A stretch of DNA of 45,021 nt, taken from an uncultured Rhodospirillales bacterium. Its GTDB lineage: Bacteria > Pseudomonadota > Alphaproteobacteria > Reyranellales > Reyranellaceae. Shown piece by piece: positions 1 to 45,021 of the stretch. Both the position numbers and the translations under genes were made by a program. The notes beneath the pieces were generated by a model. It did not search any database. It was not told the origin of the DNA and saw only the letters and a program-made list of their open reading frames with translations. How positions within the stretch are numbered: the first letter of the stretch is position 1; the number at the start of each line of letters is the position of its first letter. The stretch covers positions 1 through 45,021 of the forward strand of contig CAMFJT010000018.1 in NCBI GenBank assembly GCA_945957125.1, written 5' to 3'.

Positions 1-1
1 C

Positions 2-934
2 CTGCGCTACGGCGAGAACCCGCACCAGAAGGCGGCCTTCTACAGCGACGGCAGCAAGCGGCCGGGCGTCGCCACGGCGCGCATGATCCAGGGCAAGGAG
101 CTGTCCTACAACAATATCGGCGACACCGAATCGGCCTACGAGTGCGTCGCCGAATTCGCCGAATCGGCCATCGTCGTGGTGAAGCACGCCAACCCCTGCG
201 GCGTGGCGGTCGATCCCGACCAGTTCACGGCCTATCAGAAGGCCTATGCCTGCGATCCGGTCTCGATCTTCGGCGGCATCGTCGCGGTCAACCGCACGCT
301 CGAGGCCAAGGTCGCTGCCGAGCTGGTGAAGCTGTTCCTCGAAGTGGTGATCGCGCCCGACGCGACGCCGGAGGCGCTGGCGATGCTCGCCACCAAGAAG
401 AACGTGCGCGTGCTGCTGGCCGGCGCCCTGCCCGATCCCTCGACCGCCGGCATGACCCTGAAGAGCGTGGCCGGCGGCTATCTCTTCCAGACGCGCGACA
501 ACGGCCATCTCACCAAGGCCGACCTCAAGGTCGTGACCAAGCGCGCGCCGACGCCGAAGGAACTCGACGACCTCCTGTTCGCCTTCACCGTCTGCAAGCA
601 CGTGAAGTCGAACGCCATCGTCTATGCCAAGGACGGCGCCACGGTCGGCGTCGGCGCGGGCCAGATGAACCGCCGCGATTCCTCGCGCATCGCCGCCCTG
701 CGCGCCGCCGAATCGGGCGAGATCGCCAAGCTGGCGCAGAGCCCGGCGATCGGCAGCGTGGTCGCGTCGGACGCCTTCTTTCCCTTTGCCGATGGCCTAT
801 TGGCCGCCGCCGAAGCGGGCGCCACCGCCGTCATCCAGCCCGGCGGCTCGATGCGCGACAAGGAGGTGATCGAGGCGGCGGACAAGGCCGGCCTCGCCAT
901 GGTCTTCACCGGGATGCGCCACTTCCGGCACTGA
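2..934 (+). CDS. purH: Bifunctional AICAR transformylase / IMP cyclohydrolase (3' part)
   Basis: Catalyses the last two steps of IMP synthesis: formyl transfer from 10-formyl-THF to AICAR, then cyclisation. The open frame runs in from the left edge, beginning with [14 protein letters not shown], so roughly the first 200 residues (the cyclohydrolase domain) lie outside. What remains is the AICAR transformylase domain: the substrate-site motif KHANPCGVA (Lys-His catalytic pair), [22 protein letters not shown] and the typical C-terminus GMRHFRH. The frame is open from base 2; the internal ATG at 83 is not the true start. Cytoplasmic housekeeping enzyme. It converges on the minus-strand gene ending at 939, with only 4 bases between them. 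Confidence 0.97.
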
Positions 935-938
935 TCCG

Positions 939-1814
939 CTATTTCGCGTGGCCCGGCGGCAGGCAGCCATTGTGCTTCTTGGCAAGGCCGGGAGGACAGC
1001 CGCCCCCGCCAACATACTCGGTCCGCTCCTGGACCACGACCGGAGCCGCGATAACAGGAGCGGGCACGCCAACCGCGATTCCCGGCCGTGCGAGCGGAAG
1101 CCGTGCCAGGCTCACCACCTCTGCCGCGATCACGCGGGACTCGAGGATCATCAGAAGGACCTGATCGCCGAGCCGAATATATGAATAGCCATCGGGGACC
1201 GGATCGAGTTGCGCGATCAGGGGCTGCGGCAGGGCCTCGTAGGCGATGGCGCGATCGAGAGGCTCGCCCAACGCCCATAGTCGCTTCGGCTCGCATCCCT
1301 GATCGGTACGGACCAGGCCCGCCGGGCAGTTCCCCGCGAGATAGTCGTCCCGGTAGTAGGCGGCTATGGCGTTGCGGTCATGTCCGCTGACGAGCGGGCG
1401 ATTGACGTCCTGCAGACTGGCGAGGCTGCCGATCGACTCCACGATCACCCGTGTACCGAGCGTCATCAGCAGGATGTCGTTGTCGACCCGGACATATTGA
1501 TAGCCCTCCGGCGGAGGCGTGAGCCGGGTGAGCAGCGGAGCGGGAAGGGGGTAGAAAACCGTCGGCGGCGGCAGGGGACTGTCCAGCGTCCAAAGGCGCC
1601 TGGCCGGGCCGGGCGGCAAGCAACCACCGTCGCGGCGCGCCAACCCGGGAGGACAACGGCCTCCGACGTATTCGTCCCGGTAGAACGAATAGACTGCGCC
1701 GCGGTCGCGCTCCGTGACGAAGTCTCTGTGTTTCCCATTCCCTTTGTCCGCCCAGGCCGGGGCGACGAGGATGGAGCACAGAGCGGTTCCCAAGAGTGCT
1801 GCAACGATGCGCAT
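939..1814 (-). CDS. Secreted RcnB-like tandem-repeat protein
   Basis: 291 aa with a clear signal peptide (about residues 1-22, ending APAWA), so exported. The mature part contains two full copies of an RcnB-like unit: a Cys-rich head ([12 protein letters not shown], then a weaker [12 protein letters not shown]) followed by LW-LGEPL/LDSPLP, YxxLPxPL, a [15 protein letters not shown] strand and ILLM..SRVI. A third head-only copy ([19 protein letters not shown]) closes the protein. RcnB-family proteins are periplasmic and linked in enterobacteria to nickel/cobalt homeostasis; this one's role is unproven. ATG 1814 is chosen over one 30 nt upstream because GGAGG lies just before it and the signal peptide starts there. 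A perfect GGAAC-N16-CGTT element sits directly upstream, so stress control is likely. Confidence 0.8.
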
Positions 1815-1834
1815 GGCACGCCTCCGGCTGCTCC

Positions 1835-1859
1835 AACGCATCACGTCCGCGCGGGTTCC
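1835..1859 (-). promoter_or_regulatory. EcfG-type general stress promoter
   Basis: On the minus strand reads GGAAC (1859-1855), 16 bases, CGTT (1838-1835), a perfect match to the alphaproteobacterial EcfG/RpoE2/SigT consensus. The CGTT ends 20 bases before the ATG at 1814; transcription from about 1827 would just include the GGAGG ribosome site at 1825-1821. It lies inside the 3' end of the lipid-kinase gene. Sequence match is seen; sigma-factor use is inferred. Confidence 0.6.
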
Positions 1860-2824
1860 CGCCGGATCGTCGCGACGGCAATGGCGGCCGGCAGGATGTC
1901 GACTTCCAGAGGCAGCTTGCCCATCGTCTCGCCATCGAGGTCGACCAGCGTGTCGACCGAGGAATCGAAGCGGAACGAGGTTCCGCGACTCATCCTGACC
2001 TTCGGATGCCGGACATGGCCGCCGCGGTACACCTTGGGCAGCACCGTCGCGAGCATCGCAAGCGAGCCGATGTCACCCATCTCGACCAGGTCGAGCACGC
2101 CGTCGTCGAACCGCGCGCCGGGTGCCAGCCGCATGCCGCCGCCGCCGTTCCCGGTGTTGGCGACCATGGCGGTGAAGATCGCGCGCGTGCCCTGCGCGAC
2201 GCCATCGATCGTGATCGCCACGTCGCGGCTGCGGTAGCCCAGCGTCACCGGCGGCGTCATCACGAGATAGGCGATGCCGCCCAGCTTCTTTGCCCAACGC
2301 GATTGCGACGTGCGATGGCTGATCGTCGCCGCCGCGCCGAGCGAGACGATGAGATAGCCGAAGCGCTCGACCGGCCGGCCGTCGAGACCTCTGCAACGCA
2401 CGCGCAGGAGGTCGATCTCGCGCGTGGCGTCCCCCGCCGCCGCGTCGTAGGCCAGCGTCGGATCGACGAGGTGGCCGAGCGCGCGGCAAAGCTCGTTCGC
2501 GGTCCCGGCCGGCACCGGACACAGCACCGCGTCGGGCGCCGCCAGCTTGCCCGACGCATCGAGCATGCCGTTCAGCGCCTCGTTGACCGTGCCGTCGCCG
2601 CCGACCGCCACGATCCGCCGCGCGCCCTCGCCAAGCGCCGCGCGGACCAGCCCCGTTGCATGGCCCGGCGCCGTCGTGAAGCGGGGCTCGAACGGCCCGA
2701 GCCGCGCGATCAGCGCGGCTTCGATGTCCGGCCAACGCCGCGCCGCGCCGCCCTTGTGCGCGGTCGGGTTGAAGATGACCGCGAACGGCAGCCCGTCAGT
2801 CCGACGGGGAGCCGGCTTCGTCAT
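1841..2824 (-). CDS. Diacylglycerol/lipid kinase family protein (YegS/DgkB-like)
   Basis: 327 aa, the usual length for bacterial YegS/DgkB-type lipid kinases, which phosphorylate diacylglycerol or related lipids at the inner membrane. The DAGK catalytic domain opens with AVIFNPTAHKGG and carries the nucleotide-binding motif AVGGDGTVNEALNG; later motifs PAGTANELCRALG and the C-terminal beta domain are present. Start uncertain: ATG 2824 gives a short leader before the domain, while ATG 2851 would add nine residues encoded by the large palindrome at 2824-2883; neither has a convincing ribosome site. Lies 26 nt upstream of the RcnB-like gene on the same strand. Substrate not predictable from sequence. 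Confidence 0.85.
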   Translation of the reverse strand: MTKPAPRRTDGLPFAVIFNPTAHKGGAARRWPDIEAALIARLGPFEPRFTTAPGHATGLVRAALGEGARRIVAVGGDGTVNEALNGMLDASGKLAAPDAVLCPVPAGTANELCRALGHLVDPTLAYDAAAGDATREIDLLRVRCRGLDGRPVERFGYLIVSLGAAATISHRTSQSRWAKKLGGIAYLVMTPPVTLGYRSRDVAITIDGVAQGTRAIFTAMVANTGNGGGGMRLAPGARFDDGVLDLVEMGDIGSLAMLATVLPKVYRGGHVRHPKVRMSRGTSFRFDSSVDTLVDLDGETMGKLPLEVDILPAAIAVATIRREPART

Positions 2825-2883
2825 TGGACCGGTCGCATCCTGCGCGCTCATGATCTCGAGCGCGCAGGATGCGCGCGGTCCAA
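2824..2883. repeat. 60-bp near-perfect palindrome (REP/MITE-like)
   Basis: Arms 2824-2849 and 2858-2883 are inverted copies of each other (26 nt each, 2 mismatches) around an 8-nt loop. The core GCATCCTGCGCGCTC / GAGCGCGCAGGATGC is perfect. It covers the candidate start codons of the lipid-kinase gene. The form suits a dispersed palindromic element or a transcript hairpin; no second copy is visible in this window. Confidence 0.75.
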
Positions 2884-2912
2884 CGACTCCAGACGATGCG
2901 CTGGCATCGCCG

Positions 2913-3905
2913 TCAGCCGAGCCTCGGCAGCACCTCGTCGGCGAGGAGGCGGAAGGTGTCGCGGCTGAGCGGCGCGCACATCAGGTAGTTGAGGCCGATC
3001 TCCTCGCGCAGCCGGGCGATCTGGTCGACCAGCGACTGCGGCGTGCCGTGCAGGATGACGCTGTCGACATAATGCTGCGCCGGATCCTTGCCGTCGTAGG
3101 TGCGCGGCGGAAGGCTCTTGCGATGGGAGTGCTGCGGGCCGGCATAGGCATCGACCAGCCACTGCGCGCCGCGCCGGGCGATCGCTTCGGCTTCTCCGGC
3201 GGTGGCCGCGAGCGCGATCAGGCGGGCCATCGGGATGTCGCGGCCGGCGTCGGAGAAGCCGGCTTCGGCGAGCTTCTCTGTATAGCGGCGGCGCTTGGCG
3301 CCGAGCTCCCGCGTCGAGGCGTGCGGATCCATCAGGATCGAGAAGCCGCGGCCGGCGGCCCAGTCGATCGCCGATTCGGAGGTCGCGGCCATCCACACCG
3401 GCAGGGGGTGTTGCAGCGGCTTGGGCAGCACCTCGATGTCGTCGAAGCGATAATGCGTGCCGTGGAAGCTGAAGCGCTCCTGCGTCCAGGCGGCCAGCAC
3501 GATCTCCACGGCCTCGCGAAAGCGCTCCGCACTCTCCTCGACCGGCACGCCGAAGGCGTTGAATTCCGACGGCGCGAAGCCGCGGCCGGCGCCCCAGTTC
3601 ACGCGGCCGCCCGACAGCATGTCGAGCAGCGCGACCTCCTCGGCGAGCCGTAGCGGATGATAGAGGGCGGCGAGCGACACCGCCGTCCCGATGCGCAGCC
3701 GCCGGGTGCGCGCCGCCGCCAGCACGCCCAGCATGTGCACCGAGGGGCAGACGCTGAAAGTCGTGAAGTGATGCTCGGCCAGCCAGACGGCGTCGAACCC
3801 GCCTCGGTCCATGATCTCGATGCGCTCGAGCGCCCGGGCGAAGACATCTTCCAGTGGCCCATGACGACCCGGCCAGCTGAAGAATTGCAGGACGCCGACC
3901 TTCAT
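2913..3905 (-). CDS. Luciferase-like (LLM class) flavin-dependent oxidoreductase
   Basis: 330 aa, cytoplasmic. Fold and length match the bacterial luciferase-like monooxygenase superfamily, which uses reduced FMN or F420 to oxidise diverse small molecules. Visible family features are the N-terminal strand KVGVLQFFSWPG, FDAVWLAEHHF (the conserved AEHHF metal/flavin-side motif), the LRIGTAVSLAALYHPLRLAEE block, RGFAPSEFNAFG and the NMxDxSxGR-like segment LLDMLSGGRVNWGAGRG. It lies on the same strand as the lipid kinase (about 90 nt gap holding the palindrome) and downstream of the binding-protein gene. Alkane, aromatic or sulfonate substrates are all possible; nothing nearby settles it. Confidence 0.9.
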   Translation of the reverse strand: MKVGVLQFFSWPGRHGPLEDVFARALERIEIMDRGGFDAVWLAEHHFTTFSVCPSVHMLGVLAAARTRRLRIGTAVSLAALYHPLRLAEEVALLDMLSGGRVNWGAGRGFAPSEFNAFGVPVEESAERFREAVEIVLAAWTQERFSFHGTHYRFDDIEVLPKPLQHPLPVWMAATSESAIDWAAGRGFSILMDPHASTRELGAKRRRYTEKLAEAGFSDAGRDIPMARLIALAATAGEAEAIARRGAQWLVDAYAGPQHSHRKSLPPRTYDGKDPAQHYVDSVILHGTPQSLVDQIARLREEIGLNYLMCAPLSRDTFRLLADEVLPRLG

Positions 3906-3962
3906 GGCTCCTCCCGGCCTTTTCGCCAGTAGAGCATGCGGTCGGCCCGGCCGATAGAAGCC

Positions 3963-4982
3963 TCAGCGCAACGGCAGCGGATACATCTGGCCGCCCTTTG
4001 CCGACAACGCGTTGATGCCGCGGCCGAACTTGAGCGGCGAGCCGCGCCCGACATTCCTCTCGTAGATGTCGCCGTAGTTCCCGACCTGCTTGACGATTTC
4101 GTAGAACCAGTCCTCGCTCAGCCCGAGCGCCTTGCCGTTGCCCGGATCGACGCCGAGCAACAGCCGCACCGTCGGGTCGGTCGTCTCGCGCTTCACGGCA
4201 TCGACGTTCTTCGCATTGATGCCACGCTCTTCTGCCTCGAGCATGGCGTAGTGCGTCCAGCGCACCACGTCGAGCCATGGCGAATCGCCATCGCGGACGT
4301 ACGGACCCAGCGGCTCCTTGGAGATCACCTCCGGCAGCATCCTGTACTCGGCCGCCCGGCCACTGCGCACGATGACGCCCGCCAGCGCCGTCGAATCGGC
4401 GGTCACCGCGGCGCAACGGCCGGCATAGAAGGCGTCGTAGGTCGCCTCCGCCGTATCGAACGCGAGCGGCTTGATCGACAGCCGGCGCGCGGCGAACCAG
4501 GCTTTCATATTGAAGTCGTGGGTCGTTCCCTTCGCGAAGCAGACGGTGTTTCCGCTGAGGTTGGCAAGCTGCTCGATATTGAGCTTCTTGGGCACCACGA
4601 ACGCCTGCCCGTCGATGAAGTTCACCACGGCGAAGCGCACCCTGTGGCCCGCGCTGCGCTGCAAGGTGACCGTGGAGTTGCGCGCCAGCACGTCGAACTT
4701 GCCGGCCACCAGATCGTCGAAGCGATCCTTGGCGGACACGGAAACGAACTTCACCTTGTTCGCATTGCCCAGCACTGCGGCAGCGATGGCGCGGCAGAGA
4801 TCGACATCGAGCCCCTCCCATTCCTTCACCGCGTTGTACAGCGAGAAGCCGGGCAATGTGCCGTCGACGCCGCAGACGAGCTCTCCCCGCTTCTTCACGG
4901 TTTCCAGCGTCGACTGCGCCACCGCCGGCGCAGCGACCAGCATCATCGCCGCAAGTGCAACCAACCGTTTCAGGATCCCCAT
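3963..4982 (-). CDS. Periplasmic general L-amino-acid-binding protein, AapJ/BztA-like
   Basis: 339 aa with a signal peptide (residues 1-22, ending APAVAQ), so periplasmic. The solute-binding fold of the AapJ/BztA type shows as RGELVCGVDGTLPGFS, WEGLDVDLCRAIAAAVLG, FDVLARNSTVTLQRSAG, NTVCFAKGTTHDFNMKAWF and the C-terminal GSPLKFGRGINALSAKGG. Length matches AapJ (about 340 aa), which feeds an AapQMP transporter. No permease or ATPase gene is adjacent, so it is an orphan binding protein that must work with a transporter encoded elsewhere or act as a sensor. Divergent from the RND adaptor gene across a 167-nt gap. Confidence 0.9.
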   Translation of the reverse strand: MGILKRLVALAAMMLVAAPAVAQSTLETVKKRGELVCGVDGTLPGFSLYNAVKEWEGLDVDLCRAIAAAVLGNANKVKFVSVSAKDRFDDLVAGKFDVLARNSTVTLQRSAGHRVRFAVVNFIDGQAFVVPKKLNIEQLANLSGNTVCFAKGTTHDFNMKAWFAARRLSIKPLAFDTAEATYDAFYAGRCAAVTADSTALAGVIVRSGRAAEYRMLPEVISKEPLGPYVRDGDSPWLDVVRWTHYAMLEAEERGINAKNVDAVKRETTDPTVRLLLGVDPGNGKALGLSEDWFYEIVKQVGNYGDIYERNVGRGSPLKFGRGINALSAKGGQMYPLPLR

Positions 4983-5078
4983 GCCCTACTCCCCCCAGTC
5001 GCTTCCGGAAAGGTAGACATGATCGGCTGCACCTGGCCAGCCCGAACCCGCCGCCGGGACGCCGCCCGGGCGGGGCAA

Positions 5079-5107
5079 TTGACAGTTTGCTGCGCCGCAA
5101 CCACATC
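5079..5107 (+). promoter_or_regulatory. Possible sigma-70 promoter for the RND pump operon
   Basis: In the divergent gap there is a perfect TTGACA at 5079-5084. The best spaced -10 (CACATC, 5102-5107, 17-nt spacer) is poor. Position about 45 nt upstream of the GTG start at 5150 fits. Only the -35 hexamer is strong evidence. Confidence 0.3.
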
Positions 5108-5149
5108 AGCCCCTCGCGCCGCAAAAACAGGCCGGGGGAGTCCCTTACC

Positions 5150-6289
5150 GTGTACCCAATCCGCCGCCTCGTCCTCGTTGCAGGATTCATGCTGATTGCC
5201 GCACAGGCTTTGGCCCAGGGCAGCAACCAGCCCCCGCCGGTATCGGTCTCCGAGCCGATCGCCAAGCGGGTCACGCAGTGGGACGAATATTCCGGCCGCT
5301 TCGAAGCGATCGCCACCGTCGAGATCCGGGCCCGGGTCTCCGGCTTCATCGACAAGCTGCACTTCAAGGACGGCCAGTGGGTCAATGCCGGCGACCCGCT
5401 ATTCACCATCGACAAGCGCCCCTACGAGATCGCCGTCGAATCGGCGGTGGCGGAGGTGGCGCGCAACAAGGCGCAGGTCGAGCTCGCCGACCTCCAGGTC
5501 GGCCGCGGCGCGGCGCTGATCGGCTCGCGCACGATCACCGAAGCAGACAACGATACGCGCAAGTCGAACCTCGCCGTGGCCAAGGCGCAGCTCAAGTCCG
5601 CGGAAGCCACCCTGCGCAACGCGCAGCTCAATCTCGAATGGACCGTGGTCACCGCACCGCTCAGCGGCCGCATCTCCGATCGCAAGGTCGACCCCGGCAA
5701 CCTGATCCAGGGCGGTCAGAGCGGCGCCACCCTGCTCGCTACCATCGTCAGCACCGACCCGATCCATTTCGTGTTCGACGTGTCCGAGGCGGACCATCTG
5801 CGTTACCAGCGCCTGTTCCTGGCCGGCGAGCGGGCGCAGGCCGGCAGCTCGGCGATTCCGGTGCGCATCAAGCTGGCGGACGAGACCGAGTGGAAGCGGA
5901 CCGGCAAGGTCGATTTCGTCGACAATGCGCTCAGCCCGCGGTCGGGCACGATCCGCACCCGTGCCATCGTCGAGAACAAGGACCATCTGCTGACGCCCGG
6001 CGTGTTCGGCCGCATCCAGCTCTATGGCGGCGAGTACGACGCGCTGCTGATCCCCGATTCGGCGGTGATCTCCGACCAGGCGCGCAAGATCGTGTTCGCC
6101 GTCGGCAGCGACAATGTCGTGCAGGGCCGTCCGGTGACGCTGGGGCCGCTGGTCGACGGCCTGCGCGTGGTGCGCGAAGGCTTGAAACCCGACGACAAGG
6201 TCGTGCTCGACGGGCTGGCCAATCCGATGGTGCGCCCGGGGGCGAAGATCTCGCCGCAAAAGGGGCAGATCACGGCGAAGGCGCAATAA
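5150..6289 (+). CDS. RND efflux pump periplasmic adaptor (membrane fusion protein)
   Basis: 379 aa. Bridges an inner-membrane RND transporter to an outer-membrane channel. A signal peptide follows the start (LVLVAGFMLIAAQALAQG). The barrel-sandwich/lipoyl halves are visible as VSGFIDKLHFKDGQWVNAGD and WTVVTAPLSGRISDRKVDPG, separated by an alpha-helical hairpin rich in Ala, Lys and Gln; the beta-barrel and membrane-proximal domains follow. Closest in style to MexE/AcrA. GTG 5150 is preferred because a GGGGGAG ribosome site precedes it by 9 nt and it starts the signal peptide; the long upstream open frame is not coding. Three bases separate it from the pump gene. Confidence 0.93.
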   Translation: MYPIRRLVLVAGFMLIAAQALAQGSNQPPPVSVSEPIAKRVTQWDEYSGRFEAIATVEIRARVSGFIDKLHFKDGQWVNAGDPLFTIDKRPYEIAVESAVAEVARNKAQVELADLQVGRGAALIGSRTITEADNDTRKSNLAVAKAQLKSAEATLRNAQLNLEWTVVTAPLSGRISDRKVDPGNLIQGGQSGATLLATIVSTDPIHFVFDVSEADHLRYQRLFLAGERAQAGSSAIPVRIKLADETEWKRTGKVDFVDNALSPRSGTIRTRAIVENKDHLLTPGVFGRIQLYGGEYDALLIPDSAVISDQARKIVFAVGSDNVVQGRPVTLGPLVDGLRVVREGLKPDDKVVLDGLANPMVRPGAKISPQKGQITAKAQ

Positions 6290-6292
6290 CCC

Positions 6293-9200
6293 ATGCGCTT
6301 TTCCCATTTCTTCATCGACAGGCCGATCTTCGCGTCGGTCCTGTCGCTCATCATCCTGATCGTCGGCGGCATCGCGCAGTTCAGGCTGCCGGTCTCGGAA
6401 TATCCCGAGATCGCGCCGCCCACCGTCACGATCAACGCGACCTACCCCGGTGCCTCGGCCGAGGTGATCGCGCAGACCGTCGCCACGCCGATCGAGCAGG
6501 AGGTCAACGGCGTCGACGACATGCTCTACATCTCGTCGCAGTCGACCGGCGACGGCGCGCTCACCGTCAGCGTCACCTTCAAGCCGGGCGTGAACATCGA
6601 CCAGGCGCAGGTGCTGGTGCAGAACCGCGTGGCCGTGGCGCAGCCCCGCCTGCCCGAGGACGTGCAGCGGCTCGGCCTGGTGGTCCGCAAGGCCTCGCCC
6701 GACCTGATGATGGTCGTGCATATGACCTCGCCCGACGGCAGCCGCGACCAGCAATACATCTCCAACTACGCCACGCTCTACGTGAAGGACGTGCTGACCC
6801 GCGTCGAAGGCGTCGGCAACGTCATCGTGTTCGGCGCGCGCGACTACTCCATGCGCGTCTGGCTCGATCCGGCGCGCGTGGCGTCGCACAACATGACCGG
6901 CCCGGAGGTCGTGCTGGCGATGCGCGCGGCGAACCTGCAGGTCGCGGCAGGCGCGATCAACCAGGCGCCGGCCTCCTCGGCGGGCGGCTTCACGCTGACG
7001 GTCAACACGCTGGGGCGTCTGAGCTCGCCCGAGGAATTCGGCAATATCGTGCTGCGTGCCGAGACCAACGGCTCGTTCACGCGGCTGCGCGACGTGGCGC
7101 GCATCGAGCTCGGCGCACAGGACTACACGCAGAACTCCTACCTCGACAACAAGAACGCCGTGGCCCTCGGCATCTTCCAGCGCCCCGGTTCGAACGCGCT
7201 GTCCACCTCCGACGGCATCAAGGCCAGGATGGAGGATCTCAAGAAGAACTTCCCGCCGGGCATCGACTACACCGTCGTCTACAACCCGACGGAGTTCATC
7301 CAGGCCTCGGTCGACGCGGTGATCCACACGCTGTTCGAGGCGCTGATCCTGGTCGTCATCGTGGTCATCCTGTTCCTGCAGACCTGGCGCGCCGCGCTGA
7401 TCCCGCTGCTCGCCATCCCGGTGTCGCTGATCGGTTCGTTCGCGGTGATGTCGGCGGTCGGCATCTCGTTCAACACGCTGTCGCTGTTCGGGTTGGTGCT
7501 GGCGATCGGCATCGTGGTCGACGACGCGATCGTCGTGGTCGAGAACGTCGAGCGCTACCTCGCCCAGGGCATGTCGCCCAAGGAGGCGGCACACAAGACC
7601 ATGGACGAGGTCGGCGGCGCGCTGATCGCCATCTCGCTGGTGCTGATCGCGGTGTTCCTGCCGACGGCGTTCATCACCGGCCTGCAGGGCTCGTTCTACA
7701 AGCAGTTCGCCATCACCATCGCCGCCTCGACCGCGATCTCGGCGTTCGTCTCGCTGACGCTCTCGCCCGCGCTCGCCGCGCTGCTTCTGAAGTCGCACGC
7801 GCTGTCGCATGTGGAGGCGCCCAAGCCGACGGTGCGCGACCGCCTGCTGTTCCCGATCACCTGGTTCTTCGCAAGGTTCAACCAAGGCTTCGAATGGCTG
7901 TCGGAAGGCTACGGCAAGGTCACGGCCCGGGCGATCCGGATGATCGCGGTCGTGGTGGTGGTCTATGCCGGCCTGCTGTTCCTCACCTACAACCGGCTCG
8001 CCGAGACGCCGACCGGCCTGATCCCGCAGCTCGACCGGTCCTATTTCATCGCCGCCATGCAGCTTCCGCCGGGCTCGACCCTGGAGCGCGCCGACCGGCT
8101 GGTCCGCCAGGCCTCGGAAATGATCATCAGCACACCGGGCGTTCAGAATGCGGTGGGCTTCGTCGGCTTCGACGGCGCCACCTTCACCAACGCGCCCAAC
8201 GCCGGCGTGATCTTCGTGCCGCTGAAGCCGTTCGCCGAGCGCGCCGACATTCCGAAGGAGAAGATCCTCGCCGACCTGCGCGGCAAGATGTTCTCCCTGC
8301 GCGAGGCGTTCGTGTTCGTGCTGGAGCCGCCGTCGGTCCCCGGCATCGGCACCGGCGGCGGCCTCAAGGGCTACGTGCAAGATCGCGCCGCGCGCGGCCT
8401 GCCGGCACTCGAGGGCGCCACCTGGGCGCTGGCCGGCGCGGCGGGCAAGACGCCCGGCCTGACCCAGGCCTTCACGCTGTTCAGCACGCGCACGCCCCAG
8501 ATCTTCGCCGACATCGACCGCACCAAGGCCGAGCAGCTCGGCGTGCCGATCGGCAACGTGTTCCAGACGCTGTCGGTCTATATGGGCTCTGCCTACGTCA
8601 ACGACTTCAACATCCTGGGCCGCACCTATCGCGTCACGGTCCAGGCCGACAATCCCTATCGCCTGACTTTGCGCGACGTGGCCAACCTCAAGACGCGCAG
8701 CTTCGGCGGCGAGATGGTGCCGATCGGCTCGGTCGCGACCTTCCACGACACGACCGGCCCTTATCGCGTGGCGCGCTACAATCTCTATCCGGCCGCCGAG
8801 GTGCAGGTCGCGCTGGTGCGCGGCTTCTCGTCGGGGCAAGGCATCGCGGCGATGGAAAATCTCGCCAGCAAGGTGCTGCCGTCCGGCTTCCAGCTCGAAT
8901 GGACGGAGATCGCACTGCAAGAAAAACTCGCCGGCAACACCGCGATCATGGCCTTCGGCCTGGCCGTGCTCTTCGTGTTCCTGCTGCTGGCGGCGCTCTA
9001 CGAAAGCTGGCTGCTGCCGCTCGCCGTCATTCTCATCGTGCCGATGTGCATCCTCGCGGCGATGATCGGGGTCAACATCCGCGGGCTGGACCGCAACATC
9101 CTGGTCGAGATCGGGTTGGTCGTCCTGGTCGGCCTTGCGGCCAAGAACGCCATCCTGATCGTGGAATTCGCCAAGCAGGCTCACGAGGCCGGAATGAGCC

Positions 9201-9484
9201 GCTACGAGGCCGCCGTCTCGGCCGCCCGCACACGCCTGCGGCCGATCCTGATGACCTCGCTGGCGTTCATCCTGGGCGTGGTGCCTCTGGTGTTCAGCTC
9301 GGGGGCGGGGGCGGAGATGCGCCAATCGCTCGGAACGGCGGTGTTTGCCGGAATGCTCGGCGTCACCGTGTTCGGCCTGATTTTCACGCCGGTATTCTAC
9401 GTGATATCGACCGGCCTGGCCGAGCTGCGCTTCAAGTGGCGAAAGAAAGACATAGAAACGCCGACCTTCACGCCCGAAGCGTGA
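6293..9484 (+). CDS. RND multidrug efflux transporter, HAE1 family
   Basis: 1063 aa inner-membrane proton/drug antiporter of the AcrB/MexF type. It begins MRFSHFFIDRPIFASVLS, the usual amphipathic start before TM1, and shows family blocks ATYPGASAEVIAQTVATPIE, the TM4 segment GLVLAIGIVVDDAIVVVENV (the intramembrane Asp pair of the proton relay) and VGLAAKNAILIVEFAKQ in TM10. Two large periplasmic loops follow TM1 and TM7. Length is normal. Partner of the adaptor just upstream; no TolC/OprM-type channel gene is next to it, so a channel encoded elsewhere is needed. Its last codons form the left arm of a hairpin shared with the convergent CsbD-like gene. Confidence 0.97.
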   Translation: MRFSHFFIDRPIFASVLSLIILIVGGIAQFRLPVSEYPEIAPPTVTINATYPGASAEVIAQTVATPIEQEVNGVDDMLYISSQSTGDGALTVSVTFKPGVNIDQAQVLVQNRVAVAQPRLPEDVQRLGLVVRKASPDLMMVVHMTSPDGSRDQQYISNYATLYVKDVLTRVEGVGNVIVFGARDYSMRVWLDPARVASHNMTGPEVVLAMRAANLQVAAGAINQAPASSAGGFTLTVNTLGRLSSPEEFGNIVLRAETNGSFTRLRDVARIELGAQDYTQNSYLDNKNAVALGIFQRPGSNALSTSDGIKARMEDLKKNFPPGIDYTVVYNPTEFIQASVDAVIHTLFEALILVVIVVILFLQTWRAALIPLLAIPVSLIGSFAVMSAVGISFNTLSLFGLVLAIGIVVDDAIVVVENVERYLAQGMSPKEAAHKTMDEVGGALIAISLVLIAVFLPTAFITGLQGSFYKQFAITIAASTAISAFVSLTLSPALAALLLKSHALSHVEAPKPTVRDRLLFPITWFFARFNQGFEWLSEGYGKVTARAIRMIAVVVVVYAGLLFLTYNRLAETPTGLIPQLDRSYFIAAMQLPPGSTLERADRLVRQASEMIISTPGVQNAVGFVGFDGATFTNAPNAGVIFVPLKPFAERADIPKEKILADLRGKMFSLREAFVFVLEPPSVPGIGTGGGLKGYVQDRAARGLPALEGATWALAGAAGKTPGLTQAFTLFSTRTPQIFADIDRTKAEQLGVPIGNVFQTLSVYMGSAYVNDFNILGRTYRVTVQADNPYRLTLRDVANLKTRSFGGEMVPIGSVATFHDTTGPYRVARYNLYPAAEVQVALVRGFSSGQGIAAMENLASKVLPSGFQLEWTEIALQEKLAGNTAIMAFGLAVLFVFLLLAALYESWLLPLAVILIVPMCILAAMIGVNIRGLDRNILVEIGLVVLVGLAAKNAILIVEFAKQAHEAGMSRYEAAVSAARTRLRPILMTSLAFILGVVPLVFSSGAGAEMRQSLGTAVFAGMLGVTVFGLIFTPVFYVISTGLAELRFKWRKKDIETPTFTPEA

Positions 9485-9493
9485 AGGTCGGCG
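9459..9493. terminator. Hairpin overlapping the RND pump stop codon
   Basis: Perfect 15-bp stem, arms 9459-9473 and 9479-9493, 5-nt loop CCGAA; the TGA stop of the pump lies in the right arm. Read on the minus strand the stem is followed by a T-rich run (TTTCTATGTCTTTC), so it best serves as an intrinsic terminator for the CsbD-like gene ending at 9506, and may also stabilise the plus transcript. Confidence 0.75.
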
Positions 9494-9505
9494 CTCGATC
9501 GGTCA

Positions 9506-9697
9506 TCAGGCGTTATCGATTACCTTCTTGACCGCTTCCTTGGCGTTGCCGGCGGCCTTCTGCATGTCGCCCTTGGCTTCCTGCATGGCTCCCTCGGCCT
9601 TCAGCTTTTCGCTGCCGACGGCCGCGCCAACGCCCTGCTTGGCCTTGCCCATCGCCTCGTTGGCGGCGCCCTTGATCTTGTCGGTGGTGCTGCTCAT
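9506..9697 (-). CDS. CsbD-like general stress protein
   Basis: 63 aa, highly charged and Ala/Lys rich, no signal peptide or membrane segment. [20 protein letters not shown] and the following [19 protein letters not shown] match the CsbD family, small proteins of unknown biochemistry induced by general stress (sigma-B dependent in Bacillus). A ribosome site (GAGAGGAG) precedes the ATG. Upstream at 9734-9758 is a GCAAC-N16-CGTT element, one mismatch from the EcfG consensus, consistent with stress control. A strong hairpin terminator follows the gene. Confidence 0.9.
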
Positions 9698-9715
9698 GTC
9701 GCTCTCCTCTCGATG

Positions 9716-10114
9716 TCAGTGTTGGACAAAAGAAACGTCGTGGACGGCTCGATGTTGCGGCACGCCGACTGCGAAACCGCTGGCTTCGATGGCCTCGGCG
9801 ATTGCCTGGGCCGTGGGTTCGTCGAGCGTGAAGGCCCGCTGGCTGGCCCAGTCGGGGTAGTCTTCCGTTTCCTCCGCGCCGACGGCGGAGGCGAGCTGCT
9901 CGGCGTCGCGGGGAGTCGCGAACGCGCAAAGCGTCACCGCGCAGCTCTCCTCGCACCGCGTCAGGAGGGCGAAGTCGCCATGAGGGCAAAGGCCCTCGAT
10001 GAGAGTGGTAAGAAGCGCCGCGGGTTCGTCCGCGGCCTTCGGGGCAAGCCGGACCGCCACCAGATGACGGGCAGCCGGATGATCCACGAGATGGGTCCAG
10101 GGGCGCTGTGTCAT
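9716..10114 (-). CDS. Hypothetical protein, 132 aa
   Basis: Not recognised. Starting at ATG 10114 it gives 132 aa with no signal peptide or membrane segment: MTQRPWTHLVDHPAARHLVA at the N-terminus, a Cys-containing centre (EGLCPHGDFALLTRCEESC) and an acidic middle (GAEETEDYPDW). The frame stays open upstream to 10333, but that extension would run across the msrA start and signal-peptide region on the other strand and is probably not translated. A CTGCG-ATAA-CGCAG inverted repeat (10117-10130) sits immediately before the ATG. It is followed by the CsbD-like gene 18 nt downstream on the same strand, so the two may be co-transcribed besides the internal promoter. Confidence 0.6.
   Translation of the reverse strand: MTQRPWTHLVDHPAARHLVAVRLAPKAADEPAALLTTLIEGLCPHGDFALLTRCEESCAVTLCAFATPRDAEQLASAVGAEETEDYPDWASQRAFTLDEPTAQAIAEAIEASGFAVGVPQHRAVHDVSFVQH
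9734..9758 (-). promoter_or_regulatory. EcfG-like promoter, one mismatch
   Basis: Minus strand reads GCAAC (9758-9754), 16 bases, CGTT (9737-9734), 36 nt before the CsbD-like ATG. It differs from the consensus GGAAC-N16/17-CGTT only at the second base. It overlaps the 3' end of the upstream gene. CsbD homologues are typical stress-sigma targets, which raises the plausibility. Confidence 0.4.
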
Positions 10115-10116
10115 AC

Positions 10117-10130
10117 CTGCGATAACGCAG
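10117..10130. repeat. Short inverted repeat in the divergent gap before msrA
   Basis: CTGCG-ATAA-CGCAG, a perfect 5-bp dyad with AT centre just upstream of the 132-aa gene and about 85 nt before msrA. It could be an operator for either gene, but a dyad this short can arise by chance. Confidence 0.25.
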
Positions 10131-10214
10131 ATTTGTGCCCGAAGGCTCCCGGTCTCAGCCACTTTCCGTGCAATCTTCGTCGCAGCCGTCGATAACCGCC
10201 CGAGGAGTACCGGG

Positions 10215-10904
10215 ATGAAGGCCTCATCCGTCGCTTTCGCCGTCGCCGCCCTGGGGCTCGCCTGGGCCGTCCTGCCGTCCTCCGCCGAGACGGCGCGCAC
10301 GCTGCCGCCTCCTGTCGCCAACGAAGCCGCCACGGGGCCGACGAAGACCGCGGTCTTCGCGGGCGGTTGTTTCTGGGGGGTGCAGGGCGTGTTCCAGCAC
10401 GTCGACGGCGTGACCCGCGCCGTATCGGGTTACGCCGGAGGCGAGAAGGGCACGGCCGAGTACGAGAAGGTCGGCAGCGGCCGGACAGGGCATGCCGAAT
10501 CGGTGCGGATCACCTACGATCCCGCCAAGGTGAGCTTCGGCAAGCTGATGCAGATCTATTTCTCGGTCGCCCACGACCCGACCGAGCTCAACCGCCAGGG
10601 GCCCGATGTCGGTCCGCAATATCGCTCGACCATCTTCGCCGTCGACGACGAGCAGGCCCGGCTGGCGCAGGCTTATATCGCCCAACTCGATGGCGCGAAG
10701 CTGTTCGGCAGGAAGATCGTCACCACGATCGAGCGCGGCAAGGCATTTTATCCCGCCGAAGGTTACCATCAGGATTATCTCACCCTGCACCCCGCCCAGC
10801 CCTACATCGCGATCAACGACCTGCCGAAGGTCGAGAATCTCAAGCGGATGTTTCCCGAGACCTATCGTGCCGAGCCTGCTCTGGTCTCCCGGACGGGGTT
10901 GTAG
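10215..10904 (+). CDS. msrA: Peptide-methionine (S)-S-oxide reductase, exported
   Basis: 229 aa. Reduces methionine-S-sulfoxide in oxidised proteins. The MsrA signature AGGCFWG places the nucleophilic Cys near residue 52; SGYAGGEKGTAEYEKVGSGR, VSFGKLMQIYFSVAHDPTE and EGYHQDYL are further family blocks. An N-terminal signal peptide (about 1-24, ending LPSSA) shows it is exported, so it repairs envelope proteins rather than cytoplasmic ones. ATG 10215 has a GAGGAG ribosome site. No msrB is adjacent. The last 65 nt overlap the 3' end of the convergent DinB-fold gene. Confidence 0.95.
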   Translation: MKASSVAFAVAALGLAWAVLPSSAETARTLPPPVANEAATGPTKTAVFAGGCFWGVQGVFQHVDGVTRAVSGYAGGEKGTAEYEKVGSGRTGHAESVRITYDPAKVSFGKLMQIYFSVAHDPTELNRQGPDVGPQYRSTIFAVDDEQARLAQAYIAQLDGAKLFGRKIVTTIERGKAFYPAEGYHQDYLTLHPAQPYIAINDLPKVENLKRMFPETYRAEPALVSRTGL

Positions 10905-11394
10905 GATCGGGCCGCAGAACGCGGTGCAGGTCGAGCACCGGCGGGCGGCGGCCGAGTTGCGAGAGCAGCGTGCCGACCTGCGCGCGGTGATGCGTCTGAT
11001 GATTGAAGAAGTGCGGCAGGAGCACCTCGAGCGGGTCCTCGGACGGGAAGCCGGAGTTGTTGACATAGTGCACGCTGCCGCCCTCGAAGCCTGTCGGCAG
11101 CGTCGAGAAGAACAGCTCGATGCGCCGGTCCATCCGACCGCGCGCCTCGCGCAGGGCCTCGAATTCGTCGAACAGGATGGCGTCGAGGCCGGTCGAGGGA
11201 GACGAGCTGCCCTCGAAGCGGGTCATCCAGATCGTATCGCCGACCAGCAGATGGTTGAGCGTGCCCCGTACGCTACCGAAGAAGGCGCCGAGATCGCGGC
11301 AGTATTCCGCCTCGGATAGGCCCGCGCAGGCGGAATACAGGGTTTCGTTCGCGAGGCGGTTGTAGCGGGCATAGAGAGACCAGATCGCGGTCAT
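10840..11394 (-). CDS. DinB/YfiT-fold family protein
   Basis: 184 aa, cytoplasmic four-helix DinB-fold protein; members are often metal-dependent thiol transferases or of unknown function. Three metal-ligand His positions are visible: TLNHLLVGD, and the pair in FFNHQTHHRAQVGTLLSQLG. The typical domain ends near LDLHRVLRPDP; about 20 further residues (PSGRPEQARHDRSRETSA) are encoded inside the convergent msrA and look like a run-on tail. Only 18 nt separate it from the stop of the 43-aa gene upstream, indicating a two-gene unit divergent from the LysR gene. Confidence 0.88.
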   Translation of the reverse strand: MTAIWSLYARYNRLANETLYSACAGLSEAEYCRDLGAFFGSVRGTLNHLLVGDTIWMTRFEGSSSPSTGLDAILFDEFEALREARGRMDRRIELFFSTLPTGFEGGSVHYVNNSGFPSEDPLEVLLPHFFNHQTHHRAQVGTLLSQLGRRPPVLDLHRVLRPDPTTPSGRPEQARHDRSRETSA

Positions 11395-11412
11395 GGCTCC
11401 CTCCTCGTCGGC

Positions 11413-11544
11413 TCAGCGCGAAGCGATCGACATCCACCGCGCGACGTCGCGGACGAACGCGGCGACCACGGCGCCGCGCAGGCGATGGGCCCGGTTGGCA
11501 TAGGCCTGGACCTGGAAGATCGTGGGGTACGGCGTCGAGAACAT
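11413..11544 (-). CDS. Small basic protein, 43 aa
   Basis: A short frame beginning MFSTPYPTIFQVQAY and ending VARWMSIASR, with a central Arg-rich stretch NRAHRLRG. A GGAG ribosome site 8 nt before the ATG and an 18-nt gap to the DinB-fold start support translation. It resembles the short arginine-rich DUF1127-like proteins of alphaproteobacteria in size and composition, but I cannot assign it to a family. One amphipathic helix is likely (AVVAAFVRDVARWM). It is probably the first gene of a unit divergent from lysR and so a candidate target of that regulator. Confidence 0.6.
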   Translation of the reverse strand: MFSTPYPTIFQVQAYANRAHRLRGAVVAAFVRDVARWMSIASR

Positions 11545-11645
11545 GGAACATCTCCAAAGCTTTCGTGCACCGTAATTCCTTCCCTTCACGCAGTTAATCT
11601 CGCATTGTCGACCATGACTTTTGAACAGATTTCATCAATCCAGCA

Positions 11646-12560
11646 ATGATCGATCATGCCGCCGAGATGGCTGCCTTCGTCCGGGTGGTCGATTCCAAGG
11701 GATTCTCGGCCGCGGCGCCGGCCCTGGGGCTGACGCCCTCGGCCGTCAGCAAGCTGGTCAGTCGCCTGGAGGCGCGGCTTGGCGTACGGCTGCTGCAGCG
11801 GACGACCCGCGCCCTCAGCCTGACTGCCGATGGCGAGGCGTTCTACGCCGGCGCACGCCGGATCGTGGCGGAGATCGCGGCACTGCAGAGGGAGATGACG
11901 GACCAGCGCGCCACGCCGCACGGCCTCCTGCGTGTGACGACGTCGCTGGCATTCTCAACCCATCAGCTTGCGCCGATGATCGGCGAGTTTCTCGACCGCT
12001 ACCCGCAGATCCAGGTCGAGCTGATGCCGACCGACCGCGTGGTCGATATGATCGAGGAAGGCGTCGATGTTGCCATCCGCATCGGCCGTCTCGCCGATTC
12101 GAGCTTCATGGCGCGCAAGATCGGCGACGACGTCCGCCTGGTCTGTGCAGCACCGGCTTATCTGGCGGCGCATCCCGCGCCGCGCCGGCCCGAGGATCTC
12201 GCTCGGCACAACTGCATCGTCAGCCGCGATCGGGCCTATCTCAACCGCTGGCATTTCCGGATCGACGGACAGGTCCGCGAGATCGAGGTCGGCGGCCGGG
12301 TTTCCGTCAGCGAAGGCGAGGCACAGATGCGTCTGGCGTTGCAGGGATTGGGCATCGTCCGCCTGACGCGCCTCACCGTGGCTCAGGCCATCAAGCGCGG
12401 CGAGCTGGTCTCGCTGCTGGAAGATTATTCGGCCGAGGAGCCGGTCCCGATTCATGCAGTCTATCCGCATCGAAAGCATCTCGCCTCGAAAGTCACGGTT
12501 TTCGTCGAATTCATCCTCGATAAGTTCACGCCGCCTCCATGGGAGATTTCAACCCGGTAG
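11646..12560 (+). CDS. LysR-family transcriptional regulator
   Basis: 304 aa, standard length. The N-terminal winged helix-turn-helix (residues about 5-64) reads FVRVVDSKGFSAAAPALG, TPSAVSKLVSRLEARLGV and LLQRTTRALSLTADGEAFY, typical of the large LTTR group regulating nearby oxidoreductases. A linker helix and the two-lobed effector domain follow (LRVTTSLAFSTHQLAP, VDVAIRIGRLADSSFMARKIG). LTTRs usually repress themselves and act on the divergent gene; here the 43-aa gene and the DinB-fold gene lie divergent across a 101-nt gap. Effector unknown. Confidence 0.95.
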   Translation: MIDHAAEMAAFVRVVDSKGFSAAAPALGLTPSAVSKLVSRLEARLGVRLLQRTTRALSLTADGEAFYAGARRIVAEIAALQREMTDQRATPHGLLRVTTSLAFSTHQLAPMIGEFLDRYPQIQVELMPTDRVVDMIEEGVDVAIRIGRLADSSFMARKIGDDVRLVCAAPAYLAAHPAPRRPEDLARHNCIVSRDRAYLNRWHFRIDGQVREIEVGGRVSVSEGEAQMRLALQGLGIVRLTRLTVAQAIKRGELVSLLEDYSAEEPVPIHAVYPHRKHLASKVTVFVEFILDKFTPPPWEISTR

Positions 12561-12713
12561 AAACTCGACGTCTCATAAGCCTGTCGGTCGCGGGGGATAG
12601 AAATTCGGGAATAAGGTCTGGACGGATGCGCCAAGACCTTGAATGTTTGCACAGCCGTTATTTCGGCAATCGTTTTCCGAGCAAATGGCATCCCGTCGCC
12701 GAGGTAATCTTCC

Positions 12714-13052
12714 ATGCCACGCACAAAATCGCTTTCCGTTATTCGTGCACAAATCCGGGCGCTGGAGAAGCGTGCCCAGACGATCGAGGCCAAGGCCGAT
12801 CAGAGAATCACCGAGCTGGCGAAGCTCATCTCGCGCCATTCTCTTTCTCTCGCCGACTGGAAGCAGGCCGTCGCCCTCGGCAAGGGCGGCAAGCGAGGCC
12901 CCTCGCCACGCAAGGGCAAGCCGGTTCCCGTGAAATATACCGACGACAAGGGCAATACCTGGACCGGTCGCGGCCGGCCGCCGCTATGGCTCGTCGAGGC
13001 CGAAAAAGGCGGTCGCAAGCGCGAATCTTTTCTCGTCAAGACCGCCAGATAG
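12714..13052 (+). CDS. H-NS family nucleoid-associated protein
   Basis: 112 aa. The N-terminal half is a predicted coiled-coil oligomerisation region (IRAQIRALEKRAQTIEAKAD); the C-terminal part holds the H-NS DNA-binding core, VKYTDDKGNTWTGRGRPPLW, where the GRGRPP loop inserts into the minor groove of AT-rich DNA. A basic linker (GGKRGPSPRKGKPVP) joins them. Likely a silencer or xenogene regulator like HvrA/Bv3F-type proteins. GAGG 9 nt before the ATG supports the start. The 153-nt upstream gap is visibly more AT-rich than its surroundings, as expected for a self-regulated H-NS gene. Confidence 0.9.
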   Translation: MPRTKSLSVIRAQIRALEKRAQTIEAKADQRITELAKLISRHSLSLADWKQAVALGKGGKRGPSPRKGKPVPVKYTDDKGNTWTGRGRPPLWLVEAEKGGRKRESFLVKTAR

Positions 13053-13078
13053 CGACAAGGACAACAAGAGGAACCGCC

Positions 13079-13447
13079 ATGCCCGATGCCATCGACGATC
13101 TGTTCCGCCGTTTCGGCAAGGCCTTCAACAAGGCCGATGTCGAGGAGATCGCGGCCTGCGTGACCGACGACTTCGAATGGCGCCTGAATGCCGGCGGGGC
13201 GCCGGCCGGCCGCGTGCTCCGGGGCAAGGAGGACCTGCGAGCGTATTTCGGCGACAAGAGCAAGGCACATCGCGAGGCGCGCTATTCGGAAGCGCGCATC
13301 CATCGCGCCGGCGACAAGCTGTTCGGCACTTTCCGCGTCACCGGTATCGACCATGCCGGCAAGCCGTTCGACCGCTACGGCATCGACCTCTACGAGGTGA
13401 AGGACGGCAAGATCGCGCTCAAGGACAGCTACCTGAAGGCGGAATGA
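13079..13447 (+). CDS. SnoaL-like / NTF2-fold family protein
   Basis: 122 aa, cytoplasmic. The NTF2-like cone fold shows as IDDLFRRFGKAFNKADVEEI, DDFEWRLNAGG, LRGKEDLRAYFGD and the C-terminal strand pattern GIDLYEVKDGKIALKDSY. Such proteins are small ketosteroid-isomerase-like enzymes, cyclases or binding proteins; the reaction cannot be named. AGAGGAA before the ATG supports the start. Its stop overlaps the start of the hydratase gene (ATGA), so the two are translationally coupled and may act on the same acyl-CoA or polyketide-type substrate. Confidence 0.82.
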   Translation: MPDAIDDLFRRFGKAFNKADVEEIAACVTDDFEWRLNAGGAPAGRVLRGKEDLRAYFGDKSKAHREARYSEARIHRAGDKLFGTFRVTGIDHAGKPFDRYGIDLYEVKDGKIALKDSYLKAE

Positions 13448-14238
13448 CCGTGAACGACACCGTTCTCTGGAGCGTCGACCGGCGCGGCGTTGCCACGGTC
13501 ACGCTCAATCGTCCGCAGGTCAACAACGCCTACAACGGCGACTTGATCGCGGGCCTGCATGCCGCGATGGACGCGCTGGGCCACGAGCCGTCGCTGCGTA
13601 TCGTCGTGCTGAAGGGCAATGGCCGTCATTTTCAGGCCGGTGCCGATCTCGCCTGGATCAGCGGCGTCGCCACGCAAAGCCCGCGCGAGAACGAGGCCGT
13701 CAGCCGCCTGACGGCCGAGGCGGTCCGCCGGCTCGATACCTGCCCGGTGCCGACGCTCGCCCTGATCCAGGGCGGCTGCTTCGGCGGCGGCACCGGTATC
13801 GCGGCGGCGTGCGATGTAGTCGTGGCGAGCGAGGATGCGATCTTCTCGATCAGCGAGACCCGCTGGGGCCTGATGGCCGGCATCATCCTGCCGCAACTTT
13901 GCCAGGCGATCGGCTTGCGCCAGGTGCGCCGCTACGCCTTGACCGGCGAACGCTTCGGCGCCGCCGAGGCACGCCGGCTCGGGCTGGTGCACGAGGTCTG
14001 TCCGACGGGCGGCCTGGAGGAAGCCGGCAACAAGATCGTCGAGGCGGTGCTGATGAACGCGCCGGCGGCCACGACGGCGACCAAGCTCCGCTCGCTTGCC
14101 TCGGCTCGCGCCTTCATCGACGAAGGCGAGTTGCGCGACCTGATCGACGAGCACGCGCGCACCCGCCAGCAGGACGAGGCGACCGAAGGTCTCGCCAGCT
14201 TCAAGGAGAAGCGCAAGCCTTCGTGGTATCCGGGCTGA
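13444..14238 (+). CDS. Enoyl-CoA hydratase/isomerase family protein (methylglutaconyl-CoA-hydratase-like)
   Basis: 264 aa crotonase-fold enzyme. The oxyanion-hole segments are present: FQAGADLAWISG and GGCFGGGTGIAAACDVVVAS. Of the two catalytic Glu residues of classical hydratases, the one in the SETRWGL motif is kept, whereas the GGGxE position is Gly (GGGTG). The same GGGVG-type change is common in LiuC/AtuE-like hydratases, so a branched-chain or terpenoid acyl-CoA substrate is more likely than straight-chain beta-oxidation; an isomerase is also possible. Coupled to the SnoaL-like gene by a 4-nt overlap. Confidence 0.88.
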   Translation: MTVNDTVLWSVDRRGVATVTLNRPQVNNAYNGDLIAGLHAAMDALGHEPSLRIVVLKGNGRHFQAGADLAWISGVATQSPRENEAVSRLTAEAVRRLDTCPVPTLALIQGGCFGGGTGIAAACDVVVASEDAIFSISETRWGLMAGIILPQLCQAIGLRQVRRYALTGERFGAAEARRLGLVHEVCPTGGLEEAGNKIVEAVLMNAPAATTATKLRSLASARAFIDEGELRDLIDEHARTRQQDEATEGLASFKEKRKPSWYPG

Positions 14239-14255
14239 GGCTGCCGGGGGCGCGG

Positions 14256-14302
14256 CTCTCCGGGGCCGCTCATGGGATGGGGCAAGCCGGAGAGAGAGCG
14301 GC
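14256..14302. terminator. Possible bidirectional hairpin between convergent genes
   Basis: Two alternative inverted repeats lie in the 98-nt convergent gap: CTCTCCGG/CCGGAGAG (14256-14263 with 14287-14294) and GCCGCTC/GAGCGGC (14265-14271 with 14296-14302). No T-run follows, so termination is uncertain. Confidence 0.35.
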
Positions 14303-14336
14303 TCTGGAGAGCGGCGCTCCCACCAGCCTAACCCGT

Positions 14337-15473
14337 TTATTCGGCGGCCTGCTTCTGGGCGGCCCGATCGGGCGTCAGCGTGTAGGTCGTGAACTGCCGG
14401 TTGAGCGCCGGCATCGGGCAGGCCTCGAGATGGCCTTCGCCCGGCCGCATGAGGATCATGGCCGAGGTCGCGACCAGGTTTCCCCGATCGTTCGGCCGCG
14501 GCGGGCGGCACACTGCCCACGGCGAGCCATAGTCGTCGAAGAAGGCGGAGCGGAAGTCCTCGAGCGTGAGCGTGCCGCGTTTCGGCGCGAGGTGATGGCG
14601 CACGCGCTTGTCGCGATAGAGCGAGCAGGGCGTCTCCTGCAGGCCGGTGTCCTTCACGCGAGCCCGCGCCGCGTCGGAAATCCAGTGATTGGCATGGACG
14701 TAGAGGCCGCCTTCGGGCGCGACCCAGAATGTCTCGTCGGGCGCGCATTCGAAACCGAACGCCTCGCCGCCGCAATGGCTCACCGCCATGTGGTTGGAGC
14801 CGAGCTTGGGTGTGGCGAAGATCGTGCGCACCGCCTCGGCAAGATAGGTCGATTCCAGCACCTTGCGGCGGATGAACGGCAGCGGCACGCCCGGTCCGCG
14901 CTGGTAGTCGCGGTCGCATTCGAGAGCGTTCGCCGTCAGGCCGATGCCGGCCGAATTGAGCCCGGAGCGCGCCAGCCCACCGGCCTCGGTGAAGGTCAGG
15001 ATGTCCGGCCCGTCGTCACGTCGGATGCGCAGCACCACGCCCGTTTCGGCGCATTCCGCGCGCCAATCCCAGTTCTGGCCGTGCAGCAGTACGCCGTCGG
15101 CGCTCGCCTCGGGTAGCGCGAACGCCGCCGTGCAGCCGTCCGGGAAGTGCTGATGGGACTGTTGCCGGCGGGCCGCCGCCACCATCTCGGTCCGTGCGTT
15201 CATCAGCATCACGCCGGCGAAGGGCACACCGGCACCGTCGGCGATGCCGCGCATCTCCGCGACATAGGCCGGATCGAACTTCTCGACCACCGGCACCATG
15301 GCATTCGCACGCTGCTCGAGATGCTTCCAGTCGACGCCGTTCTTCAGCAGCGATTCCGAATACATGTCGATGCCGCGCCGGATCCGGTCCGCCGCCGCCT
15401 GGCCGTGCTGGAGTCCGCGCTCGCGCGGCCCGCCGCTCAGCTCGATGAGAGGGAAGGGCACAAAATCCATCAC
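14337..15473 (-). CDS. C45 family autoproteolytic acyltransferase/hydrolase (IAT-like)
   Basis: 378 aa. Belongs to the acyl-CoA:6-aminopenicillanate acyltransferase (AAT/C45) family of Ntn hydrolases, which cut themselves before a Cys that becomes the nucleophile. The expected cleavage site is in FPDGCTAAF; flanking blocks GVMLMNARTEM, LLHGQNWDW and GLNSAGIGLTANAL are typical. No signal peptide, so probably cytoplasmic. It is the last gene of a tight run: its ATG overlaps the stop of the ThDP beta-subunit gene by 4 nt. Family members transfer or hydrolyse acyl groups on amines; the real substrate here is unknown. Confidence 0.87.
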   Translation of the reverse strand: MMDFVPFPLIELSGGPRERGLQHGQAAADRIRRGIDMYSESLLKNGVDWKHLEQRANAMVPVVEKFDPAYVAEMRGIADGAGVPFAGVMLMNARTEMVAAARRQQSHQHFPDGCTAAFALPEASADGVLLHGQNWDWRAECAETGVVLRIRRDDGPDILTFTEAGGLARSGLNSAGIGLTANALECDRDYQRGPGVPLPFIRRKVLESTYLAEAVRTIFATPKLGSNHMAVSHCGGEAFGFECAPDETFWVAPEGGLYVHANHWISDAARARVKDTGLQETPCSLYRDKRVRHHLAPKRGTLTLEDFRSAFFDDYGSPWAVCRPPRPNDRGNLVATSAMILMRPGEGHLEACPMPALNRQFTTYTLTPDRAAQKQAAE

Positions 15474-16084
15474 GGGTTCCCGAGCAGCGCCTGGCGGAAA
15501 CGATCCTTGAGATGCGCCCCGTCCTGCGGCGGCATGACGAAGTCGAGCTTTTCGACCATCACCTTCACGAGCCGGAAGATCGGACCTTTTTTCGTGCGCA
15601 GGTCCGTCACGAGTTGCCGCACGTCTTCTTTACCGGTCACCGTGCCGCAATCGGCGATGCCGCAGCCTCGCGCGATCATCGCGAGATCGGTGCCGGCGCC
15701 CGAATCGGTGGGCCCGTTGTTGCGCGGGCTGGTATGGGTGGCCTGGTTGCCGGTCTCGCCGAACTTCTCGTTGTCGAGCACGCAGACGGCGAGATTGTCG
15801 GGCGACTGAGCCGCCACCGTGGCAAGCGAGCCCAGGCTCATCAGCATGTCGCCGTCGCCGGTGATGACCAGGACGCGCTTGCCCGGCTGGGCCAGGGCGA
15901 GCCCGAGACCCATGCCGACCGGCGCGCCCATCGCACCCCATAGCGGCATGTTGAGCGGCCGGTCGCCGGCATTGGTGATGTCCCAGTTCGACGAGCCGAG
16001 ACCGGCGATCACCAGCAGGGTGTCGTCGGCGCCGGCGAGGATTTCCTTCACCAGCGGGCGGCGCTGAAGCGTGGCCTGCGTCAT
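15470..16084 (-). CDS. ThDP-dependent decarboxylase, ThDP-binding subunit (ComE / phosphonopyruvate decarboxylase-like)
   Basis: 204 aa, equal to only the C-terminal (PP) domain of a ThDP enzyme. The ThDP/Mg motif begins at GDGDMLMSLGSLATVA and ends with the Asn-containing VLDNEKFGETG; GAMGAPVGMGLGLALAQPG precedes it. Split enzymes of this type include sulfopyruvate decarboxylase ComDE, and single-chain relatives include phosphonopyruvate decarboxylase. The partner Pyr-domain subunit is encoded one base upstream. Neither coenzyme M nor phosphonate genes are nearby, so the 2-oxo acid substrate is open. Confidence 0.88.
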   Translation of the reverse strand: MTQATLQRRPLVKEILAGADDTLLVIAGLGSSNWDITNAGDRPLNMPLWGAMGAPVGMGLGLALAQPGKRVLVITGDGDMLMSLGSLATVAAQSPDNLAVCVLDNEKFGETGNQATHTSPRNNGPTDSGAGTDLAMIARGCGIADCGTVTGKEDVRQLVTDLRTKKGPIFRLVKVMVEKLDFVMPPQDGAHLKDRFRQALLGNP

Positions 16085-16085
16085 G

Positions 16086-16601
16086 TCACTTCTTCCCGAA
16101 CGTCTTGATGCCGATCAGCTTCTGGCGCAGCAGCACCGCGACCGACTGGCCGCCGTGGAAGGCCGACCGCGCGGCGGCATCGACCGTTGCCTTCACGTCC
16201 TCGGCCTTGTCGACCGAGTAGAGCATCATGCCCATCGCCTCGAGCACCTTGGGTGTGGCCTGTCCCATCGGGTACTGCCAGGAATTGAACTCGCCATAGT
16301 CGCCGCGCATCGTGATCAGCGTCAGAAACGGAAAGCGCAGCGTCTTGGTCAACCCGACCATGTTGATGGTGTTGCCGACGCCCGAGCTCTGCATCAGCAG
16401 CGCCGACCGCTGGCCGCCGAGCCAGGCCCCGGCCGCGATGGCGATGCCTTCCTCTTCGGTCGTCAGGGCCAGCGTCCGGATCGAGTTGGATTTCTGGCAG
16501 GACTCGATCAGTCGCGAATGGCCGGCGTCCGGCACGTGATAGACCTGCCTGATGTCATGGTCCTGGAAGACCTCGAATATGTCGTCGCGCCAATCGTTCA
16601 T
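16086..16601 (-). CDS. ThDP-dependent decarboxylase, Pyr-domain subunit (ComD-like)
   Basis: 171 aa, equal to the N-terminal Pyr domain. VYHVPDAGHSRLIES and ALTTEEEGIAIAAGAWLGG contain the catalytic Glu that activates ThDP; QSSGVGNTINMVGL is the next conserved block. With the following gene it forms a full alpha/beta ThDP enzyme of the sulfopyruvate/phosphonopyruvate decarboxylase kind. It starts 50 nt after hemJ on the same strand. No clear ribosome site is seen; a TATAAA on the minus strand (16615-16610), nine bases before the ATG, inside the dyad GGCGC/GCGCC could give a leaderless transcript. Confidence 0.87.
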   Translation of the reverse strand: MNDWRDDIFEVFQDHDIRQVYHVPDAGHSRLIESCQKSNSIRTLALTTEEEGIAIAAGAWLGGQRSALLMQSSGVGNTINMVGLTKTLRFPFLTLITMRGDYGEFNSWQYPMGQATPKVLEAMGMMLYSVDKAEDVKATVDAAARSAFHGGQSVAVLLRQKLIGIKTFGKK

Positions 16602-16633
16602 GGCGCCAGTTTATAGCGCCACCGCTCCCAAGC

Positions 16634-16653
16634 GAGAGGAGAAATGTCCTCTC
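16634..16653 (-). terminator. Weak hairpin after hemJ
   Basis: GAGAGGA / TCCTCTC, 7-bp stem and 6-nt loop, overlapping the hemJ stop. No T-run follows on the minus strand, so it may only attenuate read-through from hemEHJ into the ThDP genes. Confidence 0.3.
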
Positions 16654-17077
16654 AGAACGGCTTGAGGACCACGAGGAACACGATGGCGATCATCAGCACT
16701 GTCGGGACCTCGTTCCACCAGCGGTAAAGTCGGGCGGGCCGCGTATTCCTGTCGGCGGCGAAGTCCTTGCGCCAACGGCCGTAGAGATGATGCACGACAG
16801 TGAGCCCGGCCACGAGCGCGAACTTCGCCTGCCACCAGCCGGCGTGCCACCACTCGCCCTGCCAGGCGAGCGCAAGGCCGAAGATCCATACGCCGATCAT
16901 CGCCGGATTCATGATGCCGCGGAGCAGGCGACGCTCCATCACCTTGAAGGTCTCGCTCTGCGGCGAGCCCGCCGGCGTGTCGGCGTGATAGACGAACAGC
17001 CGCGGCAGGTAGAGCAGGCCCGCCATCCAGGCGATCACCGACACGATGTGAAGAGCTTTCAGGACTTCGTAGACCAT
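16652..17077 (-). CDS. hemJ: Protoporphyrinogen IX oxidase, HemJ type
   Basis: 141 aa integral membrane protein with about four transmembrane helices. Oxidises protoporphyrinogen IX to protoporphyrin IX, the penultimate heme step in bacteria lacking HemY/HemG. Conserved His and Arg positions of the family are visible: ALHIVSVIAWMAGLLYLPRL with the heme-ligand His in the first helix, RRLLRGIMNPA, and HHLYGRWRKDF. Length is normal. The ATG lies 19 nt inside the end of hemH, giving a hemE-hemH-hemJ operon. Confidence 0.95.
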   Translation of the reverse strand: MVYEVLKALHIVSVIAWMAGLLYLPRLFVYHADTPAGSPQSETFKVMERRLLRGIMNPAMIGVWIFGLALAWQGEWWHAGWWQAKFALVAGLTVVHHLYGRWRKDFAADRNTRPARLYRWWNEVPTVLMIAIVFLVVLKPF

Positions 17078-18006
17078 AGCGCCGCCCGGACGAGATTGGC
17101 CAAGCCGTGGATGAACTGCGGGTGGGTGCCCACGGTCGGCACGCGCACGTATGTCGGCACGCCGGCCTGCGCCGCCAGGTGCCGGTAATCGATATCGAGC
17201 TCGACCAGCGTTTCGGAGTGCTCGGACACGAAGCTCAGGGGATAGAGCACCACGCCCACCTTGTCGGCGCCCGCGCGCCGGATTTCCGTCTCGGTCGGCG
17301 GACCGATCCATTTCAGCGGACCGACGCGGCTCTGGTAGCAGACCGACCAATCGATGCCGCCGAGATGCTGGGCGATCGCCGCTGCCGTCTGCTCGACCTG
17401 ACTTTGATAGGGGTCGCCTGCCTTGACGATCTTCTCCGGCAGCCCGTGCGCCGAGAACAGCACGCGCCTGGGTCCGTCGCCGGCTTCGGCCAGTCCCTGC
17501 TTCACCAGCTCGACGGAAGCGCGGATGAAGCCGGGCTCGGTCGGGTAGCTGTCGATGCGGACCGTCGGAACGGTCATTTCGGACGCCTTCGCCCAGGCAT
17601 TGAAGGAGGAGGCGGTCGTGGTGGTGGAGAATTGCGGATAGAGCGGCAGCAGCACGATCCGGTCGGGTGCGAAGCGCCGGACCGAACGCACGACCGCCTC
17701 GGTCATCGGATGCCAGTAGCGCATGCAGACATAGCCGCGCCATTCGTGCTCGGGTCCGAGCGCCTCCTCCAGCGCGCGGGCCTGCGCCTCCGTCTGGCCG
17801 ACGATCGGGGAGCCGCCACCGATCTGCTCGTAGATGCCGCGCGCCTTGGGCGTGCGGCGATGGGCGATGAAGCGGGCGAGCGGCAGGCGAAGCCACGTCG
17901 GCAGGGTGATGATCGCCGGATCGCTGAACAGGTTGCGCAGGAACGGCTGCACGGCCTCCAGTGAATCGGGACCGCCGAGATTGAACAGGACGATCGCGAT
18001 CTTCAC
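17059..18006 (-). CDS. hemH: Ferrochelatase
   Basis: 315 aa, slightly shorter than the usual 320-350. Inserts Fe2+ into protoporphyrin IX to make protoheme, at the cytoplasmic face of the membrane. Family motifs are VLFNLGGPDSLEAVQPFLRN, the metal-site LFSAHGLPEKIV and the signature SFVSEHSETLVELDIDY. The GTG start at 18006 overlaps the hemE stop (GTGA), the common arrangement of coupled genes, so upstream extension is unlikely. Middle gene of hemEHJ. Confidence 0.96.
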   Translation of the reverse strand: MKIAIVLFNLGGPDSLEAVQPFLRNLFSDPAIITLPTWLRLPLARFIAHRRTPKARGIYEQIGGGSPIVGQTEAQARALEEALGPEHEWRGYVCMRYWHPMTEAVVRSVRRFAPDRIVLLPLYPQFSTTTTASSFNAWAKASEMTVPTVRIDSYPTEPGFIRASVELVKQGLAEAGDGPRRVLFSAHGLPEKIVKAGDPYQSQVEQTAAAIAQHLGGIDWSVCYQSRVGPLKWIGPPTETEIRRAGADKVGVVLYPLSFVSEHSETLVELDIDYRHLAAQAGVPTYVRVPTVGTHPQFIHGLANLVRAALWSTKS

Positions 18007-19043
18007 GCCGACGGCTTCCAGTTGCGCACGATCTCGACGAGCTGGGCGACATGCTCCGGCGGGGTCTGCGGGATCACGCCGTGGCCGAGGTTGAACACGA
18101 ACGACCCATGACCGAGCTTGTCGAGGATGCGAGTCGCCTCGCGTTCGAGCGCGGGCCCGCCGGCGACCAGCATGATCGGGTCGAGATTGCCCTGCAGGCA
18201 AATCGTCGGCTGCAGTTCCTTCGCCGCCCAATGGGCGCCGATCCCTGTGTCGATCGACAGTGCCGCGAAGCTATCCGGCCGACGATACATCAATGCCGCC
18301 GGCCCCACGGCGCGCGGGAAGGCGATGATCGGCACCTTCGGATGACGCGCCCGCAAGCCATGGGCAATGCGCACCATGGGCTCGAGCGACCAGCCGAAGA
18401 GCTGCTCCTCGGGCAGGATCCCTGCCCAGGAATCGAAGAGCTGCACGGCGTCGGCACCGGCCTCGACCTGGTTGGCGAGATGATCGACGATCGCCTCGAC
18501 GAGGAGGTCGACCAGCAGGGCGAAGGAATCGGGATGGCGATACGCCCACAGCTTCACCTTGGCGAAGTCGCGGCTGCCACCGCCCTCGATCATGTAGCAG
18601 GCCAGCGTGAATGGCGCCCCGGCGAAGCCGAGCAGGGCGGTGTCGGCCGGCAGCGCCTGGCGGGCGGCCGAGATGGCGGCATAGACCGGCGCGAGACGAT
18701 CGGTCAGCCGAGCCCGCGAAAGCTGTCCGAATTGCGCCGGATCGGTCAGGGGCTCGAGCTTCGGCCCTTCGCCCTCCGCGAACCAGACTTTCTGGCCGAG
18801 CGCGTCCGGCACCACCAGGATATCGGAGAAGATGATCGCGGCATCGAGCCCGAAGCGCCGAATCGGCTGCAGCGTGACCTCGACGGCCTTCTCCGGCGTG
18901 TAGCAGAATTCCAGGAAGGATTTCGTGGTGGCCCGCACGGCGCGATATTCCGGCAGGTAGCGTCCTGCCTGGCGCATCAGCCATATCGGCGGCGTCGGGA
19001 AGCGCGTCCCGGCCAGCGTCTCCAGGAACTTCCCGCGGCTCAA
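18003..19043 (-). CDS. hemE: Uroporphyrinogen decarboxylase
   Basis: 346 aa, normal length, cytoplasmic. Removes four acetate carboxyl groups from uroporphyrinogen III to form coproporphyrinogen III. The signature PPIWLMRQAGRYLPEYRAV near residue 17 contains the substrate-anion-binding Arg residues; FSDILVVPDALGQKV carries the catalytic Asp. First gene of hemEHJ. In Caulobacter and Rickettsia hemE borders the replication origin on the side opposite the RP001/ppsR gene, exactly the arrangement seen here. Confidence 0.97.
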   Translation of the reverse strand: MSRGKFLETLAGTRFPTPPIWLMRQAGRYLPEYRAVRATTKSFLEFCYTPEKAVEVTLQPIRRFGLDAAIIFSDILVVPDALGQKVWFAEGEGPKLEPLTDPAQFGQLSRARLTDRLAPVYAAISAARQALPADTALLGFAGAPFTLACYMIEGGGSRDFAKVKLWAYRHPDSFALLVDLLVEAIVDHLANQVEAGADAVQLFDSWAGILPEEQLFGWSLEPMVRIAHGLRARHPKVPIIAFPRAVGPAALMYRRPDSFAALSIDTGIGAHWAAKELQPTICLQGNLDPIMLVAGGPALEREATRILDKLGHGSFVFNLGHGVIPQTPPEHVAQLVEIVRNWKPSA

Positions 19044-19364
19044 CTTCTGTCCCTCATCTCTCCCTCTTATCCTTTCTTAATAGGTAGTAGCAGTAGTAGG
19101 CGGTGAGGAACGTGGGGATGCGCCTCTTTAGACACCCGTCCCCAGAAGCCTGTGGACGGGATTCGCCGTGAAATCGGGCTTCCCGAGGCCAATTCACGAT
19201 TTGAAGGATGTTCCTCGCCAACGATCCCGAGAGGACGAGAATCGGGATGGACGAGGCGAAGCGGGTCACGAATCGGGCCCTCGGCCGGAAGAGGCTCCGC
19301 TATCCCCGTCTTGCCTCCGACAATCCCGCATTTCTCCCCGGGAGCCTGTGGGGTAAGTTGCGTC
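19044..19364. other. oriC: Candidate chromosome replication origin (oriC)
   Basis: A 321-bp gap between divergent hemE and ppsR, the location of Caulobacter Cori and the Rickettsia origin. On its hemE side is an AT-rich stretch (CTTATCCTTTCTTAATAGG, 19066-19084) followed by in-phase TAG/CAG trinucleotides at 19085-19099, like the DnaA-trio element. Possible degenerate DnaA boxes are TTATCCTTT (19067), a reverse GCATCCCCA-type site at 19111-19119, and TGTGGACGG (19151). Three AATCGGG copies lie at about 19172, 19240 and 19272. No perfect TTATCCACA box is present. Gene direction largely switches here and parAB/parS lie 16-17 kb to the right. Synteny is the main evidence. Confidence 0.6.
19085..19099 (+). 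repeat. DnaA-trio-like TAG repeat
   Basis: TAG TAG CAG TAG TAG, five in-phase trinucleotides beside an AT-rich tract in the candidate origin. The DnaA-trio element, described in Bacillus subtilis and many other bacteria, is a run of 3'-GAT-5' triplets that loads DnaA on single strands. Confidence 0.4.
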
Positions 19365-20198
19365 GTGGCCAACCGCAATTTCCATGTCCACCTCGTGTCC
19401 GATTCCACCGGCGAGACCGTGTCCAGCGTGGCGCGCGCCTGCCTGGTGCAATACGAGGGCATCTTCGTGCAGGAGCACGTCTGGTCGCTGGTCCGCACCA
19501 AGGGCCAGATGGAGAAGGTGATGCAGGCGGTCGAGCGCGACCGCGGACCGGTCCTCTACACGCTGGTCGATCCGGAGCTGCGCGATCAGGTGCGCGAGAG
19601 CTGCCGCAGCCTGCAGCTTCCCTGCGTCGGCGTGCTCGACCAGGCGATGAGCGTGCTGGGGCTGCATTTCCGGTCCAAGAGCGAGCAATGGCCCGGTCGC
19701 CAGCACCAGCTCGACGAGGGATATTTCGATCGCATCGATGCCATGCATTACACGCTGGCGCACGACGACGGGCAATCGACCCACGACCTCGACGACGCCG
19801 ACGTGATCCTGGTCGGACCGTCGCGTACCTCCAAGACGCCGACCTGCGTCTATCTCGCCAATCGCGGCGTGCGCGCGGCCAACGTGCCGCTGGTGCCGCT
19901 GGTGCCGCCGCCGGTCGAGCTCGAGACGGCGACGCGGCCGCTGGTGGTCGGGCTGATCACCGACCCCGAGCGGCTGGTGCAGATCCGGGTCAATCGCCTG
20001 CGCCTGCTGCAGCAGGATACCGAAAGCGAATACACCGACATGGAGCGGGTGCAGGGCGAGATCCAGGACGCTCGTCGGCTCTATGCCCGGCGCAAATGGG
20101 CGACCATCGACGTGACCCGCCGTTCGATCGAGGAGACGGCGGCGGCGATCATGCAGATGCTGGCGACGAGGCGGGGCCAGAAGCCGCGGGTGGTGTAA
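19365..20198 (+). CDS. ppsR: Pyruvate,phosphate dikinase / PEP synthase regulatory protein (RP001 family)
   Basis: 277 aa, DUF299 family. Bifunctional Ser/Thr kinase and pyrophosphorylase that inactivates PPDK or PEP synthase with ADP and reactivates it with phosphate. Visible are HLVSDSTGETVSSVARA at the N-terminus, the P-loop-like VGPSRTSKTPTCVYLANRG and the C-terminal IDVTRRSIEETAAAIM. GTG 19365 begins the conserved domain directly (VANRNFHVHLVSDS); upstream codons lie in the origin region and look non-coding. No dikinase gene is in the window. The homologue RP001 flanks the origin in Rickettsia. Confidence 0.92.
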   Translation: MANRNFHVHLVSDSTGETVSSVARACLVQYEGIFVQEHVWSLVRTKGQMEKVMQAVERDRGPVLYTLVDPELRDQVRESCRSLQLPCVGVLDQAMSVLGLHFRSKSEQWPGRQHQLDEGYFDRIDAMHYTLAHDDGQSTHDLDDADVILVGPSRTSKTPTCVYLANRGVRAANVPLVPLVPPPVELETATRPLVVGLITDPERLVQIRVNRLRLLQQDTESEYTDMERVQGEIQDARRLYARRKWATIDVTRRSIEETAAAIMQMLATRRGQKPRVV

Positions 20199-20220
20199 CG
20201 TGCCGCCGAGGGAGGCGAGA

Positions 20221-20628
20221 ATGCTGACGCGTTCCCTGATTGCAAGTGGTCTGATTGTTGCTGCGTCGTCGGCAATCGCGGCGAACGGCATCGATGTCCG
20301 GCGCGGCGAGGACAGCCTCGTGTTCGGCAATTGCGTGCCGAGCCTGGTGGTCGAGAACGGGTCGCCGGAGACGATCGACTATCTGCAGGTCGATCTGGTC
20401 GTCGCGCTGGGCGATGGCCGTCAACAGACCGTCGAGCTGAAGTCGGCCTATCGGGACGGCGTGCTCTACCCTATCGCACCCGGAGGGACGGCGACCTTGA
20501 AGCAGCATCTCGATACATCCCGCGCCCTGGGAGTCGGCTGCGCCGACGTGAAGGCGCGCAGCGTCGCGCGCACGGTCTGCGAGGCGGCCGGCAAGCCCTG
20601 CGGCTCATCGGTGAGCGTCCAGCCATGA
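20221..20628 (+). CDS. Secreted hypothetical protein with four cysteines
   Basis: 135 aa. A signal peptide (MLTRSLIASGLIVAASSAIA) indicates export. The mature protein has a beta-rich look, beginning GIDVRRGEDSLVFGNCVPSL, and four Cys residues (one near the start, three near the end, GCADVK, TVCEAAGKPCG) that could form two disulfides. ATG 20221 has GAGGGAGG six nt upstream and is preferred over an in-frame GTG at 20200. Its stop overlaps the start of the Bug binding protein (ATGA), so the two are coupled. Function unknown. Confidence 0.75.
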   Translation: MLTRSLIASGLIVAASSAIAANGIDVRRGEDSLVFGNCVPSLVVENGSPETIDYLQVDLVVALGDGRQQTVELKSAYRDGVLYPIAPGGTATLKQHLDTSRALGVGCADVKARSVARTVCEAAGKPCGSSVSVQP

Positions 20629-21587
20629 GGCGCCGGACGGTCCTCGCGAGTGCCGCGGCATCCCTGCTCGCCGCGCCGGCGATCGCGCAAGCCTATCCCA
20701 ACAAGCCGATCCAGATGATCGTGCCCTATCCGCCGGGCGGCGGAACGGACGGCTTCGGCCGTCTCACCTCGGACGTGCTGTCGGAGAAGCTCGGCCAGCA
20801 GATCGTCATTCGAAATATCGGCGGAGCGTCGAGCGTCACCGGGTCCGACACGGTACGGCGCGCCGATCCCGACGGCTACACCCTGCTGTTCAACGCCAGC
20901 CTGTTCGTGCTCGGCAAGTACGTGGTCGCCTCCTGCCCCTACGATCCGCAGGCCGATTTCCGGCCGATCGCCCAGGCGGGCGAGGCGCCGCTGGTGCTGC
21001 TGGTCAACCTCAACGTGCCGGGCACCGATTACGCCAGCACGATGGAGGCGATCGGCAAGGAGCCGAAGAAGTACTTCTTCGCCCTGTCGTCCGGCGGCTC
21101 GGCCGGCCATGTCGCGACGCTGGAGTTCCTCCGCCGCACCAAACTGCCGCTCGATACCGTGATGTACAAGGGTACCGCGCCAGCCAACGCCGACCTGCTG
21201 GGCGGCAGCGTGCAGCTCTTCATGGACCCGTGGACGGCATTGCTGCCGCTGGCGCGCGCCGGCAAGGCGCGCGCGTTGTTCGTGACGTCGAAGGCGCGCA
21301 CGGCGCTGGCGCCCGATATCCCGACGACCGAGGAGGTCGGGCTGAAGGATTTCAACATCAGCTCCTGGTACGGCGTGTGGGCGCCCAGGGGCACGCCGGA
21401 CCCGATCGTCGAGCGGCTGGCGGTGGCGATGAACGAGGTCGGCAAGGACAAGGGCTTCATCGCCAAATGCGGTTCGCTCGGCCTCGTCCCGACCGCGCGC
21501 GGGCCGCAGGAATTCGCCGCCTTCATCAAGGGCGAGGTCGACACCAACACGGCCTTGCTGCGCGACGCCGGCTACAAGCCGGAGTGA
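20625..21587 (+). CDS. Bug/TctC-family periplasmic solute-binding protein
   Basis: 320 aa with a signal peptide (about 1-21, ending LLAAPAIAQ). Tripartite tricarboxylate transporter (TTT) receptor family: YPNKPIQMIVPYPPGGGTD is the hallmark N-terminal ligand loop, followed by GQQIVIRNIGGASS, RADPDGYTLLFN and VWAPRGTPDPIVERLAVAMN. It binds a carboxylate in the periplasm. No TctA/TctB membrane genes are nearby, so this is an orphan receptor, as often seen in large Bug families. Coupled upstream to the secreted four-Cys protein and followed 31 nt later by the ATC-hydrolase-like gene. Confidence 0.93.
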   Translation: MRRRTVLASAAASLLAAPAIAQAYPNKPIQMIVPYPPGGGTDGFGRLTSDVLSEKLGQQIVIRNIGGASSVTGSDTVRRADPDGYTLLFNASLFVLGKYVVASCPYDPQADFRPIAQAGEAPLVLLVNLNVPGTDYASTMEAIGKEPKKYFFALSSGGSAGHVATLEFLRRTKLPLDTVMYKGTAPANADLLGGSVQLFMDPWTALLPLARAGKARALFVTSKARTALAPDIPTTEEVGLKDFNISSWYGVWAPRGTPDPIVERLAVAMNEVGKDKGFIAKCGSLGLVPTARGPQEFAAFIKGEVDTNTALLRDAGYKPE

Positions 21588-21618
21588 TGCGCGCCAGCCA
21601 CCAAGAGCGGAGGAACGC

Positions 21619-22119
21619 ATGACCGGTGTGCTCGACGACTACATGGTGGATCCCGAGCTGTCGTTCCTCGACAAGACCAGGATCCAGGCGCAGGTCCTCG
21701 TGCCGGTATTGCGCGCCTTGCGCGCGGAGCTGGGCAAGGACAAGGCCGATGCGATCGTGAAGCAGGCCCTGCGCGACTGGTCGAAGGAGGTGTTCGCGGC
21801 GATCGGCGAGGGCGTGGAGGCCCCACCGCGGCGCAAATGGGCGGCGATGCAGGGCCACATGAACGAGCTGTCCGGACCTTCGGTCGAGTTCGAGACGCAT
21901 CGCAAGGATCGCGAGGCGTTCGAGTTCGACGTCACGCGCTGCCGCTTTGCCGAGTTCTTCCGCGCCCTCGACGAGCCCGAGCTGGGCGCGGTGCTGGCCT
22001 GCCAGACCGATTTCGACATCGTCGCCGCCAGCGGCGAGGACGTGAGCCTCGAGCGCCACCAGACCCTCATGCAGGGCGCTCCGAGCTGCACCTTCCGCTA
22101 CCGCTTCGCCCCGAGGTAG
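21619..22119 (+). CDS. L-2-amino-thiazoline-4-carboxylate hydrolase-like protein
   Basis: 166 aa, no signal peptide. Resembles the ATC hydrolase family (hydrolyses L-2-amino-thiazoline-4-carboxylate to N-carbamoyl-cysteine in Pseudomonas), with the typical N-terminal helical part (QVLVPVLRALRAELGKDKAD) and the C-terminal block FDVTRCRFAEFFRALDEPE, LACQTDFDIVA and CTFRYRFA. Catalytic residues are not established for me to check. GGAGG precedes the ATG. Next to an orphan Bug binding protein, it may act on an imported small acid, but this is inference. Confidence 0.7.
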   Translation: MTGVLDDYMVDPELSFLDKTRIQAQVLVPVLRALRAELGKDKADAIVKQALRDWSKEVFAAIGEGVEAPPRRKWAAMQGHMNELSGPSVEFETHRKDREAFEFDVTRCRFAEFFRALDEPELGAVLACQTDFDIVAASGEDVSLERHQTLMQGAPSCTFRYRFAPR

Positions 22120-22131
22120 CCAAGCCGTTCG

Positions 22132-22160
22132 TTGACGGCTTCTGTACAGTGCCGTACAGT
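22132..22160 (+). promoter_or_regulatory. Toxin-antitoxin promoter with overlapping operator
   Basis: TTGACG (22132-22137), 17-nt spacer, TACAGT (22155-22160). A perfect dyad CTGTAC-N6-GTACAG (22142-22159) covers the spacer and -10, as expected for the autorepression site of a Phd/YefM-type antitoxin, 18 nt before its ATG. Confidence 0.65.
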
Positions 22161-22177
22161 TTAGTGAAAGGCGTTCC

Positions 22178-22432
22178 ATGAGCAATGTTCAACGCAAAGG
22201 CGCTGAGGAAGCGCGCAATCAACTGCCTGATCTTCTGCAGGCTGCGGGAGAAGGGAAGTCGACGATCATCACGCGCCACGGGCGGGCTGTCGCAGCCCTG
22301 ATACCGATCGGTGAATTTCGGCCAACTGGACGCCAAGCATCGTTGCTTCCCTTGGCTGGCTCCGGTCGGGGCATGTGGGGAAAGGACAGCAAGAAAACGA
22401 TACGCCAGCTTCGTGAAGAATGGGACCGCTGA
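22178..22432 (+). CDS. Type II antitoxin, Phd/YefM family
   Basis: 84 aa. The N-terminal Phd/YefM fold shows as GAEEARNQLPDLLQAAGEGK, ITRHGRAVAALIPIGEF, which dimerises and binds the operator; the basic, Trp-containing tail (MWGKDSKKTIRQLREEWDR) is the likely toxin-neutralising segment. It overlaps the PIN toxin gene by 13 nt, so production is coupled. A promoter with an overlapping GTAC palindrome lies just upstream. Cytoplasmic DNA-binding repressor of its own operon. Confidence 0.88.
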   Translation: MSNVQRKGAEEARNQLPDLLQAAGEGKSTIITRHGRAVAALIPIGEFRPTGRQASLLPLAGSGRGMWGKDSKKTIRQLREEWDR

Positions 22433-22845
22433 GGGTCGACGATCTGCCGGACCAGGCGCTGCTGTTGCTCGATTCCGCACCGGTCATTTATTTCCTCGAA
22501 GGCCATCCCACCTTGGCAAAGAGATTTGCTCCACTGTTCGAAGCTCAAGCTGGTGGCCACGTGCACTTTGCTGCAACGACAATCACCGTATGCGAGGTGT
22601 TGACCGGGCCTCTCAAGGCGCGGGACGATTCGGCGGTTCGTCGTTATCGCGCTGTCTTCGACACTTGGCAGCTCGTCGAGCTCAGTGCTGATATTGCCGA
22701 GAGCGCTGCAAGGCTGAGAGCTTCCCTGGGCCTGAAGATCGCCGATGCCATTCAAGTCGCCAGCGCTCTGGCGATCAATGCCGATGCGCTTGTCACCCAC
22801 GATCGCGATTTTGGCCGTGTGCGTATGATGCGTGTGCTTTCCTGA
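22420..22845 (+). CDS. PIN-domain ribonuclease toxin (VapC-like)
   Basis: 141 aa. PIN domains are Mg-dependent endoribonucleases; VapC toxins cut tRNA or rRNA. The acidic cluster is intact: LLLLDSAPVIYFLEGHP (first Asp near residue 18), TVCEVLTGPL, LKIADAIQVASAL and the last Asp in THDRDFGRV. Paired with the Phd-like antitoxin, whose reading frame it overlaps. Small TA modules such as this may be mobile; no flanking recombinase is seen. Target RNA unknown. Confidence 0.9.
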   Translation: MGPLRVDDLPDQALLLLDSAPVIYFLEGHPTLAKRFAPLFEAQAGGHVHFAATTITVCEVLTGPLKARDDSAVRRYRAVFDTWQLVELSADIAESAARLRASLGLKIADAIQVASALAINADALVTHDRDFGRVRMMRVLS

Positions 22846-23113
22846 CCGGTACGGCAACTATCGGGCACCGAGCTCAGCAACCGTCGCCACCACCATCATC
22901 ATCATCATCACCGCCCGCATCACTACAGCTATCCCCAGGACCACCGTGGTCGTGAAGAGGGTGCCATCCGCCGCCACCGGTGGAAACTCCATTATCCGTC
23001 AGGGAGGCGTCGACGATCCACGTTTTGTAGACCGGAGGTGGGTTCCACCGGATGACGGCTACCTAGGCCAACAGAACCGCGAAGCCCACCGGGCGGACAC
23101 GGCCTCCATGCAG
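22846..23113. other. Intergenic tract with His-codon repeat, probable gene fossil
   Basis: 268 bp between the PIN toxin and glnD ends. At about 22888-22917 CAC/CAT triplets run together; in one frame they read RRHHHHHHHHRPHHYSYP and continue with basic residues to a TAG at about 23032, but that frame has a stop upstream (TGA, 22843-22845) and no start codon. It is most simply a decayed or truncated His-rich protein end. No promoter, RNA or terminator recognised here. Confidence 0.4.
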
Positions 23114-25906
23114 TCACTCTGCCGCCTTCATCGCGGGCTCGAAGCGGGCGTCGAAGTCGCGGATCGAGCGTTCCACCTCGGCAGAGACCTGCTTCAGCTT
23201 GTCGGCGTTGACGACCTTCAGGCCGAACAGGTCCTTGACGTAGAACACGTCGACGGCGCGCTCGCCGTAGGTCGTGATGTGCGCCGAGGCGATCTGCAGG
23301 TTGAGGCGCGTGAGGGCGCGCGTGACGATGTGAAGGAAGCCCGGCCGGTCGCGGCCGTTGACCTCGATCACGGTGAAGGTGTCCGACGCGTTGTTGTCGA
23401 TCAGCACGCGCGGCTGGACGGTGAAGATGCGATCGCGCTTGGGCCACGAGCTTCTCTGCGCGTCGAGCTCGCGGGCGATGTCGAGGCGGTTCGATAGCGA
23501 GATCTCCACGCGCGCGGCGAGGCGCGCGAGGCGCTGCGGCCCGTCGAACGGCTTGCCCTCGAGGTCCTGGATCCAGAACACGTCGAGCGCCATGCCGTTG
23601 GCCATGGTGAAGATCTTGGCGTCGACGATGTTCGCGCCGCTGATCGCCATGGCTCCGGCGAGACGCGCGAACAGGCCGTGCGTGTCGAGCGTGTAGATCG
23701 TGATCTCGGTGACCGAGCGGTCGGCCTCGACCCGATGCTCGATCGCGAGCGGCTGGCGGTCGCGCTCGGCGCGGCGGACCAGCTCGGCCTGCCGCGCCAG
23801 CGTTTCGATCGGGAAGGACAGCCAGTAGGGCGCATAGCCGCGCGCAAAATGCTCTTCCTTCTCGACCGCGGTCCAGCCGGCGAGGCGCTGGCCGACCTCG
23901 GCCTGGATCGCCTTGATGCGCTCGGCCCGGCCGCCCGACAGCGTGCCGCCCGACATGACCTGCTCGGCGGCATTGTAGAGTTGGCGCAGCAGGGCGGCCT
24001 TCCAGCCGTTCCACACCGTGGGGCCGACGGCGCGGATGTCGCAGACCGTGAGGACCAGCAGCAGGCGCAAGCGCTCGGGCGATTGCACCAGCGCGGCGAA
24101 GGTGTCGATGGTCTTGGGATCCATCAGGTCGCGCTGGAAGGCGGTGCCCGACATGGCGAGGTGATAGCGTACCAGCCAGGCGACAGTCTCGGTCTCCGCC
24201 TCGCTGAGGCCGAGGCGCGGACCCAACGCCATGGCGACGTCGGCGCCCAGCACCGAGTGGTCGCCGCCCCTTCCCTTGGCGATGTCGTGCAGCAGCACGG
24301 CGAGATAGAGCACCGGCCGCGACAGGATCTTGTGCACGACATCGGCCGACAGCGGATGGTCTTCCTTCAGCGTGCCGTTCTCGATCCGCGCCAGGATGCC
24401 GATGGCGCGGATCGTGTGCTCGTCGACCGTGTAGGTGTGATACATGTCGTGCTGCGTCTGCGCCACGACGCGGCCGAAATCGGGGATGAAGCGGCCGAAC
24501 ACGCCGGCTTCGTTGAGACGCCGCAGGGTCGTCTCGGGATCGTGGCGCGAGGTCAGCATCGCCATGAACAGGCGGTTGGCTTCCGCATCGTTTCGCAGCC
24601 GGTCGACCAGACGGATGTTCTGCGTGATCAGGCGCAACGTACCGGGATGGATGTCGAGGCCGTTCTCCTGCGCGACATGGAACAGGCGCAGAATCGCCAC
24701 CGGGTCCTTCTCGAAGGCATCGGGCGTCGCCACCGCCAGCCGCTCGCCGTCGAGGCGGAAGCCCTCGAGCTGGCGCGGCCGCAGACTCTGCCACAGCGCG
24801 GCGAGCTTGGGCTTGCGCCGCCGGCTGTCCTCCAGCGCGGCGACGAAGATGCGCGTGAGGTCGCCGACCGTCTTGGCATGAAGATAATAGTGCTTCATGA
24901 ACCGCTCGACGCCGCGGCTGCCGGTGCGGTCCTGGTAGCCTAGGCGGGTGGCGATCTCGCGCTGGAGATCGAACGAAAGCCGATCGTCGGCGCGGCCCGA
25001 GAGATAATGGATATGGCAGCGCACGGTGGAAAGGAAGCGATCGGCGCGCTCGAAGCGACGCGCCTCGTCGCGGGTCAGGACGCCCTTCTCGACCAGCTCG
25101 GCTGGCTTGCTGACGCGATAAAGATACTTCGCGATCCAGAACAGCGTGTGCAGGTCGCGCAAGCCCCCCTTGCCCTCCTTGACGTTGGGCTCCACGACGT
25201 AGCGCGAATCGCCCATGCGGGTGTGGCGCTGGTCGCGTTCGGTGAGCTTGGCCTCGACGAAGTCGCGCCCGTCGCTGGACGAGAACTTTGCCGCGTAGCT
25301 TTTCACCAGCTCGTCGAACAGCTCGCGGTCGCCCCAGATGTAGCGCGCCTCGAGGAGGGCGGTACGGATCGTCTGGTCGCGCTCGGCATAGCGCAGGCTT
25401 TCCTCGACCGTGCGCGTGGCGTGGCCGACTTTCAGCCCGAGATCCCACAGCAGGTAGAGCATGAACTCCACGATCTGCTCGCCGCGCGGGGTCTGCTTGT
25501 AGGGCCGCAGGAACAAGAGGTCGATGTCGCTGAGCGGCGCCATCTCGCCCCGCCCGAAGCCGCCGGTGGCGGCCACGCCGAGCCGCTCGGCGGCGCTGGG
25601 ATTGGCGGCGGGGTACGCGCGGCCGTCGGCGAAGTCGAAGATCACGCGGATGAGCTGGTCCATCAGGAACGAGGTCGCGGCCAGCACTGCTGGCCCGTCG
25701 TTCTTGAGCGGCCCCGGCTCCTCGAAGCGGCGGCGGATCTCGGCGCGGCCGCCTGCCAGGGCCTCGCGTAGAAGGGCGAGCACCTGGGCGCGCGGGAGGT
25801 CGGCGCCGGTCGGCACGTCCTCGACCAGCTTGGCCAGCGATTCCTCGAGCGCGCGGCGGCGGATGATCGCGCGGCGATCGGGAATGGACTCGTACGAAGT
25901 TGCCAT
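23114..25906 (-). CDS. glnD: PII uridylyltransferase / uridylyl-removing enzyme
   Basis: 930 aa, typical length. Senses glutamine and adds or removes UMP on PII proteins (GlnB/GlnK) to set nitrogen metabolism. Domain order: nucleotidyltransferase with GGFGRGEMAPLSDIDLLFL (the Asp pair binds metal), a linker, the HD hydrolase domain with AVLLHDIAKGRGGDHS, and two C-terminal ACT domains (one containing VTEITIYTLDTHGLFARLAG, the second RDRPGFLHIVTRALTRLNLQ) that bind glutamine. Cytoplasmic. Divergent from the binding-protein-like gene with a 43-nt gap, so the two promoters must overlap. Confidence 0.97.
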   Translation of the reverse strand: MATSYESIPDRRAIIRRRALEESLAKLVEDVPTGADLPRAQVLALLREALAGGRAEIRRRFEEPGPLKNDGPAVLAATSFLMDQLIRVIFDFADGRAYPAANPSAAERLGVAATGGFGRGEMAPLSDIDLLFLRPYKQTPRGEQIVEFMLYLLWDLGLKVGHATRTVEESLRYAERDQTIRTALLEARYIWGDRELFDELVKSYAAKFSSSDGRDFVEAKLTERDQRHTRMGDSRYVVEPNVKEGKGGLRDLHTLFWIAKYLYRVSKPAELVEKGVLTRDEARRFERADRFLSTVRCHIHYLSGRADDRLSFDLQREIATRLGYQDRTGSRGVERFMKHYYLHAKTVGDLTRIFVAALEDSRRRKPKLAALWQSLRPRQLEGFRLDGERLAVATPDAFEKDPVAILRLFHVAQENGLDIHPGTLRLITQNIRLVDRLRNDAEANRLFMAMLTSRHDPETTLRRLNEAGVFGRFIPDFGRVVAQTQHDMYHTYTVDEHTIRAIGILARIENGTLKEDHPLSADVVHKILSRPVLYLAVLLHDIAKGRGGDHSVLGADVAMALGPRLGLSEAETETVAWLVRYHLAMSGTAFQRDLMDPKTIDTFAALVQSPERLRLLLVLTVCDIRAVGPTVWNGWKAALLRQLYNAAEQVMSGGTLSGGRAERIKAIQAEVGQRLAGWTAVEKEEHFARGYAPYWLSFPIETLARQAELVRRAERDRQPLAIEHRVEADRSVTEITIYTLDTHGLFARLAGAMAISGANIVDAKIFTMANGMALDVFWIQDLEGKPFDGPQRLARLAARVEISLSNRLDIARELDAQRSSWPKRDRIFTVQPRVLIDNNASDTFTVIEVNGRDRPGFLHIVTRALTRLNLQIASAHITTYGERAVDVFYVKDLFGLKVVNADKLKQVSAEVERSIRDFDARFEPAMKAAE

Positions 25907-25949
25907 TGCGCGTGGATACTACAGGGCCCGGCAAGGCTAAAATAGGACC

Positions 25950-26840
25950 ATGACGGCCCCCCTTCTCGCTGTTTTCACCAAGAATCGGCTCAATCCCGCC
26001 TACGATGCCGCCCGCGGCGCCGCCGACCGGGTGGCCGCCGAGTCCGGCGCCCGCACGATCCACTATGTGCCTGCGACACCCGACGACGTGGGCGAGCAGA
26101 AGGCGCTGGTGACGGAAGCGCTCGCGGCACGCCCCGCGGGCGTGGTGTTCAACCCGACCGATGATCGGTTGATGGAAGAGGATCTCGCGCGCTTCGCCGC
26201 CGCGGGCATTCCGGTCGCCGTGTTCATCAACCGCATGGCCGGCCCTGCCCTCACCTTCGTCGGGTCCGACGACGTGGCGATCGGCCATGGCGTCGCGAAG
26301 GCGCTGATCGACGGCCTCGGCGGGAAGGGCCGCATCGTCGCGCTCGACGGCACGCCCACCGCCCCGACGGCGCGCGACCGCGGCAAGGGGCTGCGCCAGG
26401 CGGTGGCCGGGCATCCCGGGATCGAGTTGCTCGACGCCCGGGTCGGCTATCTCCAGCGCGCGCCCGCGCGGGAGGCGATGGCCGAGCTTCTCGCCGCCCA
26501 CCCCCGGATCGACGGCGTGTGGACGGCCAACGACATGATGGCGTTCGGCGCGGTGGACGCGCTCGCCGCCGCCGGCCGTCGTGCCGAGGTTGTCGGTGTC
26601 AACGGCCTGCCCGAGGCGATCGCCAACATCGGGCGCGGCACGATGCTGGCCACCGCCGATTTCAGTGCGTTGAACATCGCCGCCATCGCCACCCGCGCCG
26701 TGCTGCGCGCCCTGCGCGGCGAGCCGGTGCCGCGCGAGATCATGGTGCCGGCCGCGCTGATCGACCGGCGCAATGTCGAGCAGTGGACGGTGCCGATGGC
26801 CGACCGCCCCTGTCCCACCTGGGACGAGATCGTGCGATAA
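25950..26840 (+). CDS. Periplasmic-binding-protein-like (PBP1 fold) protein without signal peptide
   Basis: 296 aa. The fold resembles ribose/galactose-type sugar-binding proteins: PAGVVFNPTDDRLMEEDLAR, GSDDVAIGHGVAKALID, GKGRIVALDGTPTAPTARDR, DGVWTANDMMAFGAVDAL. Unlike them it begins MTAPLLAVFTKNRLNPAYD with no signal peptide, and an in-frame TAA 12 nt before the ATG rules out an upstream extension. It also lacks the helix-turn-helix of LacI regulators. No transporter genes are adjacent. It may be a cytoplasmic ligand-binding protein or bind a partner; function unknown. Seven bases before the HhH gene. Confidence 0.8.
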   Translation: MTAPLLAVFTKNRLNPAYDAARGAADRVAAESGARTIHYVPATPDDVGEQKALVTEALAARPAGVVFNPTDDRLMEEDLARFAAAGIPVAVFINRMAGPALTFVGSDDVAIGHGVAKALIDGLGGKGRIVALDGTPTAPTARDRGKGLRQAVAGHPGIELLDARVGYLQRAPAREAMAELLAAHPRIDGVWTANDMMAFGAVDALAAAGRRAEVVGVNGLPEAIANIGRGTMLATADFSALNIAAIATRAVLRALRGEPVPREIMVPAALIDRRNVEQWTVPMADRPCPTWDEIVR

Positions 26841-26846
26841 TCGATC

Positions 26847-27179
26847 ATGCGGTTCGCGGCATTCCTCGCTCTTGTGACGATGCTCTGGGCGTCCCTCGCC
26901 GGGGCACAGACCCGCCCGGCGCCCGCGCCGGCCGGCAACCAGATCGAGCTCAACAGTGCCAGCCGCGATTCGCTGATGACGCTCGACGGTATCGGCGAGG
27001 TGAGGGCGGACGCGATCATCCGCGCACGCCCGTTCAAGGCCAAGACCGAGCTGGTCGAGCGGCGGCTGATTCCCGAGTCGCTGTACGAGAAGATCTCCGA
27101 CAAGGTGTTCGCGCGGCCGCCGCCGCCGGCCCCGCCGCCGCCCAAGCCCGCTCCGGCCGCGCCCACGAAGCGCGGCTGA
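26847..27179 (+). CDS. Secreted helix-hairpin-helix protein (ComEA-like)
   Basis: 110 aa with a signal peptide (MRFAAFLALVTMLWASLAGA). The mature part has one HhH unit: QIELNSASRDSLMTLDGIGE with the hairpin GIGEVRADAII, then RPFKAKTEL. This is the ComEA-type DNA-binding motif that holds incoming DNA in the periplasm during transformation, though many secreted HhH proteins have no proven uptake role. The C-terminus is a Pro/Ala-rich tail (PPPPAPPPPKPAPAAP). It lies 4 nt upstream of mnmE, a position likely reflecting co-transcription rather than shared function. Confidence 0.85.
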   Translation: MRFAAFLALVTMLWASLAGAQTRPAPAPAGNQIELNSASRDSLMTLDGIGEVRADAIIRARPFKAKTELVERRLIPESLYEKISDKVFARPPPPAPPPPKPAPAAPTKRG

Positions 27180-27183
27180 TGCG

Positions 27184-28566
27184 ATGGACGGCACGACGAT
27201 CTACGCGCTCGGCACCGCGCCGCCCTCGCGTGCCCGGCCGGGGGCGCTGTCGGTCATCCGGCTGAGCGGGCCGCGCGCGGCCGATGCGCTGATCTTCCTG
27301 ACCGAACGGGGGGCTTTCGCGCGTGGCCGTTCGATGCGTGCGGCAGCCCTGCCCGAGCCGCGGCGGCTGGCGCTGCGGACCCTCTACGATCCCCTGAGCG
27401 AGGAGCGGATCGACCGCGGGCTCGTCGTCTGGTTCGAGGCGCCCCGCACCGAGACTGGCGAGACGATGGCGGAGCTGCATCTGCATGGCGGGCGCGCCGT
27501 GGCGCAAGCTGCTCTCGGCGCGATCCAGAGGCTCGGCTTCTGCCGCTTGGCCGAGCCGGGCGAGTTCACGCGCCGTGCCTTCGAGAACGGCAAGCTCGAT
27601 CTGACCGAAGCCGAAGCGATCGCTGATCTCGTCGATGCCGAGACGGAGCAGCAGCGGCGGTTGGCCTTGCAGCAGATGGATGGCGCTCTACACCGCCTCT
27701 ACGAGGATTGGCGGGCGCAGGGCCTCGCCGCCCTCGCCCATCTCGAGGCGGCGATCGATTTCCCCGACGAGGACCTGCCCGAGGGGCTGGCCGATACGGT
27801 CGGGACCGCGATCGCCCGGTTGCAGGCCGCGATCGCCGCGCATCTCGACGACCGGCGCGGCGAGCGCCTGCGCGAGGGGCTGAGCATCGCCATCATCGGG
27901 CCGCCCAATGCCGGCAAGTCGTCGTTGCTCAACCTGCTGGCGCGGCGCGAGGCGGCGATCGTGTCGGAGACCGCCGGCACGACACGCGACGTGATCGAGG
28001 TCCATCTCGATCTCGGCGGCTGGCCGGTCGTTCTGGCCGATACCGCAGGCCTGCGCGAGACCGCCGATGCCATCGAGCAGGAAGGCGTGCGCCGTGCCAG
28101 GGCCCGTGCCCAGCAGGCCGACCTGCGCCTGCTGGTGCTCGACGCCAGCGATTCCGACTGGTCGGGCACGATGCAGGCGCTGACGGCGGCGGGGACCCGT
28201 TGGGTGCCCGAGCACGACATCGTCGTCGTCAACAAGGTCGATATCGCGCCGACCGACGCGACCGGCGCGGTCGCCCTGTCGGCCCGGTCGGGTGCGGGCC
28301 TGCCGGAACTGCTGGCGCGCCTCGAACGCTCGGCCGGTGCGCTGATGGAGCGGGGCGCCGGCGCGCCACCGCTCACCCGGGCGCGCCACCGCGAGGCGCT
28401 GACCGAAGCACATGACGCCCTCGGCCGTGCCCTCGATGCACCGGAAATCGCGCTCTCAGCCGAAGATCTGCGACTCGCCATGCGCGCCCTGGGCCGGATC
28501 ACCGGGACGGTCCGTGTCGACGAGCTTCTCGACGTCATCTTCCGGGACTTCTGCATCGGAAAATAG
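27184..28566 (+). CDS. mnmE: tRNA uridine-5-carboxymethylaminomethyl modification GTPase
   Basis: 460 aa. With MnmG it makes the 5-(carboxymethyl)aminomethyl group at wobble U34 of several tRNAs, using 5-formyl/methylene-THF and GTP. Domain order: N-terminal folate-binding domain (TIYALGTAPPSRARPGALSV, ending LHGGRAV), helical domain, the inserted G domain with GPPNAGKSSLLNLL, VLADTAGLRET and VVNKVD, and the invariant C-terminal FCIGK whose Cys is required. Cytoplasmic. Its TAG stop shares a base with the EcfG-type promoter of katE. Confidence 0.97.
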   Translation: MDGTTIYALGTAPPSRARPGALSVIRLSGPRAADALIFLTERGAFARGRSMRAAALPEPRRLALRTLYDPLSEERIDRGLVVWFEAPRTETGETMAELHLHGGRAVAQAALGAIQRLGFCRLAEPGEFTRRAFENGKLDLTEAEAIADLVDAETEQQRRLALQQMDGALHRLYEDWRAQGLAALAHLEAAIDFPDEDLPEGLADTVGTAIARLQAAIAAHLDDRRGERLREGLSIAIIGPPNAGKSSLLNLLARREAAIVSETAGTTRDVIEVHLDLGGWPVVLADTAGLRETADAIEQEGVRRARARAQQADLRLLVLDASDSDWSGTMQALTAAGTRWVPEHDIVVVNKVDIAPTDATGAVALSARSGAGLPELLARLERSAGALMERGAGAPPLTRARHREALTEAHDALGRALDAPEIALSAEDLRLAMRALGRITGTVRVDELLDVIFRDFCIGK

Positions 28567-28591
28567 GAACCGGGTTCCCCTGGCTTACGTT
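28566..28591 (+). promoter_or_regulatory. EcfG-type general stress promoter for katE-ligD-ku
   Basis: GGAAC (28566-28570), 17 bases, CGTT (28588-28591): a perfect match to the alphaproteobacterial general-stress consensus, 40 nt before the katE ATG. Use by an EcfG sigma factor is inferred; the gene content downstream fits. Confidence 0.68.
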
Positions 28592-28631
28592 CACGTTGTC
28601 GAAAGCCATCGCCAGGACGTGGGGACCATTC

Positions 28632-30719
28632 ATGAGCAAGCCGACAAAGCGCGCGTCGCGGACGCCTTCCGCCGCCATGACGGAAGGGGGCGAAACGCAT
28701 CAGACAGCCACGTCCGGCGACAACACGCTGACCACCAATCAAGGCACCCCGGTCTCCGACAACCAGAATTCGCTGAAGGGCGGGGCGCGCGGACCGACCT
28801 TGCTGGAGGACTTCATCCTCCGCGAGAAGATCACGCATTTCGACCATGAGCGCATTCCCGAGCGCATCGTCCATGCGCGCGGCTCGGCGGCGCACGGCTA
28901 TTTCGAAGCGGCGCGCGGGGCGTCGAGGTTCAGCAAGGCGGCGTTCCTGCAACCGGGCAAGCGGACGCGGGTCTTCACCCGCTTCTCGACCGTTGCCGGG
29001 GGGGCCGGATCGGTCGACACGCCGCGCGACGTTCGCGGATTCGCGGTCAAGTTCTATACCGAGGAAGGCAACTTCGACCTGGTCGGCAACAACATCCCGG
29101 TCTTCTTCATCCAGGACGCGATGAAATTTCCCGACCTCGTCCATTCGGTGAAGATGGAGCCCGATCGCGGGTTCCCGCAGGCAGCCTCGGCGCATGACAC
29201 GTTCTGGGACTTCATCTCCCTCATGCCCGAGAGCATGAACATGATCATGTGGGCGATGTCGGACCGCACCATTCCCTACTCGCTGCGCCACATCGAAGGG
29301 TTCGGGGTCCATACCTTCCGGCTGATCGACGACCGCGACGAGTCGACCTTCGTGAAGTTCCACTGGCGGCCGTCGGTCGGCGCCATGTCGACGGCCTGGG
29401 AGGAGGCGGTGAAGATCGCCGGCGCCGATCCCGACCACCAGCGTCGCGACCTGTTCGAATCGATCGAGGCCGGCAACTTCCCCGAATGGACGCTGTCGAT
29501 CCAGGCGTTCGATCAGGCCAAGGCCGATTCGCTCGACTTCGATATCCTCGATCCGACCAAGATCATCCCCGAGGAGATCATCCCGCTGACGCCGATCGGG
29601 CGGATGGTGCTCGATCGCAATCCGACGAACTTCTTTGCCGAGACCGAGCAGGTCGCCTTCCACCCGGGCAATCTGGTGCCCGGTATCGACGTCACGCCCG
29701 ATCCGCTGCTGCAGGGCCGCCTGTTCTCCTATCAGGACACGCAGCTCATCCGTCTCGGCGGCCCGAATTTCCACCAGATCCCGATCAACGCGCCGGTCTG
29801 TCCGTTCCATAACATGCAGCGTGACGGCCATATGCAGATGCAGGTGCCGACGGGTCGCGTGGCCTACGAGCCCAACTCGCTCGATCCGAACGGTCCCCGC
29901 GAGAATCCCGCCCGGGGCTTCAGGAGCTTCCCCGATCCGGAATCCGGGCCGAAGCTGCGCAAGCGGCCGCAATCCTTCGCCGACCATTACTCGCAGGCGC
30001 GCCAGTTCTATCGCTCCATGACTCCGCCCGAGCAGACCAATATCGTGAGTGCGCTGACCTTCGAGTTGAGCAAGGTCGAGACGGTGGCGGTACGTACCCG
30101 CATGCTGGGCCATCTCGACCTGATCGAGCCCGAGCTCGGCAAGCGCGTCGCCGCGGCCATGGCGATGACGGGAACGGCCGACAGCATCACGCCGGCGGTG
30201 CCGCCGCGCGACGATCTCCCGCCCTCGCCCGCGCTCAGCCTCGTGGCCAAGGCGCCCGCGACGATCAAGGGCCGGACGCTCGCGGTTCTGGTGACCGACG
30301 GCAGCGACGGCAAGGCGATCGCCAGCCTGCAGCGCGCCGTGAAGAAGGAGGGCGGAACGCTGAAGCTGGTCGCCCCGAAGATCGGCGCGTTGAAGGGCAG
30401 CGGGCTGACGCCGGACATGACGATCGAAGGCGGGCCGTCAGTGCTGTTCGACGCCGTGGTCCTGTTGCCGGCGGAGGACCAGGTCGAGACGCTGATGACG
30501 ATGGCGGCGGCGATCAACTGGCTGCGCGATGCGTTCGGGCATCTCAAGGCGATCGGGTTCAATGCAGCGGCCGCTTCATTGTTCGACAAGGGCGGCCTGG
30601 ATTCCGCCGCGCCCGGCGTGGTGCCGGTCGACGGAAAAGGCGGGTTCGACGGCTTCATCTCGGCCGCGAAGAAGCACAAGATATGGGAGCGTGATTCTCT
30701 GGTGAACCCGCCACGCTGA
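28632..30719 (+). CDS. katE: Large-subunit (clade 2, HPII-type) heme catalase
   Basis: 695 aa. Dismutates hydrogen peroxide; cytoplasmic. The distal His lies in RIVHARGSAAHGYFE, the Asn in FDLVGNNIPVFFIQDA, and the proximal heme-ligand Tyr in LFSYQDTQLIRLGGPNFHQI. The length and the extra C-terminal flavodoxin/DJ-1-like domain (from about residue 555, KGRTLAVLVTDGSDGKAIAS) define the large-subunit class. ATG 28632 is chosen; an upstream TTG at 28596 is possible but would overlap the promoter region. It begins a tight unit with ligD (3-nt gap) and ku, behind a perfect EcfG-type promoter. Confidence 0.95.
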   Translation: MSKPTKRASRTPSAAMTEGGETHQTATSGDNTLTTNQGTPVSDNQNSLKGGARGPTLLEDFILREKITHFDHERIPERIVHARGSAAHGYFEAARGASRFSKAAFLQPGKRTRVFTRFSTVAGGAGSVDTPRDVRGFAVKFYTEEGNFDLVGNNIPVFFIQDAMKFPDLVHSVKMEPDRGFPQAASAHDTFWDFISLMPESMNMIMWAMSDRTIPYSLRHIEGFGVHTFRLIDDRDESTFVKFHWRPSVGAMSTAWEEAVKIAGADPDHQRRDLFESIEAGNFPEWTLSIQAFDQAKADSLDFDILDPTKIIPEEIIPLTPIGRMVLDRNPTNFFAETEQVAFHPGNLVPGIDVTPDPLLQGRLFSYQDTQLIRLGGPNFHQIPINAPVCPFHNMQRDGHMQMQVPTGRVAYEPNSLDPNGPRENPARGFRSFPDPESGPKLRKRPQSFADHYSQARQFYRSMTPPEQTNIVSALTFELSKVETVAVRTRMLGHLDLIEPELGKRVAAAMAMTGTADSITPAVPPRDDLPPSPALSLVAKAPATIKGRTLAVLVTDGSDGKAIASLQRAVKKEGGTLKLVAPKIGALKGSGLTPDMTIEGGPSVLFDAVVLLPAEDQVETLMTMAAAINWLRDAFGHLKAIGFNAAAASLFDKGGLDSAAPGVVPVDGKGGFDGFISAAKKHKIWERDSLVNPPR

Positions 30720-30722
30720 GCC

Positions 30723-33338
30723 ATGCGGCGGGACAGCCTCGCGACCTATCGCGCAAAGCGCGATTTCGAGCGGACGGCCGAGCCCTCGGGCAAGGCCGCC
30801 GTCGCGGCGGCGCCGCAGCTTCGCTTCGTGATCCAGCGTCACGATGCGACACGGCTGCACTACGATTTCCGCCTCGAGCTCGACGGCGTCTTCAAATCGT
30901 GGGCGGTGACCAGGGGACCGTCGCTCGATCCGAAGGTGAAGCGGCTGGCCGTCGAAGTCGAGGATCACCCGCTCGACTACGGCGATTTCGAGGGGACGAT
31001 TCCCAAGGGCCAGTATGGCGGCGGAACGGTGCAGCTTTGGGATCGCGGCTACTGGATTCCCGAAGGAGATCCGCACGAGGGCCTGAAACGCGGCGACCTG
31101 AAATTCACGCTGGCCGGTGACCGCCTCGGCGGGAGCTGGGTGCTGGTGCGCATGAAGTGGGATCGCAAGGGAGGCGGCGGCAAGAAGACCAACTGGCTGC
31201 TGATCAAGCATCGCGACGAGGCGTCGAAGGACGGTAGCGACGATGCCGTGCTGCGCGACAACGAAGGCTCGGTAGCCTCCGGCCGTACGTTGCGCGAGAT
31301 TGCGATCGGCAGCGGCAAGGCCCCTACTCCGTTCATGACGGCGAAGAAGCGAACGGCCGGCGCGGTGTGGAACAGCAAGCTCAAAGGCGGCGGCGCCAAG
31401 GCCGTCGCACCACAGTCCAAGGGCAAGGTGAGGAAAGTGCGCGCGATGCCGGACTTCATCGAGCCGCAACTCACCCGGCTCGTCGACCGCGCTCCGTCGG
31501 AACCGGGCTGGGTCCACGAGATCAAGCTCGACGGCTATCGGTTGCAGCTGCGCGTCGAGGACGGCAAGGCGACGCTCAAGACGCGCAAGGGGCTCGATTG
31601 GACGAGGAAGTTCCAGGCAATAGCGGAGGTCGCCAGCCAACTTCCGGATTGCATGATCGACGGCGAAGCGTGCGCCCTCGACCGCGCGGGCGCGCCCGAT
31701 TTCGCGGGACTGCAGGCGGCGCTCTCGGAGGGAAAGTCGGAAGACCTGATCTACTTCGCCTTCGACCTGATGTTCGCCGAGGGCGAGGACTTGCGGCCAT
31801 TGCCGCTGGTGGACCGCAAGGTGAGGCTGGAGGCGCTGCTGCGCGGCTTGAAGGACAAGCGCAAGCAGATCCGCTTCGTCGAGCATCTGGAGACGGCAGG
31901 GGACGCCGTACTTTCCTCGGCCTGCCGAATGCATCTCGAGGGCATCGTCTCCAAGCAGATCGATGCGCCGTATAAGTCAGCGCGGTCGGGTAGCTGGACC
32001 AAGGCCAAGTGCCGCGGCGGGCAGGAAGTGATCATCGGCGGCTGGACGCAGGACGGCCACAAGCTCCGCTCCCTGATCGCGGGCGTGTATCGCGGTGCCG
32101 GAAAGCACGCCAGGCTGGTGCATGTCGGCCGGGTCGGCACGGGCTTCAGCGAGCCGGTGATGCGCAGGCTCCTTCCCGAGCTGAAGAAGGTCGAAAGCAG
32201 GACGAGCCCCTTCGCCGCCGGCGCCAGTCCGCGCAAGGAGAGCAACATGCATTGGGCGCGACCCGAGCTTGTCGCCGAGATCGAGTTCGCGGGCTGGACG
32301 GGCGACGGCAATGTACGGCAGGCTTCGTTCAAGGGCTTGCGGGCGGACAAGCCGGCCGGCGAAATCGAGGCCGAGAAGCCTGCCAAGCCGGAGAAGATCA
32401 AAGTGGCCCAGCCGAAGCCCGCAGCATCGTCGGGACCTGCTGTCGTCATGGGTGTGACGATCTCCCATCCCGACAAGGCGATGTGGCCCGACGAGAACCC
32501 GCCGATCAGCAAGATCGAGCTGGCGCGCTATTTCGAGGCGGTCGGCGACTGGATGATGCCGCATCTCGAGGGCCGGCCGTGCTCGCTGGTGCGCACACCC
32601 GACGGTATCAAGGGCGACCAGAAATTCTTCCAGCGCCACGCCATGCCGGGCGGCTCGCACCTGATCACCGAAGTGAAGGTCAGCGGCGACCGCAAGCCGT
32701 ATGTCCAGCTCGATCGCAAGGAAGCGCTCGCGGCGGTCGCGCAGATCGGGACAACCGAGCTGCATCCGTGGAACAACCAGCCCGGCTTGCCGGATCTCCC
32801 GGGACGGCTGGTGTTCGATCTCGATCCCGCGCCGGACGTGGGCTTCGCGGAGGTGGTCAAGGGCGCGCTCGAACTTCGCAAGCGATTGGAGAAGCTCGGC
32901 CTCGCGACCTTCTGCAAGACCACCGGCGGCAAGGGACTGCATGTGGTCACGCCGCTGACCCCCGACAGGAAGAGCCCGGACTGGGACGCCGCCAAGGCGT
33001 TCGCCAAGGAGGTTTGCCGGCGGCTGGCCGAGGCCGCGCCGGAGCGCTACCTGCTCATCATGGCGAAGAAGGATCGGGGCGGGCGCATCTTCCTCGATTA
33101 TCTCCGCAACGACCGGACTTCGACGGCCGTGGCGCCGCTGTCGCCGCGCGCGCGCGAGGGCGCGCCCGTGTCCATGCCGCTGGACTGGCGCCAGGTGAAG
33201 GCCGGCCTCGATCCGAAGCGGTTCACCGTGCGGTCCGTTCCGGCGCTTCTCGCCAGGAGCAAGGCGTGGCGCGACTACGACAAGGCCGCCGTGCCGCTGC
33301 GGCAGGCCATTCAGTCTCTTATAGAGTCGAAGGAGTGA
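30723..33338 (+). CDS. ligD: Multifunctional NHEJ DNA ligase D
   Basis: 871 aa with all three LigD activities in the order phosphoesterase, ligase, polymerase, as in Pseudomonas. The phosphoesterase has [19 protein letters not shown]; the ATP ligase has the lysine site [11 protein letters not shown] and [11 protein letters not shown]; the primase-like polymerase has [26 protein letters not shown] (metal Asp pair) and [14 protein letters not shown]. With Ku it trims, fills and seals double-strand breaks without a template. The ATG is 3 nt after katE and ku follows 8 nt later, so it shares the stress promoter. Confidence 0.97.
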
Positions 33339-33346
33339 CGGGGGCG

Positions 33347-34249
33347 ATGGCGAGGGCACAAGGCAAGGCGATGCGGCCGACTTGGGAGGGCCATCTGCGG
33401 CTGTCACTGGTGACCTGTCCGGTGGCACTCTACACCGCGACGGAACGGACCGCGGACGTGCATTTCAACCTGATCAATCCGAAGACGAACAACCGGATCC
33501 GCATGCAGACGGTGGATGCCGTCACCGGTCACGCGGTCGACCGGGCCGACCTCGTGAAGGGGTTCGAGGTCGCGAAGAACAGGTACATCCTCCTCGAGAA
33601 GGAGGAACTCGACGCGGTGAAGCTCGAATCCACCCGCATCATCGATATCCGCGAGTTCGTCGATGCCGATGCGATCGACCGGATCTACTGGGAGGAGCCC
33701 TATTATCTCGCGCCCGCCGGCAAGACGGGAATCGACGCCTTCTCCGTGATCCAGGCGGCCATGAAGAAACAGGGCAAGGTGGCATTGGGGCGGCTGGTAC
33801 TGCACCAGCGCGAGCGCCCTTGCGCGCTGGAGCCGCGCGACCGGGGGCTGTTGCTGACGACTTTGCGCACGCATGATGAGATTAGAAGCAGCGCCGGCGT
33901 GTTCGATCGCCCCTTGCCCAAGCCCGAGGCCGGCATGCTGGAAATCGCCGAGAAGATCATTGCCCAGCAGGAATCGCGCTTCGATCCGACACGCTTCAAG
34001 GATCGGTACGAGGAGGCGCTTCGCGATCTCATTGCCCGGAAGAAGAAGGGTCAGCCGGTGACGGCGGAAGAACCTGAAGAGAAGGACGAGAAGGTCGTCG
34101 ACCTGATGGCCGCGCTGAAGGAGAGCCTGAAAGGCGGCGGCACCGCGCGCGCCAAGGCGGAACGGTTCATGGCGGCTCATGAGGGAAAGCCCAAGCCCAA
34201 GGCCAAGAGAAGGGTGAAAAGAAAGCCTTCACGCAAGCGAGCGGCATAA
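33347..34249 (+). CDS. ku: Ku DNA-end-binding protein for NHEJ
   Basis: 300 aa. Homodimeric ring that threads onto broken DNA ends and recruits LigD. The core starts RPTWEGHLRLSLVTCPVALY; RYILLEKEELDAVKLESTR, DRIYWEEPYYLAPAG and ALGRLVLHQRERPCAL are Ku-core blocks. The C-terminus is a long basic tail (KPKPKAKRRVKRKPSRKRAA), known in other bacterial Ku proteins to aid DNA binding. ATG 33347 is likely (AGGAG 11 nt upstream); an in-frame GTG at 33335, overlapping the ligD stop, is an alternative. Last gene of katE-ligD-ku. Confidence 0.95.
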   Translation: MARAQGKAMRPTWEGHLRLSLVTCPVALYTATERTADVHFNLINPKTNNRIRMQTVDAVTGHAVDRADLVKGFEVAKNRYILLEKEELDAVKLESTRIIDIREFVDADAIDRIYWEEPYYLAPAGKTGIDAFSVIQAAMKKQGKVALGRLVLHQRERPCALEPRDRGLLLTTLRTHDEIRSSAGVFDRPLPKPEAGMLEIAEKIIAQQESRFDPTRFKDRYEEALRDLIARKKKGQPVTAEEPEEKDEKVVDLMAALKESLKGGGTARAKAERFMAAHEGKPKPKAKRRVKRKPSRKRAA

Positions 34250-34284
34250 TGTCGACAGGCGGAATTATGGGTCGTGAGGGGTGC

Positions 34285-34313
34285 TTGACCCACGGGACGT
34301 AATCTCCGACTTA
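34285..34313 (+). promoter_or_regulatory. Possible mnmG promoter
   Basis: TTGACC (34285-34290) with a weak GACTTA (34308-34313) after 17 nt, ending 7 nt before the mnmG ATG; if used, the mRNA would be nearly leaderless, and no ribosome site is visible. A TGGGTC/GACCCA dyad (34268-34292) overlaps. Confidence 0.25.
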
Positions 34314-34320
34314 CCGCTTC

Positions 34321-36228
34321 ATGCAGACAGGCATTCGATATGACGTCATCGTCGTCGGCGGCGGGCACGCCGGCTGCGAGGCGGCCGCCGCCGCCGCCCG
34401 GCTCGGTGCACGCACCCTGCTCTTGACCCATCGGCTGGATACGCTCGGCGAGATGTCGTGCAACCCCGCGATCGGTGGTTTGGGCAAGGGTCATCTCGTG
34501 CGCGAGATCGATGCGCTCGACGGTGTGATGGGACGAGCGATCGACCGCGCCGGTATCCAGTTCCGGATGCTCAATCTCTCGAAGGGACCTGCGGTGCGAG
34601 GACCCCGCGCCCAGGCCGACCGTAAGCTGTATCGGCAGGCGATGCAGTCCCTGCTGGCGGAGCAGTCCAATCTCGATATTCGCGCCAAGGCTGTCGGCGA
34701 TATCGTCGTCGACGCCGCGGGGCGCTGTACAGGTATCGTTACCGAGGACGGCGAGGAAATCGTCGCGGGCCGCGTCGTCCTCACGACGGGTACTTTCCTG
34801 CGGGGGCTCATCCATCTCGGCGAGGTAACGATGCCGGCCGGCCGCGCGCGCGGTCAGCGGGACGGTCTCCCGGGGGACATTGCGGCGGATGCCGTCGAGC
34901 CGCCATCCAGCGCCTTGGCGCTCAGGTTGGCCGCTGCGGGATTTGCCTTGGGGCGGCTCAAGACCGGCACGCCTGCCCGGCTCGACGGGCGCACGATCGA
35001 CTACGATGGGCTTGAGCGCCAGGATGGCGATAAGCCGCCTCAGCCCTTTTCCTATCTGACCGAAAAGATCGATACGCCGCAGATCGCCTGCCACATCACC
35101 GAGACGACGCCGGCCACACACGCCATCATCCGGGCCAACCTTCATCGCGCGCCGATGTATTCCGGCCAGATCGAAAGCGTCGGGCCGCGCTACTGCCCAT
35201 CGATCGAGGACAAGGTCGTCCGCTTTGCCCAGCGTGAGCGGCACCAGATTTTTCTCGAGCCCGAAGGACTGGACGATCCGACCGTCTATCCCAACGGCAT
35301 TTCCACGTCGCTGCCTCGGGAGGTTCAGCTCGATCTTCTACGGACAATTCCCGGTCTCGAACGGGCAGTTATGCTGCGGCCGGGTTATGCGATCGAGTAC
35401 GACCATATCGATCCGCGCGAACTGCAGGCGACACTGGAGACGCGACGGGTGCCCGGGCTGTATACGGCCGGACAGATTAACGGCACGACGGGGTATGAAG
35501 AGGCTGCGGCTCAGGGTTTGATCGCCGGCCTGAACGCCGCTCTGGCGGCGGCGGGATCGCGTCCGTTCCTGATCGACCGTGCCGATGGCTATCTCGGCGT
35601 CCTCATCGACGATCTTGTGAGCCTGGGGGTGACCGAGCCCTACCGGATGTTCACATCGCGTGCGGAATACCGTCTGTGGCTGAGGGCGGACAATGCAGAC
35701 CAGCGACTGACCCCGAAAGGCGAAGCCATCGGCTGCATCGGAACCCGGCGGGCCGGTGTGTTTCACGTGAAACAGGATGCCCTCGCGCATAATCGCGCAC
35801 TCCTGTCGTCCTTGAGAATGAGTCCGTCGGCTTTGGCGCGCCGCGGCGTTGCGATCAATCAGGACGGCGTCTTGCGGTCCGCCATGGATCTTCTTGCTTA
35901 CCCTGAAATCTCCTGGGAAAGGCTCGTCGACCTGTGGCCTGAGATGCGCGCCATCCCGGCGTCGATTGCAGACCAACTGTCGATCGATTCTCGATACGAA
36001 GGCTATCTAGGCCGGCAACGGCAGGACATCGCCGCCTACCGGAAGGACGAAGCCCTCGAACTTCCGGCCGATCTCGACTACGGGGTCGTTGGCGGCCTGA
36101 GCAACGAGATACGACAAAAGCTGGAGGCCCATCGGCCGGCTACCCTCGGCCAGGCGGCGCGGATCTCGGGCGTAACCCCGGCCGCGCTCGTCTCCCTCCT
36201 CCGCTTCGTTCGCCGACGGGTGGCTTGA
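34321..36228 (+). CDS. mnmG: tRNA uridine-5-carboxymethylaminomethyl modification enzyme, FAD subunit
   Basis: 635 aa, normal length. FAD/NADH partner of MnmE in wobble-U34 modification. The FAD dinucleotide fold starts [52 protein letters not shown] (conserved Cys) and the C-terminal helical MnmE-binding region follow. A perfect parS site is embedded at 35759-35774, where it encodes VFHVKQ, so this stretch is under double constraint. Separated here from mnmE by the katE-ligD-ku insertion; followed directly by rsmG, parA and parB. Confidence 0.97.
35759..35774. other. parS: parS centromere site, perfect 16-mer (in mnmG)
   Basis: TGTTTCACGTGAAACA, the exact bacterial parS palindrome bound by ParB, inside the mnmG coding region about 1.1 kb before parA. 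Confidence 0.95.
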
Positions 36229-36239
36229 GGATGAGCCAC

Positions 36240-36890
36240 ATGCACGCCGGCCGGGATTTGTTCCTCGAGGAGATGCGCAGCCTAGGTCTCCCTGTTTCAC
36301 GTGAAACACGCGACCGGCTGGAGGCGCTCGTCAATACCCTGGGTCGCTGGCAGAAGGCGATCAACCTTGTCGGAAAAGCGACCCTGGGTGAGGTCTGGAT
36401 CCGCCACGTCCTCGATTCGGCCCAGCTCCTTCCGCTGATCCCGAAAGAGGCGCGAACGCTGGTCGACCTGGGGAGCGGTGGCGGATTTCCGGGCCTCGTC
36501 CTGGCGGCCGTCCGTCCGGACCTCGATGTCATTCTCGTCGAGTCCGATGCCCGCAAGGGCGCGTTCCTCGGCGAAGCGGCCCGACGAATGGAACTGCCGC
36601 GGCAGCCCACGGTCGTCGTGAGCCGCATAGAGACTGCGCCCACCCGCGCCGCGGACGTGATAACGGCGCGCGCCCTCGCGCCGCTAGGCCAACTGCTGGC
36701 CTGGTCCGCTCCCCATCGTTCTCCGGAGGCCATTTGTCTTTTCCACAAGGGAAAAAACTGGCAAGCCGAGGTGACCGAGGCCATGAAGGATTGGGATATC
36801 CGATATCAGTCCTTTGCCAGCGTGACCGACCGTGACGCCGTTCTCCTCCGAGTTGCCCAGTTCAGCGCCAAGGGTCTTCGCGATCGCTAA
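36240..36890 (+). CDS. rsmG: 16S rRNA (guanine527-N7)-methyltransferase
   Basis: 216 aa. Uses SAM to methylate G527 of 16S rRNA in the 530 loop; its loss gives low-level streptomycin resistance. Rossmann SAM site: LVDLGSGGGFPGLVLA; INLVGKATLGEVWIRHVLDS and ARALAPLGQLLAWS are family blocks. ATG 36240 has GAGG 9 nt upstream; ATG 36231 in the same frame is an alternative. The second perfect parS (36293-36308) lies in its N-terminal codons (VSRET). Its last 59 nt overlap the start of parA. Confidence 0.94.
   Translation: MHAGRDLFLEEMRSLGLPVSRETRDRLEALVNTLGRWQKAINLVGKATLGEVWIRHVLDSAQLLPLIPKEARTLVDLGSGGGFPGLVLAAVRPDLDVILVESDARKGAFLGEAARRMELPRQPTVVVSRIETAPTRAADVITARALAPLGQLLAWSAPHRSPEAICLFHKGKNWQAEVTEAMKDWDIRYQSFASVTDRDAVLLRVAQFSAKGLRDR
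36293..36308. other. parS: parS centromere site, perfect 16-mer (in rsmG)
   Basis: Second exact TGTTTCACGTGAAACA, 534 bp from the first (start to start) and about 520 nt before parA, inside the rsmG N-terminal coding region. Confidence 0.95.
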
Positions 36891-37698
36891 CCAGAAGGGC
36901 GGCGTCGGGAAGACCACGACCGCCATCAACCTCGCGACCGCCCTGGCGGCGGTCGGCGAGAAGGTCCTTCTGATCGACCTGGATCCACAGGGAAACGCCT
37001 CGACCGGACTGGGCATTGCCCGCGGCGAGCGTTCCCCCGGCTCGTACGAATTCCTCCTCGGGCTGTCGCCGCTCGACCAGGTCATCCGCGCCACGCAGAT
37101 CCCCGGCCTGTCCGTCATGCCGGCAGACCAGTCTCTGGCCGGCGCAGAAATCGAGCTGATCGACATGGAACGGCGGGAGCATCGATTGGCCGATGCCTTG
37201 ATGGCGCCGGCGAGCGACGCGCGTAGTCGATGGGACACCATCCTGATCGATTGCCCCCCATCGCTCGGCCTAGTGACCCTCAACGCACTCGTGGCCGTCG
37301 ATGCCGTTCTCGTGCCGCTCCAGGCCGAGTTCCTGGCGCTCGAAGGGATCGGCGCCATCCGCCGCACCGTCGAAAGGGTTCGCGGCGCGCTCAATCCGCG
37401 GCTGCATATCGCGGGCGTGATCCTCACCATGGTCGATCGGCGCATGACGCTCAGCCAGCAGGTCGTGGCCGACGTCCGGGCGCATTTCGGCGAGCTCGTG
37501 TTCGGCACGACGATTCCGCGCAACGTCCGCATCGCCGAAGCGCCCTCGCATGGCTTGCCGGTGCTGATCTATGACAATGCGTGCGCCGGCGCCCAGGCCT
37601 ACATCCTCCTGGCGAGCGAATTCATCCGACGTCGCCGCACGGCGGCGGAAGGCAGCGCGTCGGGCGAGAAGAATCCGCCAACCACAGGACCGACATGA
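36832..37698 (+). CDS. parA: Chromosome partitioning ATPase ParA (Soj)
   Basis: 288 aa. Walker-type ATPase that moves ParB-parS complexes to segregate origins. The deviant Walker A FAIANQKGGVGKTTTAINLA has its signature Lys near residue 22; LIDLDPQGNASTGLG and TILIDCPPSLGLVTLNAL are the A' and B boxes. The GTG at 36832 lies within rsmG (59-nt overlap); the only other near start is a TTG at 36853, with no better ribosome site. Coupled to parB by a 4-nt overlap. Chromosomal type: no N-terminal DNA-binding domain. Confidence 0.96.
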   Translation: MTPFSSELPSSAPRVFAIANQKGGVGKTTTAINLATALAAVGEKVLLIDLDPQGNASTGLGIARGERSPGSYEFLLGLSPLDQVIRATQIPGLSVMPADQSLAGAEIELIDMERREHRLADALMAPASDARSRWDTILIDCPPSLGLVTLNALVAVDAVLVPLQAEFLALEGIGAIRRTVERVRGALNPRLHIAGVILTMVDRRMTLSQQVVADVRAHFGELVFGTTIPRNVRIAEAPSHGLPVLIYDNACAGAQAYILLASEFIRRRRTAAEGSASGEKNPPTTGPT

Positions 37699-38609
37699 GC
37701 CTGCCCCCCAAATCGCGCGGCCTCGGCCGCGGCCTGTCCGCCCTTCTCGGCGACCAGGATGTCGCCGCCGCCGTCGCCGCGCCGAGTAGCCCACCCAGCG
37801 CGCCGCCGCGCCCCTCCAGCCGTGCCCCGATGACCCTGCCGACGGCGCACCTGCGGGCCGGCAAGTATCAGCCACGCACCAGCTTCGAGAATATCGACGT
37901 GCTGGTCGAATCGGTGCGCCAGTTCGGCCTCCTGCAGCCGATCCTGGTGCGCCCGCTCGACGGGCAACCGGACTCCTACGAGATCATCGCCGGCGAACGG
38001 CGCTGGCGCGCCGCCCAGAAGGCGCAGCTCCATGAGGTCCCGGTCGTCATCCGCAGCCTCGACGACCTCGACACGCTGCAACTCGCATTGGTTGAAAATC
38101 TACAGCGTGCCGATCTTTCGGCGATCGACGAGGCGCAAGGCTATCGCCGGCTGATCAGCGATTTCAATCAGACGCAGGAAGACGTGGCGCGCACCATGGG
38201 CAAGAGCCGCCCGCACGTCGCCAACACGCTCCGCTTGCTCGACCTGCCCGAGACGGTACGCGACATGATCCGGGCCGACGAGATCTCGGCCGGTCATGGC
38301 CGCGCGCTGCTGGCCTTTCCCGATCCCGAGGCCATGGCCCGGCGGGTCGTCGCCGAGAAGCTCAATGTCCGCGACCTCGAGCGCCTGGCGTCGGGCGAGC
38401 GCTTGAAGAAGGCAGGCGCCAGCAAGACGGGAAAGCCTGCCGGCGAAACCAAGAGCGCGGACACCCGTGCGCTGGAGAAGCGCCTCGAGGAAGCGCTCGG
38501 TCTCAAGGTGACGCTTGCCTCGCGCGGCGGCGAAAAGACCGCGCTCACCCTGGAGATCAACGATTACGACCAGCTCGATACGGTGGTCGATCGTCTGACC
38601 CGCCGCTGA
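37695..38609 (+). CDS. parB: Chromosome partitioning protein ParB (Spo0J), parS-binding CTPase
   Basis: 304 aa. Binds parS, spreads as a CTP-dependent clamp and interacts with ParA. It starts with the ParA-contact motif GLGRGLSALLG; the CTP-binding domain has GKYQPR, FGLLQPILVR and GERRWRAAQKA, then ENLQRADLSAIDEAQGYRRL, the helix-turn-helix TQEDVARTMGKSRPHVANTL and a C-terminal dimer domain. A Ser/Pro-rich linker follows the ParA motif. Two perfect parS sites lie within 2 kb upstream. A hairpin terminator follows. Confidence 0.97.
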   Translation: MSLPPKSRGLGRGLSALLGDQDVAAAVAAPSSPPSAPPRPSSRAPMTLPTAHLRAGKYQPRTSFENIDVLVESVRQFGLLQPILVRPLDGQPDSYEIIAGERRWRAAQKAQLHEVPVVIRSLDDLDTLQLALVENLQRADLSAIDEAQGYRRLISDFNQTQEDVARTMGKSRPHVANTLRLLDLPETVRDMIRADEISAGHGRALLAFPDPEAMARRVVAEKLNVRDLERLASGERLKKAGASKTGKPAGETKSADTRALEKRLEEALGLKVTLASRGGEKTALTLEINDYDQLDTVVDRLTRR

Positions 38610-38652
38610 TTGCGGTTGTAGAGCGCGCGTTCACTCCACCGACAATAGGATG

Positions 38653-38686
38653 CGCGCCCGCGGGCGAGGCCGCCGGCGCGTCTTCT
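38653..38686 (+). terminator. Intrinsic-type terminator after parB
   Basis: Stem CGCGCCCGCGG (38653-38663) with CCGCCGGCGCG (38670-38680), 11 bp with one mismatch and a 6-nt loop, followed by TCTTCT. It lies in the convergent gap between parB and the sensor kinase. Confidence 0.5.
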
Positions 38687-41600
38687 CAACCGGCGCCAAG
38701 TTCGGCGGCGACCCGCTGCCATTCCTTCTCCACGGCCGCGACGTCGGTATCGCCTCCGGATTTCTCGAGTGTCGCGGCGAGATCGCCCAGGGCCGTGGCG
38801 CCGGCGGCGCGCGCTGCGCCCTTCAACTTATGCGCGAGTTCGGCGAGCTTCTCCCGATCGTCGCGCGCCGCGCCGATCTCGTCCACCAGCCGCGCGCCGG
38901 CATCGCGGAAACGGGCGAGCACGCGGCTGACCGCCTTCTCGTTGCCGCTGAACATCTCTCCGACGATCGAGCGGTCGACGGCCGGTGTCTCGGACCCGTC
39001 CGCCGCCCAGCGGGCGACCGCTTCGCGCAGCCGCTCCAGCGTCAGCGGCTTGGTCAGGTAATCGTCCATGCCGGCCGCCAGGCAGCGATCGGCCTCACCC
39101 TTGAGCGCATTCGCCGTCAGCGCCAGGATCGGAGTGCGCTGCTGGCCGGGAGCCGCGTTCTCCTCGGCGCGGATCTGGCGGGTCAACTCGAGCCCGTCCA
39201 TGTCGGGCATGTGAATGTCGGTCAGGACCAGGGCGTGTGAACGTGTTCGCCACAGGCTCAGCGCCTCGATGCCGTTGGTCGCGACATCGAGGGGAAGACC
39301 GAGCACCTCGAACTGCCCGACCAGCACCTCCAGGTTGACCTCGGAATCGTCGACCGCGAGGACCCGCAGGCTCCGGGACGGCAAAGGCGGCGGCTCTGCC
39401 GGGTCGTCGGCCGCGGCAGGCGTGCAGGTGCGTCGGACCTTGACCGTGACCGTGAAGGTCGATCCCTGCCCGACCGTGCTCTCGACCGCCGCCGTTCCCC
39501 CCATCAGCTCGGCCAGGCGGCGCACGATCGAGAGGCCCAGTCCGGTTCCGCCGTAGCGGCGGGTCGTCGAGCTGTCGGCCTGCGAGAACGGCCGGAACAG
39601 CCGCGCCTGCTGCTCGGCGGTCATGCCGATGCCGGTGTCGGCCACCGACAGCGCCAGGGTGACGCTGGCCTCGTCCACCGCCAGCGCGCGGGCGCGCACG
39701 GCGATGCCTCCGGCTTCGGTGAACTTCGCGGCGTTGCCGATCAGGTTGAGCAGAATCTGGCGCAGCCGCGTGCCGTCCGCCAGCAAGGCGTCCGGCGTGC
39801 CGGCATCGATGTCGATGGTCAACCCGAGCGCCTTCTTCTCGAGCTGGATGGCCAGGGCCTCGGTGGCGCCGGAGATCAGCGCGCGCAGGGAGACCGGCGC
39901 CTCTTCCAGCTCCATGCGACCGGCCTCGATCTTGGAGAAGTCGAGGACATCGTCGATGATGCGCATCAGTGCGGCCGCCGAGCCGCGCACCGTGCGGACC
40001 ATGCGCTTCTGCCGCTCGGTCAACGGCTCGCGCGCCAGCAGCTCGGCCGTCCCGACAACGCCATTCATCGGGGTGCGGATCTCGTGGCTCATGGTCGCGA
40101 GGAAGGTCGACTTGGCCTGGTTGGCCGCTTCCGCCTCGTCGCGCGCGGCCTTGGCGGCGTCGCGTTCCCGGCGGAGCTCGCGCTGGCGATGGCGCAGCTC
40201 GCTGATGTCGGTGAACAGCGACACGTAGCCGCCCGACTTGGTCCGAGCGGCGGTGAGGCGTGTCCAGGCGTTCGTCCCGACCGGGAATTCCAGGGCACCC
40301 TCGCCGCGGCGGTGCTGTTCGACGATCATGGTGGCCAGCCGCTCGACTTCCGCGTTCGGCACCGGCAGGCCGAGCAGGTCGTATTGCGCGCGCATGGCAC
40401 CGCGCGCGGCGGCCTCGAGCGTGGTGCCGGGCGCCACGATGTCGGGGATGTCGCGATTGACCGCGCGATAGGCGGCGTTGCACTGGATCAGGCGCTCGTC
40501 GGGCCCCCAGATGCCGACGCCGCCGGTCATGTTGTCGAGTGCATCGTCGAGCAGGGTCTGCGCCGCTTCGGCGCGGGATCGGGCGCTCTCGATCTCCGCC
40601 TGCTGCTCCTTCAGCACCGTGATGTCGCGATAGATCGCCAGCATGCCGCCGTCGGGGATCGGCCGGAAATTGAACTCGATGAAGCGACCGGACGGGCCGC
40701 GGCGCTCATAGCGCATGCCGTCCGGTCGGCGCATCAGATCGGCGCGCTGGACGACCGTCGCCTCGATCTCCTGCTCGCTGCCGGCCGGGCCCAGGTCGCC
40801 GCGCCGGGCCTGGTGGCGGAGGATGTCGTAACCGGATCCGCCCGGTGTGGCGACTTCCGGCGTGAGCTGCAGGAAGTCGTTGACCTGCCGGTTGACGAAG
40901 CGGACGCGGAAGTCGCGATCGACCAGCATCACGCCGTCGATCATGTTGTCGAGCACGCTCTGCAGGGTCTCGCGCGTCTTTTCCGATTCGATGCGCGCCG
41001 CCGTCAGCCGCTCCTCTTGCTCGACGATCTCGGTGAGGTCGCGATGGATGGTGAGCACGCGGCCGTCGGCGAGCCGCCGGTAGGTCACTTCGACGGTGCG
41101 TCCCGTCGTGGTGCGCCGCCGCTCGGCCGGCTGGTCGGCAAGGTGAAACCGACGCACCCGGCTCTCGATCCAGCCGTTCAGCCCGCCGGGCAGCTCGTCG
41201 AGCGGCCCGTAGTCGCCGCGCTGGGCGCGGTAGTGGATGATGTCCGCGAAGGTCGGCAGCGTATGCAGGAGCTGGTCCGACATGTCGTGCAGCTTGGCCA
41301 TCGCCGGGTTCTGGTAGACCCAGCGCCCGTCCGCCTCGTACAGCAGCACGCCGTCGCTCATGTTGTCGAAAACCGACTGCAGCACCGCACGGGCCTGCAT
41401 GGCTTCGCGTTCGCGCCGCTTGACCTCCGAGATCTCGACCAGGCTGGTGACGACCCCGCCCGATTTGGTGCGGCGCGACTGGCCGCGCAGCCAGCGGTCG
41501 GGCCCGACGCGGTATTCCGAGACACCGCCGTCGCTATGGTGCAGGTCGGTCGCCGTCTTGTGGAAGTGCTCCTCCCGGCCCGACCGGGCCAGCGGCATCG

Positions 41601-42465
41601 GCAGCTTGTAGGTAGCGGCGTACACGGCGTCCTCGAAGCGCACGCCGGGGGTCGTGGCTTCGGGCAGGTACTGCAGGTGCCGGGCGTAAGTCTGGTTGCA
41701 CATCACCAGCCGGTCCTCGGGATCCCAGATCGAGATCGCGATCGGCAGGCTTTCCATCGCGTCGTGCAGGAAGTCGTGTGCGGCGCGCGAATTAGCCTCG
41801 GCCGCGGCGTTGCGGCGGGCCAGCTCCTCGTGTTCGAGCGAGAGGGCGACCTGCTCGCGCTGGTTGCGGTACTGCACCGAATTCTGCATCAGCAGCGCGG
41901 CCAGGAAGACCAGGGCGCCGACAGCGAGCGCGAGGGCCATCGGATCTCCCGACGCCAGCGCACCGAGGCTCAGCGGCCCGAGATTGCCGGCGACGAACAG
42001 CGTGTAGCTGCGTGGCTCGTAGTAGCGGCCCGGCGCCATCGTCGCGGCGAGCGCAAGCGCTGCGGTCACCAGCAACCGCGGATCGCCGTAGGGCAGCGAT
42101 ACAAGCAGGGCGCCGCCCGTGCCGTAGGCCAGACCGGTGAGGCTGGCATAGAGGATGTAGAGCCGCCGCCACGTCTCGCTCGGTCGCGCCTGGGGCTCAC
42201 GGCGGTAGGAGCGGGCGAGCCACACGAAGCCGGTGATGGACAGCAGGTGCAGCGAGAACGGCAGGGCCAGCGTCCACCACGGCGCGTTGTCGCCATAGGC
42301 GAGGCCGAAGATCGGCCAGAGCGCCAGCGCCAGGAAGCGAAGGCTGCTGCTGCTGGTCATCAGGCGGTCGGTGAGGGCACGCTCGAGCCGCGCGACGTCG
42401 GGCCCTTTGGGCGGGTTTTCGCGCGGCGGCTCGGTCGTCTTCGAGAGCCCTTGCATGCTGTTCAT
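38686..42465 (-). CDS. Hybrid sensor histidine kinase with four PAS domains, REC and Hpt
   Basis: 1259 aa. About six membrane helices (roughly residues 35-205) form the N-terminal sensor. Four PAS domains follow, each opening with a related phrase: [50 protein letters not shown] and [17 protein letters not shown]. Then HisKA ([15 protein letters not shown], His 794), HATPase ([18 protein letters not shown]), a receiver ([12 protein letters not shown], Asp 1083) and a C-terminal Hpt ([14 protein letters not shown], His 1212), so a complete internal phosphorelay is encoded. Final output would go through a separate regulator; the divergent OmpR-type gene 323 nt away is the obvious candidate. Signal unknown. 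Confidence 0.95.
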
Positions 42466-42491
42466 CGTCCCATGAGGGTCGGCCAGGAAGC

Positions 42492-42544
42492 GTTTCCGGC
42501 CGGTAACGCGAGGACCCTAAAGTGTTTCCCCGGTTACGCGAAGG
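42492..42544. repeat. Imperfect 21/22-bp direct repeat upstream of the sensor kinase
   Basis: GTTTCCGGCCGGTAACGCGAGG (from 42492; in pieces GTTTCC, CCGGTAACGCGAGG) is echoed at 42524-42544 as GTTTCC, CCGGTTACGCGAAGG. Start-to-start spacing 32 nt, three helical turns, 27 nt before the kinase start on the minus side. Suits a regulator binding as a dimer of dimers. Confidence 0.4.
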
Positions 42545-42549
42545 CACTC

Positions 42550-42598
42550 GACGAAACGGACGAAACGAATTGCGGGTGCGACGCAATGGGGACGAAAC
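42550..42598. repeat. Three GACGAAAC motifs
   Basis: GACGAAAC at 42550, 42559 and 42591, the first two in tandem 9 nt apart. They lie in the kinase/regulator gap, upstream of the hairpin cluster, and could be protein-binding sites. Confidence 0.3.
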
Positions 42599-42633
42599 CG
42601 CTTGCGGCTACGGTCAGGGCGTCGAGCAGCCAG

Positions 42634-42740
42634 CAGTTCCTTCCCCAAGCGTCGGCCTCACACCACCGACGCTTCCTACGGTCGGCCCCTCCCAGATCTC
42701 CGACCGTACAAGACGGCGCCCCGCCCCGGGGCGCCGTCTT
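42634..42740 (+). ncRNA. Candidate trans-acting small RNA, three hairpins (AbcR-like)
   Basis: Three consecutive perfect stems on the plus strand: AAGCGTCGG/CCGACGCTT (42647-42655, 42666-42674; loop CCTCACACCA), TACGGTCGG/CCGACCGTA (42677-42685, 42700-42708; loop CCCCTCCCAGATCT) and a 13-bp terminator-like stem AAGACGGCGCCCC (42710-42722, 42728-42740). The second loop holds CCTCCC and CTCCCA, complementary to ribosome binding sites; AbcR/ar15 sRNAs of alphaproteobacteria use a CUCCCA motif and end in an intrinsic terminator. No protein gene precedes it on this strand in the gap. The 5' end and promoter are not defined, and the T-run after stem 3 is short. Confidence 0.5.
42710..42740 (+). terminator. 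13-bp GC-rich terminator-like hairpin
   Basis: AAGACGGCGCCCC with GGGGCGCCGTCTT, loop GCCCC, A-rich side before and TCTT at its end. It stands 48 nt upstream of the response-regulator start and so cannot end that gene; it most simply ends the small RNA proposed here, or attenuates the regulator's transcript. Confidence 0.6.
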
Positions 42741-42788
42741 CATGTCTGGGTCCTTGAGATTGACGGACCGGGCGGTCAGGATGGGCCA

Positions 42789-43514
42789 ATGGTGGCCCGG
42801 CCAAAGGAATTTCGTCCTCACATCATCGTGGTGGAGGACGAGCAGTTTCAGCGCGAAACCCTCGTCGACTTCCTCGACGACAAGGGATACCGCGCCACGG
42901 GCGTCGATTCCGGCGCGGCGCTGCGCAAGCTGGTCGAGAAGGATCCGCCGGCGCTGGTGCTGCTCGACCTGCGCCTGCCCGGCGGCGAGGACGGCTTTTC
43001 TCTCGCTCGTTATCTGCGCGAACGCAGTCGCCGCATGGGCATCATCATGGTGACGGCGAGCGACGACACCGTGGACCAGGTCGTCGGTCTCGAGACCGGG
43101 GCCGACGACTACATCGCCAAGCCCTACGAGGCGCGCGCCCTGCTCGCCCGCATCAAGGCGGTGCTTCGCCGGGCCGGCGGTGCCGAGGCGGCGACCCCGA
43201 CCGAGCGGGTGCGCATGGGCAAGTGCCTGCTCGACCTGGCAGGCCGCCGCATGACCGCGCTCTCCGGCGAGGAGGTGCCGCTGCGTGCCGGCGAGTTCGA
43301 GCTGCTGAAGCTCTTCGCGGAAAATCCCAATCGGCCTCTCACCCGCGACTGGCTGCTGGAGACGACGAGCCATCGCGAGATGGAGGCGTTCGATCGCGCC
43401 ATCGACATCCGCATCCTGCGCATCCGGCGCAAGATCGAGGCCGATCCGGCGCGGCCCACCTCGATCCGCACGGTGCGCGGCGCCGGCTACATGTTCGTGC
43501 CGCCCGACGACTGA
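42789..43514 (+). CDS. OmpR/PhoB-family response regulator
   Basis: 241 aa. The N-terminal receiver domain has the acidic pocket VVEDEQF, the phospho-acceptor Asp 60 in VLLDLRLPGGEDGF, the Thr in IIMVTASDD and Lys in DDYIAKPYEARALLAR. The C-terminal winged helix ends with the OmpR hallmark RPTSIRTVRGAGYMFVPP. It resembles TorR/KdpE-like members. ATG 42789 lies directly before the receiver. Divergent from the hybrid kinase, its probable upstream partner, and 150 nt upstream of the encapsulin operon, which it might regulate; both links are inference. Confidence 0.94.
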   Translation: MVARPKEFRPHIIVVEDEQFQRETLVDFLDDKGYRATGVDSGAALRKLVEKDPPALVLLDLRLPGGEDGFSLARYLRERSRRMGIIMVTASDDTVDQVVGLETGADDYIAKPYEARALLARIKAVLRRAGGAEAATPTERVRMGKCLLDLAGRRMTALSGEEVPLRAGEFELLKLFAENPNRPLTRDWLLETTSHREMEAFDRAIDIRILRIRRKIEADPARPTSIRTVRGAGYMFVPPDD

Positions 43515-43583
43515 CGGGATCGGTCTTTTCACGGGACTGCAAGCATTATGGGCGCGGTCAGCGCGCTGCGTCTCATCCGGCAG

Positions 43584-43608
43584 GGAACTCGCGACGATCT
43601 GAGGCGTT
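43584..43608 (+). promoter_or_regulatory. EcfG-type general stress promoter for the encapsulin operon
   Basis: GGAAC (43584-43588), 16 bases, CGTT (43605-43608): perfect consensus, 55 nt before the encapsulated-ferritin ATG, in a non-coding gap. Sigma-factor use inferred. Confidence 0.68.
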
Positions 43609-43663
43609 CACCCGCAGGAACGGCCGCACTCCGCGTTCGTCCGCACAGCGGGAGTTATTACGA

Positions 43664-44059
43664 ATGTCGAGCGAGGCCTTGCACGAAAGCGCCGAGAAGA
43701 TCGGCGCCGAGGCGATCGATACCCATCGCGCGATCGTTTCGCTGATGGAGGAGCTGGAGGCGGTCGACTGGTACAACCAGCGCGCCAAGGCGACGGGCAA
43801 CCCCGAGCTTCGTGCCATCCTCGAACACAACCGCGACGAGGAGAAGGAGCACGCCGCCATGGCGCTCGAATGGCTGCGCCGGACCGATCGCAAGTTCGCC
43901 GAGCACCTCCAGACGTTCCTGTTCACCGACGGCCCTATCGTCGGCATCGAGAAGGAGGTCGTGCACGGCGAGGGCGGCAGCGCAGGCGGGACATCCGCGG
44001 CGAGCGGCGACGGCAGCCTCGGGATCGGCAGCTTGCGCAAGGCGGGAGGCAACAAGTGA
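43664..44059 (+). CDS. Encapsulated ferritin-like ferroxidase (EncFtn)
   Basis: 131 aa. A two-helix ferritin-like protein that assembles into a ring, oxidises Fe2+ and passes it into the encapsulin shell. The N-terminus SSEALHESAEKIGAEAIDTH and the metal-site segments MEELEAVDWY (Glu near 30-32) and HNRDEEKEHAAM (Glu 60, His 63, ExxH) match the Rhodospirillum rubrum EncFtn. A flexible Gly/Ser linker leads to the C-terminal cargo-loading peptide DGSLGIGSLRK. GGAG lies 10 nt before the ATG. Its stop overlaps the GTG of the shell gene by 4 nt. Confidence 0.96.
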   Translation: MSSEALHESAEKIGAEAIDTHRAIVSLMEELEAVDWYNQRAKATGNPELRAILEHNRDEEKEHAAMALEWLRRTDRKFAEHLQTFLFTDGPIVGIEKEVVHGEGGSAGGTSAASGDGSLGIGSLRKAGGNK

Positions 44060-44874
44060 ACCATCTCTTTCGCGAGCGCGCACCGATCACGCCGGCCGGC
44101 TGGGAGGAGATCGAGAAGGAAGCGCGCCGCACCTTGCGCGCGTTGCTGGCCGCCCGGCGCGTGGTCGATTTCCGCGGGCCTCTGGGCTGGAGCGCGTCGG
44201 ATGTCGAGCTGGGCCGCGCCGATCCGATTGCCTCGCCGCCCAGCGGCAGCGACATCCAGGCGCGCCTGCGCCGCATCCAGCCGCTGGTCGAGCTGCGCAT
44301 TCCGTTCGACGTGAGCCGCTCCGAGCTCGACGCGATCGATCGCGGCGCGCGCGACCCCGATCTCGATTCGGTGACGGCGGCGGCCCGCGAGATCGCCATC
44401 GCCGAGGACCGCTCGATCTTCCACGGCTATCGGGCGGCGCACATCACCGGCATCTGCGAGAAGCTCGAAGGCGCGGCCGTGCCGCTCGGCAGCAGCCATG
44501 CCGACTATCCGCTGGCCGTCGCGACGGCTCTCAACAAGCTGCGCGACGAGGGCATCGAAGGCCCCTTCGCGGTGGTGCTGAACGAGCGGCTCTACAAGGA
44601 TCTGTCGGCGCGGACCGACGGCGGCTATCCGATCATCAGCCACGTCCAGCGCCTGATCGACGGCGACATCGTCTGGGCGCCCGGCATCGACGGGGGCCTG
44701 GTGATCTCCCAGCGCGGCGGCGATTTCGAGCTCTCGGTCGGGCAGGATTTCTCGATCGGCTATCTCGAGCACGACACCGAGAAGGTGCGGCTCTACATCG
44801 AGGAGAGCTTCACCTTCCTGATCCTGACCGGACAGGCCGCGATCCCGCTGCGCACCGGCAAGCCCGCCGCGTAG
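44056..44874 (+). CDS. Family 1 encapsulin nanocompartment shell protein
   Basis: 272 aa. Self-assembles with the HK97 phage capsid fold into a hollow shell, expected T=1 (60 copies, about 24 nm). It begins HLFRERAPITPAGWEEIEKE, the region that lines the interior and grips cargo peptides; VVDFRGPLGWSASDVELGR, EDRSIFHGY and the C-terminal ESFTFLILTGQAAIPL are family blocks. GTG start overlaps the EncFtn stop. The pair forms an iron-storage and oxidative-stress compartment; a perfect general-stress promoter precedes it. No phage genes are nearby, so this is the domesticated form. Confidence 0.96.
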   Translation: MNHLFRERAPITPAGWEEIEKEARRTLRALLAARRVVDFRGPLGWSASDVELGRADPIASPPSGSDIQARLRRIQPLVELRIPFDVSRSELDAIDRGARDPDLDSVTAAAREIAIAEDRSIFHGYRAAHITGICEKLEGAAVPLGSSHADYPLAVATALNKLRDEGIEGPFAVVLNERLYKDLSARTDGGYPIISHVQRLIDGDIVWAPGIDGGLVISQRGGDFELSVGQDFSIGYLEHDTEKVRLYIEESFTFLILTGQAAIPLRTGKPAA

Positions 44875-44923
44875 TACTTTCGCCGGGGGACGCCACTCAT
44901 AAGCGCTGAGTTCGCTGCTTTCT

Positions 44924-44949
44924 TCCTCCCCCCGTCATACGGGGGAGGA
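44924..44949. terminator. Hairpin downstream of encapsulin
   Basis: TCCTCCCCCCGT / ACGGGGGAGGA with loop CAT and one bulged C, about 50 nt after the encapsulin stop. The flanks CTTTC and GAAAG extend the pairing. No T-run follows on the plus strand; it may terminate transcription or be a dispersed palindromic repeat. The rest of the sequence to 45021 shows nothing I can identify. Confidence 0.45.
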
Positions 44950-45021
44950 GCCTGAAAGAAATCAAAGTTAGAGCATCGAGCGAAAAGAAAGAATCAGGGG
45001 ATTCCCAAAGGCGCAATAATC

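Follow-up and report, generated by a model that had tools for sequence, protein, structure and literature searches.

The window analysed here, a stretch of 45,021 nucleotides from an uncultured member of the Reyranellaceae, ends in two plus-strand genes of an encapsulin system. The first (43664..44059) encodes EncFtn, the encapsulated ferritin-like cargo (131 aa), which matches PF22277 and scores 137.3 bits against TIGR04535 (cut-off 125). The second (44056..44874) encodes a Family 1 encapsulin shell of 272 aa, which matches PF04454 and, over residues 5-265, NF041155 (310.4 bits; cut-off 100). The GTG start of the shell gene at 44056 overlaps the EncFtn stop codon, and the two genes form an operon at the window end.

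EncFtn is identified by its family profile together with a C-terminal targeting tail, LGIGSLR (44018..44038, plus strand), which in translation aligns to DGSLGIGSL of PDB 33bf; the shell is identified by a full-length profile match beside the cargo gene. The closest solved structures are 33bf and 5da5 (Rru_A0973) for EncFtn and 9ry4 for the shell. Compared on proteins, the system has the same cargo and shell families, and the same tail, as the EncFtn-encapsulin of Rhodospirillum rubrum to which 33bf and 5da5 belong. Two stretches of EncFtn, MEELEAVDWY and HNRDEEKEHAAM, align without a break to Rru_A0973 and presumably contain residues with roles in the putative ferroxidase function of EncFtn. 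Among the best 80 of 288 named matches, the shell gene is closest to Reyranella records and to records under the title Enhydrobacter, hence the name Reyranella used here for this genome.

Upstream of this operon lies an exact match to the EcfG-type promoter (43584..43608, plus strand), comprising a -35 GGAAC at 43584-43588, a 16-nt spacer and a -10 CGTT at 43605-43608; the consensus applied is that given in excerpts of PMC3892343, PMC4814048 and PMC7083833. From the end of CGTT, 55 nt lead to the EncFtn ATG at 43664, and a probable Shine-Dalgarno sequence, GGGAG (43650..43654, plus strand, by sequence inspection), stands 9 nt before that ATG. The sequence-only reading had placed this element in a true intergenic gap, and the coordinates agree: 149 nt separate the stop codon of the upstream response-regulator gene at 43514 from the EncFtn ATG, and the element is wholly inside.

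The same reading had pointed to three such elements just upstream of start codons. The distances stand (55, 40 and 20 nt), but the encapsulin copy is the only one that sits entirely within a gap; both others touch the reading frame before them at its end. The second copy (28566..28591, plus strand, N17) precedes the ATG at 28632 of katE (28632-30719, plus strand), a catalase matching PF00199. The third (1835..1859, minus strand, N16) precedes the ATG at 1814 of an RcnB-like gene (939-1814, minus strand) of the nickel/cobalt regulator family PF11776. Three perfect matches compare with 0.50 expected in shuffled windows (sd 0.61; none of 100 shuffles reached three), in keeping with the earlier estimate of 0.5-0.7. 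Across the whole genome (6.41 Mb, two strands), the perfect pattern scarcely exceeds a reversed control (78 matches against 71). Taken alone, a perfect match is thus weak evidence and not diagnostic, and because it proves so little by itself, the case rests on conservation.

Recurrence of the element in Reyranellaceae and beyond

EncFtn was found in 54 of the 75 family genomes examined (57 matches). Of these matches, 56 loci were fetched, 55 of them with upstream DNA, and 51 of the latter are of encapsulin type. A fragment of the C terminus at the start of a contig (G051:C26), a locus with no upstream DNA (L071) and four tail-less loci (L082-L085) were left out; three loci cut by contig ends (L081, L086, L087) and L080 are counted among the 51 though incomplete. 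In L080 (G054), EncFtn has no targeting tail and the stretch holds no shell match; an EcfG-type element lies at 78 nt. The element was found in none of the four tail-less family loci.

Conservation with fixed spacing, which the sequence-only reading had named as support for the promoter, is borne out. Within 300 nt upstream, G[G/C]AAC-N16/17-CGTT is present in all 51 encapsulin-type loci, with GGAAC in 45 and GCAAC in the other six. In Sphingopyxis granuli, general-stress promoters have these two -35 boxes most often, according to an excerpt of PMC7083833. In the same loci, the reversed pattern occurs in 0/51, the element itself in 0/51 at 300-600 nt and 0/49 at 600-900 nt upstream, and on the opposite strand in 8/51. 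When spacings from 8 to 26 nt are allowed, GGAAC and CGTT are separated only by 16 (41 loci), 17 (7) or 12 nt (2), and GCAAC and CGTT by 16 (8), 17 (4), 10 (1), 11 (1) or 12 nt (2). When every pairing of 4-mers at gaps of 0-25 was scored without bias in the 160 nt upstream of the 51 loci, GAAC-16-CGTT and the same pair shifted by one base came out on top (41/51 each); the best unrelated pair reaches 13/51, and in the adjoining 160 nt farther upstream the highest count for any pair is 17.

The bases of the motif carry 1.48-2.00 bits, and the neighbouring tabulated columns carry at most 0.89. The 16-nt spacers, present in 44 loci, have a mean identity of 0.35, with 19 of them mutually no more than 50% identical. 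Relatives retain the element before this operon, with spacers that have diverged. These observations bear on the possibility that the match arose by chance, a reading to which the near-equality of genome-wide matches and reversed control lends some weight. At the rate of the genome itself, however, about 0.1 exact matches would be expected in 51 × 300 nt, and 45 loci have one. Given the conservation, the rank of the word pair and the divergence of the spacers around the kept element, chance was rejected and its probability is taken as negligible.

The response-regulator gene upstream of EncFtn was matched in only 15 of the 56 loci, in one of them in part, indicating that the element outlives its neighbour. 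Dependence of the element on this neighbour was rejected on the same ground.

The other two promoters of the window were followed with a relaxed form, G[G/C]AAC-N16/17-[C/G]GTT, within 300 nt upstream of 30 loci per search, a subset of all matches, and some of the start codons there are guesses. The relaxed element was found upstream of 28/30 katE relatives (exact in 8) and 19/30 RcnB-like relatives (exact in 13), in some cases far from the guessed start, and the earlier remark on three promoters gains from this recurrence. For the RcnB-like gene, it suggests that metal handling may form part of the stress regulon.

Outside the family, the association thins. Among the best 80 of 288 named loci, five had no usable EncFtn start; record titles divided the remaining 75 into 37 Reyranella-group, 25 other alphaproteobacterial and 13 non-alphaproteobacterial loci. 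Some of these named loci also figure in the unnamed sets. All 37 Reyranella-group loci, a set that overlaps the 51, have the element (31 with GGAAC). The exact motif occurs in 5/25 of the other alphaproteobacterial loci, two of the five (L222, L224) being in the window's own GTDB family; GAAC-N16/17-[C/G]GTT fits 9/25, in one case 207 nt away, and GGAAAC-N16-CGTT is common to L239 and L249 at 103-104 nt. The 13 non-alphaproteobacterial EncFtn-encapsulin operons lack both the exact motif and the wider one upstream, and a one-mismatch form is present in two (L244, L245). The class and phylum searches covered 386 and 397 genomes, respectively, sampled from larger groups. In the class sample, 4/10 shell-bearing EncFtn loci outside the family have the exact motif, distributed by family as 3/3 (f54), 1/1 (f120), 0/2 (f108), 0/1 (f138) and 0/3 (f32).

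Among the loci examined, then, every encapsulin-type locus of Reyranellaceae has the element, and elsewhere its presence is patchy. Neither the named loci nor the class sample support extending this to alphaproteobacterial EncFtn operons in general. A rule for all EncFtn-like proteins was also rejected, the exact motif standing in just 4 of 72 entries without a targeting tail (Alphaproteobacteria and other classes, the tail judged by eye and at least two loci present twice). A Reyranella relative (G052) has a second encapsulin (L352), preceded by a frame with an LGIGSLK tail that we take to be a DyP peroxidase; the upstream stretch examined there contains no G[G/C]AAC-N16/17-[C/G]GTT.

Promoter position and the leader

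The distance between the nearest CGTT and the EncFtn ATG falls into two classes. In 21 of the 51 loci, CGTT ends 8-9 nt before the ATG; in the other 30, it ends 32-78 nt before. A ribosome-site core (GGAG, GAGG or AGGA at -16 to -4) is present in 25/30 of the leadered loci and in 0/21 of the 8-9 nt class. Since CGTT abuts the ATG and the Shine-Dalgarno core is missing, the mRNA of the 8-9 nt class is probably leaderless and the EcfG-type promoter probably the main one in those loci. The simplest reading would have transcription begin on or beside the A of the ATG, with any longer message not the main one.

The recurrence of this arrangement was assessed on a tree of 46 of the 51 operons, the other five, whose shell is missing or shorter than 200 residues, being left out. 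Three changes are needed on this tree, and well-supported branches, which set L044 and L079 apart from a group of 17, force at least two. Repeated movement of a promoter to a start codon without a ribosome-site core would represent a natural record of promoter use. An EcfG-like element on the opposite strand, 38-116 nt from the ATG, is confined to loci of the 8-9 nt class (L055, L058, L063, L064, L065, L067, L069 and L086) and perhaps serves a divergent stress gene.

The leadered loci, the window among them, retain a second conserved feature. An alignment of 23 leaders, from the window and 22 relatives, contains a box between the -10 and the Shine-Dalgarno sequence (43620..43644, plus strand; acggccgcactccgcgttcgtccgc in the window), which may be a regulator site. 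A leader RNA hairpin (CGGAC...GTCCG) had seemed likely by eye and was rejected, as no consensus pair is predicted for the 23 leaders; seven leaders folded singly gave z from 0.37 to -2.06.

The EcfG-type promoter could be real but secondary in leadered species such as that of the window, with EcfG adding a boost under stress and most expression coming from a housekeeping or iron-responsive promoter or from transcription that runs on out of the response-regulator gene; the box, as a possible regulator site, would fit this. The usual control of 24-mer ferritins by iron-responsive regulators, and of mini-ferritins by stress sigma factors, as described in part of a review (PMC7762939), points the same way. 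This arrangement is nevertheless rather unlikely. The 160 nt upstream hold no other word pair conserved to a comparable degree (13/51 against 41/51), the response-regulator neighbour is mostly not kept, and in the 21 leaderless loci, which lack a ribosome-site core, a longer message seems unimportant.

The PhyR locus and its sigma factors

Contig C87 of the same genome contains a locus with PhyR, csbD, two side-by-side ECF sigma genes and a NepR-like frame. PhyR combines a sigma-like domain with a receiver, scoring 301.7 bits against NF006623 (cut-off 240) and matching PF22029, PF22233 and, among other structures, PDB 4qic, which is named PhyR. The NepR match is weak (23.8 bits, below the Pfam cut-off of 25.7). 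Across 65 genomes of the genus, NepR is matched in 49 at E 0.001, over the cut-off in 35, and has no match in 16. The ECF sigma factor adjoining the NepR frame has as its best structure 5uxx (E 7.2e-36), which we take to be an alphaproteobacterial sigma factor solved with NepR; among the NCBIfam ECF models, only the superfamily model is above its cut-off for this protein.

The adjacency of two ECF sigma genes raises the question of which protein reads the element. A different ECF sigma factor of the same specificity, for instance the second gene beside ecfG, could do so, and EcfG paralogues with like promoters are described for Sphingopyxis and Methylobacterium in excerpts of PMC7083833 and PMC4814048. 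We regard this as improbable, the sigma factor before nepR having 5uxx as its closest structure; such a paralogue would in any case still belong to the general stress response.

Within this locus, GCAAC-N16-CGTT lies just upstream of csbD. Both katE and csbD are kinds of gene reported as EcfG targets (excerpts of PMC7083833 and PMC6599016), and csbD and catalases are among the targets named for Sphingopyxis granuli (PMC7083833, in part).

Of 31 nepR loci (L088, L262-L291), 21 have a further EcfG-type element on the opposite strand. On C87 (L088), it lies at 4817-4841 on the minus strand, and the feature takes in about 100 nt behind it. Behind the element, 19 of the 21 loci have a conserved core containing CGGGCTGAC together with a strong, terminator-like hairpin. 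An alignment of 14 of these folds as one structure, with changes on both sides and pairing kept in 9 of 27 pairs. The predicted transcript is a candidate GsrN-like small RNA. Homologues of GsrN are typically close to the general stress locus, according to an excerpt of PMC5869019. A search against Rfam gave no match in the window at gathering scores, and none beside nepR at E up to 1.

Proposed control of the encapsulin operon

With a conserved EcfG-type promoter before a two-gene operon, and a locus of PhyR, EcfG-like sigma factor and weakly matching NepR in the same genome, the EncFtn-encapsulin operon very probably belongs directly to the EcfG (PhyR-NepR-sigma) general stress regulon. Points that weigh against this are the scant excess of perfect matches across the genome, the opposite-strand elements in 8/51 upstream regions, the sub-threshold NepR match with its gaps across the genus, and the patchiness outside the family. 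Under stress, PhyR would bind NepR and release EcfG, which would initiate transcription about 9 nt after CGTT. The leaderless class gives indirect support to this presumed start-site distance. One mRNA would yield both EncFtn and the shell through their overlapping stop and start codons, and the shell would package EncFtn via the LGIGSLR tail. The loaded cage would then oxidise and store iron and, alongside the catalase KatE, curb Fenton chemistry; katE lies 13 kb from the encapsulin operon behind the same kind of promoter. We infer both the dependence on EcfG and the tie to starvation, desiccation and oxidative stress from these sequences.

The proposal extends what is described for related regulons. 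Those of Sphingopyxis granuli, Sphingomonas melonis, Rhizobium etli and Methylobacterium extorquens use the same GGAAC (or GCAAC)-N16/17-CGTT, and across the four, the targets include catalases, csbD and ferritin-like DNA-binding proteins; unlike the proposal for Reyranella, the excerpts concerned (PMC7083833, PMC6599016, PMC3892343, PMC4814048) do not name encapsulin among them. Dps mini-ferritins are likewise iron-binding proteins under sigma-factor control in nutritional and oxidative stress (PMC7762939, in part), whereas the store here is an encapsulin shell with packaged EncFtn. For the DyP-encapsulin of Klebsiella, too, a stress role has been suggested, in part on the strength of an RpoH-like sigma gene in its neighbourhood; there, cargo and bacterial class differ, and the role was deduced from neighbourhood and not from a promoter (excerpt of PMC10960027). 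A search of open-access journal papers returned no paper linking encapsulin (or linocin) to EcfG, and nothing combining encapsulated ferritin, promoter and Alphaproteobacteria. Reyranella and encapsulin are both mentioned in PMC8776678, the topic of which, from the part available, is Acetobacteraceae metabolites. The parts are of known kinds; within the literature searched, the novelty appears to lie in their conserved connection.

To our knowledge, the trigger of encapsulin formation is unclear in most bacteria, and a conserved stress-sigma promoter offers a testable answer, for one alphaproteobacterial family, to how an encapsulin is switched on. A bolder possibility, held tentatively and at somewhat below even chances, is that the Reyranellaceae encapsulin is a general-stress organelle and not one of iron homeostasis. 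EcfG would be the main entry to the operon, the promoter having settled on the start codon in more than one lineage, where a leaderless mRNA would be made only when EcfG is free. If direct membership in the regulon holds, iron storage in encapsulin and catalase would share one regulon.
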